64,000 bases of DNA from Clostridium ljungdahlii DSM 13528 (GTDB lineage Bacteria > Bacillota > Clostridia > Clostridiales > Clostridiaceae): positions 3,720,001-3,784,000 of the forward strand of contig NC_014328.1 of NCBI RefSeq assembly GCF_000143685.1. Direction: 5' to 3'. Below, one piece after another: positions 1 to 64,000 of this stretch. The translations under genes were made by a program, and so were the position numbers. The notes below the pieces were generated by a model. That model saw only the letters and a program-made list of their open reading frames with translations. It was not told the DNA's origin and did not search any database. The first letter of the stretch is position 1. Every line of letters begins with the position of its first letter.

Positions 1-285
1 TTTATTTTTCAAAAAATAGTGCATAAAAAATGCTTTTGCCCCATGAAAGTTTACAAGATCAATATGATTTTCTCTTACATAATCTATTAAGTATCTATCA
101 TAGGTGACAGCTCTTTTAAACTTTACTGTATCTATATTCATACTTTTACTTTTATCATAAAGGCCTCCGCCACCTATTGTACCTATAATTGACTGAAATT
201 TATCCTTTGAATAAAAACTCAAATTCAACACATAATTTCCACCGCCGCCTACATCGTTTCCTGATATAACCTGTAGCACCTTCAT
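1..285 (-). CDS. Glycosyltransferase, family-4 type, N-terminal part (runs off window)
   Basis: This is the first 95 codons of a minus-strand gene that continues beyond base 1. The ATG at 283-285 is preceded by GGAGGTG at a good distance. The product begins MKVLQVISGNDVGGGG, the glycine-rich N-terminal loop followed by NYVLNLS that is typical of GT-B fold family-4 glycosyltransferases. About residue 85 there is an HGAKAFFM segment like the 'H.H' acceptor-side region of these enzymes. It is the last visible gene of the polysaccharide locus, lying downstream of the O-antigen ligase-like gene but separated from it by about 400 bp of palindromic repeats. The sugar donor cannot be inferred. The family call is fairly firm; the rest of the gene is not visible. 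Confidence 0.75.
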   Translation of the reverse strand, partial: MKVLQVISGNDVGGGGNYVLNLSFYSKDKFQSIIGTIGGGGLYDKSKSMNIDTVKFKRAVTYDRYLIDYVRENHIDLVNFHGAKAFFMHYFLKNK

Positions 286-335
286 ATCTTTCACCTCCAC
301 TTCAAATAACTCCTAAGTGAAAAATTCACTTATAC

Positions 336-420
336 TCCGGATATTTTTACAATCTTCAGCTCATTAAATATTTTGATAAGTCTAAGTATTTAAAAGAGCT
401 TCATTATTGTAAAAACATCC
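336..420 (+). repeat. Palindromic repeat, subfamily A, core-deleted copy
   Basis: The left arm (CCGGATATTTTTACAATCTT then CAGCTCATTAAATATTTTGA) and the right arm (AAAGAGCTTCATTATTGTAA then AAACATCC) match the outer arms of the full subfamily-A copies at 22681-22903 and 44389-44573. The inner arms and the conserved central loop are missing, so only a short hairpin remains, ending at TAAGTCTAAG. It lies 70 bp from a complete subfamily-B copy at 491-678, the same B-spacer-A arrangement seen near 44.1-44.6 kb. Confidence 0.7.
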
Positions 421-490
421 TTTAGTATACAGTAATTTTCAACTTAGTAATTTTACATAATACATGTAAAATAAATTTGAATCATGCTTA

Positions 491-678
491 GGAATATCTG
501 ACAAAATTGAAATCACATTTAAAAACTTTTTTGGTAAGTCTTAGCTCGCATTTTAGAAAATCTTAGAAGCTTATATATGTTTGAGGTACGAGTTCATATA
601 AGCTTCTTTAGATTTTCAAAATACGAGCTTTAGACTTACTAAAAGTTTTTATAGTGATGAAATTTGTCAGTATATTCC
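491..678 (+). repeat. Long palindromic repeat, subfamily B, complete copy
   Basis: An imperfect inverted repeat of 188 bp with arms of about 85 bp. The left end reads GGAATATCTGACAAAATT and the right end, on the other strand, GGAATATACTGACAAATTT. Inside, GGTAAGTCTTAGCTCGCATT mirrors AGTAAGTCTAAAGCTCGTAT. The loop, TTTGAGGTACGAGTT at 580-594, is not self-complementary and is nearly identical in the other full copies. The element ends 2 bp before the stop codon of the O-antigen ligase-like gene, so as RNA it would form a long hairpin just after that gene. No coding capacity. Confidence 0.85.
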
Positions 679-680
679 CT

Positions 681-1940
681 TTAACTCAAAAACATGCCTT
701 CATTTTTCTTTTCCCTGTACATCATTCCTTGAGATACTGCTAAGAGTATCCAGAAGTAAGTTGTAGTCTTTGGTACAAAGAATAAGTTGTCAACTAAATT
801 CATAACGTAAAAAGCTACCATAGAAGCTAAAAATCCTATGTAAAAATGCTTATAAAATTTATTTTTTGTTGTATCTACAAAAGATTTAACTTTAATTAAA
901 GAAGATAAAAGCAATGCCACAAAGGATACTCCACCTATAATTCCAAGTTCTGTCTCCATTTTTAAATAAGAATTATGGCAGGGCCACTTACTGTAACCAT
1001 AAAATTTATACTGAGGATATATATTCGTATATTTATCATACAAGCTAACGTAATTCCCATTTCCAACCCCAAATAAAGGATAGTCTTTTATCATCTTTTG
1101 TGCAATTTTCCAAAGGTATATTCTAGATTGATTTTGAACCGGGTCATTTATAGCCATTATTCGTTCTCTTATTTCCGGTATAAATAAAGATGCCCCTGCA
1201 ATTACACAAAGAGGTAGTATAAACTTAAGACTATACATAATCACTAATATAACCATTCCTATTGCCACTCCAACAATAGCATTTCTAGAACCTGTAAATG
1301 TTAGATTCAAAAGCATCAAAACTGCCAGCAAGGAATAAAATAACTTTCTTTCCCTTTTCTTTTCATATATAGCTAGCATGATCATTGGAAATATGGCTAA
1401 TATCAAGAAAGCTGCCAAATTATTAGGATTATCCATAGTAGCAGTTATCTTAAACTTTGTATATCCATAATTTTTGAATTTATCACTAAGTCCAAATCCT
1501 GTAAAATTTTGATATATGCCATAGATACATATTATGATATTGGTGCATATATAAGAACCTAAAATTCCATTTAAAAGTTCTTTTCTATTCCATTCATATT
1601 TGATCATAAAAAACAATATAATATAGGATATAAATCTAAAGCTTTCACTAAGTGCAAGTTTTTTGTCTGCCGCATAACTTACTGAAACTAACATCATAAG
1701 TGCCAGTATGCTCATAAAAACAGTAAGGTAGTTAGTAATGAAATCCCTTATTCCAGAAAAAAACCTAATTCTACATTCTTTTGATGTAAGAAGTTTTACA
1801 AAGTATCCAAACAAAATAAGTGCTAGTATACAATCTGCAGGAGGAATATTTATTCTTCCTAGTGCCATCTTATTCGGCAAAAGAGGAAGCAGTACTATAT
1901 AAGCACAGATCAATACGTACAAAAATCTATCTAAAAACAA
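681..1940 (-). CDS. O-antigen ligase/polymerase family membrane protein (Wzy/WaaL-like)
   Basis: A 419-residue hydrophobic protein with about ten to twelve predicted membrane segments. Features of the Wzy_C/O-antigen ligase family are visible: TFTGSRNAIVG in the middle, an extracytoplasmic loop with RIYLWKIAQKMIKDYPLFGV and GNGNYVSLY, then a CHNSYLKMETELGIIGG helix containing the conserved H-N-x-Y-L. The expected role is transfer or polymerisation of undecaprenyl-linked glycan on the outer face of the membrane. The start is TTG at 1938-1940 behind GGAGGTGAGGT; no ATG lies near. A second Wzy-like protein is encoded at 10397-11686, so one may be the polymerase and the other a ligase; which is which cannot be told from sequence. 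The stop codon abuts a long palindrome. Confidence 0.8.
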   Translation of the reverse strand: MFLDRFLYVLICAYIVLLPLLPNKMALGRINIPPADCILALILFGYFVKLLTSKECRIRFFSGIRDFITNYLTVFMSILALMMLVSVSYAADKKLALSESFRFISYIILFFMIKYEWNRKELLNGILGSYICTNIIICIYGIYQNFTGFGLSDKFKNYGYTKFKITATMDNPNNLAAFLILAIFPMIMLAIYEKKRERKLFYSLLAVLMLLNLTFTGSRNAIVGVAIGMVILVIMYSLKFILPLCVIAGASLFIPEIRERIMAINDPVQNQSRIYLWKIAQKMIKDYPLFGVGNGNYVSLYDKYTNIYPQYKFYGYSKWPCHNSYLKMETELGIIGGVSFVALLLSSLIKVKSFVDTTKNKFYKHFYIGFLASMVAFYVMNLVDNLFFVPKTTTYFWILLAVSQGMMYREKKNEGMFLS

Positions 1941-1974
1941 AACCTCACCTCCATATCAAATATTTCCAGATAAA

Positions 1975-3027
1975 TTATTTATCTAATATTTCTAGTATTT
2001 TTCCAGAAGCGTTTCCATCTCCAAATATATCTTTTTGATCCTTATTAGGTACAAAATTCACTATGCTATCCAATATCTTTTCCTTGTCAGTTCCAACTAC
2101 TACGTTCCAGCCATTTTTTACGGTTTCTACCCATTCAGTTTCATCTCTCATAGTTATACAAGGTTTTTTCATGAAAAAGGCTTCTTTTTGTACTCCACCG
2201 CTGTCTGTTACTATCTTCTCAGAATTCATTTCAAGATTTATCATCTCTAGATATCCCACAGGTTCTATAACCTTTATATTTTCATTAAATTTAAGTCCAT
2301 AATCTGTCATATATTTTTTAGTTCTAGGATGAAGGGGAAGTATCACTGCTTTATTACATTCATTTAAAGCTTCAACTATATTTTTTAATCTATCTATGTG
2401 ATTTGTATTCTCAGCTCTATGTATAGTAGTTAGTATATACTCCTTACCCTGAAGCCCAATTTCTTTTATAATCTGATTCTTGTTTTCTGCTAACTTTTTA
2501 AAATTAAGTACTGCATCAAACATTACATCTCCTACATTATAAACGCCTTTTGTAATTCCCTCCTTTTTTAAATTTTCCACTGCCGATTCTGTGGGAACAA
2601 ACAAAAGATTAGATAAATGATCTGTAAGAACTCTATTTTGCTCTTCGGGCATATCCCTGTTAAAACTTCTAAGTCCTGCCTCAACGTGAGCTACAGGAAT
2701 TAAAAGCTTACTTGCACACAATGCTCCAGCAAGAGTTGAATTTGTATCTCCATATACAAGTACAAAATCTGGCTTTTCCTTTTCATATATCTCTTCTAAT
2801 TTTATAAGCATCATTCCAGTCTGTCTTCCGTGACTTCCAGAACCCACTTCCAAATTGTAATCTGGTTTTGGTATATTGAGTTCATCAAAAAATACCTTTG
2901 ACATATTTTCATCATAATGCTGACCCGTATGAACCAATATTTCTGTATGGTGTTTTCTTATTACATTTGATACTGCAGCAGCCTTTATGAATTGAGGCCT
3001 TGCCCCTACAACTGTTAATACCTTCAT
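1975..3027 (-). CDS. wecB: UDP-N-acetylglucosamine 2-epimerase (non-hydrolysing)
   Basis: A 350-residue protein spanning the whole non-hydrolysing 2-epimerase fold. Visible signatures are GARPQFIKAAAV at the N-terminus, HTGQHYDENMS, VYGDTNSTLAGAL, HVEAGLRSFNRDMPEEQNR with the conserved catalytic acids, and DSGGVQKEAFF in the UDP-binding C-terminal domain. The family interconverts UDP-GlcNAc and UDP-ManNAc. A subgroup (WbpI/WlbD) acts on UDP-GlcNAc3NAcA instead. The neighbours (6-dehydrogenase, 3-oxidoreductase, N-acetyltransferase) make the WbpI-like substrate plausible, but that is inference. It lies 20 bp downstream of the acetyltransferase gene and so is almost certainly co-transcribed. 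GGGAGGAAAAAC precedes the ATG. Confidence 0.9.
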   Translation of the reverse strand: MKVLTVVGARPQFIKAAAVSNVIRKHHTEILVHTGQHYDENMSKVFFDELNIPKPDYNLEVGSGSHGRQTGMMLIKLEEIYEKEKPDFVLVYGDTNSTLAGALCASKLLIPVAHVEAGLRSFNRDMPEEQNRVLTDHLSNLLFVPTESAVENLKKEGITKGVYNVGDVMFDAVLNFKKLAENKNQIIKEIGLQGKEYILTTIHRAENTNHIDRLKNIVEALNECNKAVILPLHPRTKKYMTDYGLKFNENIKVIEPVGYLEMINLEMNSEKIVTDSGGVQKEAFFMKKPCITMRDETEWVETVKNGWNVVVGTDKEKILDSIVNFVPNKDQKDIFGDGNASGKILEILDK

Positions 3028-3047
3028 GTTTTTCCTCCCTGCAAAGT

Positions 3048-3797
3048 TTACTGTTGATTTTTAAGAAGTTGATCTTCTGGAACTTTTCTAAATTGTTTAG
3101 CAGGATTACCTGCTACTATAATTTCCTTTTCCACATCCTTTGTAACAACACTGCCTGCTGCTACAAATCCATCTTCATTTATTATCTTACCTGGAAGTAT
3201 AGTAGCTTGAGCTCCAATTCTTCCACCCTTCTTTACTGTAACACCTTTGAAATGTTTGTATCTTTCCTTAGATCTTGCCGCAAAGTTATCATTTGAAGTT
3301 ACAACTCCAGGTGCAATAAACACATTGTCTTCTACTTCTGAGTAAGCTGTAATATATACATTTGTTTCAATTTTACAGTTAGAACCTATTTTAGAGAAGT
3401 TCTCTATAGCAGCTCCTCTACCTATTATTGTTTTACTTCCTATAGTTACGTTTTCTCTGACTGTAGCCAAATCTGCAATAAGTGTATTTTCACCTATAAC
3501 ACAACCGCAGTATACTATAACTCCTGCTCCAATAAGACATCCATCCTTTATTAGAGCTGGATCAAATTTTTTCTCATCTTTAAATATACTATTTACTGAT
3601 CTCATAGGCTCTTTACCTACTACGCTATTGTCATCTATCCTTACATTAGCTCCAATTTTACTTCCCTTATGTATAACTACATTATGACCTATCATGCAGT
3701 TATCTCCTATTGTAACATCGTCTTCAATAACTACAAATTTTCCTATACTTACATTATTGCCAACTTTTGAAGTATCCGATATATAATTTTCAGACAT
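3048..3797 (-). CDS. Left-handed beta-helix N-acetyltransferase (WbpD/WlbB-like)
   Basis: A 249-residue hexapeptide-repeat protein. Repeats of the [LIV]-G-x-x-x-x type (VSIGKFVVIEDDVTIGDNCM, VTIGSKTIIGRGAAIENFSK) run through most of its length, and the C-terminus has VAAGSVVTKDVEKEIIVAGN. A loop with SNDNFAARSKERYKHFKG resembles the substrate loop of UDP-2-acetamido-3-amino-2,3-dideoxy-glucuronate 3-N-acetyltransferases such as WbpD. It sits between a Gfo/Idh oxidoreductase and a 2-epimerase, the order expected for that pathway. At 249 residues it is longer than the roughly 190 of WbpD, with extra N-terminal coils, so the acceptor could be another amino-sugar nucleotide. The acyltransferase fold is certain; the substrate is inferred. 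Confidence 0.8.
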   Translation of the reverse strand: MSENYISDTSKVGNNVSIGKFVVIEDDVTIGDNCMIGHNVVIHKGSKIGANVRIDDNSVVGKEPMRSVNSIFKDEKKFDPALIKDGCLIGAGVIVYCGCVIGENTLIADLATVRENVTIGSKTIIGRGAAIENFSKIGSNCKIETNVYITAYSEVEDNVFIAPGVVTSNDNFAARSKERYKHFKGVTVKKGGRIGAQATILPGKIINEDGFVAAGSVVTKDVEKEIIVAGNPAKQFRKVPEDQLLKNQQ

Positions 3798-3821
3798 ATA
3801 TATTCTCCTTTTCCTGCATAT

Positions 3822-3862
3822 TTAATAATTGAGAATGAAAGGCCTCCATTCTCAATTATTAA
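3822..3862. other. Perfect 16-bp intercistronic stem-loop
   Basis: TTAATAATTGAGAATG is followed by a 9-nt loop and its exact complement CATTCTCAATTATTAA. It fills the 68-bp gap between the oxidoreductase stop codon (3866) and the acetyltransferase start (3797). There is no U-run on the minus strand, so it is more likely an mRNA processing or stability element, or an attenuator, than a full terminator. Confidence 0.6.
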
Positions 3863-3865
3863 CTG

Positions 3866-4969
3866 CTACCTATTTATTTTTTTCACTCCAACCATATCCA
3901 TAGTTGAGAAATCTCCCATAGGGAATTTTACAGGCATACCTGTAAGTCTTGACTTATAAGCCGCCAAAATTATAGACATTCCCTTTTTGCCTTCTTCTCC
4001 ATCTATAAGTGGCTTTCTATTATTATTTATTGCATCTATCATATCTTTGAAAAGAGGTATATGTCCAAAACCATATACAGTATCAGGATCTCCCTCTTGT
4101 GATTTTAATATTTTATCATCTAAATCCTTGTGATCTTCAAAATTCCAGGTTTCTATCTTATTTACTGCAAGTCCACCTATGCATACTGTTCCCTTTTCTC
4201 CAAAGACACTTAAAGTTTCTTCTAAGTTTTTAGGATAAACACAAGCAGTACCTTCAACTATACCTATAGCTCCATTTTTAAATCTTATAACAATAGCTCC
4301 AAAATCTTCAGCTTCTATATCTCTTAAGAAAGTATCACACTGAGCATAAACAGTGTCTATCTCTCCTCCCATCATCCACTGAAGTAAGTCTATATTATGT
4401 ATACATTGATTCATCAATGTTCCACCGTCCAGCTTCCAAGTTCCTCTCCAAGGTGCCTGATGATAATATCCCATATTTCTATTCCATAGTATTCTAGCTG
4501 TACCATTTACAAGTCTGCCAAATCTATTTTCCTCCACAGCAGATCTAAGCTGCTGCACTGGTTTATTAAATCTATTTTGATGGCTTACGCACAATTTTAC
4601 ATTGTTCTTTTTAGAACATTCTATCATATCATCTGCATCTTTTATTGAAAGTGCCATAGGTTTTTCACATATTACATGCTTTTTGTCGTTCATGCAGTAC
4701 ATTGCTATTTCAGGATGATATCCACTTTCAGTAGCTATAGTAACTACATCTATATCCTGCTCTTCAAGCATTTTCTTATAATCAGTATAAACTGCTACTT
4801 TAGCATCTCCAACTTTTTCTATGTACTCATTTTTCCTTTGCTCTGCTTTTTCTTCTACCAAATCACAAACTGCTACTAAAACAGCTTCATCTTTATTAGC
4901 TGCTAGAGCTTCTACATGTTTGTAAGAAATTCTTCCACATCCTAAGATGGCAAATTTCAATTTACTCAT
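3866..4969 (-). CDS. Gfo/Idh/MocA family NAD(P)-dependent oxidoreductase (WbpB/WlbA-like)
   Basis: A 367-residue protein. The N-terminal Rossmann domain carries AILGCGRISYKHVEAL, and the family's EKP motif is seen in HVICEKPMALSIKDADDMI. The central region has RILWNRNMGYYHQAPWRG and GGTLMNQCIHNIDLLQWMMG, with the conserved D/H pair of the catalytic site. In the ManNAc3NAcA-type pathway such enzymes oxidise the 3-hydroxyl of UDP-GlcNAcA to a 3-keto sugar. The gene follows the UDP-GlcNAc 6-dehydrogenase with a 29-bp gap, which supports that role. Substrate assignment rests on context; the family can act on many sugars. An AGGTGT-type site lies before the ATG. Confidence 0.85.
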   Translation of the reverse strand: MSKLKFAILGCGRISYKHVEALAANKDEAVLVAVCDLVEEKAEQRKNEYIEKVGDAKVAVYTDYKKMLEEQDIDVVTIATESGYHPEIAMYCMNDKKHVICEKPMALSIKDADDMIECSKKNNVKLCVSHQNRFNKPVQQLRSAVEENRFGRLVNGTARILWNRNMGYYHQAPWRGTWKLDGGTLMNQCIHNIDLLQWMMGGEIDTVYAQCDTFLRDIEAEDFGAIVIRFKNGAIGIVEGTACVYPKNLEETLSVFGEKGTVCIGGLAVNKIETWNFEDHKDLDDKILKSQEGDPDTVYGFGHIPLFKDMIDAINNNRKPLIDGEEGKKGMSIILAAYKSRLTGMPVKFPMGDFSTMDMVGVKKINR

Positions 4970-4998
4970 AAAAACACCTCTTAAAAAGTAATATTTGT

Positions 4999-6315
4999 TT
5001 ATAGTTTATGAATTTTTTCTCTGTTATTTTTTACATCTTTAGTAGCATTTCTTGTATCGTAAACAATTTTAGCTCTTTCTGCTATAGCCTCATAATCATA
5101 AGGGCTGTGATCTGTAGTTATAATTACTATATCGGATTCATCTATTACATCTTCCCATTTTACTGTGTGATATACTTTTCCATTACGTTTAAATTCAGGA
5201 ATAAATGGATCACTTACAATTACCTCTGCTCCATTTTTCTCCAAGTGATCTATTACTTTAAGGGCTGGTGACTCTCTTAAATCATCTATATCCCTCTTAT
5301 AAGCTACTCCAAGAAGAAGTACTTTTGCACCATTCATAGCTTTTTTATGTCCATTTAAAAGCTTCATAGCATTATCAACTACGAATTCTGGCATAAAATC
5401 ATTTATTTCTCCAGAAGTCTCTATTAATTTTGTATGATAATCATATTCTTTTGCTTTCCATGAAAGATAAAATGGATCAAGAGGTATACAATGTCCTCCA
5501 AGTCCTGGTCCTGGATAAAAAGCCATAAAGCCATAAGGTTTTGTTTTGGCTGCATCTATTACTTCCCATACGTCTATTCCCATTCTTTCACAAAGTACAG
5601 CCATTTCATTGGCAAGACCTATGTTTATATTTCTGAAAGTATTTTCAAGTATCTTCTCCATTTCTGCTACTGCAGGACAGGATACAGTATATATTTCACT
5701 TTCCAATATGTTTCTATATAATGTAGCTGCCACTTCTGTACATTCAGGAGTACATCCTCCTACTACCTTTGGGGTATTTTTTGTCTTATACTGTTTATTA
5801 CCTGGATCTACCCTTTCTGGTGAAAATGCAAGGAAAAAGTCTTTTCCACATTTAAGCCCGCCTTCTTCTAGTATAGGCTTTAACACTTCTTCTGTAGTTC
5901 CTGGATAAGTAGTACTCTCAAGTACTATGAGCATTCCTCTATGCAAATATTTTGCAACACTTTTAGTGGAACTAACTACATATGATATATCTGGCTGTTT
6001 ATATAAATCTAATGGAGTAGGCACACATATAGAAACTGCATCTACATCTTTTACAAAACTAAAATCTGTAGTAGCTTTAAGTCTTCCTTCCTTAACCAAT
6101 TTCTCTAAATCTGAATCCACTATATCACCAATATAGTTATGTCCTTCATTTACGGATTCAACTTTTTTATCCTGAACATCAAATCCAATAACTTCATATC
6201 CTGCTTTAGCTTTTTCTACTGCAAGTGGAAGTCCTACATATCCTAATCCTACTACTCCTAACTTAGCTTTCCTATCCTCTAATTTTTGAATTAATTCATC
6301 TCTCAACTGCGACAT
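4999..6315 (-). CDS. UDP-N-acetyl-D-hexosamine 6-dehydrogenase (WbpA/WecC family)
   Basis: A nucleotide-sugar dehydrogenase of 438 residues from the chosen start. The NAD-binding motif is VVGLGYVGLPLAVEKAKAG; the catalytic cysteine region is GPGLGGHCIPLDPFYLSWKA. FSPERVDPGN and the C-terminal VAYKRDIDDLRESPALKVI are also typical. The reading frame extends 17 codons upstream, but AGGAGGT sits inside that extension directly before the ATG at 6313-6315, so that ATG is preferred. The enzyme oxidises C6 of UDP-GlcNAc or UDP-ManNAc to the uronic acid in the cytoplasm and feeds the downstream oxidoreductase, acetyltransferase and epimerase. UDP-GlcNAc is the likelier substrate given those neighbours. 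Confidence 0.9.
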   Translation of the reverse strand: MSQLRDELIQKLEDRKAKLGVVGLGYVGLPLAVEKAKAGYEVIGFDVQDKKVESVNEGHNYIGDIVDSDLEKLVKEGRLKATTDFSFVKDVDAVSICVPTPLDLYKQPDISYVVSSTKSVAKYLHRGMLIVLESTTYPGTTEEVLKPILEEGGLKCGKDFFLAFSPERVDPGNKQYKTKNTPKVVGGCTPECTEVAATLYRNILESEIYTVSCPAVAEMEKILENTFRNINIGLANEMAVLCERMGIDVWEVIDAAKTKPYGFMAFYPGPGLGGHCIPLDPFYLSWKAKEYDYHTKLIETSGEINDFMPEFVVDNAMKLLNGHKKAMNGAKVLLLGVAYKRDIDDLRESPALKVIDHLEKNGAEVIVSDPFIPEFKRNGKVYHTVKWEDVIDESDIVIITTDHSPYDYEAIAERAKIVYDTRNATKDVKNNREKIHKL

Positions 6316-6396
6316 CTTTTTACCTCCTAGTTTAGCATCATTTCTACTTTTTTCATTATAATACAACCCAATTTCTTTGTCATCTTCATATACATA

Positions 6397-7602
6397 CTAT
6401 TGCTTTTCTTTTACAATAAAATCAAGTATATCCTTTTCTATTTTTTGTCCACACTCCTTTGGAGTTATCTTTCTGGAAGTAAGCTCTGTCATTACCTTGT
6501 TTGCATTTTGAAGAGCCTGAACCTCAGATACATTTGGCAGTATTTGCCCATACTCAGACTGCTGTACAAAAGTTCTTTCCTTAGGGTCATTTTTCACTTC
6601 TTTTATGTTGTAATCCACTTTATACGGAGGAATTCTTCCTGTTATTTTAAAAAGTGGAGTACTAGAATGATTAATGAGATATTTCATAAGACTCCAATCC
6701 TCTTTTTGATGCTGGGACTTAGAACTTACATAACCTACTTGTGCCGTTACAAAGGATGTCATCTGTTTACCATTGTATTTTGGGAAAGGTACTACAGAAT
6801 AATTAAGTCCTGATGCATCTAGCTCTTGAAGATCCCAAGATCCACTTACATAGAAACTTGTTTTTCCATTTTTAAAATTGTTTCTTGCAGTTATACTATC
6901 TATATTTTCGGGCATCAACTTATACTTCTGCACCATATCCTGAATCATGGTATATCCTTTAATTGCAGCTTCATTATTAAGTCCTATATCTTTTACGTTG
7001 TAATCACCATTTTCCTTTTTAAATATATAAGCACCGTTTGCTTGAAGAATTGGGAAACTTAAATAAAAGTTATTTATATCATACTGAAATCCCTGTTTTT
7101 CTCCCATTGAAATCAGCTCTTCCAGTGTATTAGGTACCTTTTTAACTTTATCCTTATTATAATAAAGTCCATAGGTTTCCACAGATATAGGTATTCCATA
7201 CATCTTATTCTTAAAAGATACAGTTTCAAGTGCCGATGGTATATATTTATTTTTATCTATAATGTTATCTGGAACCTGTGCTAGTAATTTTTCATTATGA
7301 AGTTTTTCCATCCTGTCATGTGATACTCCAAATTCTATATCTGGTTCCATATTACGTAAGGATGCTTCAATATAAGCCCTGTTGTCTCCTTTATCTGAAT
7401 GAATTATCACCTTGTATCCCGAGGTTTTGGACCACTGATCTGCTAAAGTCCTAAGTTCTGCTATTTCAGGATCTGTAAGATGTGACCAAATTACTATTTC
7501 CTTGTCATTTTTACCTGTACCTGCAGTATCTGCTGTGGTGCATCCAGTTAAAAAAAGTGCAAATACCAAAACCACAGATATAAGTTTATAAAATCTCTTC
7601 AT
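6397..7602 (-). CDS. Extracellular sugar-binding lipoprotein (ABC-type family 1)
   Basis: A 401-residue protein with a lipoprotein signal (MKRFYKLISVVLVFALFLTG followed directly by the lipobox Cys). The mature part resembles maltose-type solute-binding proteins: IVIWSHLTDPEIAELRTLAD at the N-terminus, MYGIPISVETYGLYYNKDKV, and GKTSFYVSGSWDLQELDASG. It would be tethered to the outer face of the membrane. No ABC permease or ATPase gene is near. It stands alone between the flippase gene and the UDP-sugar dehydrogenase inside a glycan synthesis locus, which is unusual. It may serve a distant transporter, or bind glycan at the surface in a role unrelated to uptake. Confidence 0.8.
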   Translation of the reverse strand: MKRFYKLISVVLVFALFLTGCTTADTAGTGKNDKEIVIWSHLTDPEIAELRTLADQWSKTSGYKVIIHSDKGDNRAYIEASLRNMEPDIEFGVSHDRMEKLHNEKLLAQVPDNIIDKNKYIPSALETVSFKNKMYGIPISVETYGLYYNKDKVKKVPNTLEELISMGEKQGFQYDINNFYLSFPILQANGAYIFKKENGDYNVKDIGLNNEAAIKGYTMIQDMVQKYKLMPENIDSITARNNFKNGKTSFYVSGSWDLQELDASGLNYSVVPFPKYNGKQMTSFVTAQVGYVSSKSQHQKEDWSLMKYLINHSSTPLFKITGRIPPYKVDYNIKEVKNDPKERTFVQQSEYGQILPNVSEVQALQNANKVMTELTSRKITPKECGQKIEKDILDFIVKEKQ

Positions 7603-7642
7603 TAGAACTTTCTTCTCCTTTTCACCGCATTAATTAGCAAAT

Positions 7643-9184
7643 TTATGCAATTTTTAATTTCTTTTTTACCAAATTTATTATATTAGCAAGCTCCTGTACT
7701 TTTAATATAAGCAGCATAATCACATACACTGCTATACCAACTATGATGCAAATAAAGAGTGTCAAAAGCTGTCCCTTAAATCCACCTAGTAAATTTCCCA
7801 GGAAATTATTTATTAAAAATATACACACTCCCATAGTACCTGCAGCTGTCATTATCTTTATTCCAACTTTAAACATATTAAATCCATTTATATTTCCAAC
7901 TCTTTTTCTTAAATCCTTAGCTAAAAGCACGCAGCTTACAAATGCAGAAATTGTTGTAGCTAAAGTAAGTCCTCCTATACCCATCTTTTTCACAAGTACT
8001 ATGCTCATAACTATATTTACAGCTACACCTAATGCACCATTTATCATAGGTGTAGTAGTATCTTGAATAGCGTAAAAAGCTCTGTTAAATACATCTCTTA
8101 TTCCCCAAAATACCAGTCCAGATACCAAGAAAAGTAGTGCATCAGCAGTCATATTAACTGCCTGCTTATTAAAGGCACCGTGCATGAAGAGTGCACTTAT
8201 TACAGGAACTCTAAGTATCAACATTCCTACTATAGCTGGTATTACTATGATATTGATATTATTTACTGCTATGCTTATATGTGACTTAAAATCTTCATAA
8301 TTTTTAAGACTTCCGTCCCTAGATAAAGAAGGATATATAACCGTAACTATTGCAGATGCAAAAGTGAAATAAACAAGCATATTTAACTTATTTGCATAAT
8401 CAAGTGCCAATATACTTCCTACTACAAGAGTAGAAGCCATTCTCTTTTGAACTACTTCATTTACCTGATTAACGCCAGTTCCAATCACAACTGGAGCAAT
8501 CAATGAAAGCATTTTTTTAATCTTAGGATCTTTTAAATTTATTTTAGGACTATATTTATACTTATTTTTTATAAGCCATGGAATTTGTACCACTATCTGA
8601 AGTCCGTTTCCAATCATAGTAGCTGCTGTGAGGCCTACAATTCCATAATGACTTCCCATTAGCACATAAGCTATTATAGGTATGTTCATTGCTATTCCAA
8701 CTAATGCTGGAGCTGTAAAATCGTCTAAAGTTTGAAGCACTGCCGTGTAGCCGCTGTTTAAACTCAAAAAAAGTATATTTATCATACTCATCTTAGTTAA
8801 TAATATGGTTAAATTATATCTTTGACCTTTAAAATTAGAAATTACATTAACTATATCTGTAGTAAATATCCATCCTAAAACACATAAAAACAACGAAATA
8901 ATCATTAGGATGTTCATTATGCAATTGGCAAATTTAAACATTTCTTCTTTGCCATGTTTACTATATGTTTCACTGAGTATTGGAATAAAAGTGGTAGTAA
9001 TTGCAATTCCAAACAAATTAAACATCAAATTTGGTATGGTAAGTGACATAGTGTAGGCATCTGAACTAGCAGATGCTCCAAATGCACTGGCAATAAGTGC
9101 ATCCCTTACAAATCCTATTACCCTGCTTGCCATTGAAATTACCATTACTACACCAGCAGCTTTAACAAGTCCATCTTTCTTCAT
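7643..9184 (-). CDS. murJ: MurJ/MviN-type lipid-linked glycan flippase
   Basis: A polytopic protein of about 513 residues with some 14 membrane segments, matching the MurJ subfamily of the MOP superfamily. The signature N-terminus MVISMASRVIGFVRDALIAS continues with AFGAS, and later GIAITTTFIPILSETYSKHG and GIRDVFNRAFYAIQDTTTPM are diagnostic. The TTG-initiated frame starts four codons earlier, but GGAGG overlaps it, so ATG 9182-9184 is chosen. MurJ flips lipid II. Because no Wzx-type exporter is present in this locus, this copy may instead flip the capsule or teichuronic-type repeat unit. It is probably co-transcribed with the lipoprotein gene 41 bp downstream. Confidence 0.9.
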   Translation of the reverse strand: MKKDGLVKAAGVVMVISMASRVIGFVRDALIASAFGASASSDAYTMSLTIPNLMFNLFGIAITTTFIPILSETYSKHGKEEMFKFANCIMNILMIISLFLCVLGWIFTTDIVNVISNFKGQRYNLTILLTKMSMINILFLSLNSGYTAVLQTLDDFTAPALVGIAMNIPIIAYVLMGSHYGIVGLTAATMIGNGLQIVVQIPWLIKNKYKYSPKINLKDPKIKKMLSLIAPVVIGTGVNQVNEVVQKRMASTLVVGSILALDYANKLNMLVYFTFASAIVTVIYPSLSRDGSLKNYEDFKSHISIAVNNINIIVIPAIVGMLILRVPVISALFMHGAFNKQAVNMTADALLFLVSGLVFWGIRDVFNRAFYAIQDTTTPMINGALGVAVNIVMSIVLVKKMGIGGLTLATTISAFVSCVLLAKDLRKRVGNINGFNMFKVGIKIMTAAGTMGVCIFLINNFLGNLLGGFKGQLLTLFICIIVGIAVYVIMLLILKVQELANIINLVKKKLKIA

Positions 9185-9228
9185 ATTTTCCTCCAAAATT
9201 ATCCTACCTGCATCTAAGCACTGCCTAA

Positions 9229-9285
9229 AGCATTTTCAAAGAAATAGCCAGTTAGTATGCTATCTTATTTTCTTTTAAATGCCTA
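9229..9285 (+). repeat. Small inverted repeat, family C, copy 1
   Basis: AAGCATTTTCAAAGAAATAG is matched by a degenerate inverted arm, TATTTTCTTTTAAATGCCTA. The whole 57-bp unit, including an internal TATGC and a CTTATTTTC block, is repeated in the same orientation at 35531-35588. It lies in the 180-bp gap between the acyltransferase stop and the flippase start. Confidence 0.6.
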
Positions 9286-9364
9286 ATGTGTAAATTATAT
9301 CTTCAAGTATTTTATCACTAATCAATTCCATATACAACGAATTGAAAATAGCTTGTTAACATCT

Positions 9365-10348
9365 TTACTTATGTCCTAAAAATACTTTACTTAGTATAGG
9401 TATTTTATTAAGTATCCATTTACATATTAAAATAGGTATAAATCCTACTAAAATCATTATTACAATTACAAAGCTATAATTTAATTTCAACATTTGATAA
9501 CATAAAACCCTGGCTCCTGTTTGTGAAAACCAGGACAAGAGGTAAATATCATAGCTGTATTTTCCCACTTTTCTAAACAATTCTCCACCTGAAGTATTCA
9601 TTATGAGTTGGGATACCATTAAAAATATACTACTTCCGAGAAGAGATGTAACTAGGTTGTAGTAAGGATACACTTCCTTTCCCACATCAAATACATTCAT
9701 AGCCATAAGAACTATAGAAAATACTAAAACTATAGCGTACTTATTTTTAATATTATTCCATTTATCGTAAGTATTTTTCAAATATACTCCGAAGAAAAAG
9801 TAAAACAAATAATGAATTACACCATACACATAAAATAAACCTATTTGCTTTGTAAACAACAGATTAAAAAGCAAAGTTATTACTAAAGTCAAATTTATAG
9901 GTAATTTTTTAAAAATTGGTGCGACTGCAAATATGAAAAATAATGTATATATAAACCAAAAATATTGTATTGGAATATCTAAAGGATAAATCAATATATT
10001 TGTTATGAGGCTGTTTAGCTTTACCGGTCTCGCAGCATAGTTATTCATATATAATTTTATAGGCACCGCCACTAGTGACACTGCAAAATATGGAACCATA
10101 AGTCTTTTAAATTTTCCATAAACAAAACTGCCATAATCTCTTACAGTCTTTATACTATATATCTTATAGGCGAAAAAACCTGATATAACAAAAAAGAAAG
10201 GCATATGGAATGAATATATGAGTTTATATATATAGGCATAAAATGCACTGCCATTAAACGCTGAATCAGGAAACGAATGTCCCAGCACTACTAAAAATAT
10301 ACCTATTCCTCTAGCTATATCCATATCCTTATAATACTTCTTCATCAC
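9365..10348 (-). CDS. Acyltransferase 3 family membrane protein (O-acetyltransferase-like)
   Basis: A 327-residue protein with about ten membrane helices. The hallmark N-terminus of the acyltransferase-3 (OafA/NodX/fucose 4-O-acetylase) family is present: DIARGIGIFLVVLGHSFPDS with the catalytic-site histidine, then YSFHMPFFFVISGFFAYKIY. These enzymes transfer acyl groups, usually acetyl, onto sugars at the membrane. In this locus it probably O-acetylates the polysaccharide. It is short for the family and has no extra C-terminal SGNH domain. It lies between the flippase and the Wzy-like gene. Confidence 0.85.
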   Translation of the reverse strand: MMKKYYKDMDIARGIGIFLVVLGHSFPDSAFNGSAFYAYIYKLIYSFHMPFFFVISGFFAYKIYSIKTVRDYGSFVYGKFKRLMVPYFAVSLVAVPIKLYMNNYAARPVKLNSLITNILIYPLDIPIQYFWFIYTLFFIFAVAPIFKKLPINLTLVITLLFNLLFTKQIGLFYVYGVIHYLFYFFFGVYLKNTYDKWNNIKNKYAIVLVFSIVLMAMNVFDVGKEVYPYYNLVTSLLGSSIFLMVSQLIMNTSGGELFRKVGKYSYDIYLLSWFSQTGARVLCYQMLKLNYSFVIVIMILVGFIPILICKWILNKIPILSKVFLGHK

Positions 10349-10396
10349 TCTTTACTCCTCCACAAGCAATCAATACTAAAAACTTAGTAAAATTAA

Positions 10397-11686
10397 TTAT
10401 ATTTCCTTAGGCAGCAAATATGCCAAAAGTACTCCAAGACCCAATCCACTAGTGAGCAGTGTAGTAAGTATAGGCCCATTAAATAGTGCCATTATGCCTC
10501 CAAAGAGAAGCGTTGATACTAAAAGTATATTTTTGCTTTCTACAGATCTTATGATTATCATTATAAAATAAAGCAGTATTGCAAATATGACTATACCTAT
10601 AATTCCAAAATTCATATAGGCATCCCCATACCAAGTTACATTTAGCCTCATATCCGGTCTTCCATAATAAACTGTAGCCATATAGAAATTAGGATCCATA
10701 TTGTATATATTTTTAAAGAAATGTCCTAGTATGCCCTGAGCTAACTTCATCTTAGGGTACATAGAAAAGAAATCAAAATACTCTAGTGCTATAAGTGAAG
10801 GCCATAAGAACACTCTTATTATTATGAGTAAATATATTGATAATTTTTTTAGGTACAATGCTGCAATTCCAAGTGCTACGGCAAGTGCCATTATTTTTTC
10901 TATAAAGCTTCTCTTTATTCCATATCTCAATATCATTCCAAAAAACGGTGCTAAGAGTAGAACTGCAAATTGAGTCTTATATGCAGCATATCCATATAAC
11001 ACAAGCTGCAGTACAAAAGGTATGAATACAAGTTTATATTTTCTCTTGTACATTAAAAATGCAAGTATAAATGGATTTATTATATTTCCAAGCCACTGTA
11101 CAAAATAATCTACAAATTTCCCTGCATGATCCCTGTAATCCAACCTTACTGAATATACATCTTTAAAAGCCTGAATTATTTTAGTAGGCATTCCAAGCTT
11201 ATAGATTATATAACCATAGCCAACTACCATAAATGCTATTAAGCCTATCCAAAAAGTTTTAGGACTAATATTTATTTGAGGTATTTTAAAATCAAACTTA
11301 CTAGTAAGCAAAACTCCTATTAATCCTACTGCAGCTATTGTATATATAAATACTGGTGAATTTTTACTATCTCCAAGTCCGCTCATAATATATACTATTA
11401 GAAGTGGTGTAGTACTTAAAATTAAAAACAAAAGCCAATACAAACTTGTCAGTTCTTCAATTCTATGAGGCAGTAAAAAAACAGCCGTATATATTATAAC
11501 TACAAACAAAGGCAGCATAATAAGTGACCTTTTCAAAATACCCTGATTTATTATAAAATTAAAAGATTTATAGTACTCTATTGAATGTATATATCCAAAT
11601 GTTAGTGCAGCTATTATGAATAAATATAAGATAATAGATAATATCTTGCTATCCTTATTTATCATATTGTAAATTTTATGTATCAT
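10397..11686 (-). CDS. Wzy-like polysaccharide polymerase, polytopic membrane protein
   Basis: A 429-residue protein with eleven to twelve hydrophobic segments. It has a large loop around residues 165-200 (KLGMPTKIIQAFKDVYSVRL, DYRDHAGKFVDYF) and a later extracytoplasmic stretch with NMDPNFYMATVYYGRPDMRL followed by WYGDAYMNFGIIG. Such W-x-G-x-x-x-x-x-G-x-x-G segments are common in O-antigen polymerases. Similarity is too diffuse to call beyond Wzy-like. It is placed between a GT2 glycosyltransferase and the acyltransferase. The best reading is the repeat-unit polymerase of this locus, with the 681-1940 product the ligase-like partner, but the two could be reversed. Confidence 0.65.
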   Translation of the reverse strand: MIHKIYNMINKDSKILSIILYLFIIAALTFGYIHSIEYYKSFNFIINQGILKRSLIMLPLFVVIIYTAVFLLPHRIEELTSLYWLLFLILSTTPLLIVYIMSGLGDSKNSPVFIYTIAAVGLIGVLLTSKFDFKIPQINISPKTFWIGLIAFMVVGYGYIIYKLGMPTKIIQAFKDVYSVRLDYRDHAGKFVDYFVQWLGNIINPFILAFLMYKRKYKLVFIPFVLQLVLYGYAAYKTQFAVLLLAPFFGMILRYGIKRSFIEKIMALAVALGIAALYLKKLSIYLLIIIRVFLWPSLIALEYFDFFSMYPKMKLAQGILGHFFKNIYNMDPNFYMATVYYGRPDMRLNVTWYGDAYMNFGIIGIVIFAILLYFIMIIIRSVESKNILLVSTLLFGGIMALFNGPILTTLLTSGLGLGVLLAYLLPKEI

Positions 11687-11724
11687 CCAGAAACCTCCTA
11701 TTTTAACTGATCACTTATGACTTA

Positions 11725-12726
11725 TCATTTAGATCTACCAAACACAAGTGATTTAAAAAATCCAACTGCAGTTCCTGCGCCATAGGCAATATGCAGTAGG
11801 AAAAATAATATAAACATAAGTGGCATATACTTTATACCATTCTTTGAACCTATCTTTATACATTCCAGTATATCTATAAGGAAATAGCTCCCCAGTGCTA
11901 AAACTTCTATAACTTTGCTGAGTAAAAATAATCTATATGTTGCACCAAACAGCAGTATGGTAAGAAGAAAAATTAAAGGTACAAGATGCCTTATTCTAAC
12001 TATTTCCCTGTTTGTAATTAAAGAACCTCCTATTTCCTTCCCATTTGCAAAATTTTGAGATATTATCTTTTTTATACTGCTTCTTGGTTTATAATAGGAT
12101 ATTATATCTTTATTCTGGTATATTTTATATCCAGCTTTTAATATTCTATTATTCATATCATTGTCTTCACTTCTAGCTAAACTTTCATTGTAAAGTCCTA
12201 CTTTATCAAATACCCATCTCCAAAAAGCTCCATTCCAAACCGTATCTACAAATCCCTGGTAATCTTTCTGTCTAAATTTAGCTACACCTATTCCAAATTT
12301 ACTTTCATGTAAAAATACAATACAATTTTCTATATAAGATTTTGATGTTAAAAGATAAGTAGGTCCTCCTACATTTACTACATTTTGTGATTTTAATTTA
12401 TTTAAAGTGCTTACACATCCACTTACATAATTTTTATCATAAAGTGCATGACCATCTACTCTTACAACTATATCTCCTTCTGCCATTTCTATTCCCTTAT
12501 TTAAACCTGCAGATTGTATTTTTTTAGGATTATCTATTATTCTAATCTTCTCATTTTCAAATTTCTCTATTATATCTCTAGTTGAATCAGTAGACATACC
12601 ATCTAAAACTAATATTTCAATAATATTATCATAAGTTTGATTTATTATAGAATTAAGGCACTTTTCTATATGTATTTCTTCATTGTACACAGGAATTATT
12701 ATTGAAACTGTATCCTTATTATACAT
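11725..12726 (-). CDS. Family 2 glycosyltransferase with C-terminal membrane segments
   Basis: A 333-residue protein. The GT-A fold N-terminus has VSIIIPVYNEEIHIEKCLNS, LVLDGMSTDSTRDIIEKF and the DxD-like VVRVDGHALYDKNYVSG. DNDMNNRILKAGYKIYQNKD resembles the catalytic ED-type region. The last 90 residues contain two or three membrane helices (LIFLLTILLFGATYRLFLL, MPLMFILFFLLHIAYGAG), as in SuccA/ExoA-type enzymes that work on lipid-linked saccharides at the inner membrane face. Donor and acceptor are unknown. It is one of three consecutive glycosyltransferases, probably adding successive sugars of the repeat unit. Confidence 0.85.
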   Translation of the reverse strand: MYNKDTVSIIIPVYNEEIHIEKCLNSIINQTYDNIIEILVLDGMSTDSTRDIIEKFENEKIRIIDNPKKIQSAGLNKGIEMAEGDIVVRVDGHALYDKNYVSGCVSTLNKLKSQNVVNVGGPTYLLTSKSYIENCIVFLHESKFGIGVAKFRQKDYQGFVDTVWNGAFWRWVFDKVGLYNESLARSEDNDMNNRILKAGYKIYQNKDIISYYKPRSSIKKIISQNFANGKEIGGSLITNREIVRIRHLVPLIFLLTILLFGATYRLFLLSKVIEVLALGSYFLIDILECIKIGSKNGIKYMPLMFILFFLLHIAYGAGTAVGFFKSLVFGRSK

Positions 12727-12758
12727 ACAAATCTCCTTTTCAATTCTATGAAAATAAT

Positions 12759-13871
12759 TTACTTTTCATATATTTTGCTTAATATAGGTTCATTGGCTTC
12801 CCAGAAATAATTATTCTTCAATCTTTTCATATTGTCTACTATGCTCTTCTTTTCTTCCCGATCTTCTATGAGTTTTCCTATGATATGCTCTAGTGTATCC
12901 TTAAGATTACCACCGTCTATTCCATATCCAAAATTGTTTTTGCAGACCTCATATCCAAATTCCGTAATTTTGTTTGCAATAACGGGAGTTTCAGTTATTA
13001 TGCTTTCATAAAACTTATTTGGCATAGATATAGTAGCCGTATCTCCAGGATAAAAGGCATACGTTATGTCTATGTTCCTGTAAAGTTCTTCTAATTGATC
13101 TATATGATAAGCTCCTCTTATATCTACATTTGAAAACTTTTTTGAATATTCAGCAAGCTTTTCAGAATATATTCCCCTTCCACAAACAACTATTTGCACA
13201 AACTTGCTGTATTTTTGAGAAGCATCAATTAATGCTTTCATTTCATCATAATATCTGACAGATCCTATAAAACCAATTCTAAGTTTATCACTTGGAGTTT
13301 TTTCTATATTATTAAATAGATTTTTATAAGGAGCATTGTTTACTATGTAAATATTTTTACTTATTTTACTGTAAACTTCCTTCATTTTTGGGGTAACTAC
13401 TATGTGAATATCTACTTTCTTTAACATATGTCTTTCCATTAAAATTATTAAATTATAAATACATTTGTTTAAAAATCCTTTTCTGTTATAAAAGTACAGA
13501 TAGAAAAGATCATGTTCGTCATATATTAATTTCAACTTAAGTTTTTTATTTATACTAAAGCCTATAAAAAGTCCATCAAAGTCGTGGCAGTGGAGTGCCT
13601 GAAAATCTTTATTTTTTAAATAGTTATATACATCTTTTTTAAAATTTAAAAATTTAAAAGCCTGCTTATATCCACTTCCATACTGGGCATTTCCAAAAAA
13701 TCTTACTATTTTTATACCATCCAAATTTTCTTCAGGCTTATCAATATAAGTTCCTTCCCTATCCCAACATAATATAGTAATTTTATGGCCAAGTTTTGTC
13801 AAAGACTTCGCCTCTTTATATACCCTGGGGTCAGGATCAAATCCATTTGTAAGTATCATTGCAATATTCAA
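12759..13871 (-). CDS. Family 4-like glycosyltransferase
   Basis: A 370-residue GT-B protein. The N-terminal half contains NGFDPDPRVYKEAKSLTKLG, a motif frequent in capsule glycosyltransferases, and LHCHDFDGLFIGFSI. The C-terminal nucleotide-sugar binding half has LRIGFIGSVRYYDEMKALID and DTATISMPNKFYESIITETP, carrying the EX7E-type acidic residues in slightly modified form. It would be a soluble or peripheral cytoplasmic enzyme. The gene is 8 bp downstream of the next glycosyltransferase gene, so the two are co-transcribed. The transferred sugar is unknown. Confidence 0.85.
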   Translation of the reverse strand: MNIAMILTNGFDPDPRVYKEAKSLTKLGHKITILCWDREGTYIDKPEENLDGIKIVRFFGNAQYGSGYKQAFKFLNFKKDVYNYLKNKDFQALHCHDFDGLFIGFSINKKLKLKLIYDEHDLFYLYFYNRKGFLNKCIYNLIILMERHMLKKVDIHIVVTPKMKEVYSKISKNIYIVNNAPYKNLFNNIEKTPSDKLRIGFIGSVRYYDEMKALIDASQKYSKFVQIVVCGRGIYSEKLAEYSKKFSNVDIRGAYHIDQLEELYRNIDITYAFYPGDTATISMPNKFYESIITETPVIANKITEFGYEVCKNNFGYGIDGGNLKDTLEHIIGKLIEDREEKKSIVDNMKRLKNNYFWEANEPILSKIYEK

Positions 13872-13878
13872 TATTCTT

Positions 13879-15072
13879 TCACCTCATAATCTCATTGTAT
13901 ATATGAATGGTTTTCTGAGCATTTCTAAGCCAGGTAAATTCACTTAATACTGTTTTCTTCCCATTTTCACCTACAATTTTAGCCTTATCCTTATGACTCA
14001 ATATGTAATCTATAGTACAAACTAGATCATCTAAATCATGAGGTTCAACCAAAAATCCATTTTTTTTATCCACAATAACATCCTCTATTCCCTGACCTTT
14101 AACACCTATAACTGGTATACCACTATTCATTGCTTCTATATACACTATTCCAAAACCTTCCTGCCAGCTTGGAAGTGCAAATACATCACATTTTGGGGAC
14201 ATATATTTTATTACTTGAGAATGAGGTAACTTTCCTAGAAAAATCACATTTTTATTTAAACTCAAATTGTCTACAAGCCTTTTTAAATTTCTGTATTCCT
14301 CTCCATCGCCAATTACGTAATATTTTATAGTAGGATATATATTTACAAGCTTTGAAACAGCTCTTATATTCAAATCTATTCCCTTTGTCTTTATTAAAGC
14401 AGACACACTGAGCATTACATAATCTCCCTCTAGCTCAACCTGCTTATCTGCTACACATTCCTCTGGGTTAATTCCATTATTTATTACTACTGTTTTATCT
14501 AGAAGCTCCTTCTTTTCTATAATGTTTCTCAGTTTATTACTGACAGTTATTATTTTGTCTGCATTTTCCAAAACCTTAGTCACATTTTTTCTACACATAT
14601 TATTCTTTTTTATAGTATATTGAAAATCCTGACCATGAATTGTCACTACAAAAGGCACTTTATACTTTTTACTAAGACTTATACTTGCAAATCCTACAGG
14701 TATAGCTGTATGTGCATGTATTACATCGAATTTAAACTTTTTATACAATTTGCTTATAATTTTCCTTATACCTAAGTACATAAAAAATCCTGAGTATTGA
14801 AGGAATAGCCCTCCCGGGAATTCTATATATCTAGGATAAAAAACTTCCACACCATCAAGTACCATTTTAGATGGAATATCAATGTAAGCTTTATACTTCT
14901 TTATGTTCCCTAAAAAAGCTGGTACATAGGGAACAGGGCACACAACCTTTACCCTACAGCCTTCATTTATGAGTTTTTGCACTTGTTTGTGGACAAAAAT
15001 ACCTAAAACGCTGTTAGAAGATGAGGGATACATATGTGAAATAACTAGTACATTCTTCATGGCTTTATTCAT
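13879..15072 (-). CDS. Family 4 glycosyltransferase
   Basis: A 397-residue GT-B enzyme. HMYPSSSNSVLGIFVHKQVQ at the start, VIHAHTAIPVGFASISLSKK, VTIHGQDF, and the C-terminal LPSWQEGFGIVYIEAMNSGI with the EX7E motif are classic GT4 signatures; VIGVKGQGIEDVIVDKKNGF follows. It probably adds one of the sugars of the surface polysaccharide repeat unit in the cytoplasm. It lies 8 bp after the 4,6-dehydratase gene, whose product may supply its nucleotide sugar, though that link is inferred. The ORF opens MNKAMKNVL, so an internal ATG four codons in is also possible. Confidence 0.9.
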   Translation of the reverse strand: MNKAMKNVLVISHMYPSSSNSVLGIFVHKQVQKLINEGCRVKVVCPVPYVPAFLGNIKKYKAYIDIPSKMVLDGVEVFYPRYIEFPGGLFLQYSGFFMYLGIRKIISKLYKKFKFDVIHAHTAIPVGFASISLSKKYKVPFVVTIHGQDFQYTIKKNNMCRKNVTKVLENADKIITVSNKLRNIIEKKELLDKTVVINNGINPEECVADKQVELEGDYVMLSVSALIKTKGIDLNIRAVSKLVNIYPTIKYYVIGDGEEYRNLKRLVDNLSLNKNVIFLGKLPHSQVIKYMSPKCDVFALPSWQEGFGIVYIEAMNSGIPVIGVKGQGIEDVIVDKKNGFLVEPHDLDDLVCTIDYILSHKDKAKIVGENGKKTVLSEFTWLRNAQKTIHIYNEIMR

Positions 15073-15079
15073 CCTTTTG

Positions 15080-16918
15080 CTATTTTTTTCTCTTATAGGT
15101 TGGTACTTTTTCCTCTATAAGTTTGATTATTTCCTCTTTATCTTCATTTACCACTTCTCTAAACTGTTTTATAGACTCCTCTACAAAAGTCATATCTATT
15201 TTAGCTGGTTTTTCAACAAATATCTTATCATGTTCTGTGGAAGTTAAAGCTACTTCATTCATAAGAAGTTCCTCATATAATTTCTCTCCCGGTCTTAAAC
15301 CTGTATATTCTATTTTTATATCCACATCAGGTTCATATCCAGATAAAGTTATAAGATCCTTGGCCAGATCTACTATTTTTACGGGTTTTCCCATATCAAG
15401 TACAAAAATTTCTCCACCATGGGCTATGGCACCTGCCTGAATTACAAGCTGTGCTGCTTCAGGTATCGTCATAAAAAATCTATTTATTTCAGGATGGGTT
15501 ACCGTAACAGGTCCCCCATGGGCTATTTGCTTTTTAAAAAGTGGAATTACCGAACCATTACTCCCTAAAACATTTCCGAATCTTACAGCTACATACTCCG
15601 TCTCACTAACTTCGTCAAAAGCCTGCACCATAATTTCACAAAATCTCTTTGAAGCTCCCATAACATTAGTTGGATTAACTGCCTTATCCGTACTTATTTG
15701 AACAAACTTATTCACTTTAAATTCATCACAACATTTTAGTACATTATAGGTACCAATTATATTATTCTTCACGGCTTCTGCCGGATTACCTTCCATAAGT
15801 GGAACGTGCTTATGAGCAGCTGCATGAAAAACCACTTCTGGTCTGTATTTATCAAATATACTTCTTAATCTATCTTCATCTCTTATAGAAGCTATAATTA
15901 TGGCTTTATTTAATTTTGAATAATTATAGTTTAATTCCATCTGCACGTCATAAACGTTATTTTCATATATGTCTAGTATCAAAAGTTGCTTTGGACCAAA
16001 TCTAGCTATCTGTCTGCATAATTCAGATCCTATAGATCCTCCACCACCTGTGACCATTATAATCTTATCCTTTATGTACTTATTTATATTTTCATTGTTA
16101 AGCTTAACTTCATCTCTTCCAAGAAGATCTTCTATGTTTACATCTCTTAATTTGCTCATATTTAAATTTCCATCTATCATTTCATATATGCCAGGCAAAG
16201 TTTTAAGCTTGCATTTTGTACTCTTGCATATATTTATGATTTCCCTTTTAGTCTTGATATCTGCAGAAGGCATTGCAATTATTATTTCTTCTATGCTTCT
16301 TTCTTTGCATATTCTTGGTATGTCATCTCTTCCTCCTAAAACTTTTATACCATTTATCAACTTTTTTCTTTTTGTTTCATCATCATCTACAAGTCCAACT
16401 ACATCATAATTAAAATTTCTATTTTTCTTTATCTCTTTTATGAGCACTGCCGATGCATCTCCTGCACCAATTATAAGAAGTCTTTTATTTCTTATCTTTT
16501 TATATTGTCCTACGCTTTTATCTTGAAGTAACCTGTATATAAATCTTATACCGCCTAAGGTTAGCACAGATAATATCCAAAAAATTATATGTACAGTATA
16601 TGGAAATCTATAATACCTATTTTCAAGAAATTTATAATTTATAAAATAGCTGTAAATTACAAATATAATATTGGATACAGAAACAGAATATACAATAGAA
16701 ATTAACTCTTCTACTGATGCATATTTCCATATACTATCGTATAAATTAAAAACTTTGTTAAATACTAAAGTTATAATTACCATAGGAATAACTGAAATTT
16801 TTAAAAATATTATATATTCCTGCTGTATATTAAAATCAAATTTAAGTAATAAGGCAAAATATAAGGAACCTATAAGAAATAATATATCGTATACTATGAG
16901 TTTTTTGTCTTTTTGCAT
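15080..16918 (-). CDS. Membrane-bound UDP-sugar 4,6-dehydratase (PglF/CapD family)
   Basis: A 612-residue, two-part protein. Residues 1-130 hold four membrane helices. Then comes a Rossmann-like CoA-binding-type domain (LLIIGAGDASAVLIKEIKKN) and a full extended-SDR domain from about residue 285: VTGGGGSIGSELCRQIARFG, HAAAHKHVPLMEGNPAEAV, ISTDKAVNPTNVMGASKR. Met replaces the usual Tyr in the SDR active site, as is normal for PglF/FlaA1 dehydratases. The reaction expected is UDP-GlcNAc to UDP-2-acetamido-4-keto-6-deoxy sugar. It is the first gene of the polysaccharide block downstream of galU, behind a probable promoter. No 4-aminotransferase for bacillosamine is seen nearby, so the final sugar is uncertain. 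Confidence 0.9.
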   Translation of the reverse strand: MQKDKKLIVYDILFLIGSLYFALLLKFDFNIQQEYIIFLKISVIPMVIITLVFNKVFNLYDSIWKYASVEELISIVYSVSVSNIIFVIYSYFINYKFLENRYYRFPYTVHIIFWILSVLTLGGIRFIYRLLQDKSVGQYKKIRNKRLLIIGAGDASAVLIKEIKKNRNFNYDVVGLVDDDETKRKKLINGIKVLGGRDDIPRICKERSIEEIIIAMPSADIKTKREIINICKSTKCKLKTLPGIYEMIDGNLNMSKLRDVNIEDLLGRDEVKLNNENINKYIKDKIIMVTGGGGSIGSELCRQIARFGPKQLLILDIYENNVYDVQMELNYNYSKLNKAIIIASIRDEDRLRSIFDKYRPEVVFHAAAHKHVPLMEGNPAEAVKNNIIGTYNVLKCCDEFKVNKFVQISTDKAVNPTNVMGASKRFCEIMVQAFDEVSETEYVAVRFGNVLGSNGSVIPLFKKQIAHGGPVTVTHPEINRFFMTIPEAAQLVIQAGAIAHGGEIFVLDMGKPVKIVDLAKDLITLSGYEPDVDIKIEYTGLRPGEKLYEELLMNEVALTSTEHDKIFVEKPAKIDMTFVEESIKQFREVVNEDKEEIIKLIEEKVPTYKRKK

Positions 16919-16971
16919 TTCAACACTTCCTAAATTATTGTAAAAATTTTATATAAAAACTCCCTTTATCT

Positions 16972-16999
16972 ATTTTACATCATAAACAAAATTATTCAA
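16972..16999 (-). promoter_or_regulatory. Candidate sigma-A promoter of the polysaccharide block
   Basis: On the minus strand TTGAAT (16994-16999) is followed after 16 nt by TAAAAT (16972-16977), about 55 nt upstream of the dehydratase start. The hexamers are reasonable, but the DNA is very AT-rich, so chance matches are common. Confidence 0.4.
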
Positions 17000-17038
17000 C
17001 ACATTTTTTAACAGGTAATGTCACACATCACACAATTT

Positions 17039-17069
17039 AATACTGCTGTTCTATTTCACCAGCAGTATT
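17039..17069. other. Perfect 10-bp stem-loop upstream of the dehydratase gene
   Basis: AATACTGCTG and CAGCAGTATT flank an 11-nt loop. It lies between the galU terminator-like stem and the candidate promoter at 16972-16999. No U-tract follows on either strand, so it could be an operator or a remnant rather than a terminator. Confidence 0.45.
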
Positions 17070-17103
17070 GATAAATTAATTAATTTTTTGTTACTAAATA
17101 AAT

Positions 17104-17144
17104 TGCATCTATAATTTTACATAAATTCTAAAATTATAGATGCA
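17104..17144 (-). terminator. Perfect 16-bp stem-loop after galU (terminator-like)
   Basis: TGCATCTATAATTTTA, a 9-nt loop, then the exact complement TAAAATTATAGATGCA. It begins 14 bp beyond the galU stop codon. On the minus strand the stem is followed by AATTTATTTAG, a weak U-rich tail, so it is most likely the galU operon terminator. Confidence 0.6.
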
Positions 17145-17157
17145 GCTTTATTAAACT

Positions 17158-18075
17158 CTATTTGTTATGAGAATTAGAAGTTATATCATCATAAACTTCT
17201 TTAAATATCTTTTGTTCTTTTAAATCCAAAAGATATTTCATAAAAGGCTTTTTCAGTTCATCTCTCTTCAAGGCATATTCCACAGTGGCTTGTAAAAATC
17301 CAAGTTTATCTCCCACATCATACCTTCTTCCCTCAAAATTATATGCATACATAGCTTCATTTTGAGCTAAAGTTCTCAGGGCATCTGTGAGTTGAATTTC
17401 TCCTCCCTTTCCTGGAGTAGTGTTCTCTAATATTTCAAATATGGATGGTGTTATTATATATCTTCCAAGTATGGCTATATTAGACGGAGCCTCTTCAACT
17501 TTAGGTTTTTCTATTAAATCTTTAACTTTGTATACCTTATCTTCTATATACATTCCTTTTACTATACCATATCTATCTACGTATTCTTTAGGAACCTCCT
17601 GTACACCTATAATTGAAGTTTTATATTCATCATAGCATTTTATAAGCTGTTTTAGGCAAGGTTCTTTACTATCTACCACATCATCACCGAGCATTACCGC
17701 AAAAGGTTGATTTCCAACAAAAGTTTTTGCACAACTTATTGCATGTCCAAGACCCTTAGGTTCCTTCTGTCTTATGTAATATATATCTGCCATATTTGAT
17801 ATATCCTGTACCATTTTCAAAAGATCTTTCTTGTCTTTATTCTCCAGTTCCTGTTCCAATTCTACGGATTTATCAAAGTGATCTTCTATTGCCCTCTTAT
17901 TTTTTCCTGTTATTATCAAAATTTCTTCTATTCCAGATGCTACTGCTTCTTCTATAATATATTGGATGGTAGGCTTATCTACTATAGGCAGCATTTCCTT
18001 AGGTTGGGCCTTTGTAGCAGGCAAAAATCTTGTTCCAAGTCCAGCAGCTGGTATTATAGCTTTTTTTACATTCAC
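17158..18075 (-). CDS. galU: UTP--glucose-1-phosphate uridylyltransferase
   Basis: A protein of about 305 residues. The nucleotidyltransferase signature KAIIPAAGLGTRFLPATKAQ is followed by PKEMLPIVDKPTIQYIIEEA; PFAVMLGDDVVDSKEPCL and LIEKPKVEEAPSNIAILGRY are also typical. The enzyme makes UDP-glucose from glucose-1-phosphate, the product of the phosphoglucomutase encoded two genes upstream. An ATG eight codons earlier is in frame, but AAAGGAGAT lies right before the GTG at 18073-18075, which is preferred. The TPR gene ends 35 bp upstream. A long stem-loop follows the gene. Confidence 0.92.
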   Translation of the reverse strand: MNVKKAIIPAAGLGTRFLPATKAQPKEMLPIVDKPTIQYIIEEAVASGIEEILIITGKNKRAIEDHFDKSVELEQELENKDKKDLLKMVQDISNMADIYYIRQKEPKGLGHAISCAKTFVGNQPFAVMLGDDVVDSKEPCLKQLIKCYDEYKTSIIGVQEVPKEYVDRYGIVKGMYIEDKVYKVKDLIEKPKVEEAPSNIAILGRYIITPSIFEILENTTPGKGGEIQLTDALRTLAQNEAMYAYNFEGRRYDVGDKLGFLQATVEYALKRDELKKPFMKYLLDLKEQKIFKEVYDDITSNSHNK

Positions 18076-18110
18076 CTTAAAATCTCCTTTCACATTCATG
18101 TTACATAGGA

Positions 18111-19193
18111 TTACTTTTTTTCAATCTTCTTAATAAAGTTATCTATTTCAATAACTACTTCATCTTTAGGATCTATTTTCTTTGCGATTTCCAGATGTTT
18201 TTTTGCATCTTGTAAATTTCCAGAGTCCAAATAGCACATTATAAGATTAGTGCATATTTCTACGGATCTAGTGGCTTCAAATGCTTTTCTCAAATAAGCT
18301 ATAGCCTTTTCATAGTCTCCAATAGATGCATAATTTATGCCCATTTCATTTACAATTTCTACTATACTGCTGTCTATATTAAGTGCATCGTTTAGGTAAT
18401 AAATTGCCTTTTCATAATTTTCTAGTTTTCTATATCCAACTGCTATGTAGTAATACAAGGAAGCATTATCTCCAAAAGTATCCATAAGAGGTATTAACAA
18501 TTTTAATGCTTCTTCAGGATTATCTTCCAAAAGCTCTTTTCCCCTGTCATAGTGTACAATAGATTTAAGTTCTTCTTTCATATCTGTTATTTCTAAGGTT
18601 TCTTTTCCGCCTTTTCCTACATAGTTATTTATATAAAACAATGCTTTTTCATAATCTCCCTCTTCTCTTTTAATAAGGGATTCATAAAGATATGGCAGTG
18701 CATAATTTTCTTTGGATTCGGCTCTTTTTAATATTTGCAATTCCTCTTCCTTATATATTTTGTTGGTTTTTCTAATCTCATCTACCATAGCTATAAGTTT
18801 GTCATATATTTCTATAGAATCTTCCATAGTAGATAACCCTTTTAATAATATATAGGCATCTTCATATTCTTTATTTTTAACATTCTTTGCTATTATGCCT
18901 TTTATAAATCTAATGTATTCATTATTTCCGGTTATTATGCTCTTATACTGCTTGCTAAACTTAAAATTTTCATCTGCACCTAATACGTAAAACATGCCTT
19001 CAATAAAATACCCTATTGGTATTCTATCCATATTGTTTTTAATTTTAACATCGTCAACTATATTTTTAGAACTTAAAGGCAAATATATATCTTCTGGGAA
19101 AGTAACTTTAAATATTTTTTCTAAACTTTTTTCATTTACTTCTACAAATAATAATTTAGATAATTTTTCTGCAAAATGTGATTTTATATCCAT
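18111..19193 (-). CDS. Tetratricopeptide-repeat protein
   Basis: A protein of about 360 residues without signal peptide or membrane helix. The C-terminal third is a TPR array: ASLYYYIAVGYRKLENYEKA, then NEMGINYASIGDYEKAIAYL, then NLIMCYLDSGNLQDAKKHLE. The N-terminal part is alpha-helical and charged and matches no family I recognise. The frame is open 10 codons upstream (overlapping pgm), but AGGTGG precedes the ATG at 19191-19193. Lying between the pgm and galU genes it may scaffold or regulate polysaccharide precursor synthesis; that is only a guess from position. Confidence 0.75.
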   Translation of the reverse strand: MDIKSHFAEKLSKLLFVEVNEKSLEKIFKVTFPEDIYLPLSSKNIVDDVKIKNNMDRIPIGYFIEGMFYVLGADENFKFSKQYKSIITGNNEYIRFIKGIIAKNVKNKEYEDAYILLKGLSTMEDSIEIYDKLIAMVDEIRKTNKIYKEEELQILKRAESKENYALPYLYESLIKREEGDYEKALFYINNYVGKGGKETLEITDMKEELKSIVHYDRGKELLEDNPEEALKLLIPLMDTFGDNASLYYYIAVGYRKLENYEKAIYYLNDALNIDSSIVEIVNEMGINYASIGDYEKAIAYLRKAFEATRSVEICTNLIMCYLDSGNLQDAKKHLEIAKKIDPKDEVVIEIDNFIKKIEKK

Positions 19194-19216
19194 TAATTTA
19201 CCACCTACACAATTTA

Positions 19217-20944
19217 TTAGCAATTTACATCGTCTATTATTTTCATAACTCTTTTCTCAAATACATTCATTTTTTCTTCAGCATCTTTCAAGCTGTTTCC
19301 TATTATTGAAAGATAAATTTTTATTTTAGGTTCCGTTCCCGAAGGCCTAACTACAAACCAAGACTTATCCTCCATAATAAATTTCAGCACATTTGACTTA
19401 GGTAAATGTATTATATTTTCATTTATATTTATTAAATCTTTTTCTACACTTAACTTATAATCTAATTTTTTAACTATTTTTGCATCACCAAGTGTTCTTT
19501 TCATGGAATGCCTCATGTACTGGAGAATTTTTTCTATTTTTTCGTGACCTTCTCTTCCTTTAAGTTCTACTGAAATCAACTTTTCTTTATAAAATCCATA
19601 TTTTTTATACAGATTTAATAGAGCCTCGTAAAGACTCATGCCCTTCGTTTTATAGTACAGCGTCATTTCACATATAAGCGTAGCTGCAATTACAGCATCC
19701 TTGTCTCTTACAAAATCTCCTGCCAGATAGCCGTAGCTTTCTTCAAATCCAAATATATACTCTTTATTTTCCTTGCTTTTAAATTCTTTTATTTTTTCTC
19801 CTATATATTTGAATCCAGTTAACACATTTACTAATTCTACTCCATATTCTTTTGCTATATCTTGAACCATCTCCGTAGTTACTATAGTTTTTACCACAAC
19901 ACCATTTTTCGGCAATTTATCAATTTCCTTTAAGGATGAAAGAATATAATGGGTTAAAAGAACACCTACTTGATTTCCAGTAAGTGTTTTATACTGGCCT
20001 TCTACATTCTTCACTACTATCCCTATTCTATCACAATCTGGATCTGTTCCAAATATTATATCTGGCTTTATAGCCTGTGCCATATCTAAAGCCAGTTTAA
20101 AAACTCTAGGATCTTCTGGATTAGGATATTCTGCTGTTGGAAAACTCCCATCTGGGCTTTCCTGTTCTTTTACTATATTCACATTTTCATATCCAAGTTC
20201 CTTAAGCGCCCTTCTCACTGGAATATTACCAGTTCCATGCAGTGGAGTATATATTATTTTTAAATCTTTTGCATGTGCCTCTATAAGATCTTTCCTTATA
20301 GCAAGGTTCTTTACTTTCTCTATATAGGATTTATCTATATTTTCTCCCAACATATGAAGTATACCTTTGTTTTCAGCTTCTTTTAAATCCATATGTTTTA
20401 TTTCTGAAAAATCACTGATACTTTCTATACAAGATAGTATTTCATTTGCAAAATCATCTGTTACCTGTCCACCATCTTCCCCATATACCTTATATCCATT
20501 ATATTGCTTTGGGTTATGAGATGCTGTTATAACAACACCTGCCTTACTCTTAAGTTCTCTTACCGCATAGGAGAGCATTGGTGTTGGATGGAGAGTTTTA
20601 AAAAGATTTACTTCTATACCATTGGCACATAAATTACTTGCAGCAGCCTCTGCAAATTCCTTGGACATTATTCTACAATCATAAGCTATGCATACGGAAA
20701 TACTTGTATTATATTTCTTTATAAGATATTTTGATAATCCTTCTGTAGCTTTTCCAACAGTATATATATTCATTCTATTACTGCCTATACCTATTACGCC
20801 TCTAAGACCTCCTGTGCCAAATTCCAAATCCTTATAAAATCTATCTTCTATTTCCTTTTCATCTTCTATATTTTTTAGTTCTATTTTTCCATCATCATCC
20901 ACATAAGGTGAACTCAACCAATATTCATATTTTTCTCTATACAT
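19217..20944 (-). CDS. Phosphoglucomutase / phosphomannomutase family enzyme
   Basis: A 575-residue alpha-D-phosphohexomutase of the long PgcA type. All four conserved loops are visible: the phosphoserine loop TASHNPKQYNGYKVY, the metal loop GTDPDCDRIGIVV, the sugar-specificity loop FGFEESYGYLAGD, and the phosphate-binding loop VVRPSGTEPKIKIYL. It interconverts glucose-6-phosphate and glucose-1-phosphate and feeds GalU. The GFEES loop favours glucose over mannose. ATG at 20942-20944 has GGAGGTAAAG upstream. It is the first gene of the long minus-strand block, opposite the decarboxylase gene. Confidence 0.9.
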   Translation of the reverse strand: MYREKYEYWLSSPYVDDDGKIELKNIEDEKEIEDRFYKDLEFGTGGLRGVIGIGSNRMNIYTVGKATEGLSKYLIKKYNTSISVCIAYDCRIMSKEFAEAAASNLCANGIEVNLFKTLHPTPMLSYAVRELKSKAGVVITASHNPKQYNGYKVYGEDGGQVTDDFANEILSCIESISDFSEIKHMDLKEAENKGILHMLGENIDKSYIEKVKNLAIRKDLIEAHAKDLKIIYTPLHGTGNIPVRRALKELGYENVNIVKEQESPDGSFPTAEYPNPEDPRVFKLALDMAQAIKPDIIFGTDPDCDRIGIVVKNVEGQYKTLTGNQVGVLLTHYILSSLKEIDKLPKNGVVVKTIVTTEMVQDIAKEYGVELVNVLTGFKYIGEKIKEFKSKENKEYIFGFEESYGYLAGDFVRDKDAVIAATLICEMTLYYKTKGMSLYEALLNLYKKYGFYKEKLISVELKGREGHEKIEKILQYMRHSMKRTLGDAKIVKKLDYKLSVEKDLININENIIHLPKSNVLKFIMEDKSWFVVRPSGTEPKIKIYLSIIGNSLKDAEEKMNVFEKRVMKIIDDVNC

Positions 20945-21096
20945 TATCTTTACCTCCTATATGCAATATTTAACATTTACTATTATACTATAAACTATAT
21001 CTAAAAACATGTATACAACCATATTTTTACCTCATAATATATATATATAACTTATTTCTTAATTTTAGGTTAATTTATTTATATAAATTGGTATTA

Positions 21097-21125
21097 TTGA
21101 ATCTCTATATGAATTAACATATAAT
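21097..21125 (+). promoter_or_regulatory. Sigma-A promoter of the decarboxylase gene
   Basis: TTGAAT (21097-21102), a 17-nt spacer, then TATAAT (21120-21125). Transcription would start near 21132, about 20 nt before a terminator-like hairpin. Confidence 0.65.
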
Positions 21126-21149
21126 GATATTAGTTTTTACTAAGTATGG

Positions 21150-21188
21150 TTATCCCTTTAATTCCAAGAGTTAAAGGGTATTTTTTTT
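21150..21188 (+). terminator. Leader terminator/attenuator upstream of the decarboxylase gene
   Basis: TTATCCCTTTAA, a short loop, then TTAAAGGGTA and a run of eight T (21181-21188). This is a textbook intrinsic terminator placed between the promoter at 21097-21125 and the ribosome binding site at about 21190. It suggests transcription attenuation or a very short RNA. No T-box or known riboswitch fits in the roughly 20 nt ahead of it. Confidence 0.7.
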
Positions 21189-21208
21189 GAAGGAAGGTGT
21201 TTATCAAG

Positions 21209-22669
21209 GTGTATAAATTAGATCAAAGTGAAACTCCACTGTTTGATGCATTAATGGAATATGTAAATAGGAATACCATTCCTTTTCATGTGCCAGGTCA
21301 TAAAAAAGGGAACGGTATAGACGAAGAGTTTAAAAACTTCATGGGAGAAAACCCCTTTAAAATTGACGTTACTGTATTTAAATTAGTGGATAGTCTTCAC
21401 CATCCTACTGGTCCAATAAAAAGGGCACAGCAATTAGCTGCAGATGCCTATGGCTCTGATGCTGCTTTTTTTTCAATACATGGAACATCTGGTGCTATAC
21501 AAACCATGATCATGTCTGTAGTGAATTCAGGAGATAAAATAATAATTCCAAGAAACGTGCACAAATCCGTTACTGCTGGAATTATATTAAGTGGTGCAAT
21601 ACCTGTATATATGCAACCTGAACTAGATAAAACAATAGGAATTGCCCATGGTGTTACTTCTGAAACCGTAGAAAATACTTTAAAACAAAATCCTGATGCA
21701 AAGGCTGTTTTAATTATAAATCCCACCTATTACGGAGTAGCTGCAGACATTAAAAAAATATCAGATATAGTACACAATTATGATATTCCTTTAATTGTAG
21801 ACGAGGCCCATGGACCACACCTTGGTTTTAACGATAATTTGCCAATATCAGCTATGCAAGCTGGTGCCGATATGTGTTCCCAAAGTACTCATAAAATAAT
21901 AGGTGCTATGACTCAGTGTTCGCTGCTTCACGTTCGTTCAGAGCGTATTGATATACACAAAGTTCAACAAGTTTTATCTCTACTGCAAACAACTTCACCT
22001 TCTTATGTCTTAATGGCTTCGCTGGATTGTGCCAGAAGGCAAATAGCTCTCCATGGAAAAGAATTGCTGAGTAAAGCTATTGACCTGTCAAGTTATGCCA
22101 GGTATAAAATCAACAATGTACCAGGCTTCTACTGTTTTGGTGAAGAAATAGTTGGTAATCCCGGCGTAGTGTCCCTTGATCCTACCAAAATAACCATAAC
22201 CTGTAGAGATTTAGGTATTACAGGCTATGACTTAGATATGATTTTATCAAATAAGTATCATATACAAATGGAACTCTCAGATTTATATAATATTTTAGCT
22301 GTTGGTTCTTTTGGCGATACTAAAGAAAATATAGATGCCCTTATAAATTCTCTAGAAGAAGTAAGTACAGAATACTATGGGAGAGGAACTAGAAAATCAG
22401 ACTTTCTGGATATGCCTTCTATACCAGTACAATTAAAAATTCCGAGAGATGCTTTTAATTCTGAAAAAACGCCGGTGCTGTTAAAAGACAGCATAGGTAT
22501 GATAAGTGGAGAATTTTTAATGGCATATCCTCCTGGAATACCAGTGCTTTGCCCGGGTGAAGAAATAACAAAAGAAATTGTAGACTACGTGCAAGAACTA
22601 AAAGATACTGGATTGTATGTTCAAGGCACAGAAGACCCTGAAGTTGAATATATCAAAGTAGTAAAATAA
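21209..22669 (+). CDS. speA: Orn/Lys/Arg decarboxylase, PLP-dependent
   Basis: A fold-type-I PLP decarboxylase of about 486 residues. FHVPGHKKGNGID near the N-terminus, DAAFFSIHGTSGAIQTMIMS, IVDEAHGPHLGF with the PLP-binding Asp, and STHKIIGAMTQCSLLHV with the Schiff-base lysine are all present. The C-terminal domain ends PPGIPVLCPGEEITKEIVDY. Arginine decarboxylase (agmatine for polyamine synthesis) is the usual role of the single-domain Gram-positive enzyme, but lysine or ornithine cannot be excluded. Two GTG starts are possible (21197 and 21209); AAGGAAGG overlaps the first, so the second is chosen. It is monocistronic, with its own promoter and leader terminator. A long palindrome follows. 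Confidence 0.88.
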   Translation: MYKLDQSETPLFDALMEYVNRNTIPFHVPGHKKGNGIDEEFKNFMGENPFKIDVTVFKLVDSLHHPTGPIKRAQQLAADAYGSDAAFFSIHGTSGAIQTMIMSVVNSGDKIIIPRNVHKSVTAGIILSGAIPVYMQPELDKTIGIAHGVTSETVENTLKQNPDAKAVLIINPTYYGVAADIKKISDIVHNYDIPLIVDEAHGPHLGFNDNLPISAMQAGADMCSQSTHKIIGAMTQCSLLHVRSERIDIHKVQQVLSLLQTTSPSYVLMASLDCARRQIALHGKELLSKAIDLSSYARYKINNVPGFYCFGEEIVGNPGVVSLDPTKITITCRDLGITGYDLDMILSNKYHIQMELSDLYNILAVGSFGDTKENIDALINSLEEVSTEYYGRGTRKSDFLDMPSIPVQLKIPRDAFNSEKTPVLLKDSIGMISGEFLMAYPPGIPVLCPGEEITKEIVDYVQELKDTGLYVQGTEDPEVEYIKVVK

Positions 22670-22680
22670 TTTCTCAAACA

Positions 22681-22903
22681 AAAATAAAATTACACTGCGG
22701 ATATTTTTACAACCTTCAGCCCATTAAATATTTTGATAAGTCCAAGTAAAAAATTTTGAAAAAAACTAATAACTTTTGAAAACTCGTACCTCAGACAATT
22801 CAAAAGCCATAAGTTTTTCAAAAATTTTTTACTAAGACTTATATGAAAAATATTTAAATGGGCTTCATTATTGTAAAAATATCTCTCCGTGTAATTTTAT
22901 TTT
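22681..22903 (-). repeat. Long palindromic repeat, subfamily A, complete copy
   Basis: A 223-bp imperfect palindrome. The outermost arms AAAATAAAATTACAC and GTGTAATTTTATTTT pair exactly. Inside them, GATATTTTTACAACCTTCAG mirrors GATATTTTTACAATAATGAA of the other strand. On the minus strand TAAGTCTTAGTAAAAAATTT and the loop TCTGAGGTACGAGTT are shared with other copies. The outer pair ends in a T-run, so the element may have inserted into, or itself form, the decarboxylase gene's terminator. Confidence 0.85.
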
Positions 22904-22986
22904 TTTGTATAATTATTTTATTCATGTTTGATAGAAATACGTATTAACCATCGTATTAGATTTATGAATAGCTCTTCGGGAGGTAT

Positions 22987-23547
22987 ATGATGAAGATAGA
23001 TGAAAGTAATTATATAAGTGAACTAAAGCGAAAAAATAGTAAAGCATTGGATTACACTTATTCAAAATATGTTGGATTGGTATATATGGTAGTTTTTGAT
23101 TTATTAAAAGATACAGCATCTAAGCAGGATATTGAAGAGTGCGTAAGTGATATTTTTATATCACTTTGGAAAAGTGCCGCCAAATATGATGCTAATATTA
23201 CAACTTTTAAAAAATGGCTTGTTGCTATATCAAAATATAAAGCAATTGACTACATAAGGAAGCTAAATAAAACACCTAAAGCCGTTGAACTTAAAGATGA
23301 TACAGCAATATCCAATGATAATATTGAGGAAAAAATCATTCAAACTAATGATGTTAATACTATTCTAGGTATTATAAAAAACATGAGTGAAGTTGACAGA
23401 CAAATATTTATAAAGCGATATATTCTAAATGAAAATATTAACAATATTGCTGAATATTTAAATCTACCCAGAACTGTAATTGACAATAGATTATCTAGGG
23501 GCAGAAAATTTATAAAAAATAAATGGGAAAAGCTTATGGGGAGGTAA
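22987..23547 (+). CDS. ECF-type RNA polymerase sigma factor
   Basis: A 186-residue sigma-70 family protein containing only regions 2 and 4. Region 2 shows LKRKNSKALDYTYSKYVGLV and ISLWKSAAKYDANITTFKKW; KAIDYIRK is the region 2.4-like helix. Region 4 has EVDRQIFIKRYILNENINNI followed by LNLPRTVIDNRLSRGRKFIK, the -35 recognition helix-turn-helix. The gene is 4 bp from a DUF4179 membrane protein, the usual clostridial partner, which probably acts as its anti-sigma factor. GGGAGGT precedes two adjacent ATG codons; the first is used. The stimulus is unknown. Confidence 0.9.
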   Translation: MMKIDESNYISELKRKNSKALDYTYSKYVGLVYMVVFDLLKDTASKQDIEECVSDIFISLWKSAAKYDANITTFKKWLVAISKYKAIDYIRKLNKTPKAVELKDDTAISNDNIEEKIIQTNDVNTILGIIKNMSEVDRQIFIKRYILNENINNIAEYLNLPRTVIDNRLSRGRKFIKNKWEKLMGR

Positions 23548-23551
23548 TTAT

Positions 23552-24853
23552 ATGGGAACTGTAAATAGTGATGAAGATATTATATTTGAGTTACTAAATT
23601 ATGCTGAAATTGATGATAAGTTTGATGAAAGCTTTGAATTAGATGATTTAACCTCAAAAAGAATTAAAAAGAACCTTAAAAAGAAATTACAAAAAAGAAA
23701 GAACAAAATAAAATATGCTGTTACAGCATGTATATTAATATGTTTAAGTACCGCTGCAATAAGTAATCCTACCTTAGCTGTTAATATAAAGGAATCTCTA
23801 ACGCAATCAATAGCAAATATACGAGGTGATTATGCAGACTATAAAAAATATACTCAGCACGTTAGTCTAACAGCCTATGATAAAAATATTAAATTTGTAA
23901 TTAATGAAATAGCAAGTGACAATAATAAAATTATGATTTCTTATTCTATCATTGGTGACAATAGTTTAAAAAACACATTGAACGTTCCAGGTGGAATTAC
24001 GGGAATGTTGAAAATTAATGAAAAAAATTTTACCTTTGGTGATTCTATAGGAAGTGAAAATCAAATTGGTGATAAAAGATATGATGGTGTTATGGAAATA
24101 GATATAATGAAACATAACTTTCCAAATACATTCTATTTATCTATGAATATTACTCAAATAGCTGGATTAAACGGTAACTGGAAATTCAATATCAAAGTAG
24201 ATAATAAGGATATAGAAAAAGAAACTAAAACTTATAATGTTAACAAAAATATTAGCATTGGAAATACAAAGTATAGAATAAAAAGGATATGTATCACCCC
24301 CTTATCTACTAGTATAGAAGTTGATGGAGATATTTCTAGGCATTCTTGTTTTTTATTTGATGATAGTGGTAATATGATAATTTCTCAAAGCGGCTCTGGA
24401 GATGGATCCCATGGAGAACTTTATTATAATGCATTAACAAACCGCAATACAAAATCACTCACTTTTTTGCCTTTTGACTATAAAGAAGATTATGTACCTC
24501 CAAGATTTTATAATATGGATAAACTTCCACTTGAACTATCTCAAGGAGAACTAGGGAAATTAATAGTGAACAAACTAGAATGGGATAATGATGTTTTAAA
24601 AGTCTACTATTCTGCTGAAGGAAAAATACCTATTGAGCAATCACAAAAATTACTTTTATTAGATGAACAAACTAATAAAAGTATAATCAGTGAAAATAGA
24701 TATAATACTAACATAAATCCATCAAATCAGCATGACTTTATAATGTATTTTAAAGGTGTCTCTAAGGATAAAAAATACAAAATAGGTACATCAAATCTAG
24801 AAGACTTTTATAAATTATATGATGCTTCTAAGTTTACCATAAAATTGAAGTAA
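23552..24853 (+). CDS. DUF4179 membrane protein, probable anti-sigma factor
   Basis: A 433-residue protein. The first 50 residues are charged and cytoplasmic (ELNYAE-type helix then a very basic KKLQKRKNKIK). One membrane segment follows (YAVTACILICLSTAAIS), then a large extracytoplasmic domain. This layout, and the position 4 bp after an ECF sigma gene, match DUF4179 anti-sigma factors. The outer domain starts with a DUF4179-like segment (VSLTAYDKNIKFVINEIASD) and has no recognisable enzyme motif; it presumably senses an envelope signal. The last 20 codons of this gene are found again as an orphan fragment at 30437-30496. Confidence 0.8.
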   Translation: MGTVNSDEDIIFELLNYAEIDDKFDESFELDDLTSKRIKKNLKKKLQKRKNKIKYAVTACILICLSTAAISNPTLAVNIKESLTQSIANIRGDYADYKKYTQHVSLTAYDKNIKFVINEIASDNNKIMISYSIIGDNSLKNTLNVPGGITGMLKINEKNFTFGDSIGSENQIGDKRYDGVMEIDIMKHNFPNTFYLSMNITQIAGLNGNWKFNIKVDNKDIEKETKTYNVNKNISIGNTKYRIKRICITPLSTSIEVDGDISRHSCFLFDDSGNMIISQSGSGDGSHGELYYNALTNRNTKSLTFLPFDYKEDYVPPRFYNMDKLPLELSQGELGKLIVNKLEWDNDVLKVYYSAEGKIPIEQSQKLLLLDEQTNKSIISENRYNTNINPSNQHDFIMYFKGVSKDKKYKIGTSNLEDFYKLYDASKFTIKLK

Positions 24854-24868
24854 TCAATGTATTGAAAC

Positions 24869-24900
24869 AAGGCGCACTAACAAGTAATGCGCCTTTTCTT
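24869..24900 (+). terminator. Terminator of the sigma/anti-sigma operon
   Basis: AAGGCGCA, an 11-nt loop, TGCGCCTT and then TTCTTT. It is preceded on the other strand by A-rich DNA and could work for the convergent HAAS gene as well. Confidence 0.8.
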
Positions 24901-24996
24901 TCCGAAAACTATAAGCTAAGTACAAATATAATATTGTTTAAAATAATCATTTAAAAGTTGCACATACTTAACTTAATATACCCTAAATTGATAAAT

Positions 24997-25980
24997 TTAA
25001 AATACTTTCCTTGAATTTATCTTTTTACATAAGATTGCAGCTATTAATCCAGTAATAACTATTGCTGCTATGGTGTATCTTGACATAAATCCCATCCAAC
25101 CATGGTTATTATCATCAAAGAGTATGCAAAATAAACCGCAAGTTTCTAGAAAAACTAATACTATAAAAAATATAGGTAATTTCCTTTCTGAATAAATTAT
25201 ACCTAAAAATGCTATAGCAAATACTATCCATGATGCAAAGTATACTATATAGCTATAATACTCAAATTTACTCCAAATGGTCTTACTATACAAATTTCCA
25301 TACTCATCCATTGCTTTATCATCTAGTTTATCTTGACTATGTGTATACTTGAAAGTAACATTATATTTTAAAGTTTTTTCATCATTAGCATAGATAAAGG
25401 ATGTTTCAAAACCAGAATCCCTTTCTGATATTGGAATTTCATTTTCTTTATTATATGAAAAGAATTTTTTATGATCTTTCCATACAGAACAATAATAAAT
25501 ACCATTATTGTTTTGAGAATTATATTTATCAAGTTTCTCAGTTATCTTTTTTTCAGTGTCTTTACTAAAGTTATCTTCGTTTTTTAAAATATCCGCTAGC
25601 TCATCCTTAATTATGTAGGAAGACTGTTTATAGTATTGGGTACCAAAACCGTCTTTTAAAAAAGTAATCCTATTTTTATTATATATTAAACTTAGTGCAG
25701 CACCAATTAAATAAATAACTATAGCACATAAAAACAAATACTTCCAAAACTTTTTCTGTTTTGAAATAATCAATGATAATTCAGCATCTACTTCCTTTAC
25801 TGGTCCAAACTCTTTTATAGCAATATCAATACTATCATCTTCATTTAATCCCTTACTCTGGAGCTCTTTTGTTCTTTCATTCAAGTGAGTTTTCATTTCT
25901 TCTTTTAATATCTTAACATCTTTATCTTTATCATTAAAACTTTTATAAATTTGCTTAATGTAGTTATTAATTCTGTCCAT
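24997..25980 (-). CDS. HAAS-domain membrane protein, PadR partner (copy 1)
   Basis: A 327-residue protein. Residues 1-72 form the HAAS/permease-prefix type cytoplasmic domain (INNYIKQIYKSFNDKDKDVK, IKEFGPVKEVDAELSLII). A membrane segment follows (YLFLCAIVIYLIGAALSLIY), then about 140 extracytoplasmic residues, then three more helices ending with LIAAILCKKINSRKVF. Such genes typically lie directly downstream of a PadR regulator, as here (36 bp), and HAAS proteins are thought to work with it in envelope stress or transport control. No enzyme motif is seen. The paralogue at 30641-31618 differs mainly in the outer domain. Confidence 0.75.
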   Translation of the reverse strand: MDRINNYIKQIYKSFNDKDKDVKILKEEMKTHLNERTKELQSKGLNEDDSIDIAIKEFGPVKEVDAELSLIISKQKKFWKYLFLCAIVIYLIGAALSLIYNKNRITFLKDGFGTQYYKQSSYIIKDELADILKNEDNFSKDTEKKITEKLDKYNSQNNNGIYYCSVWKDHKKFFSYNKENEIPISERDSGFETSFIYANDEKTLKYNVTFKYTHSQDKLDDKAMDEYGNLYSKTIWSKFEYYSYIVYFASWIVFAIAFLGIIYSERKLPIFFIVLVFLETCGLFCILFDDNNHGWMGFMSRYTIAAIVITGLIAAILCKKINSRKVF

Positions 25981-26016
25981 GACCTTCCCCTCCCAAGCTT
26001 AATTTGAATCAATTCT

Positions 26017-26358
26017 TTACTCATCAGTATCTAAAACGAAACGGTTCATTATCTTTTGTAATGCCTTCCATTCTTTTGTCTTTTCTTTAAAAATCTCTTT
26101 TCCTTCTTCTAAAATTTTATAGTAACGCCTCCTTCCCCCGCCAGTATTTTTTTCATCATTCCAGTAGCCTTCAATGTAATTTTTCTTTTCTAATCTTTTT
26201 AAACATACATATAGTGTAGTTTCTTTCATTTGAAATTCATCATTAGACTTTTCTCTAATTCTCTTTGATATTTCATAACCGTACATATCATTTTCATACA
26301 GAACTGACAGTATCAGTGTGTCTATATACCCTTTTAAAACTTCCTTTTCAAATTCCAT
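26017..26358 (-). CDS. PadR family transcriptional regulator (copy 1)
   Basis: A 113-residue winged-helix protein of the short PadR class (PadR-s2). DTLILSVLYENDMYGYEISK is the first helix pair; ETTLYVCLKRLEKKNYIEGY is the recognition helix and wing start; GGGRRRYYKILEEGKEIFKE forms the wing and dimer helix. PadR proteins repress their own operon and release on ligand or partner binding. Two palindromes directly upstream (26394-26458) are obvious candidate operators. The gene heads an operon with the HAAS membrane protein. It differs from the copy at 31655-31996 at only four residues by eye. Confidence 0.9.
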   Translation of the reverse strand: MEFEKEVLKGYIDTLILSVLYENDMYGYEISKRIREKSNDEFQMKETTLYVCLKRLEKKNYIEGYWNDEKNTGGGRRRYYKILEEGKEIFKEKTKEWKALQKIMNRFVLDTDE

Positions 26359-26393
26359 TTTGCACCTCCTCTTTATAATAAGGATTACTTCAT

Positions 26394-26458
26394 AAAATGT
26401 AGTACATTTTTATATTATCACAAACTACTGTATAATGTAAAGTAGTTTGTGATAATAT
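26394..26458 (-). promoter_or_regulatory. PadR operator/promoter region: two palindromes (copy 1)
   Basis: AAAATGTA-G-TACATTTT (26394-26410) is a perfect palindrome holding the ATGT/ACAT halves usual for PadR sites. Next to it, ATATTATCACAAACTACT (26412-26429) and its exact complement (26441-26458) flank an 11-nt spacer. On the minus strand TTTACA and TAATAT, 18 nt apart, lie within this second dyad and could be the -35 and -10, so a bound regulator would block the promoter. Confidence 0.7.
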
Positions 26459-26494
26459 TTCCATATTCCATTTAACGTACCCCGAATTTTAAAG

Positions 26495-26689
26495 CTTTTC
26501 GCTCTTTCAAAAATCTCCAGTTTAAAAAAATATTTTCTATTTTTATCTTCTAAATAATAGGATTTCTCTAACGATGTTTTACGTATATATTTTTCGATAT
26601 GGTCATATATATCCTTTACTTCTTTATAATTAAAAATCTATCTATCATAAATTTGTAATACACAAACATAATTATTTGATTTGCGAACA
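26495..26689. other. Non-coding stretch upstream of the PadR cassette
   Basis: About 195 bp of AT-rich DNA just outside the duplicated block. No credible gene, ribosome binding site or RNA motif was seen in it. Confidence 0.5.
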
Positions 26690-26727
26690 TAAAAACACCG
26701 TAAAATTTTTTTAAAATAATACGGTGC
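26690..26727 (-). terminator. Terminator of the small secreted-protein gene
   Basis: On the minus strand CACCGTA pairs with TACGGTG across a 17-nt AT loop and is followed by five T. It lies about 50 bp after the stop codon at 26780. Confidence 0.7.
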
Positions 26728-26779
26728 TTCAGTAAATTATTCACTTTTTAATTGTTATATTAAATAAGAAAACTGTTAA

Positions 26780-27214
26780 TTAACTTTCTATATTCCATTT
26801 AACATTATAGCCACCTTGATGTTTTCCTTCAACTTGTATTTTGTAATTACCATTCTCATTTATATTAACTGTTTTAGTAATATGTTTTTTAGGATTTTCA
26901 GTGCTAAATAATTCCTTATTATTTTCATTTTCTAAACTTACTTTTAAGTTACCTTCTTTGGTAGTTACTGATACATCTAAGACCAATTTATCACCCTTTT
27001 TAAGACTTATAGGAGTATATTTGTAACCAATAAAACTAAAGTAATACATTATCATTCTATTCTTAGTATTATATTCAATGGATTTAGTAGATGTAAAACT
27101 TCCTCTTCCATTAGAGTTACTAAAAAACATAGCTAAAAGTAATATTAAAATAAGTGATAAAATACACACTGGAATTGTAAGTATAATTTTAGTTCTGGTT
27201 CTTAACATAACCAA
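26780..27214 (-). CDS. Small exported or membrane-anchored protein of unknown function
   Basis: A 144-residue protein not assigned to a family. It begins MVMLRTRTKIILTIPVCILS followed by LILILLLAMFF, an uncleaved signal anchor or signal peptide without lipobox. The remaining 110 residues look beta-rich (VLDVSVTTKEGNLKVSLENE, GNYKIQVEGKHQGGYNVKWN) and resemble the small jelly-roll or pre-peptidase-C-like domains found outside Gram-positive cells. An AGGAGA site precedes the start; an ATG two codons in (MLRTRTK) is also possible. It is a single gene with its own terminator, lying between the two copies of the duplicated cassette. Confidence 0.6.
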   Translation of the reverse strand: MVMLRTRTKIILTIPVCILSLILILLLAMFFSNSNGRGSFTSTKSIEYNTKNRMIMYYFSFIGYKYTPISLKKGDKLVLDVSVTTKEGNLKVSLENENNKELFSTENPKKHITKTVNINENGNYKIQVEGKHQGGYNVKWNIES

Positions 27215-27331
27215 TTATCTCCTTTTAACAACATTAATTACATTATACACCATATTGTTTAATTTTCAAAGAACATTCATATATTTGACTTTATAGATTA
27301 ATGCATATAAACTTCATGTTGCGTACCAACA

Positions 27332-27859
27332 TTATGCTAATTTTTTTGTATTAAGACATTCCTCAAGAAATATATGAATATCCTTATTGTTTTTTAAAGT
27401 AATAACTTTTTCTTTGTATGGGGAAATTCTATCTTTTAAATTGTCTTTTCCTTCATTATAATTTTTTGACCATTGCAACATACATTTAAGCATTTGGTAT
27501 CGTGGATTATAAATACATTCTTCAATACCAAGTCGTTGCTTTACCCAGCGTTTAATAATCCTGTAATTCCCTAATTTCGGCGAAATTTCAAGTAAGATAA
27601 TTGTATCTGCCATCTTTAACCCCTCTTCAAAACAAGATCTCCCTGTATCTTCGATAATCCAACTTGGTTGCTATATTATTGAATAAAACAGATTATCCCT
27701 TTCCTTAACGGGTCTTTTGCGATTACCCCAAGGGTTTAATTTATCAGAGATATGTACAATTTCATCAATTGGTTGGTAAAGGATTTTTAATATTAGGGAC
27801 AATTTTTCTGCAAGTGTTAACTTGCCACTTGATACTGAACCAACGATATATATTTTCAT
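27332..27859 (-). pseudogene. P-loop nucleotide kinase-like gene broken by an in-frame amber codon
   Basis: The two halves (27671-27859 and 27332-27613) are in the same frame and separated by one TAG at 27671-27673. Read through, they give one product of about 175 residues: MKIYIVGSVSSGKLTLAEKL with a Walker A motif, NPWGNRKRPVKERDNLFYSI, then after the stop QPSWIIEDTGRSCFEEGLKM and TIILLEISPKLGNYRIIKRW. This matches small adenylate-kinase-like proteins often annotated FlaR or DNA topology modulation. No frameshift is needed. The single TAG (CAG to TAG would suffice) most likely makes it a recent pseudogene; a sequencing error is the other option. Confidence 0.8.
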
Positions 27860-27972
27860 ATTTAATTACTCCTTTACATACAAATAACTTTTCTTCGTTA
27901 TAAAGTACTATTCTGTACTAACTAACATTAGTATAAGTTGATTTTTTGCTTAGACCTCATGTATAGATATTA

Positions 27973-29205
27973 CTAAACATTCCTTACCTTAACAAACTTA
28001 GACTTTCCAACCTGAATAACAAAACTATTACCTGAATTTTGCATTAGAAAATTATTATACTTCTTACCATTTATTCTTACAGCATTTTGATCTATAAGGC
28101 GCTTAGCCTCACTATTACTAGCTGCAATTCCACTTCCTGTAATAATTTTTACTAAATTCACCTCGTCATTTGATGCAAAGCAATCTTGAGACAAAATAAA
28201 TTCGTCAATATCATTTGGAATGAGATTTTTTTGAAATACAGTCTTAAAATGCTCTTCAGCAGATTCTGCTTCACTTACTCCGCAATATAAGGTTGTTATT
28301 TCTTTTGCAAGCTGCATTTTAATATCCCGGGGGTTTGTTTCTGTATTATTAAGCTTTAACTTAATTGCTTCAACTTCATCTGGATGAATATCTGTGGCAA
28401 GTTCAAAGTATTTAATAATGAGATTATCTGGGATAGTCATTATCTTTTGGTAAATTGAAATGGCATCCTCACATATTCCAATATAATTTCCTAAACTTTT
28501 ACTCATTTTTTCAACACCATCCGTACCTTCAAGTAAAGGCATAAATAGAGCTATTTGACTTTCCTGGCTATAATCTCCTTGTAGTGTACGCCCCATTAAA
28601 ACATTGAAGGTTTGATCTGTACCACCCATTTCAATATCTGCCTTTACCGCCACAGAGTCATACGCCTGCATCAATGGATAAAAAAATTCATGTAATCCTA
28701 TAGGTTTATTGTTTTTATATCTTTTCTCAAAATCATCTCTTTCTAGTATTCTTGCAACAGTAACTTTTCCAGCAAGCTTTAGCACATCTTCAAAATTAAG
28801 CTTAGATAACCATTCGCTATTAAACCTAACTTCTGTTTTATCTCTATCAAGTATTTTAAATACCTGTTTTTCATAAGTCCTAGCATTTTCAATCACCTGC
28901 TCCGTTGTCAATTGTCTGCGGGTTTTGCTTTTTCCTGAAGGATCACCAATTTTTCCAGTGAAATCACCAATTATGATTACTGCTTGATGTCCTAAATCTT
29001 GCATTTGTTTGATTTTTCTAAGTACAACTGCATGACCAAGATGTATATCTGGTGCAGAAGGATCTAGTCCGAGCTTAATTCTAAGAGGAATTCCTGAGGA
29101 CACACTTTTCTCCAGCTTTCGCTTTAAATTTTTTTCGCTCACAACCTGACTTACACCTTTCATAATAATTTTAAACTGTTCTTCAACATCTTTCATTTCT
29201 GTCAT
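27973..29205 (-). CDS. tyrS: Tyrosyl-tRNA synthetase
   Basis: A 410-residue class I synthetase. The HIGH motif appears as DIHLGHAVVLRKIKQM, KMSKS as GVEKMSKSLGNYIGICEDAI, and the C-terminal S4 RNA-binding domain as SNSEAKRLIDQNAVRINGKK. GGTDQTFNVLMGRTLQ is the TyrRS-specific core. It attaches tyrosine to tRNA-Tyr. A T-box leader with a candidate UAC specifier lies upstream, so expression should rise on tyrosine starvation. Clostridia often have two tyrS genes; this one lies in an accessory stretch between duplicated cassettes and may be the secondary copy, which the window cannot settle. Confidence 0.95.
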   Translation of the reverse strand: MTEMKDVEEQFKIIMKGVSQVVSEKNLKRKLEKSVSSGIPLRIKLGLDPSAPDIHLGHAVVLRKIKQMQDLGHQAVIIIGDFTGKIGDPSGKSKTRRQLTTEQVIENARTYEKQVFKILDRDKTEVRFNSEWLSKLNFEDVLKLAGKVTVARILERDDFEKRYKNNKPIGLHEFFYPLMQAYDSVAVKADIEMGGTDQTFNVLMGRTLQGDYSQESQIALFMPLLEGTDGVEKMSKSLGNYIGICEDAISIYQKIMTIPDNLIIKYFELATDIHPDEVEAIKLKLNNTETNPRDIKMQLAKEITTLYCGVSEAESAEEHFKTVFQKNLIPNDIDEFILSQDCFASNDEVNLVKIITGSGIAASNSEAKRLIDQNAVRINGKKYNNFLMQNSGNSFVIQVGKSKFVKVRNV

Positions 29206-29224
29206 CCTTTCTTATAAACAAAAA

Positions 29225-29520
29225 ATTAAAAACTCCCGTCCGCTGCATTACGCAAAGGACGGGAGTTTTACTCACGTGTTACCACCTCAAAATTTATTTA
29301 TACATCACTGTATAAACCTCATCGGGTACGGCACAAAAGGCTTATACCCTAGCGATGTAACGGTCGCACCCGGCAACAACCTACTAAGATATAAATCTTT
29401 TCAGTGTACCACTCAGAGATGTATTTCAAAATCTGTTTTCTACCCCTCTCATCAACCGGTAGCTTTCTGTTGAAAACTTATGATTTCTACTTCTTCTCAT
29501 CGCAGTTTTGAATATTTAGC
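29225..29520 (-). ncRNA. T-box leader of tyrS
   Basis: On the minus strand the T-box sequence GAGGTGGTAACACGTG (about 29272-29287) lies upstream of a terminator (ACTCCCGTCC pairing with GGACGGGAGT, then T-rich; 29230-29267). Further 5' are GATGAGAAGAAGTAG (stem I AG-box region) and GAGTGGTACACTG, whose TAC (29406-29408) is the likely tyrosine specifier codon. This is the normal order of a tRNA-sensing T-box riboswitch. Confidence 0.9.
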
Positions 29521-29646
29521 TCATATTATATCACTTAAATCTAATGCAAGTCAATTTTTATTAGATACTTTCATTTAAATGATCACTTATAAAATAAAAA
29601 CATTATGAATATAATCACACCGACCCTAAAATTTACAATGAGAATA

Positions 29647-30216
29647 TTAAGCATTAATTAAATTCTGGATTTCATTCAATAAAACAGGAAAATCAATATA
29701 TCCATCACGAGCAATAAAATGCTTTCCTGATGAAAGGATCATAAGATTTGCATCTAACTCTTGGGCTAATTTTTGTGTTGCTTTGGTTGGAACAATATCA
29801 TCATCTTTTGCAGTAATAACAATTCTTGATTGAACTAGACTTTTTATTCTTTCAATGTCAAGTGGTCCATCTACAAATTCTTGTAGACCTTCTGTTTGTT
29901 TCTCCATGGGATTTTCATTTATGAAACCTGAAACAAGTATTGCACCTTTAATTTTTATGTTTTTTTCAAGAACATAGCGAAGTGCCGTAACACATCCCAG
30001 ACTATGACCAATAAATATCGTATTTTCATCAATATCCAAAACATTTTTACGAAGATGTTTAAGCCAGGATTCAAGATGAGGATTATCCGAATCAGGCATG
30101 TTAGGAATATGAATTTTAACAGGATTATTTTTAAACTGTTCTTTTAGCCATGGAAACCACTCTGCTTGATTGGAAGATGTATAACCATGAATAACATAAA
30201 TATTAGTACTTTTCAT
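29647..30216 (-). CDS. Small serine hydrolase, RBBP9/YdeN alpha/beta-hydrolase family
   Basis: A 189-residue cytoplasmic protein. YVIHGYTSSNQAEWFPWLKE at the start, the nucleophile elbow FIGHSLGCVTALRYVL, the Asp in ITAKDDDIVPTKATQKLAQE, and the catalytic His in SSGKHFIARDGYIDFPVLL form the full Ser-Asp-His set of the RBBP9/YdeN family. The physiological substrate is unknown for most members. It is a single gene between tyrS and a broken palindrome, with GGAGAAATAATA before the ATG. Confidence 0.85.
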   Translation of the reverse strand: MKSTNIYVIHGYTSSNQAEWFPWLKEQFKNNPVKIHIPNMPDSDNPHLESWLKHLRKNVLDIDENTIFIGHSLGCVTALRYVLEKNIKIKGAILVSGFINENPMEKQTEGLQEFVDGPLDIERIKSLVQSRIVITAKDDDIVPTKATQKLAQELDANLMILSSGKHFIARDGYIDFPVLLNEIQNLINA

Positions 30217-30335
30217 TTTATTATTTCTCCTAATTATATAGATAATTTTTACTTCATAATTATTTATTATTTTGAATTTATTAATGTTTCATATTTCAAA
30301 TATATTTATATAACTAAAAGTTGACTTATATTCGG

Positions 30336-30426
30336 AAAATATGAGGACAAAATTGAAAATCACATTCAAAAAATTTTTTAATAAATCTAGAGCTTGGCAT
30401 TTTGAAAACCTATATGGATATTCTAA
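30336..30426 (+). repeat. Palindromic repeat, subfamily B, broken copy
   Basis: The stretch from ATATGAGGACAAAATTGAAA to GGCATTTTGAAAACC matches the outer left arm of the complete B copy at 491-678. The central loop and right arm are missing apart from a possible GATATTC tip. The 1.7-kb duplicated block begins 10 bp further on, so the element was truncated at or near the duplication junction. Confidence 0.65.
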
Positions 30427-30436
30427 CTTTAAAAAA

Positions 30437-30496
30437 AATCTAGAAGACTTTTATAAATTATATGATGCCTCTAGGTTCACCATAAAATTAAAGTAA
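30437..30496 (+). pseudogene. Orphan 3' end of the DUF4179 anti-sigma gene
   Basis: Translates in frame to NLEDFYKLYDASRFTIKLK and a stop, identical but for one residue to the C-terminus of the protein encoded at 23552-24853. No start codon or upstream portion exists here. It is a remnant at the edge of the 1.7-kb duplicate and shows the cassette was copied from a site like the one at 24.8 kb. Confidence 0.9.
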
Positions 30497-30511
30497 TCAA
30501 TGTATTGAAAC

Positions 30512-30546
30512 AAGGCGCACTAACAAGTAATGCGCCTTGTTCTTTT
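30512..30546 (+). terminator. Terminator hairpin, duplicate copy
   Basis: AAGGCGCA/TGCGCCTT as at 24869, but the following tract is GTTCTTTT rather than TTCTTT, so it may be weaker on the plus strand. No plus-strand gene now reads into it. Confidence 0.65.
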
Positions 30547-30640
30547 CGATAACTATAAGCTAAGTACAAATATGATATTGTTTAAAATAATCATTTAAAA
30601 GTCGCCCACGCTTAACTTAGTATGCCATAAATCAACAAAT

Positions 30641-31618
30641 TTAAAATACTTTCCTTGAATTTATCTTTTTATATAAGATTGCAGATATTAATCCAGTAAT
30701 AACTATTGCTGCTATAGTAAATCTTGACATAAATTCAACCAAACCTTGTTTATCAAAGAGTAGATAAAATAACCCACCAGTTTCTAGAAAAACTAATACT
30801 ATAAAAAATATAGGTAATTTTTTTTCTGAATAAATTATGCCTAAAAATGCTATAGCAAATACTATCCATGATGCAAGGTATAATATATAGCTATAATTTC
30901 TAAATTTACTCCAAATGCTCTTATAATACAAATCGTCATACTCAGCCATTGCTTTATCGTCTAGCTTATTTTGACTATTTGTATACTTGAAGGTAACACT
31001 ATATTTTAAAGTTTTTTTATCCTTAGCATAAATATAAGGTACTTTAAAATCAGAATTCTTTTCTGACATTGGAATTTTATTTTCTCTATAATATGAAAAT
31101 AATTCTTTATGATCTTTCCATACAGAACAATAATAAATGCCATTATTGTTTTGAGAATTATATTTATCAAGTTTTTCAGTTATTTTTTTTTCAGTGTCTT
31201 TACTAAAGTTATCTTCGTTTTTTAAAATATCCGTTATTTCAGCTACAACTATGTAGGAAGACTGTTTATAGTAATGGGTACCAAAACCATTTTTATAAAG
31301 GATATTCGAATTTTTATTATATGTTAACCCTAGTGCAGCGCCTATTAAGTAAATAATTATAGCACATAAAAACAAACACTTCCAAAACTTTTTCTGTTCT
31401 GAAATAATTAATGATAATTCAGCATCTACTTCCTTTACTGGTCCAAACTCTTTTATAGCAATATCAATACTATCATCTTCATTTAATCCCTTATTCTGGA
31501 GCTCTTTTGTTCGCTCATTCAAGTGAGTTTTCATTTCTTCTTTTAATATCTTAACATCTTTATCTTTATTATTAAAGCTTTTATAAATTTGCTTAATGTA
31601 GTTATTAATTCTGTCCAT
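30641..31618 (-). CDS. HAAS-domain membrane protein, PadR partner (copy 2)
   Basis: A 325-residue paralogue of the protein encoded at 24997-25980, with the same plan: N-terminal HAAS cytoplasmic domain, one helix, an outer domain, three helices. The first 72 residues are nearly identical and so are the last membrane helices, but the extracytoplasmic part (about residues 95-240) has many substitutions, for example YKNGFGTHYYKQSSYIVVAE against LKDGFGTQYYKQSSYIIKDE. This pattern fits divergence of what the outer domain recognises. The reading frame is intact and the gene follows its own padR by 36 bp. Confidence 0.75.
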   Translation of the reverse strand: MDRINNYIKQIYKSFNNKDKDVKILKEEMKTHLNERTKELQNKGLNEDDSIDIAIKEFGPVKEVDAELSLIISEQKKFWKCLFLCAIIIYLIGAALGLTYNKNSNILYKNGFGTHYYKQSSYIVVAEITDILKNEDNFSKDTEKKITEKLDKYNSQNNNGIYYCSVWKDHKELFSYYRENKIPMSEKNSDFKVPYIYAKDKKTLKYSVTFKYTNSQNKLDDKAMAEYDDLYYKSIWSKFRNYSYILYLASWIVFAIAFLGIIYSEKKLPIFFIVLVFLETGGLFYLLFDKQGLVEFMSRFTIAAIVITGLISAILYKKINSRKVF

Positions 31619-31654
31619 GACCTTCCCCTCCCAAACTTAATTTGAATCAACTCT

Positions 31655-31996
31655 TTACTCATCAGTATCTAAAACGAAACGGTTCATTATCTTTTGTAAT
31701 GCCTTCCATTCTTTTGTCTTTTGTTTAAAAATCTCTTTTCCTTCTTCTAAAATTTTATAGTAACGCCTCCTTCCCCCGCCAGTATTTTTTTCATCATTCC
31801 AGTAGCCTTCAATGTAATTTTTCTTTTCTAATCTTTTTAAACATACATATAGTGTAGTTTCTTTCATTTGAAATTCATCATTAGACTTTTCTCTAATTCT
31901 CTTTGATATTTCATAACCGTACATATCCCTTTCATACAGAACTGACAGTATCATTGTGTCTATATACCCTTTTAAAACTTCCTTTTCAAATTTCAT
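31655..31996 (-). CDS. PadR family transcriptional regulator (copy 2)
   Basis: A 113-residue PadR-s2 winged-helix protein differing from the copy at 26017-26358 at four positions by eye (E2K, L15M, N23R and an E-to-Q near residue 92). The recognition helix region (ETTLYVCLKRLEKKNYIEGY) is identical, so both regulators should bind the same operators and could cross-regulate. Both palindromes upstream are kept in this copy. It is the first gene of the second PadR/HAAS operon. Confidence 0.9.
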   Translation of the reverse strand: MKFEKEVLKGYIDTMILSVLYERDMYGYEISKRIREKSNDEFQMKETTLYVCLKRLEKKNYIEGYWNDEKNTGGGRRRYYKILEEGKEIFKQKTKEWKALQKIMNRFVLDTDE

Positions 31997-32033
31997 TCCA
32001 CACCTCTTCTTTATAATAAGGATTACTTCATAT

Positions 32034-32096
32034 AATGTAGTACATTTTTATGTTATCACAAACTACTGCATAATGTAAAGTAGTTTGTGATAACAT
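32034..32096 (-). promoter_or_regulatory. PadR operator/promoter region (copy 2)
   Basis: AATGTA-G-TACATT (32034-32046), then ATGTTATCACAAACTACT (32050-32067) and its exact complement (32079-32096). Relative to copy 1, the third base from each end of the large dyad is changed symmetrically (A-T to G-C), so the dyad stays perfect. Confidence 0.75.
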
Positions 32097-32205
32097 TTCC
32101 ATATTTTATTTAACGTACCCCGAATTTTAAAGTACGATAAACGAACCCTTACTTTCTAATTAACAAATTCACTTGCAAAATAATACTCAAAAATAAGAGA
32201 AAATA

Positions 32206-33516
32206 TTATGCCTGCCCAGTAAACGTTAAGTATAAAAGTACTATATTTAGTAGTATTATTATTGTAGCTATTAGAACACCTAACAGTCGTATAGAACCTT
32301 TATTAACTAAGATTCCCATCAAATCTTTACGTTTAGCTATAGTTAACATTTGAATTATTGGAAATGGCAAAATAAAACTAAGTGCTACCTGACTTAAAAC
32401 AAGAGCATACATTGGATTAATTCCAAGTGAAATAATAATTAGGGCTGGTATCATTGTTATAAGTCTTCTTAAATTTATAGGTATACTTAAATTAACAAAG
32501 CCTTTCATTATAGTTTGACCTGCGAGAGTTCCCACAGCTGAAGATGATAATCCTGATGCAAGCAATGCTATTCCAAATGCACCACTTGATAAAGAACCTA
32601 TTAAAGGTTGTAATGATTTATGAGCCTGTTCCATTGTATCTACTATCATTCCGCTTTTATAAAAGACTGCAGCCGATACTACAACCATTGCAGCATTAAC
32701 AATAAAAGCTATATTCATAGCTATAGCAATATCTATTTTTTCCATTCTTAAATGGTTTAATTTTCCTTTATCTGACAAATCAATACTTCTATCTTGAACT
32801 AATTGTGAGTGTAAGTATATTACATGAGGCATAACTGTTGCACCAAGCATACCTACGGCAATTAACACAGCTTGACCATTAGGCAGCATAGGAATTATTG
32901 TATGGATGCCTACTTGACTCCAATCTGGTTTAGCAAGAAATATCTCTATTATATATGCAATAGAGATTACAGCAACAAGTGTTGATATTATAATTTCTAT
33001 CATTTTTTGTCCATACTTTTCCATATAGCAAATTATAAATGTTATTACTCCTGTAAGAAGTCCCGAATATATCATAGGTATATGAAACAATAAGTATAGC
33101 CCTAATGTTCCTCCAAGAAATTCTGCTAAATCTGTTGCCATAGCTCCTAGCTCAGCAATAATCCAAAACACCCAGTTTACAGCTTTAGGGAATACCTTGG
33201 CACACATTTCAGGAAGATTGTGTCCTGTAGCTATCCCCAATTTAGCGGACATAGTTTGTAAGAATATAGCCATTATATTACTCCATAAAATTACCCAAAT
33301 TAAGGTATAGTTAAATTTTGATCCTCCGCTAATATTAGTTGCAAAATTACCAGGATCAATATATGCTACACTTACAACAAAAGCAGGTCCTAAAAATTTT
33401 ATTAATTCTTTTATTTTACCTTGTTCTATTACATTTTTCCTATTTATATCTTTTTTTATAGAGATATCTCCTGGTTGATTTAAACTAACATCAATTGAAC
33501 TTTTTTCACTCTGCAT
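32206..33516 (-). CDS. mntH: NRAMP-family Mn2+/Fe2+ transporter
   Basis: A polytopic protein of about 436 residues. The TM1 metal-site motif appears as VAYIDPGNFATNISGG and the TM6 motif as GATVMPHVIYLHSQLV, both defining residues of proton-coupled NRAMP manganese/iron importers. About eleven helices are visible. An upstream GTG could extend the frame by 12 codons, but GGGTGG sits ahead of the ATG at 33514-33516. A DtxR-type metal regulator is divergently encoded 195 bp away and is the probable repressor. Loss of the DPGN or MPH motif would argue against transport; both are intact. Confidence 0.92.
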   Translation of the reverse strand: MQSEKSSIDVSLNQPGDISIKKDINRKNVIEQGKIKELIKFLGPAFVVSVAYIDPGNFATNISGGSKFNYTLIWVILWSNIMAIFLQTMSAKLGIATGHNLPEMCAKVFPKAVNWVFWIIAELGAMATDLAEFLGGTLGLYLLFHIPMIYSGLLTGVITFIICYMEKYGQKMIEIIISTLVAVISIAYIIEIFLAKPDWSQVGIHTIIPMLPNGQAVLIAVGMLGATVMPHVIYLHSQLVQDRSIDLSDKGKLNHLRMEKIDIAIAMNIAFIVNAAMVVVSAAVFYKSGMIVDTMEQAHKSLQPLIGSLSSGAFGIALLASGLSSSAVGTLAGQTIMKGFVNLSIPINLRRLITMIPALIIISLGINPMYALVLSQVALSFILPFPIIQMLTIAKRKDLMGILVNKGSIRLLGVLIATIIILLNIVLLYLTFTGQA

Positions 33517-33575
33517 TAAAATGCCACCCTTCTTATTAGATATGTTAATCACAAATAAAATAGTTATTACTAGTT

Positions 33576-33600
33576 AACCTTGTTAGCTAAGACTAAATTT
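33576..33600. promoter_or_regulatory. Candidate DtxR/MntR-type operator
   Basis: ACCTTGTTAGCTAAGACTAA contains the palindrome TTAGCTAA (33583-33590), a core seen in DtxR-family operators. It lies in the divergent mntH-regulator intergenic region. The outer halves match only partly. Confidence 0.4.
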
Positions 33601-33710
33601 TTTTCTAATATAAACTATGTAATAACAAAAAAAATGTTCCAATAAAGCAATTTTTTATTTGCTCAAACATATACTTTATTAAAAGACTACAGCTGAAAGT
33701 AGGTGAAAAT

Positions 33711-34181
33711 ATGGCTAAAAATAATTTTTACACTTTTAATGAATATATGAAAAAGGAAGATAAACATCTTACTGCTTCCATGGAAGATTATCTTGAGATG
33801 ATATATAGGTTATCTTTAAATACAGGATTTACAAGAATTCATGAACTTTCACATGCACTTAATGTTCAGCCTCCTTCAGCTACAAAAATGGTACAAAAAT
33901 TAGCAGAATTGCAACTTTTAAAATATGAAAAGTACGGAATTTTAATACTTGAGAAGAAAGGAAAGGCTCTTGGAGCTGAATTATTAAATCGTCACAATAT
34001 TATTGAAAACTTTTTAAGGATACTTGATGTTTCAGAGTCTAATGTTTTGGAAGAAACTGAAAAAATTGAGCATACAGTAAGTAAGCAAACAACAAAATGT
34101 TTTCAAGATTTTTTAGAATTTATTAGAGATAACCCTGAAGTAATTAATAGTTTTAAAGCTTATAAAAATACTTTTAAATAA
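33711..34181 (+). CDS. DtxR/MntR family metal-dependent transcriptional regulator
   Basis: A 156-residue protein. The N-terminal winged helix shows LTASMEDYLEMIYRLSLNTG, FTRIHELSHALNVQPPSATK and MVQKLAELQLLKYEKYGILI. The dimerisation helices have GKALGAELLNRHNIIENFLR, and E/H metal-ligand candidates lie in LEETEKIEHTVSKQT. No SH3-like FeoA domain is present, which resembles MntR rather than full-length DtxR/IdeR. It is divergent from the NRAMP gene and likely represses it in Mn2+- or Fe2+-replete cells. AGGTG precedes the ATG. Confidence 0.9.
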   Translation: MAKNNFYTFNEYMKKEDKHLTASMEDYLEMIYRLSLNTGFTRIHELSHALNVQPPSATKMVQKLAELQLLKYEKYGILILEKKGKALGAELLNRHNIIENFLRILDVSESNVLEETEKIEHTVSKQTTKCFQDFLEFIRDNPEVINSFKAYKNTFK

Positions 34182-34348
34182 TAACTGCACATCAGTATAA
34201 AAACTTATAATATTTCTATACTGTACAATAACATTAAGGACAGAAATGCCCTTTTTGGTTTTTACATTTTTCTAAACTATTTGTTTTGCTATTGTCAATA
34301 AAAATTTCGAGGGGAACCTTATAAGTAGTACCATTTCTTAATTCTAGA

Positions 34349-34391
34349 TACAAAAAAATAACCCCTGATTTTATAATCAGAAGTTATTGAT
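34349..34391 (-). terminator. Terminator of the hydroxy-acid dehydrogenase gene
   Basis: On the minus strand AATAACTTCTGATT pairs, with a two-base bulge, with AATCAGGGGTTATT and is followed by a run of T. It begins about 20 bp after the stop codon at 34411. Confidence 0.7.
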
Positions 34392-34410
34392 TTTCCCACT
34401 AAGTAAGATT

Positions 34411-35427
34411 CTATTTATAAAGTATTCTACCATCTACATTTTTAACAGACTTACATCCTGTTAAAACCATAGCTGATTTTAATTCACTCTTTAAATTTTC
34501 TACATAAACCTTTACTCCTTCTCTTTGTCCTCCAAAGGATGCAGTTACAAAAGGTCTTCCTATAAGTACGGCATCTGCTCCTAAAGCTAACATTTTAAGT
34601 ACATCCACACCAGTTCTCACGCCGCCATCTGCAAGTATTGTAACCTTGCCTTTAACTAACTTCGCTATCTCTGGAAGTACCTCTGCCACTCCAGGCGTTT
34701 GATCTAAAACTCTTCCACCATGGTTTGAAACAACTATGGCACTTACTCCAGCTTTAACTGCAAGTTCTGCTTCGTCTGGAGTCATTATTCCCTTTAGTAT
34801 AAAAGGAAGTTTTGTACTTTCTACAACTTCTTTTATTTCTTCTAAAGTCTTAGGTCCCACAGGTTTTCCATGAAGTGCTAAAGTTATTAATCCTGCAGCA
34901 TCTATATCCATTCCTACTGCAAAAGCTCCTGCTTTTTCAGCAAGTTTTATTTTACTTATAACATTTTTATTTTCCCAGGGTTTTATTACAGCTATACCTT
35001 CTCCATTAAATTCTTTAAGCTTTTCAAGATTAGTTATAAGAAAAGAATCTACTGCTGTATCTCCTACCATAGGATATATTCCTGCATCCAGACATCCTCC
35101 TATAACCGAGGAAATATACTCTTCCTCAGTAAACTTTCCACCCATATTCAAAGTAGTTCCTGATACAGGTGCTGCAAAAACAGGTATGTCCATCTTTTTT
35201 CCAAATAACTCTATTGAGGTGTCAGGATCTTTAGCATCATGTATAACTCTCATATTTAATTTACATTTGCTCAGAGAATTAAAATTTTCTTTAAAAGAAT
35301 CTCCTGTTCCCTTTCCTCCCATACCTGGCACTTCTCCAGCACAGGCGTTTCCATTACAGGCAGGGCATACCCTGCAGCTTCCATTTAAATTTTCCCTTGC
35401 ATTTTTTAATATATCTTTATAGTTCAT
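34411..35427 (-). CDS. FMN-dependent alpha-hydroxy-acid dehydrogenase family protein
   Basis: A 338-residue TIM-barrel flavoprotein. VVSNHGGRVLDQTPGVAEVL is the FMN/substrate signature; LADGGVRTGVDVLKMLALGA and VLIGRPF bind the phosphate. The N-terminus is unusual: NGSCRVCPACNGNACAGEVP followed by GMGGKGTG, a cysteine-rich segment seen in clostridial members rather than in lactate oxidases. In a strict anaerobe the oxidant is unlikely to be O2; a ferredoxin or thiol-linked acceptor, or an isopentenyl-isomerase-like role, is possible. It is probably monocistronic, with a terminator just downstream. Confidence 0.8.
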   Translation of the reverse strand: MNYKDILKNARENLNGSCRVCPACNGNACAGEVPGMGGKGTGDSFKENFNSLSKCKLNMRVIHDAKDPDTSIELFGKKMDIPVFAAPVSGTTLNMGGKFTEEEYISSVIGGCLDAGIYPMVGDTAVDSFLITNLEKLKEFNGEGIAVIKPWENKNVISKIKLAEKAGAFAVGMDIDAAGLITLALHGKPVGPKTLEEIKEVVESTKLPFILKGIMTPDEAELAVKAGVSAIVVSNHGGRVLDQTPGVAEVLPEIAKLVKGKVTILADGGVRTGVDVLKMLALGADAVLIGRPFVTASFGGQREGVKVYVENLKSELKSAMVLTGCKSVKNVDGRILYK

Positions 35428-35530
35428 AATAATGCCGCCAAATATTAAATTTTTTAATATTTAGCAGTTCTTCACCCCTTTCAAATAATATTTTATTAAA
35501 AATAACTCATTTTATTTGAATATTAAGTTT

Positions 35531-35588
35531 AGGCATTTTCAAAGAAATAACTAATCCATATGCCAGCCTATTTTCTTTCAAATGCCTT
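35531..35588 (+). repeat. Small inverted repeat, family C, copy 2
   Basis: AGGCATTTTCAAAGAAATA and the arm TATTTTCTTTCAAATGCCT flank a 19-nt loop containing CATATGC. It matches 9229-9285 along its full length. The right arm overlaps the end of the DUF523 gene and encodes its last residues, KAFERK plus the stop. Confidence 0.7.
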
Positions 35589-36032
35589 ATTAAAATCATC
35601 TTCTCCATATATCCTTATATTGTTTTTGCTTAAAAGTTCTGCCGTTACTCCAGCACCCTCTATAATATTTCCACTAAAGCTTCCATCATAAATTTTACCA
35701 AAACCACAGGAGGGACTTTTAGACTTTAAAATAGCTTCTTTTATATTACATGCCTTAGCTACTTTTAAAGTTTCATAGGCTCCTTTTAAAAATTCACTTG
35801 TACAATTTTCTCCAGTAGAACTCATTACAGCAGCTTTTCCATCTATCACATCTTTACCTGTACCACCACATATTTCGCAAGGATTTCTAGGAGTCTTCAG
35901 TCCACCTAACTGTTCCGGACATAGTGGTAGCGCCTTTCCTTCTTTCACGAGACTTAGTACTTTCTCACAAAGATTATTTTCCCCATTATATTTAGTATTA
36001 ATGCCACACAAGCATGCACTTACTAATATCAC
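35568..36032 (-). CDS. DUF523 family protein
   Basis: A protein of about 154 residues. The family's cysteine motifs are clear: VSACLCGINTKYNGENNLCE, PLCPEQLGGLKTPRNPCEIC and LKSKSPSCGFGKIYDGSFSG. The conserved cysteines suggest metal or sulfur handling, but function is not established. The open frame starts with GTG at 36041, which overlaps AAGGAG; GTG at 36030-36032 has better spacing and is chosen. It follows mutS2 by about 15 bp and is probably co-transcribed. The C-terminal seven codons lie in a small inverted repeat, so the tail may have been replaced by the repeat. Confidence 0.85.
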   Translation of the reverse strand: MILVSACLCGINTKYNGENNLCEKVLSLVKEGKALPLCPEQLGGLKTPRNPCEICGGTGKDVIDGKAAVMSSTGENCTSEFLKGAYETLKVAKACNIKEAILKSKSPSCGFGKIYDGSFSGNIIEGAGVTAELLSKNNIRIYGEDDFNKAFERK

Positions 36033-36046
36033 TCCAGCCACACTCC

Positions 36047-38407
36047 TTATTTCAATTCAACTATTGTAACTCCTGTACCGCCTTCACCATATTCTCCAAG
36101 CCTGTGATTTTTTACATGAGAATGCTTCTTCAACATATCAGTTATAGAATTTCTAAGCACTCCGGTACCCTTACCATGTATTATAGTAACTTCTTTAAGT
36201 CCTCCCATGTATGCATCATCTAAATATTTGTCTACAGTATAAGTTGCCTCTATAGAGTCCATTCCCCTTAAATCCACTGAACTTGAAACATTTCTCAAAT
36301 TTAATTTGGCTTCTCTTTTTAACTTTTTCTTTTCACTTTTTGAATTACCACTAGAAGCTCTCAATTCTTTCAACTTCACACTTATTTTCATGATTCCTGC
36401 TTGAACCTGTACTTCCCCTTTGCTGTCAGGTTTTGATAGTACAACTGCTTTTTGATTTAATGAAGGTATGAATACTTCCTGCCCTTCTTTTACAGATTTA
36501 AGCTCTTCTCCAACATCATTTTTATTATCATACAACTTTTCTTCAGTTTTCTCTAATCTATCCTTGAGTTTTTTTCTATTTTCCTCTAATTTATGCCTTA
36601 CAGAAGAAGTGTATCCCATTCTTTCCAGTTCTCTCATATCCTTTAGAATTTTATCTGCTTCTTCTTTAGAATTTCTTATTATTTCCTTTGCCTCTCTCTG
36701 TGCTCCAATAATAGCCTTATCTCTTATATTTTGAAGTTTACTTGCTTTTTCTTCATATTTTTCTTTGATTTTAGCTGCCTCACTTTTTAGTATTTCTGCT
36801 TCTCTAGCAAAAGTTTCAGCTTTTGATTTTTTTTCCTGAAGGCTTTGAATTAAATCTTCAAATTGTAAGGCATCGCTAGCTATATTTTCTCTAGCATCTT
36901 CTATTATAAACTCTGGTAATCCAAGTCTTTTGGATATTTCAAAGGCATTAGACTTTCCTGGTACTCCTATCATAAGCCTATAAGTAGGTCTCAGAGTTTC
37001 TACGTCAAATTCTACAGATGCATTTTCTACTCCCTCATTTTTTAAAGCATATACTTTTAATTCACTGTAATGAGTCGTAGCTACTATAGTGCATCCTCTT
37101 TTTCTTAAATTTTCAAGTATTGATACTGCAAGAGCTGCACCTTCTGTAGGGTCAGTACCTGCACCTAATTCATCAAACAATACAAGAGATTTTTCATCAA
37201 AATTTTCAATAATATTTACTATATTAGTCATATGTGACGAAAATGTAGATAAATTCTGCTCTATGCTCTGCTCATCTCCAATATCTGCAAATACCTCTGT
37301 AAAAAACCCTACGGTAGAATTCTCCCTAGCAGGTATCATAAGTCCACTTAGTGCCATGATGTGCAAAAGTCCTATGGTTTTAAGAGTCACAGTTTTTCCT
37401 CCTGTATTAGGTCCTGTTATAACTAAACAGCTAAAATTTCTACCTATATATACATCCATAGGTACTACTGTTTTTTTATTTATAAGTGGATGCCTTCCTT
37501 CTATAATATTAACTACTCCATTTTCACTTACATTGGGAATATTTCCATTTAACTCATTTCCAAATTTAGCTTTGGCAAATATAAAATCAAGTTCCCATAT
37601 TATATCTGCATCTCTTTCAACCACTGTTATATTATCATATATTTGCTGAGATAGCTCAGCTAATATCCTATCTATCTCTGCTTTTTCCTTTAATTTTAGT
37701 TCCTTTATTTCATTGTTCAAATTTACAAGTCCCATAGGTTCTATATAAAGAGTTGCCCCACTTGAGCTTTGATCATGGACAAGTCCTGGCACGGATGACT
37801 TATTTTCCGCTTTTACAGGAAGCACGTACCTGTCTCCCCTCATGGTATATAAGTTATCCTGCAGATAATCAGAGTAACTTCTTATAAGTGAATTTACCCT
37901 ATCTCTTACTGAAGCATTTTTATCTTTTAGACTTTTTCTAATATTGTAGAGAAGAGAACTTGCCTTATCAGATATTTCATCTTCGCTTTCTATAGCTATA
38001 AAAATTTCATCTTCTAAATTTTTTAAAGGAACAATACCTGCACATATATCTTCTATAATTTTAAAATGTTCTTCATCTTCCGACACAGTTATATACTTCT
38101 GAATTCTCCTCGCAGCCCTAAGTATTGCTCCTATTTTAAGAATTTGTCCTGGCATTAATGTAGAACCTTTTCCTGCCATTTTTATACCCTGTCTTACATC
38201 ATAAACCCCTTCAAAAGGAGGATTGCCTTTAGTTACAAGAAGTTTTAAAGCTTCTCTTGTTTCCTGCAAATGTTCTCTCACTTCATACAGGTTGTCATAA
38301 GGGCTTAATTTTTCTATTAAATCTTTAGCTGCTCCAGTATTTGCGTAATCCTTTAATCTTTCCTTAACTTTATAAAATTCTAAAACCTTTAATGATTTTT
38401 CGTTCAT
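36047..38407 (-). CDS. mutS2: MutS2 endonuclease/ATPase with Smr domain
   Basis: A 786-residue protein, full length for MutS2. The ATPase core has Walker A CLVITGPNTGGKTVTLKTIG and Walker B LVLFDELGAGTDPTEGAALA. A long coiled coil follows (EEKASKLQNIRDKAIIGAQR and neighbours), then a KOW-like segment (VFIPSLNQKAVVLSKPD) and the C-terminal Smr nuclease domain with SVDLRGMDSIEATYTVDKYL and TIIHGKGTGVLRNSI. MutS2 acts in recombination suppression and, in Bacillus, in ribosome collision rescue; it does not take part in mismatch repair. It is followed by the DUF523 gene. Confidence 0.95.
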   Translation of the reverse strand: MNEKSLKVLEFYKVKERLKDYANTGAAKDLIEKLSPYDNLYEVREHLQETREALKLLVTKGNPPFEGVYDVRQGIKMAGKGSTLMPGQILKIGAILRAARRIQKYITVSEDEEHFKIIEDICAGIVPLKNLEDEIFIAIESEDEISDKASSLLYNIRKSLKDKNASVRDRVNSLIRSYSDYLQDNLYTMRGDRYVLPVKAENKSSVPGLVHDQSSSGATLYIEPMGLVNLNNEIKELKLKEKAEIDRILAELSQQIYDNITVVERDADIIWELDFIFAKAKFGNELNGNIPNVSENGVVNIIEGRHPLINKKTVVPMDVYIGRNFSCLVITGPNTGGKTVTLKTIGLLHIMALSGLMIPARENSTVGFFTEVFADIGDEQSIEQNLSTFSSHMTNIVNIIENFDEKSLVLFDELGAGTDPTEGAALAVSILENLRKRGCTIVATTHYSELKVYALKNEGVENASVEFDVETLRPTYRLMIGVPGKSNAFEISKRLGLPEFIIEDARENIASDALQFEDLIQSLQEKKSKAETFAREAEILKSEAAKIKEKYEEKASKLQNIRDKAIIGAQREAKEIIRNSKEEADKILKDMRELERMGYTSSVRHKLEENRKKLKDRLEKTEEKLYDNKNDVGEELKSVKEGQEVFIPSLNQKAVVLSKPDSKGEVQVQAGIMKISVKLKELRASSGNSKSEKKKLKREAKLNLRNVSSSVDLRGMDSIEATYTVDKYLDDAYMGGLKEVTIIHGKGTGVLRNSITDMLKKHSHVKNHRLGEYGEGGTGVTIVELK

Positions 38408-38463
38408 TTAAATTTACCAATCCCTTCAGATCAAATGACTTTAATTTTGTGTTACCCGTAGCC

Positions 38464-40833
38464 TTACTCTATACTATTTTTATAATGTCCTCTGGTAAAC
38501 TCACTAAAATCACCATGAAATTCTTCTTTTTCAAAGCATTCTAATATTTTTTTAGTCTTGCTATAATTTTCATCAATAAAATCTACTCTAAAACTATCAA
38601 TTCCCATATTTCTAAGTTCTTCTATATGTGGTATAAGGTTAGTTGCAACAGAATTATATATGTAGCTTCTGCAGAATTCATCCGTGTCTAATGGAAACTC
38701 TTTTTTCTTTCTGTCTATAAGAAAGAACTCCCCTTCTTTACAAGCACCTTTACAATTTTTAGAAGTAGTTTTACCTCCAAAAGTGCTTCCTATAGCACAA
38801 TACTCACTTACCATAAGCTCCACTTTTCCATATACAAACATTTGAGCTTTAAAATTACTATTTCTAATTAGCTCATTTATTTCATGTTTACTTAGTTCCA
38901 CACTTAAACAAGATCCATTCATAATTTTGCTATAAAAATCCAGTGCACAGCTGTTTGTTATGTTTAACTTATAATCACCTAATATATTTAGCTTATTTCT
39001 AAACTTACTTATTATACCTAAATTTGCAGTAACTATGCCTGCAATTTTATCTAAGTTTTTATCTATAAATTTCTCTATATAATTAAATTCGTTTTTAACT
39101 ATATTGGGAACTTTAATATATATTTTTTTAGATTCAAGATTATTTAAATTATTTATTTTAATTTGTTTAAAGGGATTTATGCATATGTGTTCAAAACTTG
39201 ATTCCATCACTGCCTTTAATTGCTCATTAGTATTTACAAATACCATTTTAGGCGGTAAATATACTTTATCAAGATTATTTTTCAGCACAGATACTCCATA
39301 TACTTTTTTGCTTGAAATACTACTTTTTTTATTTCTATTTAGTATATATTGCTTGATTTCATCTAAAAGTTTTCTTCTAATTTCATTTAAATCAGATATA
39401 GGCAAAAATCCAGGTTGAAATATTTCAAATTCTATGCTATCAAATTTAAATATATTATTTCCAGTTCTATTTAAACTTTTATATATTCTCTCTTTGCTCA
39501 AAGGCTGCTTTAGAGCCTCTTCTACTATTTGTCCTTCTACCCTAAAATCATTTTTATCGTAATTGCAGTACAAAGTAACTGGCTTTCCAACTTCAAATTG
39601 TATTTTTAAACATAAGTTAATTTTCTTGCCATAATGATCTTCATATATCTTTTCTAACTTTTGAAGCTGAATTAAGTCAGAGGTTTTATATATCCTATCT
39701 CCTGCTTTATAATTTGCTGGAAAGATTTTGACCCTTTCTCCCTTATAAGCCTTTGCAGTTTCTTTTCCGGACTTCACCAGTTTAGAAATAGTAAAACCAC
39801 TAGTTCCAATTCTCACTCCATCTCCTTCTGATATATCTTCAGTAAGTAGAACGCTTTTATCACTATTTACTTCACCTATTTCTATACCTGTATTCTTAGG
39901 GAAAGAATACGCCATCATATCTTTTCCAGTATTTTTATACAAGTAAGCCTTTGAAAATCCCTGTCTATTAAATAATTGCAAAAGTCTTTTTTTACTGCCT
40001 TCTATATAAGATAAATCCTTTAATTTTTTACCGTCTTGATAGAAATTATCAATGACATTTCTATATTCCGATACAACTCCTGCCACATATTCCGGTCTTT
40101 TCATTCTTCCTTCTATTTTCAAGGAACTTGCTCCACTTTCTATTATTTCCTTAATATCTTCAATAGTACACATATCTTTTGGACTTAAAATATACCCCTT
40201 ATCCTTATCTTTATCTTTCTTATTTACAATTTCATAGGGAAGCCTGCAGGGCTGGGCACATCTGCCTCTATTTCCACTTCTTCCTCCAATCATACTGCTC
40301 ATAAGACACTGTCCAGAATAGCAAACGCAAAGAGCTCCGTGTATAAATATTTCCGTTTCTATTTTGAGAGTTTTAGATATATACTCTATTTCTTTTAATG
40401 AAAGTTCTCTAGAAAGTACTATTCTTTTAAAACCTAGTTTGCTTAAAGACAAAGCAGCTTCTCCATTATGTACTGTCATTTGAGTAGAAGCATGCAGTTC
40501 AAGTTCAGGAAGCTTTTCTCTTAAAAGAGATGCCAATCCTATATCTTGTATTATAAGGGCATCTACTCCTACATTATACAAAAACTCAGCATATTTACAA
40601 GCTTCTTTTAATTCCTTTTCTTTCATTATAGTATTTATAGTAACATATACCTTTACATTATATAGATGGCAATATTCCACTGCCTCTTCCATTGTCTTGT
40701 CATCAAAGTTAGAAGCATAAGCCCTTGCAGAAAACTTATTTCCTCCAAGATAAATAGCATCTGCCCCTGCTTGAACTGCCGCATATAAACTTTCTAAATT
40801 TCCTGCTGGAGCTAATAATTCTACTTTTTTCAT
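38464..40833 (-). CDS. U32 family peptidase with DUF3656 domain
   Basis: A 789-residue protein. The N-terminal U32 (collagenase-like) domain begins VELLAPAGNLESLYAAVQAG and has the signature ELSLKEIEYISKTLKIETEI then FIHGALCVCYSGQCLMSSMI with GNRGRCAQPCR, whose cysteines probably bind an iron-sulfur cluster. The rest is the DUF3656-type extension, with further Cys residues near residue 700 (FGGKTTSKNCKGACKEGEFF). Relatives such as RlhA and TrhP hydroxylate rRNA or tRNA bases with prephenate, so an RNA hydroxylase role is as likely as proteolysis. It lies between zapA and mutS2. Confidence 0.88.
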   Translation of the reverse strand: MKKVELLAPAGNLESLYAAVQAGADAIYLGGNKFSARAYASNFDDKTMEEAVEYCHLYNVKVYVTINTIMKEKELKEACKYAEFLYNVGVDALIIQDIGLASLLREKLPELELHASTQMTVHNGEAALSLSKLGFKRIVLSRELSLKEIEYISKTLKIETEIFIHGALCVCYSGQCLMSSMIGGRSGNRGRCAQPCRLPYEIVNKKDKDKDKGYILSPKDMCTIEDIKEIIESGASSLKIEGRMKRPEYVAGVVSEYRNVIDNFYQDGKKLKDLSYIEGSKKRLLQLFNRQGFSKAYLYKNTGKDMMAYSFPKNTGIEIGEVNSDKSVLLTEDISEGDGVRIGTSGFTISKLVKSGKETAKAYKGERVKIFPANYKAGDRIYKTSDLIQLQKLEKIYEDHYGKKINLCLKIQFEVGKPVTLYCNYDKNDFRVEGQIVEEALKQPLSKERIYKSLNRTGNNIFKFDSIEFEIFQPGFLPISDLNEIRRKLLDEIKQYILNRNKKSSISSKKVYGVSVLKNNLDKVYLPPKMVFVNTNEQLKAVMESSFEHICINPFKQIKINNLNNLESKKIYIKVPNIVKNEFNYIEKFIDKNLDKIAGIVTANLGIISKFRNKLNILGDYKLNITNSCALDFYSKIMNGSCLSVELSKHEINELIRNSNFKAQMFVYGKVELMVSEYCAIGSTFGGKTTSKNCKGACKEGEFFLIDRKKKEFPLDTDEFCRSYIYNSVATNLIPHIEELRNMGIDSFRVDFIDENYSKTKKILECFEKEEFHGDFSEFTRGHYKNSIE

Positions 40834-40879
40834 TATTCCATCTTCTCCTGTTTAAATATTTGAATTTATTCACTCACTA

Positions 40880-40918
40880 ATAAAATCCGAACCAAGACCA
40901 TCGTCAGTTCGGATTTTA
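40880..40918 (-). terminator. Terminator of zapA
   Basis: AAAATCCGAAC pairs with GTTCGGATTTT across a 14-nt loop; on the minus strand it ends in TTTTATTAG. It overlaps the zapA stop region. Confidence 0.75.
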
Positions 40919-41515
40919 TTTTACTCCATTATTTAAAAGAGCATTTTTCTTTTTTCTCTCTTTTGCCAGACTTATCTGGTTTTCTTCTAGCTTATGTTGA
41001 AGATCTATTATTTTATACTTACCCGATTGTACTTGAAATTTCAGTTCTTTGTTTTGTGCCACCATTTTGGTATTTTCATTCATATACTTTTGAGCTTCTT
41101 CTTTTATAATTTTTATTTCTTCTTCTAATTTGCTTATTTTCTCGTCTTTTTCTTTTAAAGCCTCACTACTACTGCTATTCTTTAGTTTTATTTTAAGTTC
41201 AGCATTAAGTTCCTCCGTATACCTAAGCTGCTTTCTCAAAGAACTGATCTGATCCTCGTATACTTTTCCTACTCTTTCTAACTCCTCCACTCTTCCTGAC
41301 AACTGACCTTCTTTTTCCTGAGCTTTTAACATATCGTCTGCTACATTAAGTGCCGATAAAACAGCTGCTGAGGAAGTGCTTAATTTGCTATTATTTTTTA
41401 TAATACTCTTAACTTTTTTATCTACATAACTTGCTACTTTATGTAGGTATTCTTCTTGCTCGTCACCTTTTAAATTATATTCAATTCCATTTATAAAAAC
41501 CGTCACCATATTCAT
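40916..41515 (-). CDS. zapA: Cell division protein ZapA
   Basis: A 199-residue protein. The N-terminal ZapA head is clear: VTVFINGIEYNLKGDEQEEY, then LHKVASYVDKKVKSI and VLSALNVADDMLKAQEKEGQ. The remaining 110 residues are a long coiled coil (EEIKIIKEEAQKYMNENTKM, KIIDLQHKLEENQISLAKER), giving a longer protein than the roughly 90-110 residues of typical ZapA. It stabilises FtsZ polymers at midcell. GAGGGTG lies before the ATG. A terminator follows, so it is separate from the U32 gene downstream. Confidence 0.85.
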   Translation of the reverse strand: MNMVTVFINGIEYNLKGDEQEEYLHKVASYVDKKVKSIIKNNSKLSTSSAAVLSALNVADDMLKAQEKEGQLSGRVEELERVGKVYEDQISSLRKQLRYTEELNAELKIKLKNSSSSEALKEKDEKISKLEEEIKIIKEEAQKYMNENTKMVAQNKELKFQVQSGKYKIIDLQHKLEENQISLAKERKKKNALLNNGVK

Positions 41516-41626
41516 TTAAACACCCTCTTAGATCATGCTGTTTCCAATTCTTTATAACAACATTCTATCACAAATTCTTCACATATGAAATATTTTATTT
41601 TACCTTAAAGAGCTAAAGCATCATAA

Positions 41627-41664
41627 AATAAGCTGGATGAACATTAAATTCATCCAGCCTTATT
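41627..41664 (-). terminator. Terminator of the pheST operon
   Basis: On the minus strand AATAAGGCTGGATGAA pairs with TTCATCCAGCTTATT (one bulge) and is followed by TTATG. It begins 14 bp after the pheT stop codon. Confidence 0.8.
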
Positions 41665-41677
41665 GATCAATGAATCC

Positions 41678-44059
41678 TTATTGTCTAAGTTGTGCTCCTA
41701 AATTATGCTCTAGTGATCTTATTATTTTGCTATGAACTTTATTAACTTCTTTATCTGTAAGAGTTTTATTTTCAGCTCTATAAGATATTGAATAAGCTAT
41801 GCTCTTCTTTCCACTTTCTATCTGTTTTCCTCTATAAACATCAAACAACTTAACTTTCTCTAGGATATTTCCTCCCTGCTTTCTTATAATGTCCTCTACT
41901 TCCTGTACCATTATATTGTCATCTACTAAAACTGCAAGGTCTCTAGAAACTGCAGGGAATTTAGGCAGAGGTCTGTATTTCTTATCTGAATCAGCATGTT
42001 CATACAAAACATCTAAGTTTAATTCAGCAATATAACATCTTTCATCTATACCATAATTTTCGCATACAGTTGGGTGAATTTCTCCAAGCACTCCTGCTAA
42101 CTTTCTATTTACATAAAGGGCAGCTGTTCTCCCAGGATGGAAAGTTGGATTATCGCTTTCTCTCTTAAAAGAAATCTTCTCTATTCCTAAGGTATCTAAT
42201 ATGTTTTCCACTATACCTTTTAAATTGAAGTAATCACATTCACCATACATTCCAATGGTTACAATATTATCTTCTTCAGGTAAAGTATCACCATTTTCTA
42301 GTGGAAGATACACTCTTCCAATTTCAAATAACCTTACAATCTCATTTTTTCTTGAATAGTTTCTACCTAAGCATTCCATCATAGACGCTAATGTAGTTGT
42401 TCTCATTATGCTGTAGTCTTCTCCCAAAGGATTTTTTATAGCTATAGCATTTCTAAGCTTGCTATCTTCAGGTAAAAGTATTTTATCAAATACTTTCCTA
42501 CTTACAAAAGAGTAACTTATGGATTGATTTAATCCACTTGAAATAAGTGTTTCTACCAATTTATCATCCAGCTTTTGCTTTGGATTCTTTCCTCCTCTTG
42601 TACTTACACTTTCTATTACAGTAGTAGGTACATTACTGTATCCATATATTCTAGCCACCTCTTCTGCCACATCTTCTCTTATATTTATATCTCCCCTAAA
42701 AGTAGGAACATCTATATGTAAAATGTCTCCTTTAAGCTGAGTTTTTAATTCCAGTCTATTTAAATAATCTACCATATTTTCCTTAGGTATTTCAGTACCC
42801 AAAAATTTATTTACCCAGTTGGAATCAACGTCTACGCTGTGAGGTTCAATTTTTTCATCATATACATCAATTGTACCTTCCATAACTTTTCCTGCTTTTA
42901 GCATCTCAACTAAATTGCAAGCTCTGTTCATAGCAATTTCAGCTAAATTAGGATCAAGATCCTTTTCAAATCTACCTGAAGCTTCTGTTCTAAGTGCCAA
43001 CTTTTGTGAAGAAACTCTTATATTAGTCCCATCAAAGTTAGCACACTCAAATACTATAGAAGAAGTATCATCTCTTATCTCAGAATTAAGTCCACCCATT
43101 ATTCCTGCAAGTCCGATAGTTCTGTCTCCATCTCTAATTGTAAGCATATCTTGATTAAGCTGTCTTTCCTCTTCATCAAGAGTAGTAAATTTTTCTCCAT
43201 CTTTAGCTGTGTCTACAACTATAGTGCCAGATTTTATCTCCCTTACATCATAAGCATGCATAGGTTCTCCTATTTCAAGCATTACAAAATTAGTTATATC
43301 AACTATATTGTTTATTGGCCTTACACCTGCTTCTAAAAGTCTCTCCTGCATCCATGAAGGTGATGGCTCTATTTTTACATCTTTTATGCCCCTTGCCATA
43401 TACCTTTTGCAAAGTTTATCTTTTATTTCTACTTTTAATGTATCTTGAATATTTTCGCTGCAGGAAGGCTTATAATCTAATTCCGGAATTTTGTAGCTTT
43501 CATTTAAAGTTGCAGCAGTTTCCCTTGCCATTCCTATAATGCTAAGACAATCAGGTCTATTTGAAGTTATCTCAAAATCCAGTATAGTACTTGTCATATC
43601 AAGTACTTCCTTTATGTCCTTGCCAATTGGCGTATCTTCTTTTAAAATCATAAGTCCATATACAGGTTTATCTCCTGCTATGCCAAGCTCTTCCTCAGAA
43701 CAAAACATTCCATTTGACATAAGACCTCTTAGTTTTCCTTTTTTAATCTTCACCCCACCATGAAGTGTAGAGTCATGAAGCGCTACAGGAACTATATCTT
43801 GTTCTTTCATATTAGTAGCAGCTGTTATAATTTGAATAGGTTCTTCTTTTCCTATATCTACCTGACATACAACAAGTTTATCTGCCTGAGGATGACTTTC
43901 TATCTTCATTATTTTACCTGTAACTACATTTTGGATTTCATCTCCAGTTACAATTGCCTCTTCAAGTTTTGAACCACTTAAAGTCAATCTATCTCCTAAT
44001 TCTTTTCCTGGAATATCTATTTTAACATAATCCTTTAACCATTTTACTGGAACTTTCAT
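41678..44059 (-). CDS. pheT: Phenylalanyl-tRNA synthetase beta subunit
   Basis: A beta subunit of about 793 residues. Domains in order: the N-terminal tRNA-binding EMAP-like fold ([20 protein letters not shown]), B3/B4 editing domain (DILDFEIT-type [20 protein letters not shown]), B5 ([20 protein letters not shown]), the synthetase-like core with [12 protein letters not shown], and the C-terminal anticodon-binding domain ([20 protein letters not shown]). The open frame runs 31 codons upstream into repeat-flanking DNA, but AAAGGAGAT before ATG 44057-44059 fixes the start. It works as an alpha2beta2 enzyme with PheS. Two long palindromes separate it from pheS. Confidence 0.95.
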
Positions 44060-44125
44060 ACAAAAATCTCCTTTCAAATTTTTAATCTTTGCAAACCTTC
44101 TAGTTAAAAATTCACATATACCGCC

Positions 44126-44313
44126 GAATATGCTGACAAATTTCAGCACCATAAAAACTTTTAATAAGTCTAAAGTTCGATATTTTGAAAACCTAAGAAG
44201 CTTAGCTAAACTCGTACCTCAGACATATCTAAACTTCTAAGATTTTCTAAAATATCTCACTAAGACTTATAAAAAATTTTTTAAACGTGCTTTCAATTTT
44301 GTCATCATATTCT
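44126..44313 (-). repeat. Long palindromic repeat, subfamily B, inside the pheS-pheT operon
   Basis: A 188-bp copy, in the opposite orientation to, but the same length as, the one at 491-678. Read on the minus strand it begins GAATATGATGACAAAATTGA, holds TTTTAGAAAATCTTAGAAG and the loop TCTGAGGTACGAGTT, and ends GAAATTTGTCAGCATATTCG. The arms pair over about 85 bp. Confidence 0.85.
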
Positions 44314-44388
44314 CAGGTATAAGGTCAAATTTTACATAGAAAATTTTAAGTATAATTTCTAATTTAAAAATTCACTCTATTCATAAGC

Positions 44389-44573
44389 ATATTTTTACAA
44401 CAATGAAGCACTTTTAAATGTTTTGTACATAAGTCTTAGTAAAAAATTCGTAAAAATCTTAGAATTTTTGAATTGTTTGAGGTACGAGTTTTCAAAAGTT
44501 CTTAGATTTTCTAGAATTTTTTGCTTAGACTTATCAAAATATTTAATGGGCTGAAGGTTGTAAAAACATGCGG
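44389..44573 (+). repeat. Long palindromic repeat, subfamily A, inside the pheS-pheT operon
   Basis: Starts CATATTTTTACAACAATGAA and ends GAAGGTTGTAAAAACATGCG; TAAGTCTTAGTAAAAAATTC on one side mirrors TTTTTTGCTTAGACTTAT on the other, and the loop is TTTGAGGTACGAGTT at 44489-44503. It lies 75 bp from the B copy, making a B-spacer-A composite that fills most of the 545-bp gap between pheS and pheT. Confidence 0.85.
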
Positions 44574-44604
44574 AGAATGAGTTAACTTTTATTTAGAAAC
44601 TCTA

Positions 44605-45618
44605 TTAAAATTGATTTAAAAATCTCATGTCACTTTCATACATGTTTCTTATATCATCTATTCCGTATTTTAACATGACCATCCTATCTACACCCATTCC
44701 AAAAGCAAATCCACTATAAACTTCAGGATCTATTCCACAATTTCTAAGTACCTGAGGATGAACCATTCCGCATCCTAAAAGTTCTATCCACCCTTCTCCC
44801 TTACATACTCTGCAGCCTTTTCCATGGCATACAAAGCAACTGGCATCCATTTCTGCAGAAGGTTCTGTAAAAGGGAAATGATGAGGTCTGAATTTTGTAC
44901 GTATGTCATTTCCGAATAACTTTTTAGCAAATAGTTCAAGAGTGCCTTTTAAATTTGCAAAAGTTATACCTTTGTCAACTACTAGGCCTTCCATTTGATA
45001 AAATATAGGTGAATGAGTAGCATCCACTGAATCTGAACGATAAACTTTACCTGGAGATATCATCTTTATTGGGGGTTTTTGTTTTTCCATAGTTCTTACC
45101 TGTATTGGAGAAGTTTGAGTTCTAAGCACTACATTGTCATTTATATAAAAGGTATCCTGTTCACCCCTTGCTGGATGATTTTTAGGTATGTTAAGTGCTT
45201 CAAAGTTATAATAATCCTTCTCTACTTCAGGACCTTCTTCTATAGTAAATCCCATAGAAATAAATATCTGTTTCATCTCTTCTAGTGTTTGTTCTAGCGG
45301 ATGGCGCTTTCCTACAGTTTGCTTTATGCCAGGCATAGTAATATCAATTGTTTCATTCTGCAGCTTTGCTTGTATAGCACTTGATTTTATCTTTTTTGAT
45401 GCCTCTTCTATAGCATTTTCCAGTGTACTCCTCACTTCATTGGCAAGCTTACCAATTGCAGGTCTTTCTTCTTTGGAAAGATCCTTCATGCCCCTGAGTA
45501 TTTTTGTAAGTTCTCCCTTTTTACCTAAATATTTAACTCTTATATCCTCTATATCTAACTTTTTATTTTTTAATTCGTTAAAGGCATTTTCCTTTATCTG
45601 TTTTAATTCTTCTTTCAT
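44605..45618 (-). CDS. pheS: Phenylalanyl-tRNA synthetase alpha subunit
   Basis: A class II synthetase alpha subunit of about 337 residues. The N-terminal coiled coil is followed by the catalytic core: [40 protein letters not shown], motif 2 [20 protein letters not shown] and motif 3 [21 protein letters not shown] Cys cluster ([17 protein letters not shown]) is as usual. AAAGGAG before ATG 45616-45618 shows that the six-codon upstream extension is not used. It is first in the pheST operon, behind a T-box leader. The unusually large gap to pheT holds the palindromes. Confidence 0.95.
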
Positions 45619-45661
45619 TTTAAACTCTCCTTTCACTACAATCTTTTTAATTTAAAACAAA

Positions 45662-45922
45662 AATAAAAAGCCCATCCCTCTAAGGGACGAACTTTGATCC
45701 GCGTTACCACCCAAATTGATACTATTAGAAATAATATCCTCTTTGTATATTTTAACGATAATTAACCGCTGACTACTAATTATAATTTCACAGCCAGTAC
45801 TCCAGGAGGAACTTCAATATATAATGTTTTAAAAAAAGCTTTCAGCCCTGACTTTTTTTCTCTGATAAAAATCATATATCTACTTTCTCTTTCACAGTAA
45901 GTGTCCTTATTCAACTTTTATT
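45662..45922 (-). ncRNA. T-box leader of pheST
   Basis: On the minus strand GGGTGGTAACGCGGAT is the T-box, followed by a terminator (GTTCGTCCC with GGGATGGGC, then TTTTTATTTTTG). Upstream are AGAGAAAGTAGAT (AG-box region) and GAAGTTCCTCC, whose TTC is the likely phenylalanine specifier codon. Confidence 0.88.
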
Positions 45923-45966
45923 ATTATATCTTTAAATTCTACATATATATTTACATATTGTCAACA

Positions 45967-46749
45967 TTAAATTAAATTTTGTCTTACTGCTTCGAACATC
46001 ATTATGGACGCCGCTGCAGACACATTTAATGATTCAGCACCACCTGGCATCGGTATCTTTACCTTTATATCAGAAATATCCTGTATGGTTTTGCTAAGAC
46101 CATTTCCTTCATTTCCCACCGCAATTATAACTTTTCCTTTTAAATTTGCGCTATAAAAGCTAATATCAGTGTCCAGAGAACTTCCTATCAACTTAAATCC
46201 ACTTTTTCTGAGAAGTTCTACTTTTTTCAAGTCCTCATCATAGATTACAGGTACATGAAATATAGAGCCCATTGTTGATCTCAACGTCTTCTCATTATAT
46301 ATATCTACCGTTCCCTTTGTAATTATAACCCCTAAAGCTCCAGAAGCATGTGCACTTCTTATTATAGTACCCATATTGCCTGGATCTTGAATCTTATCTG
46401 CCAGTATATAAAATCCTTCTTTGTTTGAGGCTTTCAATTCTCTATTTTCCACTACAGCAGCTATTCCCTGAGGATTTTCAGTATTCACCATAGCCTTAAA
46501 TACACCTTTTTCCATAAAATACACAGGGAAATCACATTGAAAATTTTCTTTTAGTAAAAGTTTTTCCCACTTATCTGTAAAGTCACTGCTTAGAAAAATT
46601 GAAGATATTTTGAAATCAGAATAAAGTGCCTCTCTTACAAACCTAAAACCTTCTATTAAAAACTTGCCCTCTTGAACCCTGTATTTCTTTTCCTTTAACT
46701 TTTTCACTTCTTTTATATGTGCATTATCTTTACTTTTAATTATATCCAT
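45967..46749 (-). CDS. TrmH/SpoU family RNA 2'-O-methyltransferase
   Basis: A 260-residue protein. The N-terminal substrate-binding domain has KSKDNAHIKEVKKLKEKKYR and GKFLIEGFRFVREAL; the SPOUT knot domain has KIQDPGNMGTIIRSAHASGA, VIIAVGNEGNGLSKTIQDIS and IPMPGGAESLNVSAAASIMM, the three SpoU motifs. Gm or Um methylation of 23S rRNA (RlmB/YsgA-type) is the likely job; the exact nucleotide is not predictable. It sits between rplT and pheS, the usual clostridial place, and has a strong terminator upstream that ends the rplT operon. Confidence 0.88.
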   Translation of the reverse strand: MDIIKSKDNAHIKEVKKLKEKKYRVQEGKFLIEGFRFVREALYSDFKISSIFLSSDFTDKWEKLLLKENFQCDFPVYFMEKGVFKAMVNTENPQGIAAVVENRELKASNKEGFYILADKIQDPGNMGTIIRSAHASGALGVIITKGTVDIYNEKTLRSTMGSIFHVPVIYDEDLKKVELLRKSGFKLIGSSLDTDISFYSANLKGKVIIAVGNEGNGLSKTIQDISDIKVKIPMPGGAESLNVSAAASIMMFEAVRQNLI

Positions 46750-46782
46750 AATAGTCCACCTTATTATGATAATTTACCTATA

Positions 46783-46814
46783 AAAAAGTACAGCATAATT
46801 ATGCTGTACTTTTT
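46783..46814 (-). terminator. Terminator of the infC-rpmI-rplT operon
   Basis: AAAAAGTACAGCATAA and its exact complement TTATGCTGTACTTTTT form an uninterrupted palindrome ending in a T-run, 14 bp after the rplT stop codon. It may work in both directions. Confidence 0.88.
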
Positions 46815-46827
46815 ATGTAATATAATA

Positions 46828-47187
46828 TTATGCATTTAGTTGTTTTTTAGCTACTTCAACTAATTCAGTAAATCCTTTAGGATCATTTATAGCTATTTCT
46901 GAAAGCATCTTTCTATTCATATTAATGCCTGCAGTCTTTATTCCATTTATAAACTTGGAATATGAAAGTCCATTCATTCTAGTTGCAGCATTTATTCTAG
47001 CTATCCATAATTTTCTAAAGTCCCTCTTCTTTAATCTTCTTCCTATATATGAATATCTTAGAGCCCTTAAAACTGTTTCATTAGCAGTTCTAAATAATCT
47101 ACTTTTTCCGCCATAATAACCTTTTGCAAGCTTTAATATTTTTTTATGATGTTTACGAGCGTTTACTGCTCTTTTTACTCTTGCCAT
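46828..47187 (-). CDS. rplT: 50S ribosomal protein L20
   Basis: A 119-residue protein matching L20 end to end: [60 protein letters not shown] and [20 protein letters not shown]. It is an early 23S rRNA assembly protein and, in Firmicutes, the repressor of this operon, binding the leader upstream of infC. It follows rpmI by 28 bp. AAAAGGAGGTTTT lies before the ATG. Confidence 0.98.
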
Positions 47188-47215
47188 AGTAAAACCTCCT
47201 TTTAGAATCCTTCAA

Positions 47216-47413
47216 TTATACGTAAGGCATTAATTTTTTCATAATTTTTTCTTGAGTTTCTGAAACAAGTCCTGCTTTTCTTAAATTTCTTTTAGTTTTT
47301 GCACTTTTCTTTGTAAGTATATGACTTTTAAAAGCTTTTGATCTCTTTAACTTACCAGTTCCTGTAATCTTAAATCTTTTTGCTACACTTCTTTTAGTTT
47401 TCATTTTTGGCAT
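47216..47413 (-). CDS. rpmI: 50S ribosomal protein L35
   Basis: A 65-residue, strongly basic protein with the L35 pattern: [40 protein letters not shown], ending [10 protein letters not shown]. It is the middle gene of infC-rpmI-rplT, with GAGGAGGAATTTATT in front of the ATG. Confidence 0.97.
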
Positions 47414-47432
47414 AATAAATTCCTCCTCTCAA

Positions 47433-47945
47433 TTATGCTTTCTTTGCTGATAAAAACATTATCATGTTTCTTCCTTCAAGCTTAGGTTGCCTTTCTATTA
47501 CACAAACATCCTGAAGTTTAGAATGAAATATATCTAAAATTTTTTTACCTATAAAGGAATAATCAGCTTCCCTTCCTCTAAATCTTACAGTAACTTTAAC
47601 TTTATCTCCTGCAAGTAAAAATTTTCTTGCATTTTTAGCTTTAATGGAAATATCATGTTCTTCTATTTTAGGGCTAAATCTAACTTCTTTTATATTAACA
47701 ACTTTCTGTTTTTTTCTAGCCTCTTTATCTTTTTTAACCTGCTCATACATAAATTTCCCATAATTCATGATTTTACAAACCGGTGGCTTTGCATTTGGAG
47801 ATATCATAACCAAATCCAATTCCTTTTCTTCTGCAAGTCTTAATGCTTCTTTTGATAATATAATTCCCATTTGACTTCCATCATCTGAAATAACTCTTAC
47901 TTCTTTTTCTACTATATCCTGATTTATAAGAAAACTTTTATTAAT
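47433..47945 (-). CDS. infC: Translation initiation factor IF-3
   Basis: IF-3 of about 170 residues: [20 protein letters not shown] at the N-terminus, [40 protein letters not shown], and the C-domain [20 protein letters not shown]. The only in-frame canonical codon upstream, GTG at 47952-47954, lies inside AGGAGGTG and cannot be used with that site. ATT at 47943-47945 is 6 nt after it and matches the usual N-terminus (INKSFLIN), so an AUU start is called. AUU starts in infC let IF-3 lower its own synthesis. It heads the operon with rpmI and rplT. Confidence 0.95.
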
Positions 47946-47974
47946 GATTTTCACCTCCTAGGTGGAATTTAACA

Positions 47975-48112
47975 AAGCATATAAAAAAGGACAGCTGCCG
48001 CCGTCCTTTGAATACATCAATAATAAAGAATCCTTTTAATTAAGAAATCTTCATAACCTTACTGGCTGTGCCGTAAGGTGAGAAACGGCTAGTTTCTTCT
48101 TAACGAATTACA
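47975..48112 (-). ncRNA. Leader of infC-rpmI-rplT (L20-type autoregulatory leader)
   Basis: On the minus strand AAGGACGGCGGCAGCTGTCCTT followed by seven T is a terminator hairpin about 30 nt before the infC ribosome binding site. Upstream is a structured part with GCCGTTTCTCACCTTACGGC. In Firmicutes this operon is controlled by L20 binding to such a leader; the element is called from its position and the terminator, not from an alignment. Confidence 0.7.
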
Positions 48113-48153
48113 TTATACTATTGTTATAGCTTATAGTCAATATATAATTTTAA

Positions 48154-50067
48154 TTATATATCACTTATTTTTTTATCTATTTCATCTTTAAGTTTTGAAA
48201 TGAAATCATCTAGTGCCATAGTTCCCATATCTCCGCCTTTTCTGCTTCTTACAGATATAGTTTTATCTTTCATTTCTTTTTCTCCTAGTACAATCATATA
48301 AGGAACTTTCTGCATTTGAGCTTCTCTTATCTTATATCCTATCTTCTCATTTCTCATATCTGATTCTACCCTTATATCATTTTCCTTTAACTTTTCAACT
48401 ACTTCATTTACGTAGTCATCCTGAGCATCAGTAATATTCATTACTTCAACTTGTACTGGTGCAAGCCAAGCTGGAAATGCTCCTGCGTAGTTCTCTATCA
48501 AAATTCCTATAAATCTTTCTATAGATCCAAATACAACTCTGTGAACCATAACTGGTCTGTGCTTTTCCCCATCTGCTCCAACATAAGTTAAATCAAATCT
48601 TTCTGGCATCTGGAAATCCAATTGAACAGTTCCACACTGCCAAGTTCTTCCTATGGAATCTTTTAAGTGGAAATCTATCTTAGGTCCGTAGAAAGCTCCA
48701 TCTCCTTCATTTACCTTATAATCAAGTCCTACTGCTTTTAATGCATCTTTAAGTCCTTCAGTTGCAGCTTCCCAGTCTTCATCACTTCCCATAGAATCTT
48801 CAGGTCTTGTTGATAATTCAACGAAATACTCAAATTTAAATACTTTATAGAAACTGTCTATAAGTTTTATTACATTTACTATTTCATCTTTCATATTATC
48901 TTTAGTCATAAATATGTGAGCATCATCTTGAGTAAAGCATCTTACTCTCATGAGTCCATGAAGAGCTCCAGATTTTTCATGTCTATGAACAATTCCCATT
49001 TCACCATATCTTATAGGAAGGTCTCTATAAGAATGTATTTTGTTCTTATAAACAAGTATAGAACCAGGACAGTTCATTGGCTTTATAGCATAATCTTCAT
49101 CATCTATTTTTGTAAAATACATATTTTCTTTATAATGATCCCAATGTCCTGATTGATGCCACAATTCTTCATTTAATATAATAGGAGTCATTATCTCATC
49201 ATATCCTGCTTTATGGTGAACTTGTCTCCAGTAATTTTGAAGTTCATTTCTTATAATCATTCCCTTTGGATGGAAGAATGGGAATCCAGGTCCTTCTTCA
49301 TGTATGCTGAAGAGATCAAGTTCTTTTCCAAGTTTTCTGTGATCTCTCTTTTTAGCCTCTTCCATCATTGTTAAATAATCTTTAAGGTCATTCTTTTTTT
49401 CAAAGGCAGTACCATATATTCTCTGGAGCATTTTGTTCTTTTCATTTCCTCTCCAATAAGCTCCTGCAATTGAAAGAAGTTTTACAACTTTAACTTTACC
49501 TGTTGATGGTACATGAGGTCCTGCACATAAATCTACAAAATCTCCCTGTTTATAAAAAGATATAATTTCATCTTCAGGCAAATCTTTTATAAGCTGAACT
49601 TTATAAGGCTCATTCTTTTCTTCCATTAACTTTACAGCTTCATCTCTTGTGAGTTCAAATCTCTCCAATTTTTCATTTTCTTTTATTATCTTATTCATTT
49701 CACCTTCAATTTTCTCAAGCAATTCCGGTGTAAATGAAAAGTCAGCATCCATATCATAGTAAAATCCATCATCTATAGAAGGTCCTATAGCTAACTTCAC
49801 TTCTGGATACAATCTTTTAACTGCCTGTGCAAGTATATGAGATCCAGTATGCCTTAATATCTTTTTTCCATCTTCATCTTCAAATGTCAAAATTTCAAGT
49901 TTACAATCTTCATTAATTTCCTTGTTAAGTTCCTCTACTTTACCATTTATTTTAGCTCCTAGAGCCTTTTTACCAAGTGAAGTGCTTAATTTTGCTGCAA
50001 CATCAGCTACTTTTAATCCTTTTTCTACTTCAAGTTCTTTTCCATCTTTTAAGACTATCTTTATCAT
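48154..50067 (-). CDS. thrS: Threonyl-tRNA synthetase
   Basis: A 637-residue class II synthetase, full length. Domains in order: TGS (IKIVLKDGKELEVEKGLKVA), the editing domain with HTGSHILAQAVKRLYPEVKL and the CAGPHVP zinc-like motif, the catalytic core with PMNCPGSILVYKNKIHSYRD and MRVRCFTQDDAHIFMTKDNM, and the C-terminal anticodon-binding domain. The zinc ligands C/H/H of the active site are present. It charges tRNA-Thr and edits Ser-tRNA-Thr. A T-box leader with an ACC specifier precedes it. Confidence 0.97.
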   Translation of the reverse strand: MIKIVLKDGKELEVEKGLKVADVAAKLSTSLGKKALGAKINGKVEELNKEINEDCKLEILTFEDEDGKKILRHTGSHILAQAVKRLYPEVKLAIGPSIDDGFYYDMDADFSFTPELLEKIEGEMNKIIKENEKLERFELTRDEAVKLMEEKNEPYKVQLIKDLPEDEIISFYKQGDFVDLCAGPHVPSTGKVKVVKLLSIAGAYWRGNEKNKMLQRIYGTAFEKKNDLKDYLTMMEEAKKRDHRKLGKELDLFSIHEEGPGFPFFHPKGMIIRNELQNYWRQVHHKAGYDEIMTPIILNEELWHQSGHWDHYKENMYFTKIDDEDYAIKPMNCPGSILVYKNKIHSYRDLPIRYGEMGIVHRHEKSGALHGLMRVRCFTQDDAHIFMTKDNMKDEIVNVIKLIDSFYKVFKFEYFVELSTRPEDSMGSDEDWEAATEGLKDALKAVGLDYKVNEGDGAFYGPKIDFHLKDSIGRTWQCGTVQLDFQMPERFDLTYVGADGEKHRPVMVHRVVFGSIERFIGILIENYAGAFPAWLAPVQVEVMNITDAQDDYVNEVVEKLKENDIRVESDMRNEKIGYKIREAQMQKVPYMIVLGEKEMKDKTISVRSRKGGDMGTMALDDFISKLKDEIDKKISDI

Positions 50068-50142
50068 ATTTACTCCTCCTCATATAATTAGTTTTATACT
50101 GAATTTACATTCAAACAGTACTTGAAACTTAAAATTAAGCAA

Positions 50143-50520
50143 TAAAAAAAACTCTCCCACAAAATGGGGCGAGTATTATCACGGTTCCACCCAAATTAAT
50201 AGCATTAACCTTTTAATAAAACAAATAAATATACTGCAAAAAAAATCATACTACATATTATATGTAAATTAAAACTTTTTTCACAATTACTTATAAGATT
50301 AAGCTGTCTGCTTTAATTAAAAAATTAAAAGCAACATGCTATTATCTTTGAATCCATAACGCAGATTAGCGGGAAATACTTACTTAATTTCAGTATACAA
50401 CTCAAAGGTGGTATTCAATAAATCTTGCCTAAAGGATATTTCAGCTTAAAATCCTTCTCTCTTAAGGTAATTGATTTACTTACTTTTCCTCTTCATGGCC
50501 TTTATCCTATTTGAGCTTAT
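50143..50520 (-). ncRNA. T-box leader of thrS
   Basis: On the minus strand TTTGGGTGGAACCGTGATA is the T-box, followed by a terminator (CTCGCCCCATTTTGTGGGAG then a long T-run). Far upstream are GAGGAAAAGTAAG (AG-box) and GAATACCACCTTTGAG, whose ACC is the likely threonine specifier. The leader is long, about 380 nt. Confidence 0.88.
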
Positions 50521-50678
50521 TATATTATTCTGCAATGGGTATGTCAATATGAGAATGTAAATTTTTTATTCTATAGTTGTCCAATTCTATAGCATACGGA
50601 GACTTCTACACAAAATTTAAATCATACTCTGAATAGTTAACTTCTGAACATATGAGATTTTGACTTAATGTAAAAATA
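50521..50678. other. Non-coding DNA between the thrS leader and ytxC terminator
   Basis: About 160 bp of AT-rich DNA. It presumably contains the thrS promoter; no other feature is convincing. Confidence 0.4.
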
Positions 50679-50699
50679 ATGCGAAGCAAAGCTTCGCAA
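50679..50699 (-). terminator. Terminator after the ytxC-like gene
   Basis: TGCGAAGC and GCTTCGCA around a 3-nt loop; on the minus strand it is followed by TTATTTTTAC. It lies 37 bp after the stop codon at 50736. Confidence 0.65.
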
Positions 50700-50735
50700 G
50701 TTAAGAATTAATAATGAAAAATTAATTAAAAATAT

Positions 50736-51626
50736 CTACACCCTATTTAAACTATTTTTTATAGTTTTGCAAATACCACAATTATTACAAAATTGTACTT
50801 TATGAGTAAACACTTTTTTAATAGTATCAATAAGTTCTGTATTTTTACAATTTTCCACGCAGTGAATAACTATTTTTTCAGGTGAATTAGTTATAAGTGC
50901 ACTTATTAAAACATCATCAGAATAAGTATCATTTCCATATCTTAATTCCGTTAAATCTCTAAAAAAATTATCTGTTATTTCTTCTCCCTTTTTATTTTTT
51001 ATAATATAGCTTCCATCATTATCAATAATTATATTCACATAATCTATTTTGCTCTCTTGGATATCCACAAAATACTTTAAAAGCTTTATAAATTCATCGT
51101 ATTCTTTTTCTACCATATATTTTTCCACTACTTTATCAACTATAACTTCTAAATCATTAAAAATCTCTTTTCTCCTAAAAGTTATGAAACCATCTACATT
51201 TATTTCCTTATTTTCAGCCATACAATCTGATATTTTATTCAAGATATCGTTCTTTTTATTTATACAATAAATGGAGTTTTCATCTATAATTGTGCTTCTT
51301 CCCTTTAACACTTCCATGCTCTTTTCTCCAATTTTCTCTAAATCTTCATATTTTAAAAAGAAATACGTATCTGATAAAAAAAGCATAGCATCTTTTTCAT
51401 AAAATTCATCTACCAATATGTTATAAATTATATTTGAAACACACATATTAAATATATTCATAAGTTTATTGTTAATTTCCCCGTCACAAAATACCTTAAG
51501 GAAGTGAGTACCTTTTTCAATATTTTCATATATTCCAATGAGCACATTTTTATTTTTAAAATATTCTTTTAAATCTCTTATTCCCTGGATTATACACTCT
51601 CTTTCTTTACTATATACCATCGTCAA
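50736..51626 (-). CDS. ytxC: YtxC-like sporulation protein
   Basis: A protein of about 296 residues with no signal or membrane segment. The YtxC family pattern is recognisable: a variable N-terminal half, DGFITFRRKEIFNDLEVIVD in the middle, a LISALITNSPEKIVIHCVEN-type core, and a C-terminal cysteine cluster VQFCNNCGICK. YtxC is known as a sporulation-associated protein without assigned chemistry, and in clostridia it usually sits just upstream of thrS, as here. The start is uncertain: GAGGTG overlaps a GTG; TTG at 51624-51626 and ATG at 51618-51620 are both possible. Confidence 0.7.
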   Translation of the reverse strand: MTMVYSKERECIIQGIRDLKEYFKNKNVLIGIYENIEKGTHFLKVFCDGEINNKLMNIFNMCVSNIIYNILVDEFYEKDAMLFLSDTYFFLKYEDLEKIGEKSMEVLKGRSTIIDENSIYCINKKNDILNKISDCMAENKEINVDGFITFRRKEIFNDLEVIVDKVVEKYMVEKEYDEFIKLLKYFVDIQESKIDYVNIIIDNDGSYIIKNKKGEEITDNFFRDLTELRYGNDTYSDDVLISALITNSPEKIVIHCVENCKNTELIDTIKKVFTHKVQFCNNCGICKTIKNSLNRV

Positions 51627-51754
51627 TAACAGCACCTCTCAACACTCCCTTCCAAAATAGTATGTGTCTAAAATAAATCTATATTCAAATTTCTATTGTC
51701 AAATATCGACAGCTAAATTCTCCAAAAATACCCAATAAAAATTAATTTAGCAAG

Positions 51755-51825
51755 TGATTCTTAGGTTCAACTAGAGTTTACTCATAAGGATGACTTTCCG
51801 CAGCTGAACCTTATTAACAGTATAG
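51755..51825 (+). other. Stem-loop upstream of the tRNA operon, function unknown
   Basis: GGTTCA and TGAACC enclose about 36 nt with an inner GAGTTTACTC hairpin and the segment GGATGACTTTCCGCAGC. It has higher GC than its surroundings and looks like structured RNA or an element end, but matches no family I can name. The rest of 51627-51892 shows nothing else. Confidence 0.35.
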
Positions 51826-51892
51826 AAAGGACGTAAATGCTAGCAATGGTAGCGATCGAATAAAATTATTACAAATATTTAGTGCACAAGTA

Positions 51893-51921
51893 TTGACAAT
51901 ATACCTATACCAAGATATAAT
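51893..51921 (+). promoter_or_regulatory. Consensus sigma-A promoter of the tRNA operon
   Basis: TTGACA (51893-51898), exactly 17 nt, TATAAT (51916-51921): a perfect housekeeping promoter 28 bp before the first tRNA. Confidence 0.93.
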
Positions 51922-51949
51922 ATTAACTGTTGTGGCAGTATTGTCGTAA

Positions 51950-52025
51950 GGGCGCATAGCTCAGCTGGGAGAGCATCTGCCTTACAAGCAGAGGGTCACA
52001 GGTTCGAGCCCTGTTGTGCCCACCA
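51950..52025 (+). tRNA. tRNA-Val (anticodon TAC)
   Basis: A full cloverleaf: acceptor GGGCGCA with TGTGCCC, D-arm AGCTCAGCTGGGAGAGC, anticodon loop CTTACAA, T-arm with GGTTCGAGCC, and an encoded CCA. It is the first of four tandem tRNAs. Confidence 0.97.
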
Positions 52026-52088
52026 ATTTGTATACTATTACTTTTTTAAAGTATAGTTTGTAAATGTTCGAGGCAATATATTGTCTTT

Positions 52089-52164
<76 letters not shown>

Positions 52165-52176
52165 GATTTAAAACAT

Positions 52177-52251
52177 GCGGGAGTGGCTCAGTGGTAGAGC
52201 GTCACCTTGCCAAGGTGAACGTCGCGAGTTCGAATCTCGTCTTCCGCTCCA
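52177..52251 (+). tRNA. tRNA-Gly (anticodon GCC)
   Basis: Acceptor GCGGGAG with CTTCCGC (one G-U pair), D-arm GGCTCAGTGGTAGAGC, anticodon loop TTGCCAA, T-arm AGTTCGAATCT, encoded CCA. Confidence 0.97.
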
Positions 52252-52256
52252 ATAAT

Positions 52257-52330
<74 letters not shown>

Positions 52331-52331
52331 T

Positions 52332-52368
52332 AAAAAAAGTAGTCTATTCAATGGACTGCTTTTTTTAT
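52332..52368 (+). terminator. Terminator of the tRNA operon
   Basis: AAAAAAAGTAGTCTATT and AATGGACTGCTTTTTTT form a hairpin ending in a run of seven T. The A-run on the other strand lets it act for the L,D-transpeptidase gene too. Confidence 0.9.
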
Positions 52369-52470
52369 TGTATGAAGAGTATTGTTATACAGTTAAAAGT
52401 CAATTACTTATGGTGCACAAAATATATCACAAATAATAAGCCTATGTAATAGTAGCTATTATTGTGCAAA

Positions 52471-53133
52471 TTAATCCATCAATATTATTCTAAGCTTTTT
52501 ATAAAAATTCTTATCCACATCATGGCTTTCCGGAAGTTTATTATCCCTTCTAAATTTCATCACACATTTTTTCATACTCTCTCCATAGATACCATCCATA
52601 CTTCCGCAGTAGTATCCTGCATCTTTTAACCTTCTCTGTATTTCATACACATCTGCTCCCCGAACTCCAGGAGTTAATGTTCTCAATTCTTTTCCGAAGG
52701 GACCATACGGACCGCCATAAACAGCTACAATCATACCATAATAAACGTAATTATATAAATCTTCTACATCGCTGTTAAGCATTCTTATACATCCATGAGA
52801 AGCTTCACCTCCTATACTATGCGGTTTATTTGTACCATGTATTCCAAATTTACCCCAGGGGACATTTAATCCTATCCATCTTGTGCCAAAGCCTCCGCTC
52901 CAAGAAGCCATACTGACAACCTTCCAAGTTCCTATAGGTGAAGGTGTTTCAGATTTACCGCTAGCCACAGGATATTTTCTTATAATTGTGTTTTTATCTT
53001 TATCAATAAGATACAGCATTTCTTCTGTAACATCTACCAGTATTCCAAGGTTTTTCTTGGATTCCTTAGCTCTAATTATCGATGCATTAGGGAAAAACAA
53101 AATTAACAATAGTATAAAAGATATTTTTCTCAA
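52471..53133 (-). CDS. L,D-transpeptidase (YkuD) with peptidoglycan-binding domain
   Basis: A 220-residue secreted protein. A signal peptide (MRKISFILLLILFFPNASII) is followed by the YkuD domain, with GIHGTNKPHSIGGEASHGCI then RMLNSDVEDLY holding the catalytic His and SHGC cysteine. The C-terminal 65 residues form a peptidoglycan-binding-1 domain (ADVYEIQRRLKDAGYYCGSM, DGIYGESMKKCVMKFRRD). It forms 3-3 cross-links or attaches proteins in the cell wall; spore cortex roles are known in Bacillus. The start is TTG at 53131-53133, with GGAGGTGTAATTT upstream. Confidence 0.92.
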   Translation of the reverse strand: MRKISFILLLILFFPNASIIRAKESKKNLGILVDVTEEMLYLIDKDKNTIIRKYPVASGKSETPSPIGTWKVVSMASWSGGFGTRWIGLNVPWGKFGIHGTNKPHSIGGEASHGCIRMLNSDVEDLYNYVYYGMIVAVYGGPYGPFGKELRTLTPGVRGADVYEIQRRLKDAGYYCGSMDGIYGESMKKCVMKFRRDNKLPESHDVDKNFYKKLRIILMD

Positions 53134-53260
53134 AAATTACACCTCCACTTTACTAGTGTTTTATTTCATAATGAAAATATACGTATATATAAAAAGTGGA
53201 ATAATTTTATGAATTAGAGTACAATTCAAATAAATAAATATATAGATTGGAAGTGAAAAT

Positions 53261-54412
53261 TTGAATAGTATATCAAAAAATGTTAGTTCTATAGAACTTT
53301 CAGGCATTAGAAAATTTTATAACAAATTAGTTAACTACCCGGATGCCATATCTTTAACCTTAGGTCAACCTGATTTTAATGTACCTAAAAAAATTAAGGC
53401 AGCCATGATACAGTCTATTGAAGAAAATAAAACCGGATATACCTCAAATGCTGGAATTATAGAGCTCCGAGAAGAAATATCAAAATATCTTGCAAATTTA
53501 GGCATACATTACACTGCAGGAGAAACCTGTATTACCATAGGTGGAAGTGAAGCTTTAATGGATGTATTTGCAACTCTTGTAAATACAGGTGATAAAGTAT
53601 TGATACCAACTCCTGCCTATCCTGCTTATGAAAGCTGTGTAAAAATTTTAGGTGGAAGTGTAATAAACTACAGTTTAAACGATGACTTTTCCATTAATTT
53701 TGACAGTTTAAAAAAAATATTAGATAAGGAAAAGCCTAAATTAATAGTTCTCTCCTATCCTTGTAATCCAACAGGTGCTATTTTATCTAAAGAAGACAGC
53801 ACTAATTTATTTAATTTGCTGAAAGCAAATGATATATTAGTGTTAAGTGACGAAATATATGCTTCATTGTGCTTTGAAAAAGATTATTACTCTATTGCAC
53901 AATACAAAGAAATAAAAGATAAAGTTATTTTAATAGGTGGTTTTTCCAAGATGTTCTCAATGACAGGCCTTAGAATAGGCTATGTATGTGCAAACACATA
54001 CTTTATGAATGAGATAATAAAAGTGCACCAATACAATGTATCCTGTGCTCCTTCCATTTCTCAATGGGGAGCTTATGCAGGTTTAAAAAGCTGTATGGAA
54101 GATGTAAACTACATGAAATCTAAATTTATGGAAAGAAGAGATTATGTTTTCAACAGCTTAAAATCCTTGGGATTCAAGGTAAACCTACCAAAAGGTGCTT
54201 TTTACATATTTCCATCAATAAAAAAATTTGGCATGAACAGCAATGATTTCTGTGAAAAACTTCTAAAAGAAGGTGGTGTAGCAATAGTGCCAGGTTCAGC
54301 TTTTGGATCAGGTGGAGAAGACCATGTGAGAATATCTTATGCCTACAGTATGGAAGAACTTAAATTATCCCTATCAAAAATAGAAAAATGGTTACACACT
54401 TTAAAAATATAA
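53261..54412 (+). CDS. Class I/II aminotransferase, PatA type
   Basis: A 383-residue fold-type-I PLP enzyme. SLTLGQPDFNVPKKIKAAMI, GGSEALMDVFATLVNTGDKV, LSYPCNPTGAILSKEDSTNL and the Schiff-base lysine in IGGFSKMFSMTGLRIGYVCA are the normal AspAT-Ib motifs. In Gram-positives the close relative PatA makes N-acetyl-LL-2,6-diaminopimelate. With dapB/dapA/asd convergent next door and dapH 6 kb away, that role is likely; a general aromatic or aspartate aminotransferase is the alternative. TTG start at 53261 behind GGAAGTG. Confidence 0.85.
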   Translation: MNSISKNVSSIELSGIRKFYNKLVNYPDAISLTLGQPDFNVPKKIKAAMIQSIEENKTGYTSNAGIIELREEISKYLANLGIHYTAGETCITIGGSEALMDVFATLVNTGDKVLIPTPAYPAYESCVKILGGSVINYSLNDDFSINFDSLKKILDKEKPKLIVLSYPCNPTGAILSKEDSTNLFNLLKANDILVLSDEIYASLCFEKDYYSIAQYKEIKDKVILIGGFSKMFSMTGLRIGYVCANTYFMNEIIKVHQYNVSCAPSISQWGAYAGLKSCMEDVNYMKSKFMERRDYVFNSLKSLGFKVNLPKGAFYIFPSIKKFGMNSNDFCEKLLKEGGVAIVPGSAFGSGGEDHVRISYAYSMEELKLSLSKIEKWLHTLKI

Positions 54413-54474
54413 ATAATCCATCCATAGCTTTCCACTATTAATTGTCAATTATTTAAAAACATATATACACTTTA

Positions 54475-54513
54475 AAAGGGCTGACACACTGATTAATTAG
54501 TGTGCAGCCCTTT
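54475..54513. terminator. Bidirectional terminator between aminotransferase and dapB
   Basis: AAAGGGCTG and CACACT, an AT-rich loop, then AGTGTG and CAGCCCTTT. One bulged base. It separates two convergent genes and has A/T runs on both sides. Confidence 0.85.
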
Positions 54514-54516
54514 GTA

Positions 54517-55269
54517 TTACTTTCCATTAATTACATTTTCCATTGAATAAAAACCTTTTTCTCTCTTATACATAAACTCACAAGCATGAAGTGCTCCTAC
54601 GGCAAAAACCTCTCTTGAAATAGCAGTATGCTTTATCTCAATAGTCTCACCCTGGCCTGCAAATATAACTTCATGTTCTCCTACTATAGTTCCACCTCTT
54701 ACGGCATGAATGCCTATTTCGTTGTGAACTCTCTTTCTAACTCCTTCTCTTCCATTTACATAGTCCACCTTTTCTGGTATACAATCCTTTATTGTATCTG
54801 CTAAAAGTAATGCTGTTCCACTTGGAGCATCCACTTTTTGATTATGATGTTTTTCTATTATCTCTATATCAAAGTTTTTATATAAAAGAGCACTTACATC
54901 TTTTAATACTTTATTTATGACATTTATACCTATAGACATATTGGCAGATCTGAAAATTGGAATAGACTTTGAAGCTTCCTCAATTTTTTTAATTTGTTCT
55001 TCACTATATCCTGTAGTGCAAAATATAATTCCAATATTATGTTTCTTACCATATTGTAGAAGTGAATCCAAGGAATCCGGTCTTGAAAAGTCTAATATTA
55101 CATCTCCTTCTACATTACATTCTGATATATTGGCAAACACAGGGAATGCTGATTTTTCATCCTTCTTATCTACTCCTGCAGATATGGATAAGTCCGGGAA
55201 ATCCTCTACTAAATTGGTTATTACTTTTCCCATTTTACCATTACATCCACTTAGTATAATTTTAATCAT
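54517..55269 (-). CDS. dapB: 4-hydroxy-tetrahydrodipicolinate reductase
   Basis: A 250-residue enzyme. The nucleotide-binding N-terminus is [19 protein letters not shown] ([20 protein letters not shown]), [20 protein letters not shown] is the hinge, and the family signature is [20 protein letters not shown] with the catalytic His/Lys. It reduces the product of DapA with NAD(P)H in lysine and diaminopimelate synthesis. It is the last gene of the asd-dapA-dapB group. AGGAGAGGTTTAA precedes the ATG. Confidence 0.95.
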
Positions 55270-55323
55270 TTAAACCTCTCCTTAAATTATTTAATAATCA
55301 TTAACTACAAAGTCATATATTGA

Positions 55324-55355
55324 TTAACGTGAAAGAAATAAATCTTTCACGTTAA
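55324..55355. other. Perfect 13-bp stem-loop between dapA and dapB
   Basis: TTAACGTGAAAGA, a 6-nt loop, TCTTTCACGTTAA. Next to it lies GAAAGCTAGCTTTC (55362-55375), itself a perfect palindrome. Neither is followed by a T-run on the minus strand, so they are more likely mRNA processing or stability elements than terminators. Confidence 0.55.
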
Positions 55356-55407
55356 ATTAAAGAAAGCTAGCTTTCGTTTTACACAATAATTTAAATAGAC
55401 TTGTTTT

Positions 55408-56289
55408 TTATTTTAAAAGTCCATAGTTTTTAAGCTCTGATTTTAAAACATCCAAATTTTCCTTAGACATGTCACAAAGTGGAAGTCTTAAATTTCCAAC
55501 ATTCATATTCAAAACATTCATAGCAGTTTTTATAGGTATAGGATTTGTTTCTATGAACATAGTATTCATAAGTGTAAGAGCTTTTAATTGCATCTTTAGT
55601 GCTTCTTTTACATTTCCCTCTAAAAATAATTTACACATATCATGCATATCTTTAGGAATAATATTTGCAAGAACAGATATAACTCCAAGCCCTCCTAAAG
55701 ACATTATAGGAACTGTCTGATCATCATTTCCAGAATATAAATCAATATCATCCCCGCATAGAGCTTTCATTTTAGCAATTTGACTTATATTTCCACTGGC
55801 TTCTTTAACAGCTACCACATTATCTAATTTGCATAATTCTTTTAAAGTTTTAGGCTGTATATTTAATCCTGTTCTTCCAGGTACATTATATACTACAATA
55901 GGAGTTTTTATAGCTGAGGACACTGCCTTAAAATGCTCTATCAATCCCTTTTGTGTAGTTTTATTATAGTAAGGTGTAATTACAAGAACTCCATCTACTC
56001 CTATACTTTCTGCCCACTTGCTCATGTTTACGGCAGATTCTGTACAATTACTGCCTGTTCCTGCGATAACTGGTATTCTCTTATTAACAGTATCTACTGT
56101 AAATTTTATTGTATCTTTTCTTTCCTTTTCAGTCATAGTGGAAGCTTCACCTGTAGTCCCACAAATTATTATTGCATCTGTACCTGATTTTATTTGCCAC
56201 TCAAGCAACTCTTTTAATTTATCAAAGTCCACCCCATTATCATTAAATGGGGTAATAATAGCTACCCCTGAACCTTTAAATAAGCTCAT
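55408..56289 (-). CDS. dapA: 4-hydroxy-tetrahydrodipicolinate synthase
   Basis: A protein of about 293 residues. [20 protein letters not shown] holds the pyruvate-site threonines, [20 protein letters not shown] the active-site Tyr and Arg, and [20 protein letters not shown] the Schiff-base lysine. It condenses pyruvate with aspartate semialdehyde, the product of Asd. AAGGGGTG before ATG 56287-56289 rules out a three-codon upstream extension. It lies 56 bp downstream of asd and is probably co-transcribed. Confidence 0.95.
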
Positions 56290-56345
56290 TAAAAGCACCC
56301 CTTCTCAATTCAAATTTAATATGCTTATCATCTTAAAATATATTG

Positions 56346-57338
56346 TTATTTATCCTTAATTATGCATTCTGCTATTTGAACAGCATTAGTAGCAGCACCT
56401 TTTCTTATGTTATCTGCTACGACCCATAGATTTAATCCATTATCTACGCTAAAGTCTCTTCTTATTCTTCCTACAAATACTTCATCTTTTCCTGCTGCCT
56501 CTATTGGCATTGGATATACTAAATTGTCCACATCATCTTTTAACACTACTCCAGTAGCATTCTTGTACAATTCAAAAATATCCTCTATTTTAAAGTCTTT
56601 TTTAAGCTCTACATTTATACTTTCACTGTGAGAATAAGTTACTGGTACTCTTGCTGTAGTAGCTGTAACTCTCAAAGTATCATCATGTAATATTTTTCTT
56701 GTTTCATTTACCATTTTCATTTCTTCTTTAGTGTATCCATTTTCCAAAAATACATCTATATGAGGAAGTATATTTCCTGCTATTGGATATGGAAATTTCT
56801 TAGGTGCATTTCCCTTATATCCTTCTAGTAAATCATTATATCCTCCCATTCCAGCGCCAGATACAGCCTGGTATGTAGAATATACAATTCTTTCTACTCC
56901 ATATTTATCATAAAGAGGTTTAATTGCCACTATGGCTTGTATAGTTGAGCAATTAGGATTTGCAATTATACCTTTATTCCATTTTATATCCTCTGGGTTT
57001 ACTTCAGGAACTACCAAAGGTACCTCTTTATCCATTCTCCAAGCACTACTATTATCTATAACTACTGCACCATATTTTGAAAATATAGGTGCAAATTTAA
57101 GGCTTACACTTCCACCTGCTGAGAAAAGAGCAATATCTATTTTTTTATTTTTTATGTTATCTTCCTTTAATTCCTCTACAGTATAATCTTTATCCTTAAA
57201 TTTTAATATTTTCCCACTTGATTTAGCAGATGCAAACAAATACAATTTTTCTATTGGAAAATCTCTTTCTTCCAGCACCTCTATAAATTTTCTTCCTACC
57301 ATTCCAGTACAGCCAACTACTGCCACGTTACAACTCAT
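56346..57338 (-). CDS. asd: Aspartate-semialdehyde dehydrogenase
   Basis: A protein of about 330 residues. NVAVVGCTGMVGRKFIEVLE binds NADP, IIANPNCSTIQAIVAIKPLY contains the catalytic cysteine, and STYQAVSGAGMGGYNDLLEG is typical of the Gram-positive type. It reduces aspartyl phosphate to the semialdehyde shared by lysine, threonine and methionine synthesis. The frame is open 27 codons upstream, but AGGAGGAATATT before ATG 57336-57338 sets the start. It is first in asd-dapA-dapB. No lysine riboswitch could be recognised upstream. Confidence 0.95.
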   Translation of the reverse strand: MSCNVAVVGCTGMVGRKFIEVLEERDFPIEKLYLFASAKSSGKILKFKDKDYTVEELKEDNIKNKKIDIALFSAGGSVSLKFAPIFSKYGAVVIDNSSAWRMDKEVPLVVPEVNPEDIKWNKGIIANPNCSTIQAIVAIKPLYDKYGVERIVYSTYQAVSGAGMGGYNDLLEGYKGNAPKKFPYPIAGNILPHIDVFLENGYTKEEMKMVNETRKILHDDTLRVTATTARVPVTYSHSESINVELKKDFKIEDIFELYKNATGVVLKDDVDNLVYPMPIEAAGKDEVFVGRIRRDFSVDNGLNLWVVADNIRKGAATNAVQIAECIIKDK

Positions 57339-57554
57339 TTTAATATTCCTCCTAAAAATTTTATAATATAAATTGATTAAATATTTAAGTTTAAGATCTA
57401 TTATTAAATATAATACCATGATATCTTAATAAAGATAACCTATTTAATTTTAAATATATCTTACTAAATATTTTACACTAAACTTTTGAAATATGTTCAT
57501 AGAAATAAATATTATTGGGAATTAAAAATAGCGCATACTTCATACTGGTTAATA

Positions 57555-57875
57555 CATTATATGCAACATATAATGCACTTTAGAATAAAATTAATTGTTT
57601 TGGTTTAAAATTCAAATAATAATTCTACTTGGGAAACTTATTTAATCACCATAATATTCCTATAGTTATGTGCATGTCATTGAAATTGCTCCTTTAAATG
57701 TATATTATATTTAAAATATATACTATAATTATTATAGTATATTATGTATTTATCCGATGGCTACCCACTCTACACTTATCCAAGTAGGATTAAAGAGCGG
57801 GTACATCCCTAGGTAACGATTTCTAGGTATCAAATGGAGTTAAAAACTCCATCTGATGCCAAGAACTCTGTTTAT
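57555..57875 (+). mobile_element. Possible IS200/IS605-type remnant or non-autonomous element
   Basis: This 320-bp non-coding stretch starts with a tight hairpin (CATTATATG-CAA-CATATAATG). Near its right end it carries TACCCACTCT paired with AGAGCGGGTA, CCTAGG...CTAGG, then a stem ATCAAATGGAGT/ACTCCATCTGAT (57829-57857) and GCCAAGAACTCTGTTTAT. The last hairpin and 18-nt tail recur at 60941-60986. Such end hairpins with a fixed tail resemble IS605-family right ends and the 3' part of TnpB guide RNAs. No transposase gene is left. The rest of 57339-57953 shows no gene. Confidence 0.45.
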
Positions 57876-57953
57876 TCTATAATAATTATAGTATGTATAA
57901 ATCTCGCTTTTGGGGTAAAAATAATCTATAGTAAAAGTGGGAGGATGGTATCA

Positions 57954-58223
57954 ATGTCAAAAACGCCCTTAAAAAAAATCATAAAAGCAAAATTGAAATC
58001 AAACAGAGAGCTTACAGAAGCTGAAAAACTTAGAGAAAAATTAAAATATGAAATAGCTGAAGAACTAGGATTAAAAGATAAAGTTAATTCATTTGGCTGG
58101 AGCAGTTTAACAGCTGAAGAAACCGGAAGAATTGGTGGCATGATGACTAAGAGAAAAAAAGAATTAAATATACCTAAAAATGAAAGTATAATAAACCATA
58201 GTAAAAGCAAAGACAAACAATAA
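57954..58223 (+). CDS. Small acid-soluble spore protein, alpha/beta type (minor)
   Basis: An 89-residue protein. The C-terminal two thirds carries the alpha/beta SASP pattern: REKLKYEIAEELGLKDKVNS with the GPR-protease-like E-I-A-E-E-L site, then GWSSLTAEETGRIGGMMTKR, the second DNA-binding helix motif. The N-terminal 30 residues are basic and longer than in major SASPs. These proteins coat and protect spore DNA and are degraded at germination. GGGAGG lies 9 nt before ATG 57954; the open frame reaches further up through a repeat, but that part is not expected to be translated. Confidence 0.8.
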   Translation: MSKTPLKKIIKAKLKSNRELTEAEKLREKLKYEIAEELGLKDKVNSFGWSSLTAEETGRIGGMMTKRKKELNIPKNESIINHSKSKDKQ

Positions 58224-58333
58224 ATTTGACTTATACCTCAAAAATATATAATATTAATTGATAAATACAATTTTACCTTTTTTAACTTTAAACACCTATA
58301 AAAATACCTGTAAGAAGGGAGTTAAAGACCGTT

Positions 58334-58363
58334 ATGAAAATTTCACAACGGAAACAAAAATGA
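58334..58363 (+). CDS. Possible 9-residue leader peptide overlapping the methyltransferase start
   Basis: ATG AAA ATT TCA CAA CGG AAA CAA AAA TGA follows a strong GAAGGGAG site (58314-58321). Its TGA overlaps the ATG of the next gene (ATGA), while that gene has no good site of its own. The arrangement suggests translational coupling. Short ORFs arise easily by chance. Confidence 0.35.
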   Translation: MKISQRKQK

Positions 58364-59100
58364 ACTGCTATGGAAAATTTGCTCATATATATGACAATCT
58401 AATAAACAGCGATATAGATTACAGCACATGGGCTAAAAAAATTATGAACATATATGAAAAATTAAATATAGATAGAGAAAATTATTTGGATTTAGCTTGT
58501 GGTACAGGTAATATGACAGAAAAGTTGGCACTTTATTTTAAAAATACCTGGGCAGTAGATTTATCCAGTGAAATGCTATCAGAAGCAGATATAAAGCTTA
58601 GGAACAGTGGATTAAAGGTAAACTTTATATGTCAAGACATAACTAATTTCGAGTTAAACAGGAAATTCAATCTCATAACTTGCTGTCTCGATTCCACAAA
58701 CTATATATTAAAAGAATCAGATTTACAAAGTTACTTTAAAAGTGTCTTTAATCATTTGGAAAACAATGGAATATTTCTGTTTGATATAAATTCCTATTAC
58801 AAAATTACAAATATACTAGGTAACAATACCTATACTTACGACGATGAAGATATTACCTATATGTGGGAAAATTATTTGGAAGATGACATTGTGGACATGT
58901 ACCTCACATTTTTTATACGTCATGAAGATTTTTATAAACGATTTGATGAAAACCACCGTGAAAGGGCTTATACTTGCGAATATATAGAATCCACATTGAA
59001 AAACTGTGGATTTAAAATTATAAATAAATTGGACAACTACAGTGATAAAACTGTAACTGATGTTTCTGAAAGAATATCATATATAGTAACTAAACTTTAA
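58360..59100 (+). CDS. SAM-dependent class I methyltransferase
   Basis: A protein of about 246 residues. MNCYGKFAHIYDNLINSDID starts the family's usual N-terminus; motif I is YLDLACGTGNMTEKLALYFK, motif II VDLSSEMLSEADIKLRNSGL, and FICQDITNFELNRKFNLITC covers motifs III-IV. The substrate is unknown; this YqeM-like group contains small-molecule and tRNA-linked members. The open frame extends 34 codons upstream without a credible start, so ATG 58360 is chosen, although the only strong ribosome site feeds a tiny upstream ORF. hslO follows after 29 bp and is probably co-transcribed. Confidence 0.8.
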   Translation: MNCYGKFAHIYDNLINSDIDYSTWAKKIMNIYEKLNIDRENYLDLACGTGNMTEKLALYFKNTWAVDLSSEMLSEADIKLRNSGLKVNFICQDITNFELNRKFNLITCCLDSTNYILKESDLQSYFKSVFNHLENNGIFLFDINSYYKITNILGNNTYTYDDEDITYMWENYLEDDIVDMYLTFFIRHEDFYKRFDENHRERAYTCEYIESTLKNCGFKIINKLDNYSDKTVTDVSERISYIVTKL

Positions 59101-59129
59101 TACACGTATGATTAGGAGATGGAAATTAA

Positions 59130-60020
59130 ATGATAGATAAATTAATAAGAGCTACAGCTAAAGATGATAACATTCGAATAATAGCAGCCTCTACTACAAA
59201 TCTAGTAAATGCAGCTGTTAAAATCCATGAATGTGCTCCTACAGCTGCAGCAGCCTTTGGGAGAATGCTCACGGCAGGAAGCCTTATGGGATCAATGTTA
59301 AAATCACCTAAAGATAGCTTATCCCTTATAATTTCAGGAGGCGGTAAAGCTAAAGGAATATCTGTAACTTCCTATGCCGACTGTCATGTAAAAGGATATA
59401 TAGGAAATCCTTCTGCAGATCTTCCCCCAAATAGTAAGGGAAAACTAGACGTAGGTGGTATCATTGGAATTAATGGAAATTTAACTGTAATAAGAAATAT
59501 GGGACTTAGAGAACCTTACTCCAGCAAAATTCCTATACAAACTGGAGAAATAGGAGATGATCTAGCCTACTACTTTACAGTTTCAGAGCAAACTCCATCT
59601 GCAGTAGCCCTTGGAGTTCTCGTAGATGTAGATTTAAGTATAAAGGCCTCAGGAGGATTCATAATTCAGATGCTTCCTGGAGCAGAAGATCTCCTTGCAG
59701 ACTTAGTTACCTATAGGCTACAAGAACTTCCTCCTATATCAAATATGCTAGCTAAGGGCATGAGTATTTCACAAATATTAAATGATATTTTTAAGGATAT
59801 GGGATTAAAGATATTAGATGAACTAACACCTACTTATAAATGTGATTGCTCAAGGGAAAGAGTTGAAAAAGCTCTTATAAGTATAGGTGCAAAAGATTTA
59901 GAGGAGATTTATAATGAAGGAAAAACTGAAGAATTAAAATGTAACTTTTGTAAGACATCTTATAAATTTACTCATGATCAAATAGGTGAAATACTTAAAA
60001 ACTGCACAAAAAAATCCTGA
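59130..60020 (+). CDS. hslO: Hsp33 redox-regulated chaperone
   Basis: A 296-residue protein. The N-terminal domain has [20 protein letters not shown] and [20 protein letters not shown]; the redox switch at the C-terminus is [20 protein letters not shown] then [11 protein letters not shown], the CXC and CXXC zinc ligands. Oxidation releases zinc and activates holdase activity against aggregation, which is useful to an anaerobe exposed to oxygen. AGGAGATGG precedes the ATG. Confidence 0.95.
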
Positions 60021-60154
60021 TATTAAATACAAATTATCTACATACTTAAACTTTTATATGTTATAATTTGCTTAAAAAACTAAAAACGTAGTTATGCTTA
60101 CTATAAAAGACTAAAATTTATTGATTATAAATAAAATGGAAAGGATGATTTAAA

Positions 60155-60871
60155 ATGGAAGCAAAATATGATCTTACAGATCCATACCAAATAGCAAAGT
60201 ATATAAAAGAGGCTAAAAAATCTACTCCAGTCAAAGTTTACCTTAAAGGTGACATATCAAATTGTGATTTAGGCAGTATAGAAAATTATAATAGTGGTGA
60301 TTTTTTCATTCTTTTTGGTGAAAGCGATGAAATATCAAAATTTTTAGAACAAAACAAAGATAAGATCAAGCAATTTAGAATAGAACAGGATAGAAGAAAC
60401 TCAGCCATTCCCCTTGCTGATTTAACAAACATGAATGCCAGAATTGAACCTGGTGCTATTATAAGAGATAAAGTTAAAATAGACAAAAATGCAGTAGTAA
60501 TGATGGGAGCAGTTATAAACATAGGTGCAGAAATAGGTGAAGGCACTATGATAGATATGAATGCAGTAGTAGGTGCTAGAGGAAAACTTGGTAAAAATGT
60601 TCACTTAGGTGCTGGAGCTGTAGTAGCTGGAGTTTTAGAACCACCTAGTAAATCACCTTGTGAGATAGGTGACAATGTACTTATAGGAGCTAACTCCGTA
60701 ATCTTAGAAGGAGTAAAAATTGGAACTGGCTCTGTAATCGCAGCAGGTTCAGTAGTAACAGAAGATATACCTGAAGGAGTTGTAGCTGCTGGAAGCCCCG
60801 CAAAAATAGTAAAGTCAGTAGATGACAAAACTAAAGGTAAAACTAAAATTTTATCAGATTTAAGGAAATAA
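60155..60871 (+). CDS. dapH: Tetrahydrodipicolinate N-acetyltransferase
   Basis: A 238-residue protein. The N-terminal alpha/beta domain ([20 protein letters not shown]) is followed by the left-handed beta helix: [60 protein letters not shown] and [20 protein letters not shown]. This is the Gram-positive DapH (YkuQ) acetylase rather than the succinylase. It acetylates tetrahydrodipicolinate with acetyl-CoA, and the aminotransferase encoded at 53261-54412 would act next. It lies alone, with GGAAAGGATGAT before the ATG. Confidence 0.93.
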
Positions 60872-60885
60872 TTTATATGGAAAAT

Positions 60886-60986
60886 ACAGGGTATAACCTT
60901 CTTAAATTTCAAGGACAAAGTCTATACCCTGTAAATAAGCATCAGGTGGAGTTTTGACTCCACCCGATGCCAAGAACTCTGTTTAT
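60886..60986 (+). repeat. Two hairpins with a conserved tail, second copy of the IS605-like end
   Basis: ACAGGGTATA/TATACCCTGT (60886-60932) is followed by ATCAGGTGGAGT/ACTCCACCCGAT (60941-60968) and GCCAAGAACTCTGTTTAT. The second hairpin and tail match 57829-57875. Stem bases differ between copies mostly as compensating changes. The first hairpin may be the dapH terminator. The tail overlaps the stop codon of the SSB-like gene by 4 bp. Confidence 0.6.
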
Positions 60987-61711
60987 GATATTCGCTTATC
61001 ACCTATGTTATCCCCTAAGCTATTTTCATCTTCATTTTTAGGTTGTTCTTTTTCCTCTTCTTCGTTTTCTTCCTGCATTTTTTCTTTATCTCTGTTAACT
61101 TTTTCCATTTTAGATATAGAAACTTCATAAGCTATTTTCTTTACAGTTTCAGTATCTGATATCTTTTTTTGATATTCTCTACTCTGTAATCTTCCCCAAA
61201 CCCTTATATTGTCACTTACTTTTAATGACTTACAAAACCTAGAATTTCTTCCCCAAGCAATGGTAGGTATGTAATCAGACTTATTATAAGCTCTGTTTAC
61301 AGCTAGAAGCATATCTGAGATTTCTCTACCAAAGGGAGTTGTCCTATAAACTGGCTCCTTACATATAAATCCATCAAGAAAAATTTGATTTGGATTTTTA
61401 CTCCTTTCAGTGCAAAAATCTATATTTCTTGCAAATACAGTTAATATCAATCTGTTTGCCCCATCCACAAATTTATTGTAGGACCTAAGCTGTCCTTCTA
61501 TTATTACATCAGTTCCAACTTTGATATCCATTCCACCTATAAGTCTCTCTGAAATTGTAATGAATAGTATATCCTTACTTTCACTTAATCTAGGAACCTC
61601 AACATTAAAGGTGTAAAAACCCTCTCCATACATTTCGTGGCTAAATTGTAATTCTGAAGCTACTGTACCTTCAAGATAGATCTTATTGTTTAACATTAAA
61701 TTGTCCATCAT
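60983..61711 (-). CDS. Single-stranded DNA-binding-like protein with two OB folds
   Basis: A 242-residue protein made of two SSB-type OB domains: residues 8-105 (NKIYLEGTVASELQFSHEMY, LRSYNKFVDGANRLILTVFA) and 113-205 (IFLDGFICKEPVYRTTPFGR, IPTIAWGRNSRFCKSLKVSD). The tail is strongly acidic (MQEENEEEEKEQPKNEDENS) but ends DKRIS rather than the DDDIPF of housekeeping SSB. It is a clostridial SSB paralogue; the absent C-terminal tip suggests it does not recruit the usual SSB partners. The stop codon lies in the repeat tail, so the C-terminus may have been altered by it. Confidence 0.75.
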   Translation of the reverse strand: MMDNLMLNNKIYLEGTVASELQFSHEMYGEGFYTFNVEVPRLSESKDILFITISERLIGGMDIKVGTDVIIEGQLRSYNKFVDGANRLILTVFARNIDFCTERSKNPNQIFLDGFICKEPVYRTTPFGREISDMLLAVNRAYNKSDYIPTIAWGRNSRFCKSLKVSDNIRVWGRLQSREYQKKISDTETVKKIAYEVSISKMEKVNRDKEKMQEENEEEEKEQPKNEDENSLGDNIGDKRIS

Positions 61712-61788
61712 AAACCCCTCTTTCCCTTAGTTTTAAATGTTTCACTATCATATAGTTATTCATCAAAAAACAAAAATATACTTATAAT

Positions 61789-62286
61789 TTAGCTTAAAGT
61801 CATAAATGTTTTATTTTTGATCAAATCATAAATGCACTTGTCTTCCATAAGACCTATAGTTATAGCTACTACAGCTGCGTAAAGTTCATCAATATCTTTG
61901 AGTGCCATATTAACTGGAATTTCCTGAGCCTCAATCACCCTTTTTCCCTCATATATAATATCTCTTTGGAGGCAATATACAAATCCGCTAGAATAGTCTA
62001 AGCTCGATATAGTAACCGTATTCTTACTTCCCAGTCCATAGGTTATGATGCAACCGGATATATCTACATTATTTTTCATTTTGCTTATTAAATCCATATT
62101 TATAAAACAATAATCTCCATCTAGAACTTTGTACCTTTCATTTATAGAATTTAGCACTACATAATTTACCCTTCTACTAACATCATTGTCTGTAAAAGTG
62201 GAGTAGTCTAAATTCATTAAATCAAAAAGCTCTACCAAATATTTCTTAAACTGGGCATTAGTTTCAATAATTTCTATAGATTGCAT
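61789..62286 (-). CDS. Conserved-looking hypothetical protein
   Basis: A 165-residue soluble protein I do not recognise. It has no signal peptide or membrane segment; the sequence alternates helix and strand (RRVNYVVLNSINERYKVLDG, SGCIITYGLGSKNTVTISSL) and ends with a helix (ELYAAVVAITIGLMEDKCIY). GGAGGTAATAAAG precedes the ATG, so it is very probably expressed. It stands alone between the SSB-like gene and the deacetylase gene, all on the minus strand with gaps of 77 and 164 bp. Confidence 0.6.
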   Translation of the reverse strand: MQSIEIIETNAQFKKYLVELFDLMNLDYSTFTDNDVSRRVNYVVLNSINERYKVLDGDYCFINMDLISKMKNNVDISGCIITYGLGSKNTVTISSLDYSSGFVYCLQRDIIYEGKRVIEAQEIPVNMALKDIDELYAAVVAITIGLMEDKCIYDLIKNKTFMTLS

Positions 62287-62450
62287 CTTTATTACCTCCT
62301 GTTAAAATATATGTTTTAAAATTATTTTAAACAGGATATGTTTTTTTTATACTATTTTCTAAATTGTAATCCAATCATTGATACTTGCCCTCATTGCCAT
62401 TATAATACATATTTATTGTGTTTTTCAATAACTGTTTAATATAAGTCATA

Positions 62451-63203
62451 TTAATTTCTCATCTGCTTTCCGTCATAGTCCATTTTATAGTTATCTTTGT
62501 ATATCAAATCCCCTACCTTAACAAACTTGTATCCTTTTTCCTTTAAATTTACTATTACCCTTTCTAAATTAAGTGGTGTATACTTTGCACTATTATGAAA
62601 TAATAATATAGAACCAGGTTTTGTACTTTTTATAACCCTGTTGTATTCAAGATCTGCCCCCTGCTCTTTCCAGTCTATACTATCTACATCCCATTGAATG
62701 CAGTAATATCCTGAATTCTTTACTGTATCTATTACATCATCATTATAAGATCCTTCAGGACATCTAAATAATTTTGTTCCACTTCCTGTTATGCTTCTTA
62801 TTTTAGCTTCATTTATGTTTATATCTTCAATAATTTTATCTCTAGATATTTTCGTCATATTAGGGTGTCTATTTGAATGATTTCCTATCTCGTGTCCTTT
62901 AGTATATATCTCCTTTAGTTTATCGGGATTTTTATCAACCCAGTCCCCTACTACAAAGAATGTAGCTTTTATATTATGTTTATCCAGTACATTTAATATC
63001 TGATCAATGTATTCATCTCCTAGACTAACATCAAAGGTTATAGCAACTTTTTTATCTTTTGTGTCAACACAATAAATAGGTAATTTCCTATTTACTCTTG
63101 CAAATGCCCCTTCATATCTATAATTTGCAAATAATGATACGCCAATAGCTATAAGCAATAATATTGACACCATAAATATTTTTTTTATACATCTTGATTT
63201 CAA
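62451..63203 (-). CDS. Polysaccharide deacetylase, PdaB-like
   Basis: A 250-residue protein with an N-terminal signal anchor (FMVSILLLIAIGVSLFANYR). The NodB domain shows AITFDVSLGDEYIDQILNVL (motif 1, with SLGD replacing the usual TFDDG, as in PdaB), GHEIGNHSNRHPNMTKISRD with the two metal histidines, LFRCPEGSYNDDVIDTVKNS and SILLFHNSAKYTPLNLERVI. The divergent motif 1 is characteristic of the sporulation protein PdaB and its relatives, so a spore-envelope glycan role is likely; catalytic activity is uncertain. GGAGGTAAAAATTG precedes the ATG. Confidence 0.85.
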   Translation of the reverse strand: MKSRCIKKIFMVSILLLIAIGVSLFANYRYEGAFARVNRKLPIYCVDTKDKKVAITFDVSLGDEYIDQILNVLDKHNIKATFFVVGDWVDKNPDKLKEIYTKGHEIGNHSNRHPNMTKISRDKIIEDININEAKIRSITGSGTKLFRCPEGSYNDDVIDTVKNSGYYCIQWDVDSIDWKEQGADLEYNRVIKSTKPGSILLFHNSAKYTPLNLERVIVNLKEKGYKFVKVGDLIYKDNYKMDYDGKQMRN

Positions 63204-63393
63204 TTTTTACCTCCACAATATATTTATTTCATAATTTTATATAGTATTTTATAACAACAAATATTACAAAATTTAAAAAATTTATTGTAGATATATTACA
63301 TTCAAAAATATGCATTCAAATATTTTATACAACTATGCTATAATATACATATATATTATTTTAGTATTCTTAATTCAATGGAGAGGATTTTAA

Positions 63394-63921
63394 ATGTTTG
63401 AAAATACTTTAGAACTAGCAGAAAATAAATTACTTCTGCTTTACATATTTAAAAAAATCAAGTTTCCTATTTCCAATAATCAAATAACCGAAGTCATACT
63501 GGAAAATGACTTCATAAATTATTTTACTCTTCAGCAATATTTAAATGAGCTTCTATCTTCTAATTTTATCAAGCAGATAGATTCTCAAAGTAACCATAAA
63601 TTTATAATTACAAAAAAAGGCATAAAGGTGTTGTCCCTCTTCGGAAATAGGATTTCCAAAGATAAAATAGATATATTAGACAGCTATATAGACGAGCATT
63701 TTAATGACATAAAAAGTAAAATCTCAGTAAATGCCAACTATACAACTAAACATAAAAACAGTTTTATGGTAAATTTAAAAATATCGGAAAGTAATTCCAC
63801 CTTAATGAACTTAAAGCTAAATGTGGACTCTAAAAAAACTGCCCAAAAACTATGTGAAAAGTGGGAAAAAAACTTTTCAGAAATTTATTATAAAATAGTT
63901 GAATTACTTATGGAAGATTAA
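63394..63921 (+). CDS. DUF4364 family protein
   Basis: A 175-residue protein. The winged-helix-like N-terminal half (LAENKLLLLYIFKKIKFPIS, TLQQYLNELLSSNFIKQIDS, FIITKKGIKVLSLFGNRISK) matches DUF4364 proteins common in clostridia, which look like small DNA-binding regulators. The C-terminal half is an alpha/beta domain (NSFMVNLKISESNSTLMNLK). The function has not been described to my knowledge. GGAGAGGAT precedes the ATG. The stop codon is 4 bp from the end of a convergent gene. Confidence 0.8.
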   Translation: MFENTLELAENKLLLLYIFKKIKFPISNNQITEVILENDFINYFTLQQYLNELLSSNFIKQIDSQSNHKFIITKKGIKVLSLFGNRISKDKIDILDSYIDEHFNDIKSKISVNANYTTKHKNSFMVNLKISESNSTLMNLKLNVDSKKTAQKLCEKWEKNFSEIYYKIVELLMED

Positions 63922-63925
63922 GGAT

Positions 63926-64000
63926 TTATTTCACAACCATACCTGTAGGCTCTCCACCTATAGGTATATATTTTTTATTTTCATCTTTTAAATTTACCTT
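63926..64000 (-). CDS. C-terminal end of an unidentified protein (runs off window)
   Basis: The last 24 codons and stop of a minus-strand gene: KVNLKDENKKYIPIGGEPTG then MVVK. It is too short to name. It is called coding because the frame is open to the window edge, codon use is normal and it abuts the convergent DUF4364 gene. Confidence 0.5.
   Translation of the reverse strand, partial: KVNLKDENKKYIPIGGEPTGMVVK

Follow-up and report, generated by a model that had tools for sequence, protein, structure and literature searches.

Giant hairpins with a nearly invariant tip form head-to-head heterodimers near gene 3' ends in Clostridium ljungdahlii and some of its relatives

What are the long palindromes that lie between pheS and pheT of Clostridium ljungdahlii DSM 13528, and what keeps their loop nearly invariant? 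The window analyzed here, a 64,000-nucleotide stretch of the chromosome, had been predicted from its letters to contain five or six such palindromes in two subfamilies, A and B. The A/B split held, as did the TAAGTCTTAG box, which is present in both types. The predicted boundaries, however, were too short, and alignment and profiles extended all six elements. Two type B spans of 188 bp that had been taken for complete copies indeed cover the same part of two B copies, but represent an inner part rather than whole elements. The loop is present in four of the six listed copies and missing from two: that at 336-420 is a collapsed type A with its core deleted, and that at 30336-30426 is a degenerate type B. 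The elements and their parts are as follows.

308..447, minus strand: collapsed type A that lacks inner arms and loop, paired with the next type B (two A-profile matches, 172-252 and 9-71, minus strand)
469..680, plus strand: type B with a degraded 3' end, loop TTTGAGGTACGAGTT at 580-594 (B-profile match 14-228, score 194)
22669..22908, minus strand: type A, loop TCTGAGGTACGAGTT at 22781-22795 (A-profile match 12-251, score 206)
30311..30411, plus strand: degenerate 5' part of a type B, without loop (B-profile match 12-110, score 36)
44094..44342, minus strand: type B, the pheT-side member of the composite (B-profile match 8-257, score 220)
44209..44223, minus strand: loop of this B element, TCTGAGGTACGAGTT (loop match)
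44343..44356, no strand: 14 bp junction of the two 5' ends, without linker M (pair reading)
44357..44605, plus strand: type A, the pheS-side member of the composite (A-profile match 7-256, score 218)
44476..44490, plus strand: loop of this A element, TTTGAGGTACGAGTT (loop match)

The outer end CTCTA of the type A element at 44357..44605 abuts the pheS stop codon (44605-44607); the minus-strand ORF at 44605-45636 is PheS by Pfam, which also confirmed the identity of the pheS-pheT pair. The type A element at 22669..22908 lies directly behind the stop of an ORF (21197-22669) for an Orn/Lys/Arg decarboxylase-like protein (Pfam PF01276). On one strand, the A loop at 44476-44490 is complementary to the B loop at 44209-44223. 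With up to three mismatches allowed, the window contains 6 loop matches compared to a mean of 1.62 in shuffles, a number that was reached in 2 of 100 shuffles and is mildly above chance. The window also carries two T-box leaders, at 45680-45904 and 29252-29512 (minus strand), one of them preceding pheS, and a cluster of four tRNA genes (51950-52327, plus strand).

A genome-wide search, as had been proposed with the original prediction, revealed further copies: the exact 13-mer loop core TGAGGTACGAGTT occurs 66 times in the 4,630,065-base chromosome (32 forward and 34 reverse), and its reversed control not once. TGTYTGAGGTACGAGTT is present in 9 of 206 Clostridiaceae genomes and in 4 of 46 genera, and in some Clostridium genomes the family is repeated dozens of times. 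Single 13-mer matches in the genomes G062 and G085 were not hairpins by eye and were rejected. Alignment of the 66 loop-bearing copies defined the unit as a hairpin of ~255 bp with ends TATAGAG..CTCTATA and thus with terminal inverted repeats. A and B share an outer stem, TATAGAGTTTCTAA..TTAGAAACTCTATA, which encloses the type-specific arms, the TAAGTCTTAG box and the loop. When sorted by the letters preceding the loop, the 66 copies comprised 38 A and 28 B, with one A falling among the B. A profile search of parts of the C. ljungdahlii genome yielded 86 non-overlapping matches, including copies and remnants without the exact loop, and whole-element similarity added further copies (the best 40 candidates were scored for each type). 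The 14-bp end, with at most one mismatch, was found at 73 places in the genome (control, 9); no transposase-bearing or autonomous version was seen at the 25 of these places that were read by eye, some of which are probably chance matches. In Rfam, the window and ten element-bearing loci gave no hairpin match above the gathering score. Among the literature matches listed for C. ljungdahlii repeats and similar elements, the text available held no description of the element, and the matches listed for the loop core and for the class 2 cores considered below had unrelated titles.

To describe the fold, we analyzed covariation in 41 core sequences, 20 from C. ljungdahlii, 19 from C. thailandense and 2 from genome G019. 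Across 18 stem pairs, 93.1% of the 738 cells were paired, and 14 of the 18 pairs had changed on both sides. Doubly changed cells numbered 107, compared to 31.7 after shuffling (107 was reached in 0 of 500 shuffles) and at most 22 in slid versions, where it should be noted that the structure was predicted on the same alignment, which favours it over the slid versions, and that related sequences inflate covariation counts. For the composite in the window, the predicted fold consists of two giant hairpins that remain separate (-164.9 kcal/mol, z -14.3), and the A unit alone, folded as DNA, has a z of -9.0. The ~255 bp hairpin of each unit combines conserved ends with arms that diverge freely but remain complementary and with an apical sequence that hardly varies.

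Adjacent matches in (-)(+) orientation within 700 bp paired A with B in 25 of 25 cases, several of the partners being low-scoring remnants. Three more adjacent pairs comprised two A/B and one A/A, and a single A(+)B(+) tandem pair was found at 3523537-3524042. The fullest copies are head-to-head heterodimers, A'-linker-B, with TATAGAG ends facing outward; the linker, in one example 141 bp long with a small hairpin of its own, occurs in both orientations (by eye). C. thailandense follows the same dimer plan with its own two types (L130, L141 and L168), and in genome G197 a unit with the class 2 tip described below is paired with one of class 1 (L367). A glmS ribozyme adjoins one head-to-head pair (L130, 490-699). 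Both the A/B heterodimer and the anchoring to stop codons had been missed in the first reading of the sequence.

The anchoring concerns the outer ends. Located between -5 and +22 bp from a facing stop codon (ORFs of at least 60 codons) were 53 of 66 intact outer ends, with 2 more within 150 bp; 5' ends were near a stop in 14 of 69 cases, at scattered positions. Six of the 13 unanchored outer ends belong to dimers that are anchored through their other member, and the ends at 609277 and 609674 are the two members of one dimer, neither of which lies within 22 bp of a stop. In C. thailandense, a stop was found 115-164 bp 3' of the loop in 14 of 26 cases (2 more when an insert is discounted), whereas the 5' side had one in 5 of 26. 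Another family of palindromic repeats, AATTAATAGTTAAGAATGAAGAATTAATAGTT..., is found at the same positions behind stops or next to the elements (C. ljungdahlii ~531.8k and ~2145.1k; C. ragsdalei, G004, L233, L236, L237 and L241).

The first set of copies had been picked by the loop itself, and we therefore measured loop conservation on 40 A and 30 B places gathered by whole-element similarity (with one B place and the interrupted or partial B places set aside). The exact 13-mer was kept in 36 of the 40 A and 26 of the 30 B places, compared to ~27% and ~23% expected if the 13-mer had changed as fast as the remainder of the element; a few other windows of A and B show equal conservation. Different stems surround the same loop in C. 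thailandense, G019/G201, G185 and, most markedly, G196/G197. These cross-genus copies were fetched by their loop and are thus evidence for stem divergence rather than for loop conservation. The proposal that function resides in the invariant loop gains support from the retention of the loop above the rest-of-element rate in the whole-element sets and from its survival, in these loop-fetched copies, between stems that are no longer recognizable across genera.

The loop had also been described as non-palindromic and unpaired, a description that needs amendment, because a GNA-triloop mini-hairpin of one or two pairs probably forms inside it. Between TYTGA and GAGTT, the flanks to which the count of variant cores was limited, the class 1 core in hairpin contexts reads GGTAC in 180 cases, GGCAC in 10, GGTAT in 4, and GGAAC, GGCAT and GACAC in 1 each. 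The G-GNA-C/T triloop is kept in 16 of the 17 variant cores, some of which, orthologues included, may share descent, and none of 517 loci has GTA in the loop replaced by four free bases. GNA loops on at least two G-C pairs are described, in the text available, as extraordinarily stable DNA mini-hairpins (PMC4686876). The combination of freely changing, still-paired stems with one fixed tip sequence suggests that the tip may be recognized by something in the cell. Kissing between A and B loops was considered as a cause of the conservation, the loops being complementary, but was not adopted because the four B copies whose loop has changed are each paired with an A that is unaltered. Four distinct copies, at ~641.6k (L017) and ~1233.7k (L294) in C. 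ljungdahlii, L164 in C. ragsdalei and L314 in ERI-2, carry an insertion of another palindrome, starting with TATCCGATGACTA, directly on the 3' side of the loop (GAGTT/TATCCGATGACTA); the insertion point is the same, as if the hairpin tip were its target.

At sites shared between close relatives, with flanks mostly 90-98% identical, the copies differ by inversion, by formation of an A/B chimera at the TAAGTCT box and by collapse of the core. Thus, between pheS and pheT, C. ljungdahlii carries A'-B, C. ragsdalei carries B'-A, and ERI-2 carries a chimera with its joint in the TAAGTCT box. The ten collapsed palindromes that were read measure 46-137 bp. In two C. thailandense copies (L119 and L173), the 3' arm is interrupted at roughly the same position by an insert that contains AAACTCCTCTTCC.

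The reading that we favour, with slightly better than even confidence, is that of a giant, REP-like, non-autonomous dispersed palindrome, arranged in BIME-like dimers, with the tip as its recognition site. A putative trans-acting enzyme would recognize the tip, TGTYTGA-[G GNA C]-GAGTT (in class 2, [GC GNA GC]), in DNA that is single-stranded or extruded, and would spread the element, the stem serving only to present the tip. Units would settle at gene 3' ends, or be retained there, because as a 3' UTR hairpin they could take the place of the native terminator. A and B might be unlike because equal head-to-head arms would create a palindrome of ~500 bp, which the cell would remove. Against this reading, the composite inside pheS-pheT would split the operon if it terminated well, the terminator scan considered below detected no canonical terminator in it, and our searches found no enzyme and no autonomous version, and neither target duplications above the chance level nor a clean empty site. 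The transposase site suggested in the original prediction is plausible, although no enzyme was found.

Alternatively, the hairpin could be a 3' UTR RNA element kept for the transcript of the upstream gene, as a terminator, an RNase III site or a landing place for a loop-reading protein or small RNA, its spread being secondary. We consider this unlikely, even though the strong RNA fold and the stop anchoring of 53 of 66 outer ends speak for it, as does the absence, by eye, of the relatives' terminator-like hairpins where the element sits. Relatives without the element have a terminator-like hairpin behind the stop at three of six gene sites read by eye (sites 0, 25 and 44, at the last in two of three relatives; the remaining sites are 11, 27 and 47), and ERI-2 (G005) has one at site 21, 1 of seven sites read by eye. 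Furthermore, the G197 hairpin L375 lies 2 bp behind a stop and is enclosed by a stem, GGGGCTGTCTCAAAATAT..ATATTTTGAGACAGCCCC, with a T-run after it, which also favours an RNA role. By contrast, the presence of the family is patchy (9 of 206 genomes), and type switches and inversions occur at the same site. At anchored ends, the GNA strand is antisense to the gene in C. ljungdahlii and sense in G197 L375 and L469, so that no single strand reading is kept. The position between pheS and pheT, genes that are spaced by 42-67 bp in the non-carriers G003, G010, G011 and G012 (four junctions read), argues against an RNA role as well, as do the lack of an Rfam family and of a canonical terminator, although the terminator scan of 43950-44720 that returned 0 had a loop limit of 8, which excludes these hairpins. 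Among the literature matches listed for transcript-end maps, none concerned C. ljungdahlii itself. Giant hairpins enclosed by a GC-rich stem of the GGGGCTGTCNCAA..TTGNGACAGCCCC type, in some cases imperfect, were seen at L375 and L359 in G197 and at L082, L087, L154 and L119 in C. thailandense; a T-rich stretch follows several of these stems, giving them a terminator-like appearance.

It is quite improbable, in our judgement, that the element is a conventional palindromic MITE, mobilized by a DDE transposase acting on the TATAGAG terminal inverted repeat with duplication of TA, and that the loop is conserved only through the youth of the family. Such an element would account for the multiple copies and for the conserved ends TATAGAG..CTCTATA, often with TA. 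However, the family is not young: the stems have strongly diverged between genera around a fixed loop, and they covary. In addition, the outer ends differ between species, and random insertion would hardly place 53 of 66 ends at most 22 bp from a stop. The test for target duplications proposed with the original prediction found none beyond chance, although a TA duplication within the ends would not be distinguishable: for the 40 of 69 units whose ends are clear, flanking direct repeats of 1-8 bp were no commoner than in shuffles.

The companion test, for empty sites at orthologous loci, found no clean empty site at 14 sites and 10 collapsed sites (8 of them aligned). No match was found at 5 of the 14 sites in C. 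ragsdalei (G004) and at 2 in ERI-2 (G005), one of the latter being a contig end. The vacant C. ragsdalei places carry other repeats, and the vacant ERI-2 place off the contig end carries a terminator-like hairpin. With other repeats, a terminator or rearranged sequence in the vacant places that were read, these did not reveal a target sequence. Insertion into the loops of native terminators was rejected for C. ljungdahlii, where flank complementarity was at the null level (4.55 vs 4.48 in one test; 12.83 vs 12.66, n=65, in another); in C. thailandense, it was suggestive only (14.78 vs 12.78, sd 0.69, n=23).

Returning to the favoured reading of a palindrome mobilized through its tip, the enzyme search was limited to the Y1 transposase family PF01797, which had matches in 6 of the 9 genomes searched. 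The carriers C. ragsdalei (G004) and ERI-2 (G005) have 2 and 3 matches, respectively, and there was none in the carriers C. ljungdahlii and G019 or in G003, where a remote homologue or a past loss is possible. A REP/BIME mobilized by RAYT in the strict sense is very improbable: heterodimers, location at ORF 3' ends, ends supplying TAG stops and singles as remnants match the REP descriptions in the text available (PMC3733652), and the carriers C. ragsdalei and ERI-2 have Y1 transposases, but the units measure 255 bp rather than 20-40 bp and have no GTAG/CGTC tag, and PF01797 has no match in the carriers C. ljungdahlii and G019.

A second tip class, GC-NNA-GC, occurs beside class 1 in C. thailandense, G019 and G197. 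A scan of viral contigs with the triloop left free yielded 107 matches in 56 distinct contexts, 15 of which fold as long hairpins, versus 0 of 56 in the control with mismatched partners. The triloops of the 15 viral hairpins are GTA (6), GCA (5), GAA (3) and ATA (1), all ending in A, so that GNA accounts for 14 of 15 in hairpins versus 20 of 41 outside them. One class 2 hairpin is located behind a gene whose product resembles the P2 major capsid protein (identity ~42%), and the GC content of 17 class 2 loci ranges from 30 to 63%. In the viral contigs, the class 1 17-mer had 0 matches, and the class 1 15-mer matched 17 stretches in 14 distinct contexts without any hairpin. The class 2 hairpin region L469 had no match among annotated phages, and the region L473 none among annotated plasmids. 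That class 2 belongs to the same family as class 1 is, judging from these sequences, a lead and not a demonstration. Possibly, although we regard this as rather doubtful, the tip TGTTTGA-[(G/GC) GNA (C/GC)]-GAGTT on giant hairpins with unrelated stems marks a cross-phylum class of gene-end palindromes spanning Clostridia and, for class 2, prophage and viral contigs of other hosts, in which a putative enzyme would read the GNA mini-hairpin in single-stranded DNA.

REP-like repeats have been linked to tiny hairpins and a single type of transposase. The present family, with its covarying stems and fixed tip, is ten times larger and occurs in a genome that has no Y1 match, which suggests that the dimer plan and the 3'-end habit can arise on another basis, and the GNA tip provides a concrete ligand for finding the protein. 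The element also bears on the remodelling of gene 3' ends in industrial acetogens, where it appears to replace native terminators, and on the assembly and annotation of carrier genomes.

MITEs such as ERIC or Correia are non-coding and multi-copy, have terminal inverted repeats and end at TA-rich sequence. The Clostridium element shares these properties, but differs in its conserved tip, covarying stems, heterodimer rule and stop anchoring, and no duplication was found beyond chance. Mini-hairpins of the GCGAAGC type resemble the tips in that GC-GNA-GC is present in 14 of 15 class 2 tips and G-GNA-C in class 1, where the single G-C pair is below the two or more named for such hairpins; the available text of PMC4686876 describes them as a physical and technical motif rather than as the tip of a giant hairpin. 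REP/BIME sequences with RAYT are likewise dispersed intergenic palindromes with head-to-head heterodimers and complementary stem changes (PMC2817692 and PMC3733652, in the text available). According to the available text of PMC3733652, the REP heterodimers have structured spacers and lie at most 20 bp from ORF 3' ends, their termini can supply TAG stops to the ORFs, singles are remnants of dimers, and heterodimers are suggested to escape clearance. The Clostridium units are also paired in opposite orientation and located near gene 3' ends, and the stop-supplying termini and singles as dimer remnants are further points of likeness. However, REP units measure 20-40 bp, about ten times less than the ~255 bp here; they carry an invariant GTAG/CGTC foot in place of the TATAGAG..CTCTATA ends and the long, nearly invariant loop; and REPs go with a cognate RAYT (Y1) in the genome, for which C. 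ljungdahlii has no match. Thus, the dimer plan is shared with REPs whereas the size, the foot tag and, in C. ljungdahlii, the enzyme are not, and we describe the element as REP-like in working rather than as a REP.
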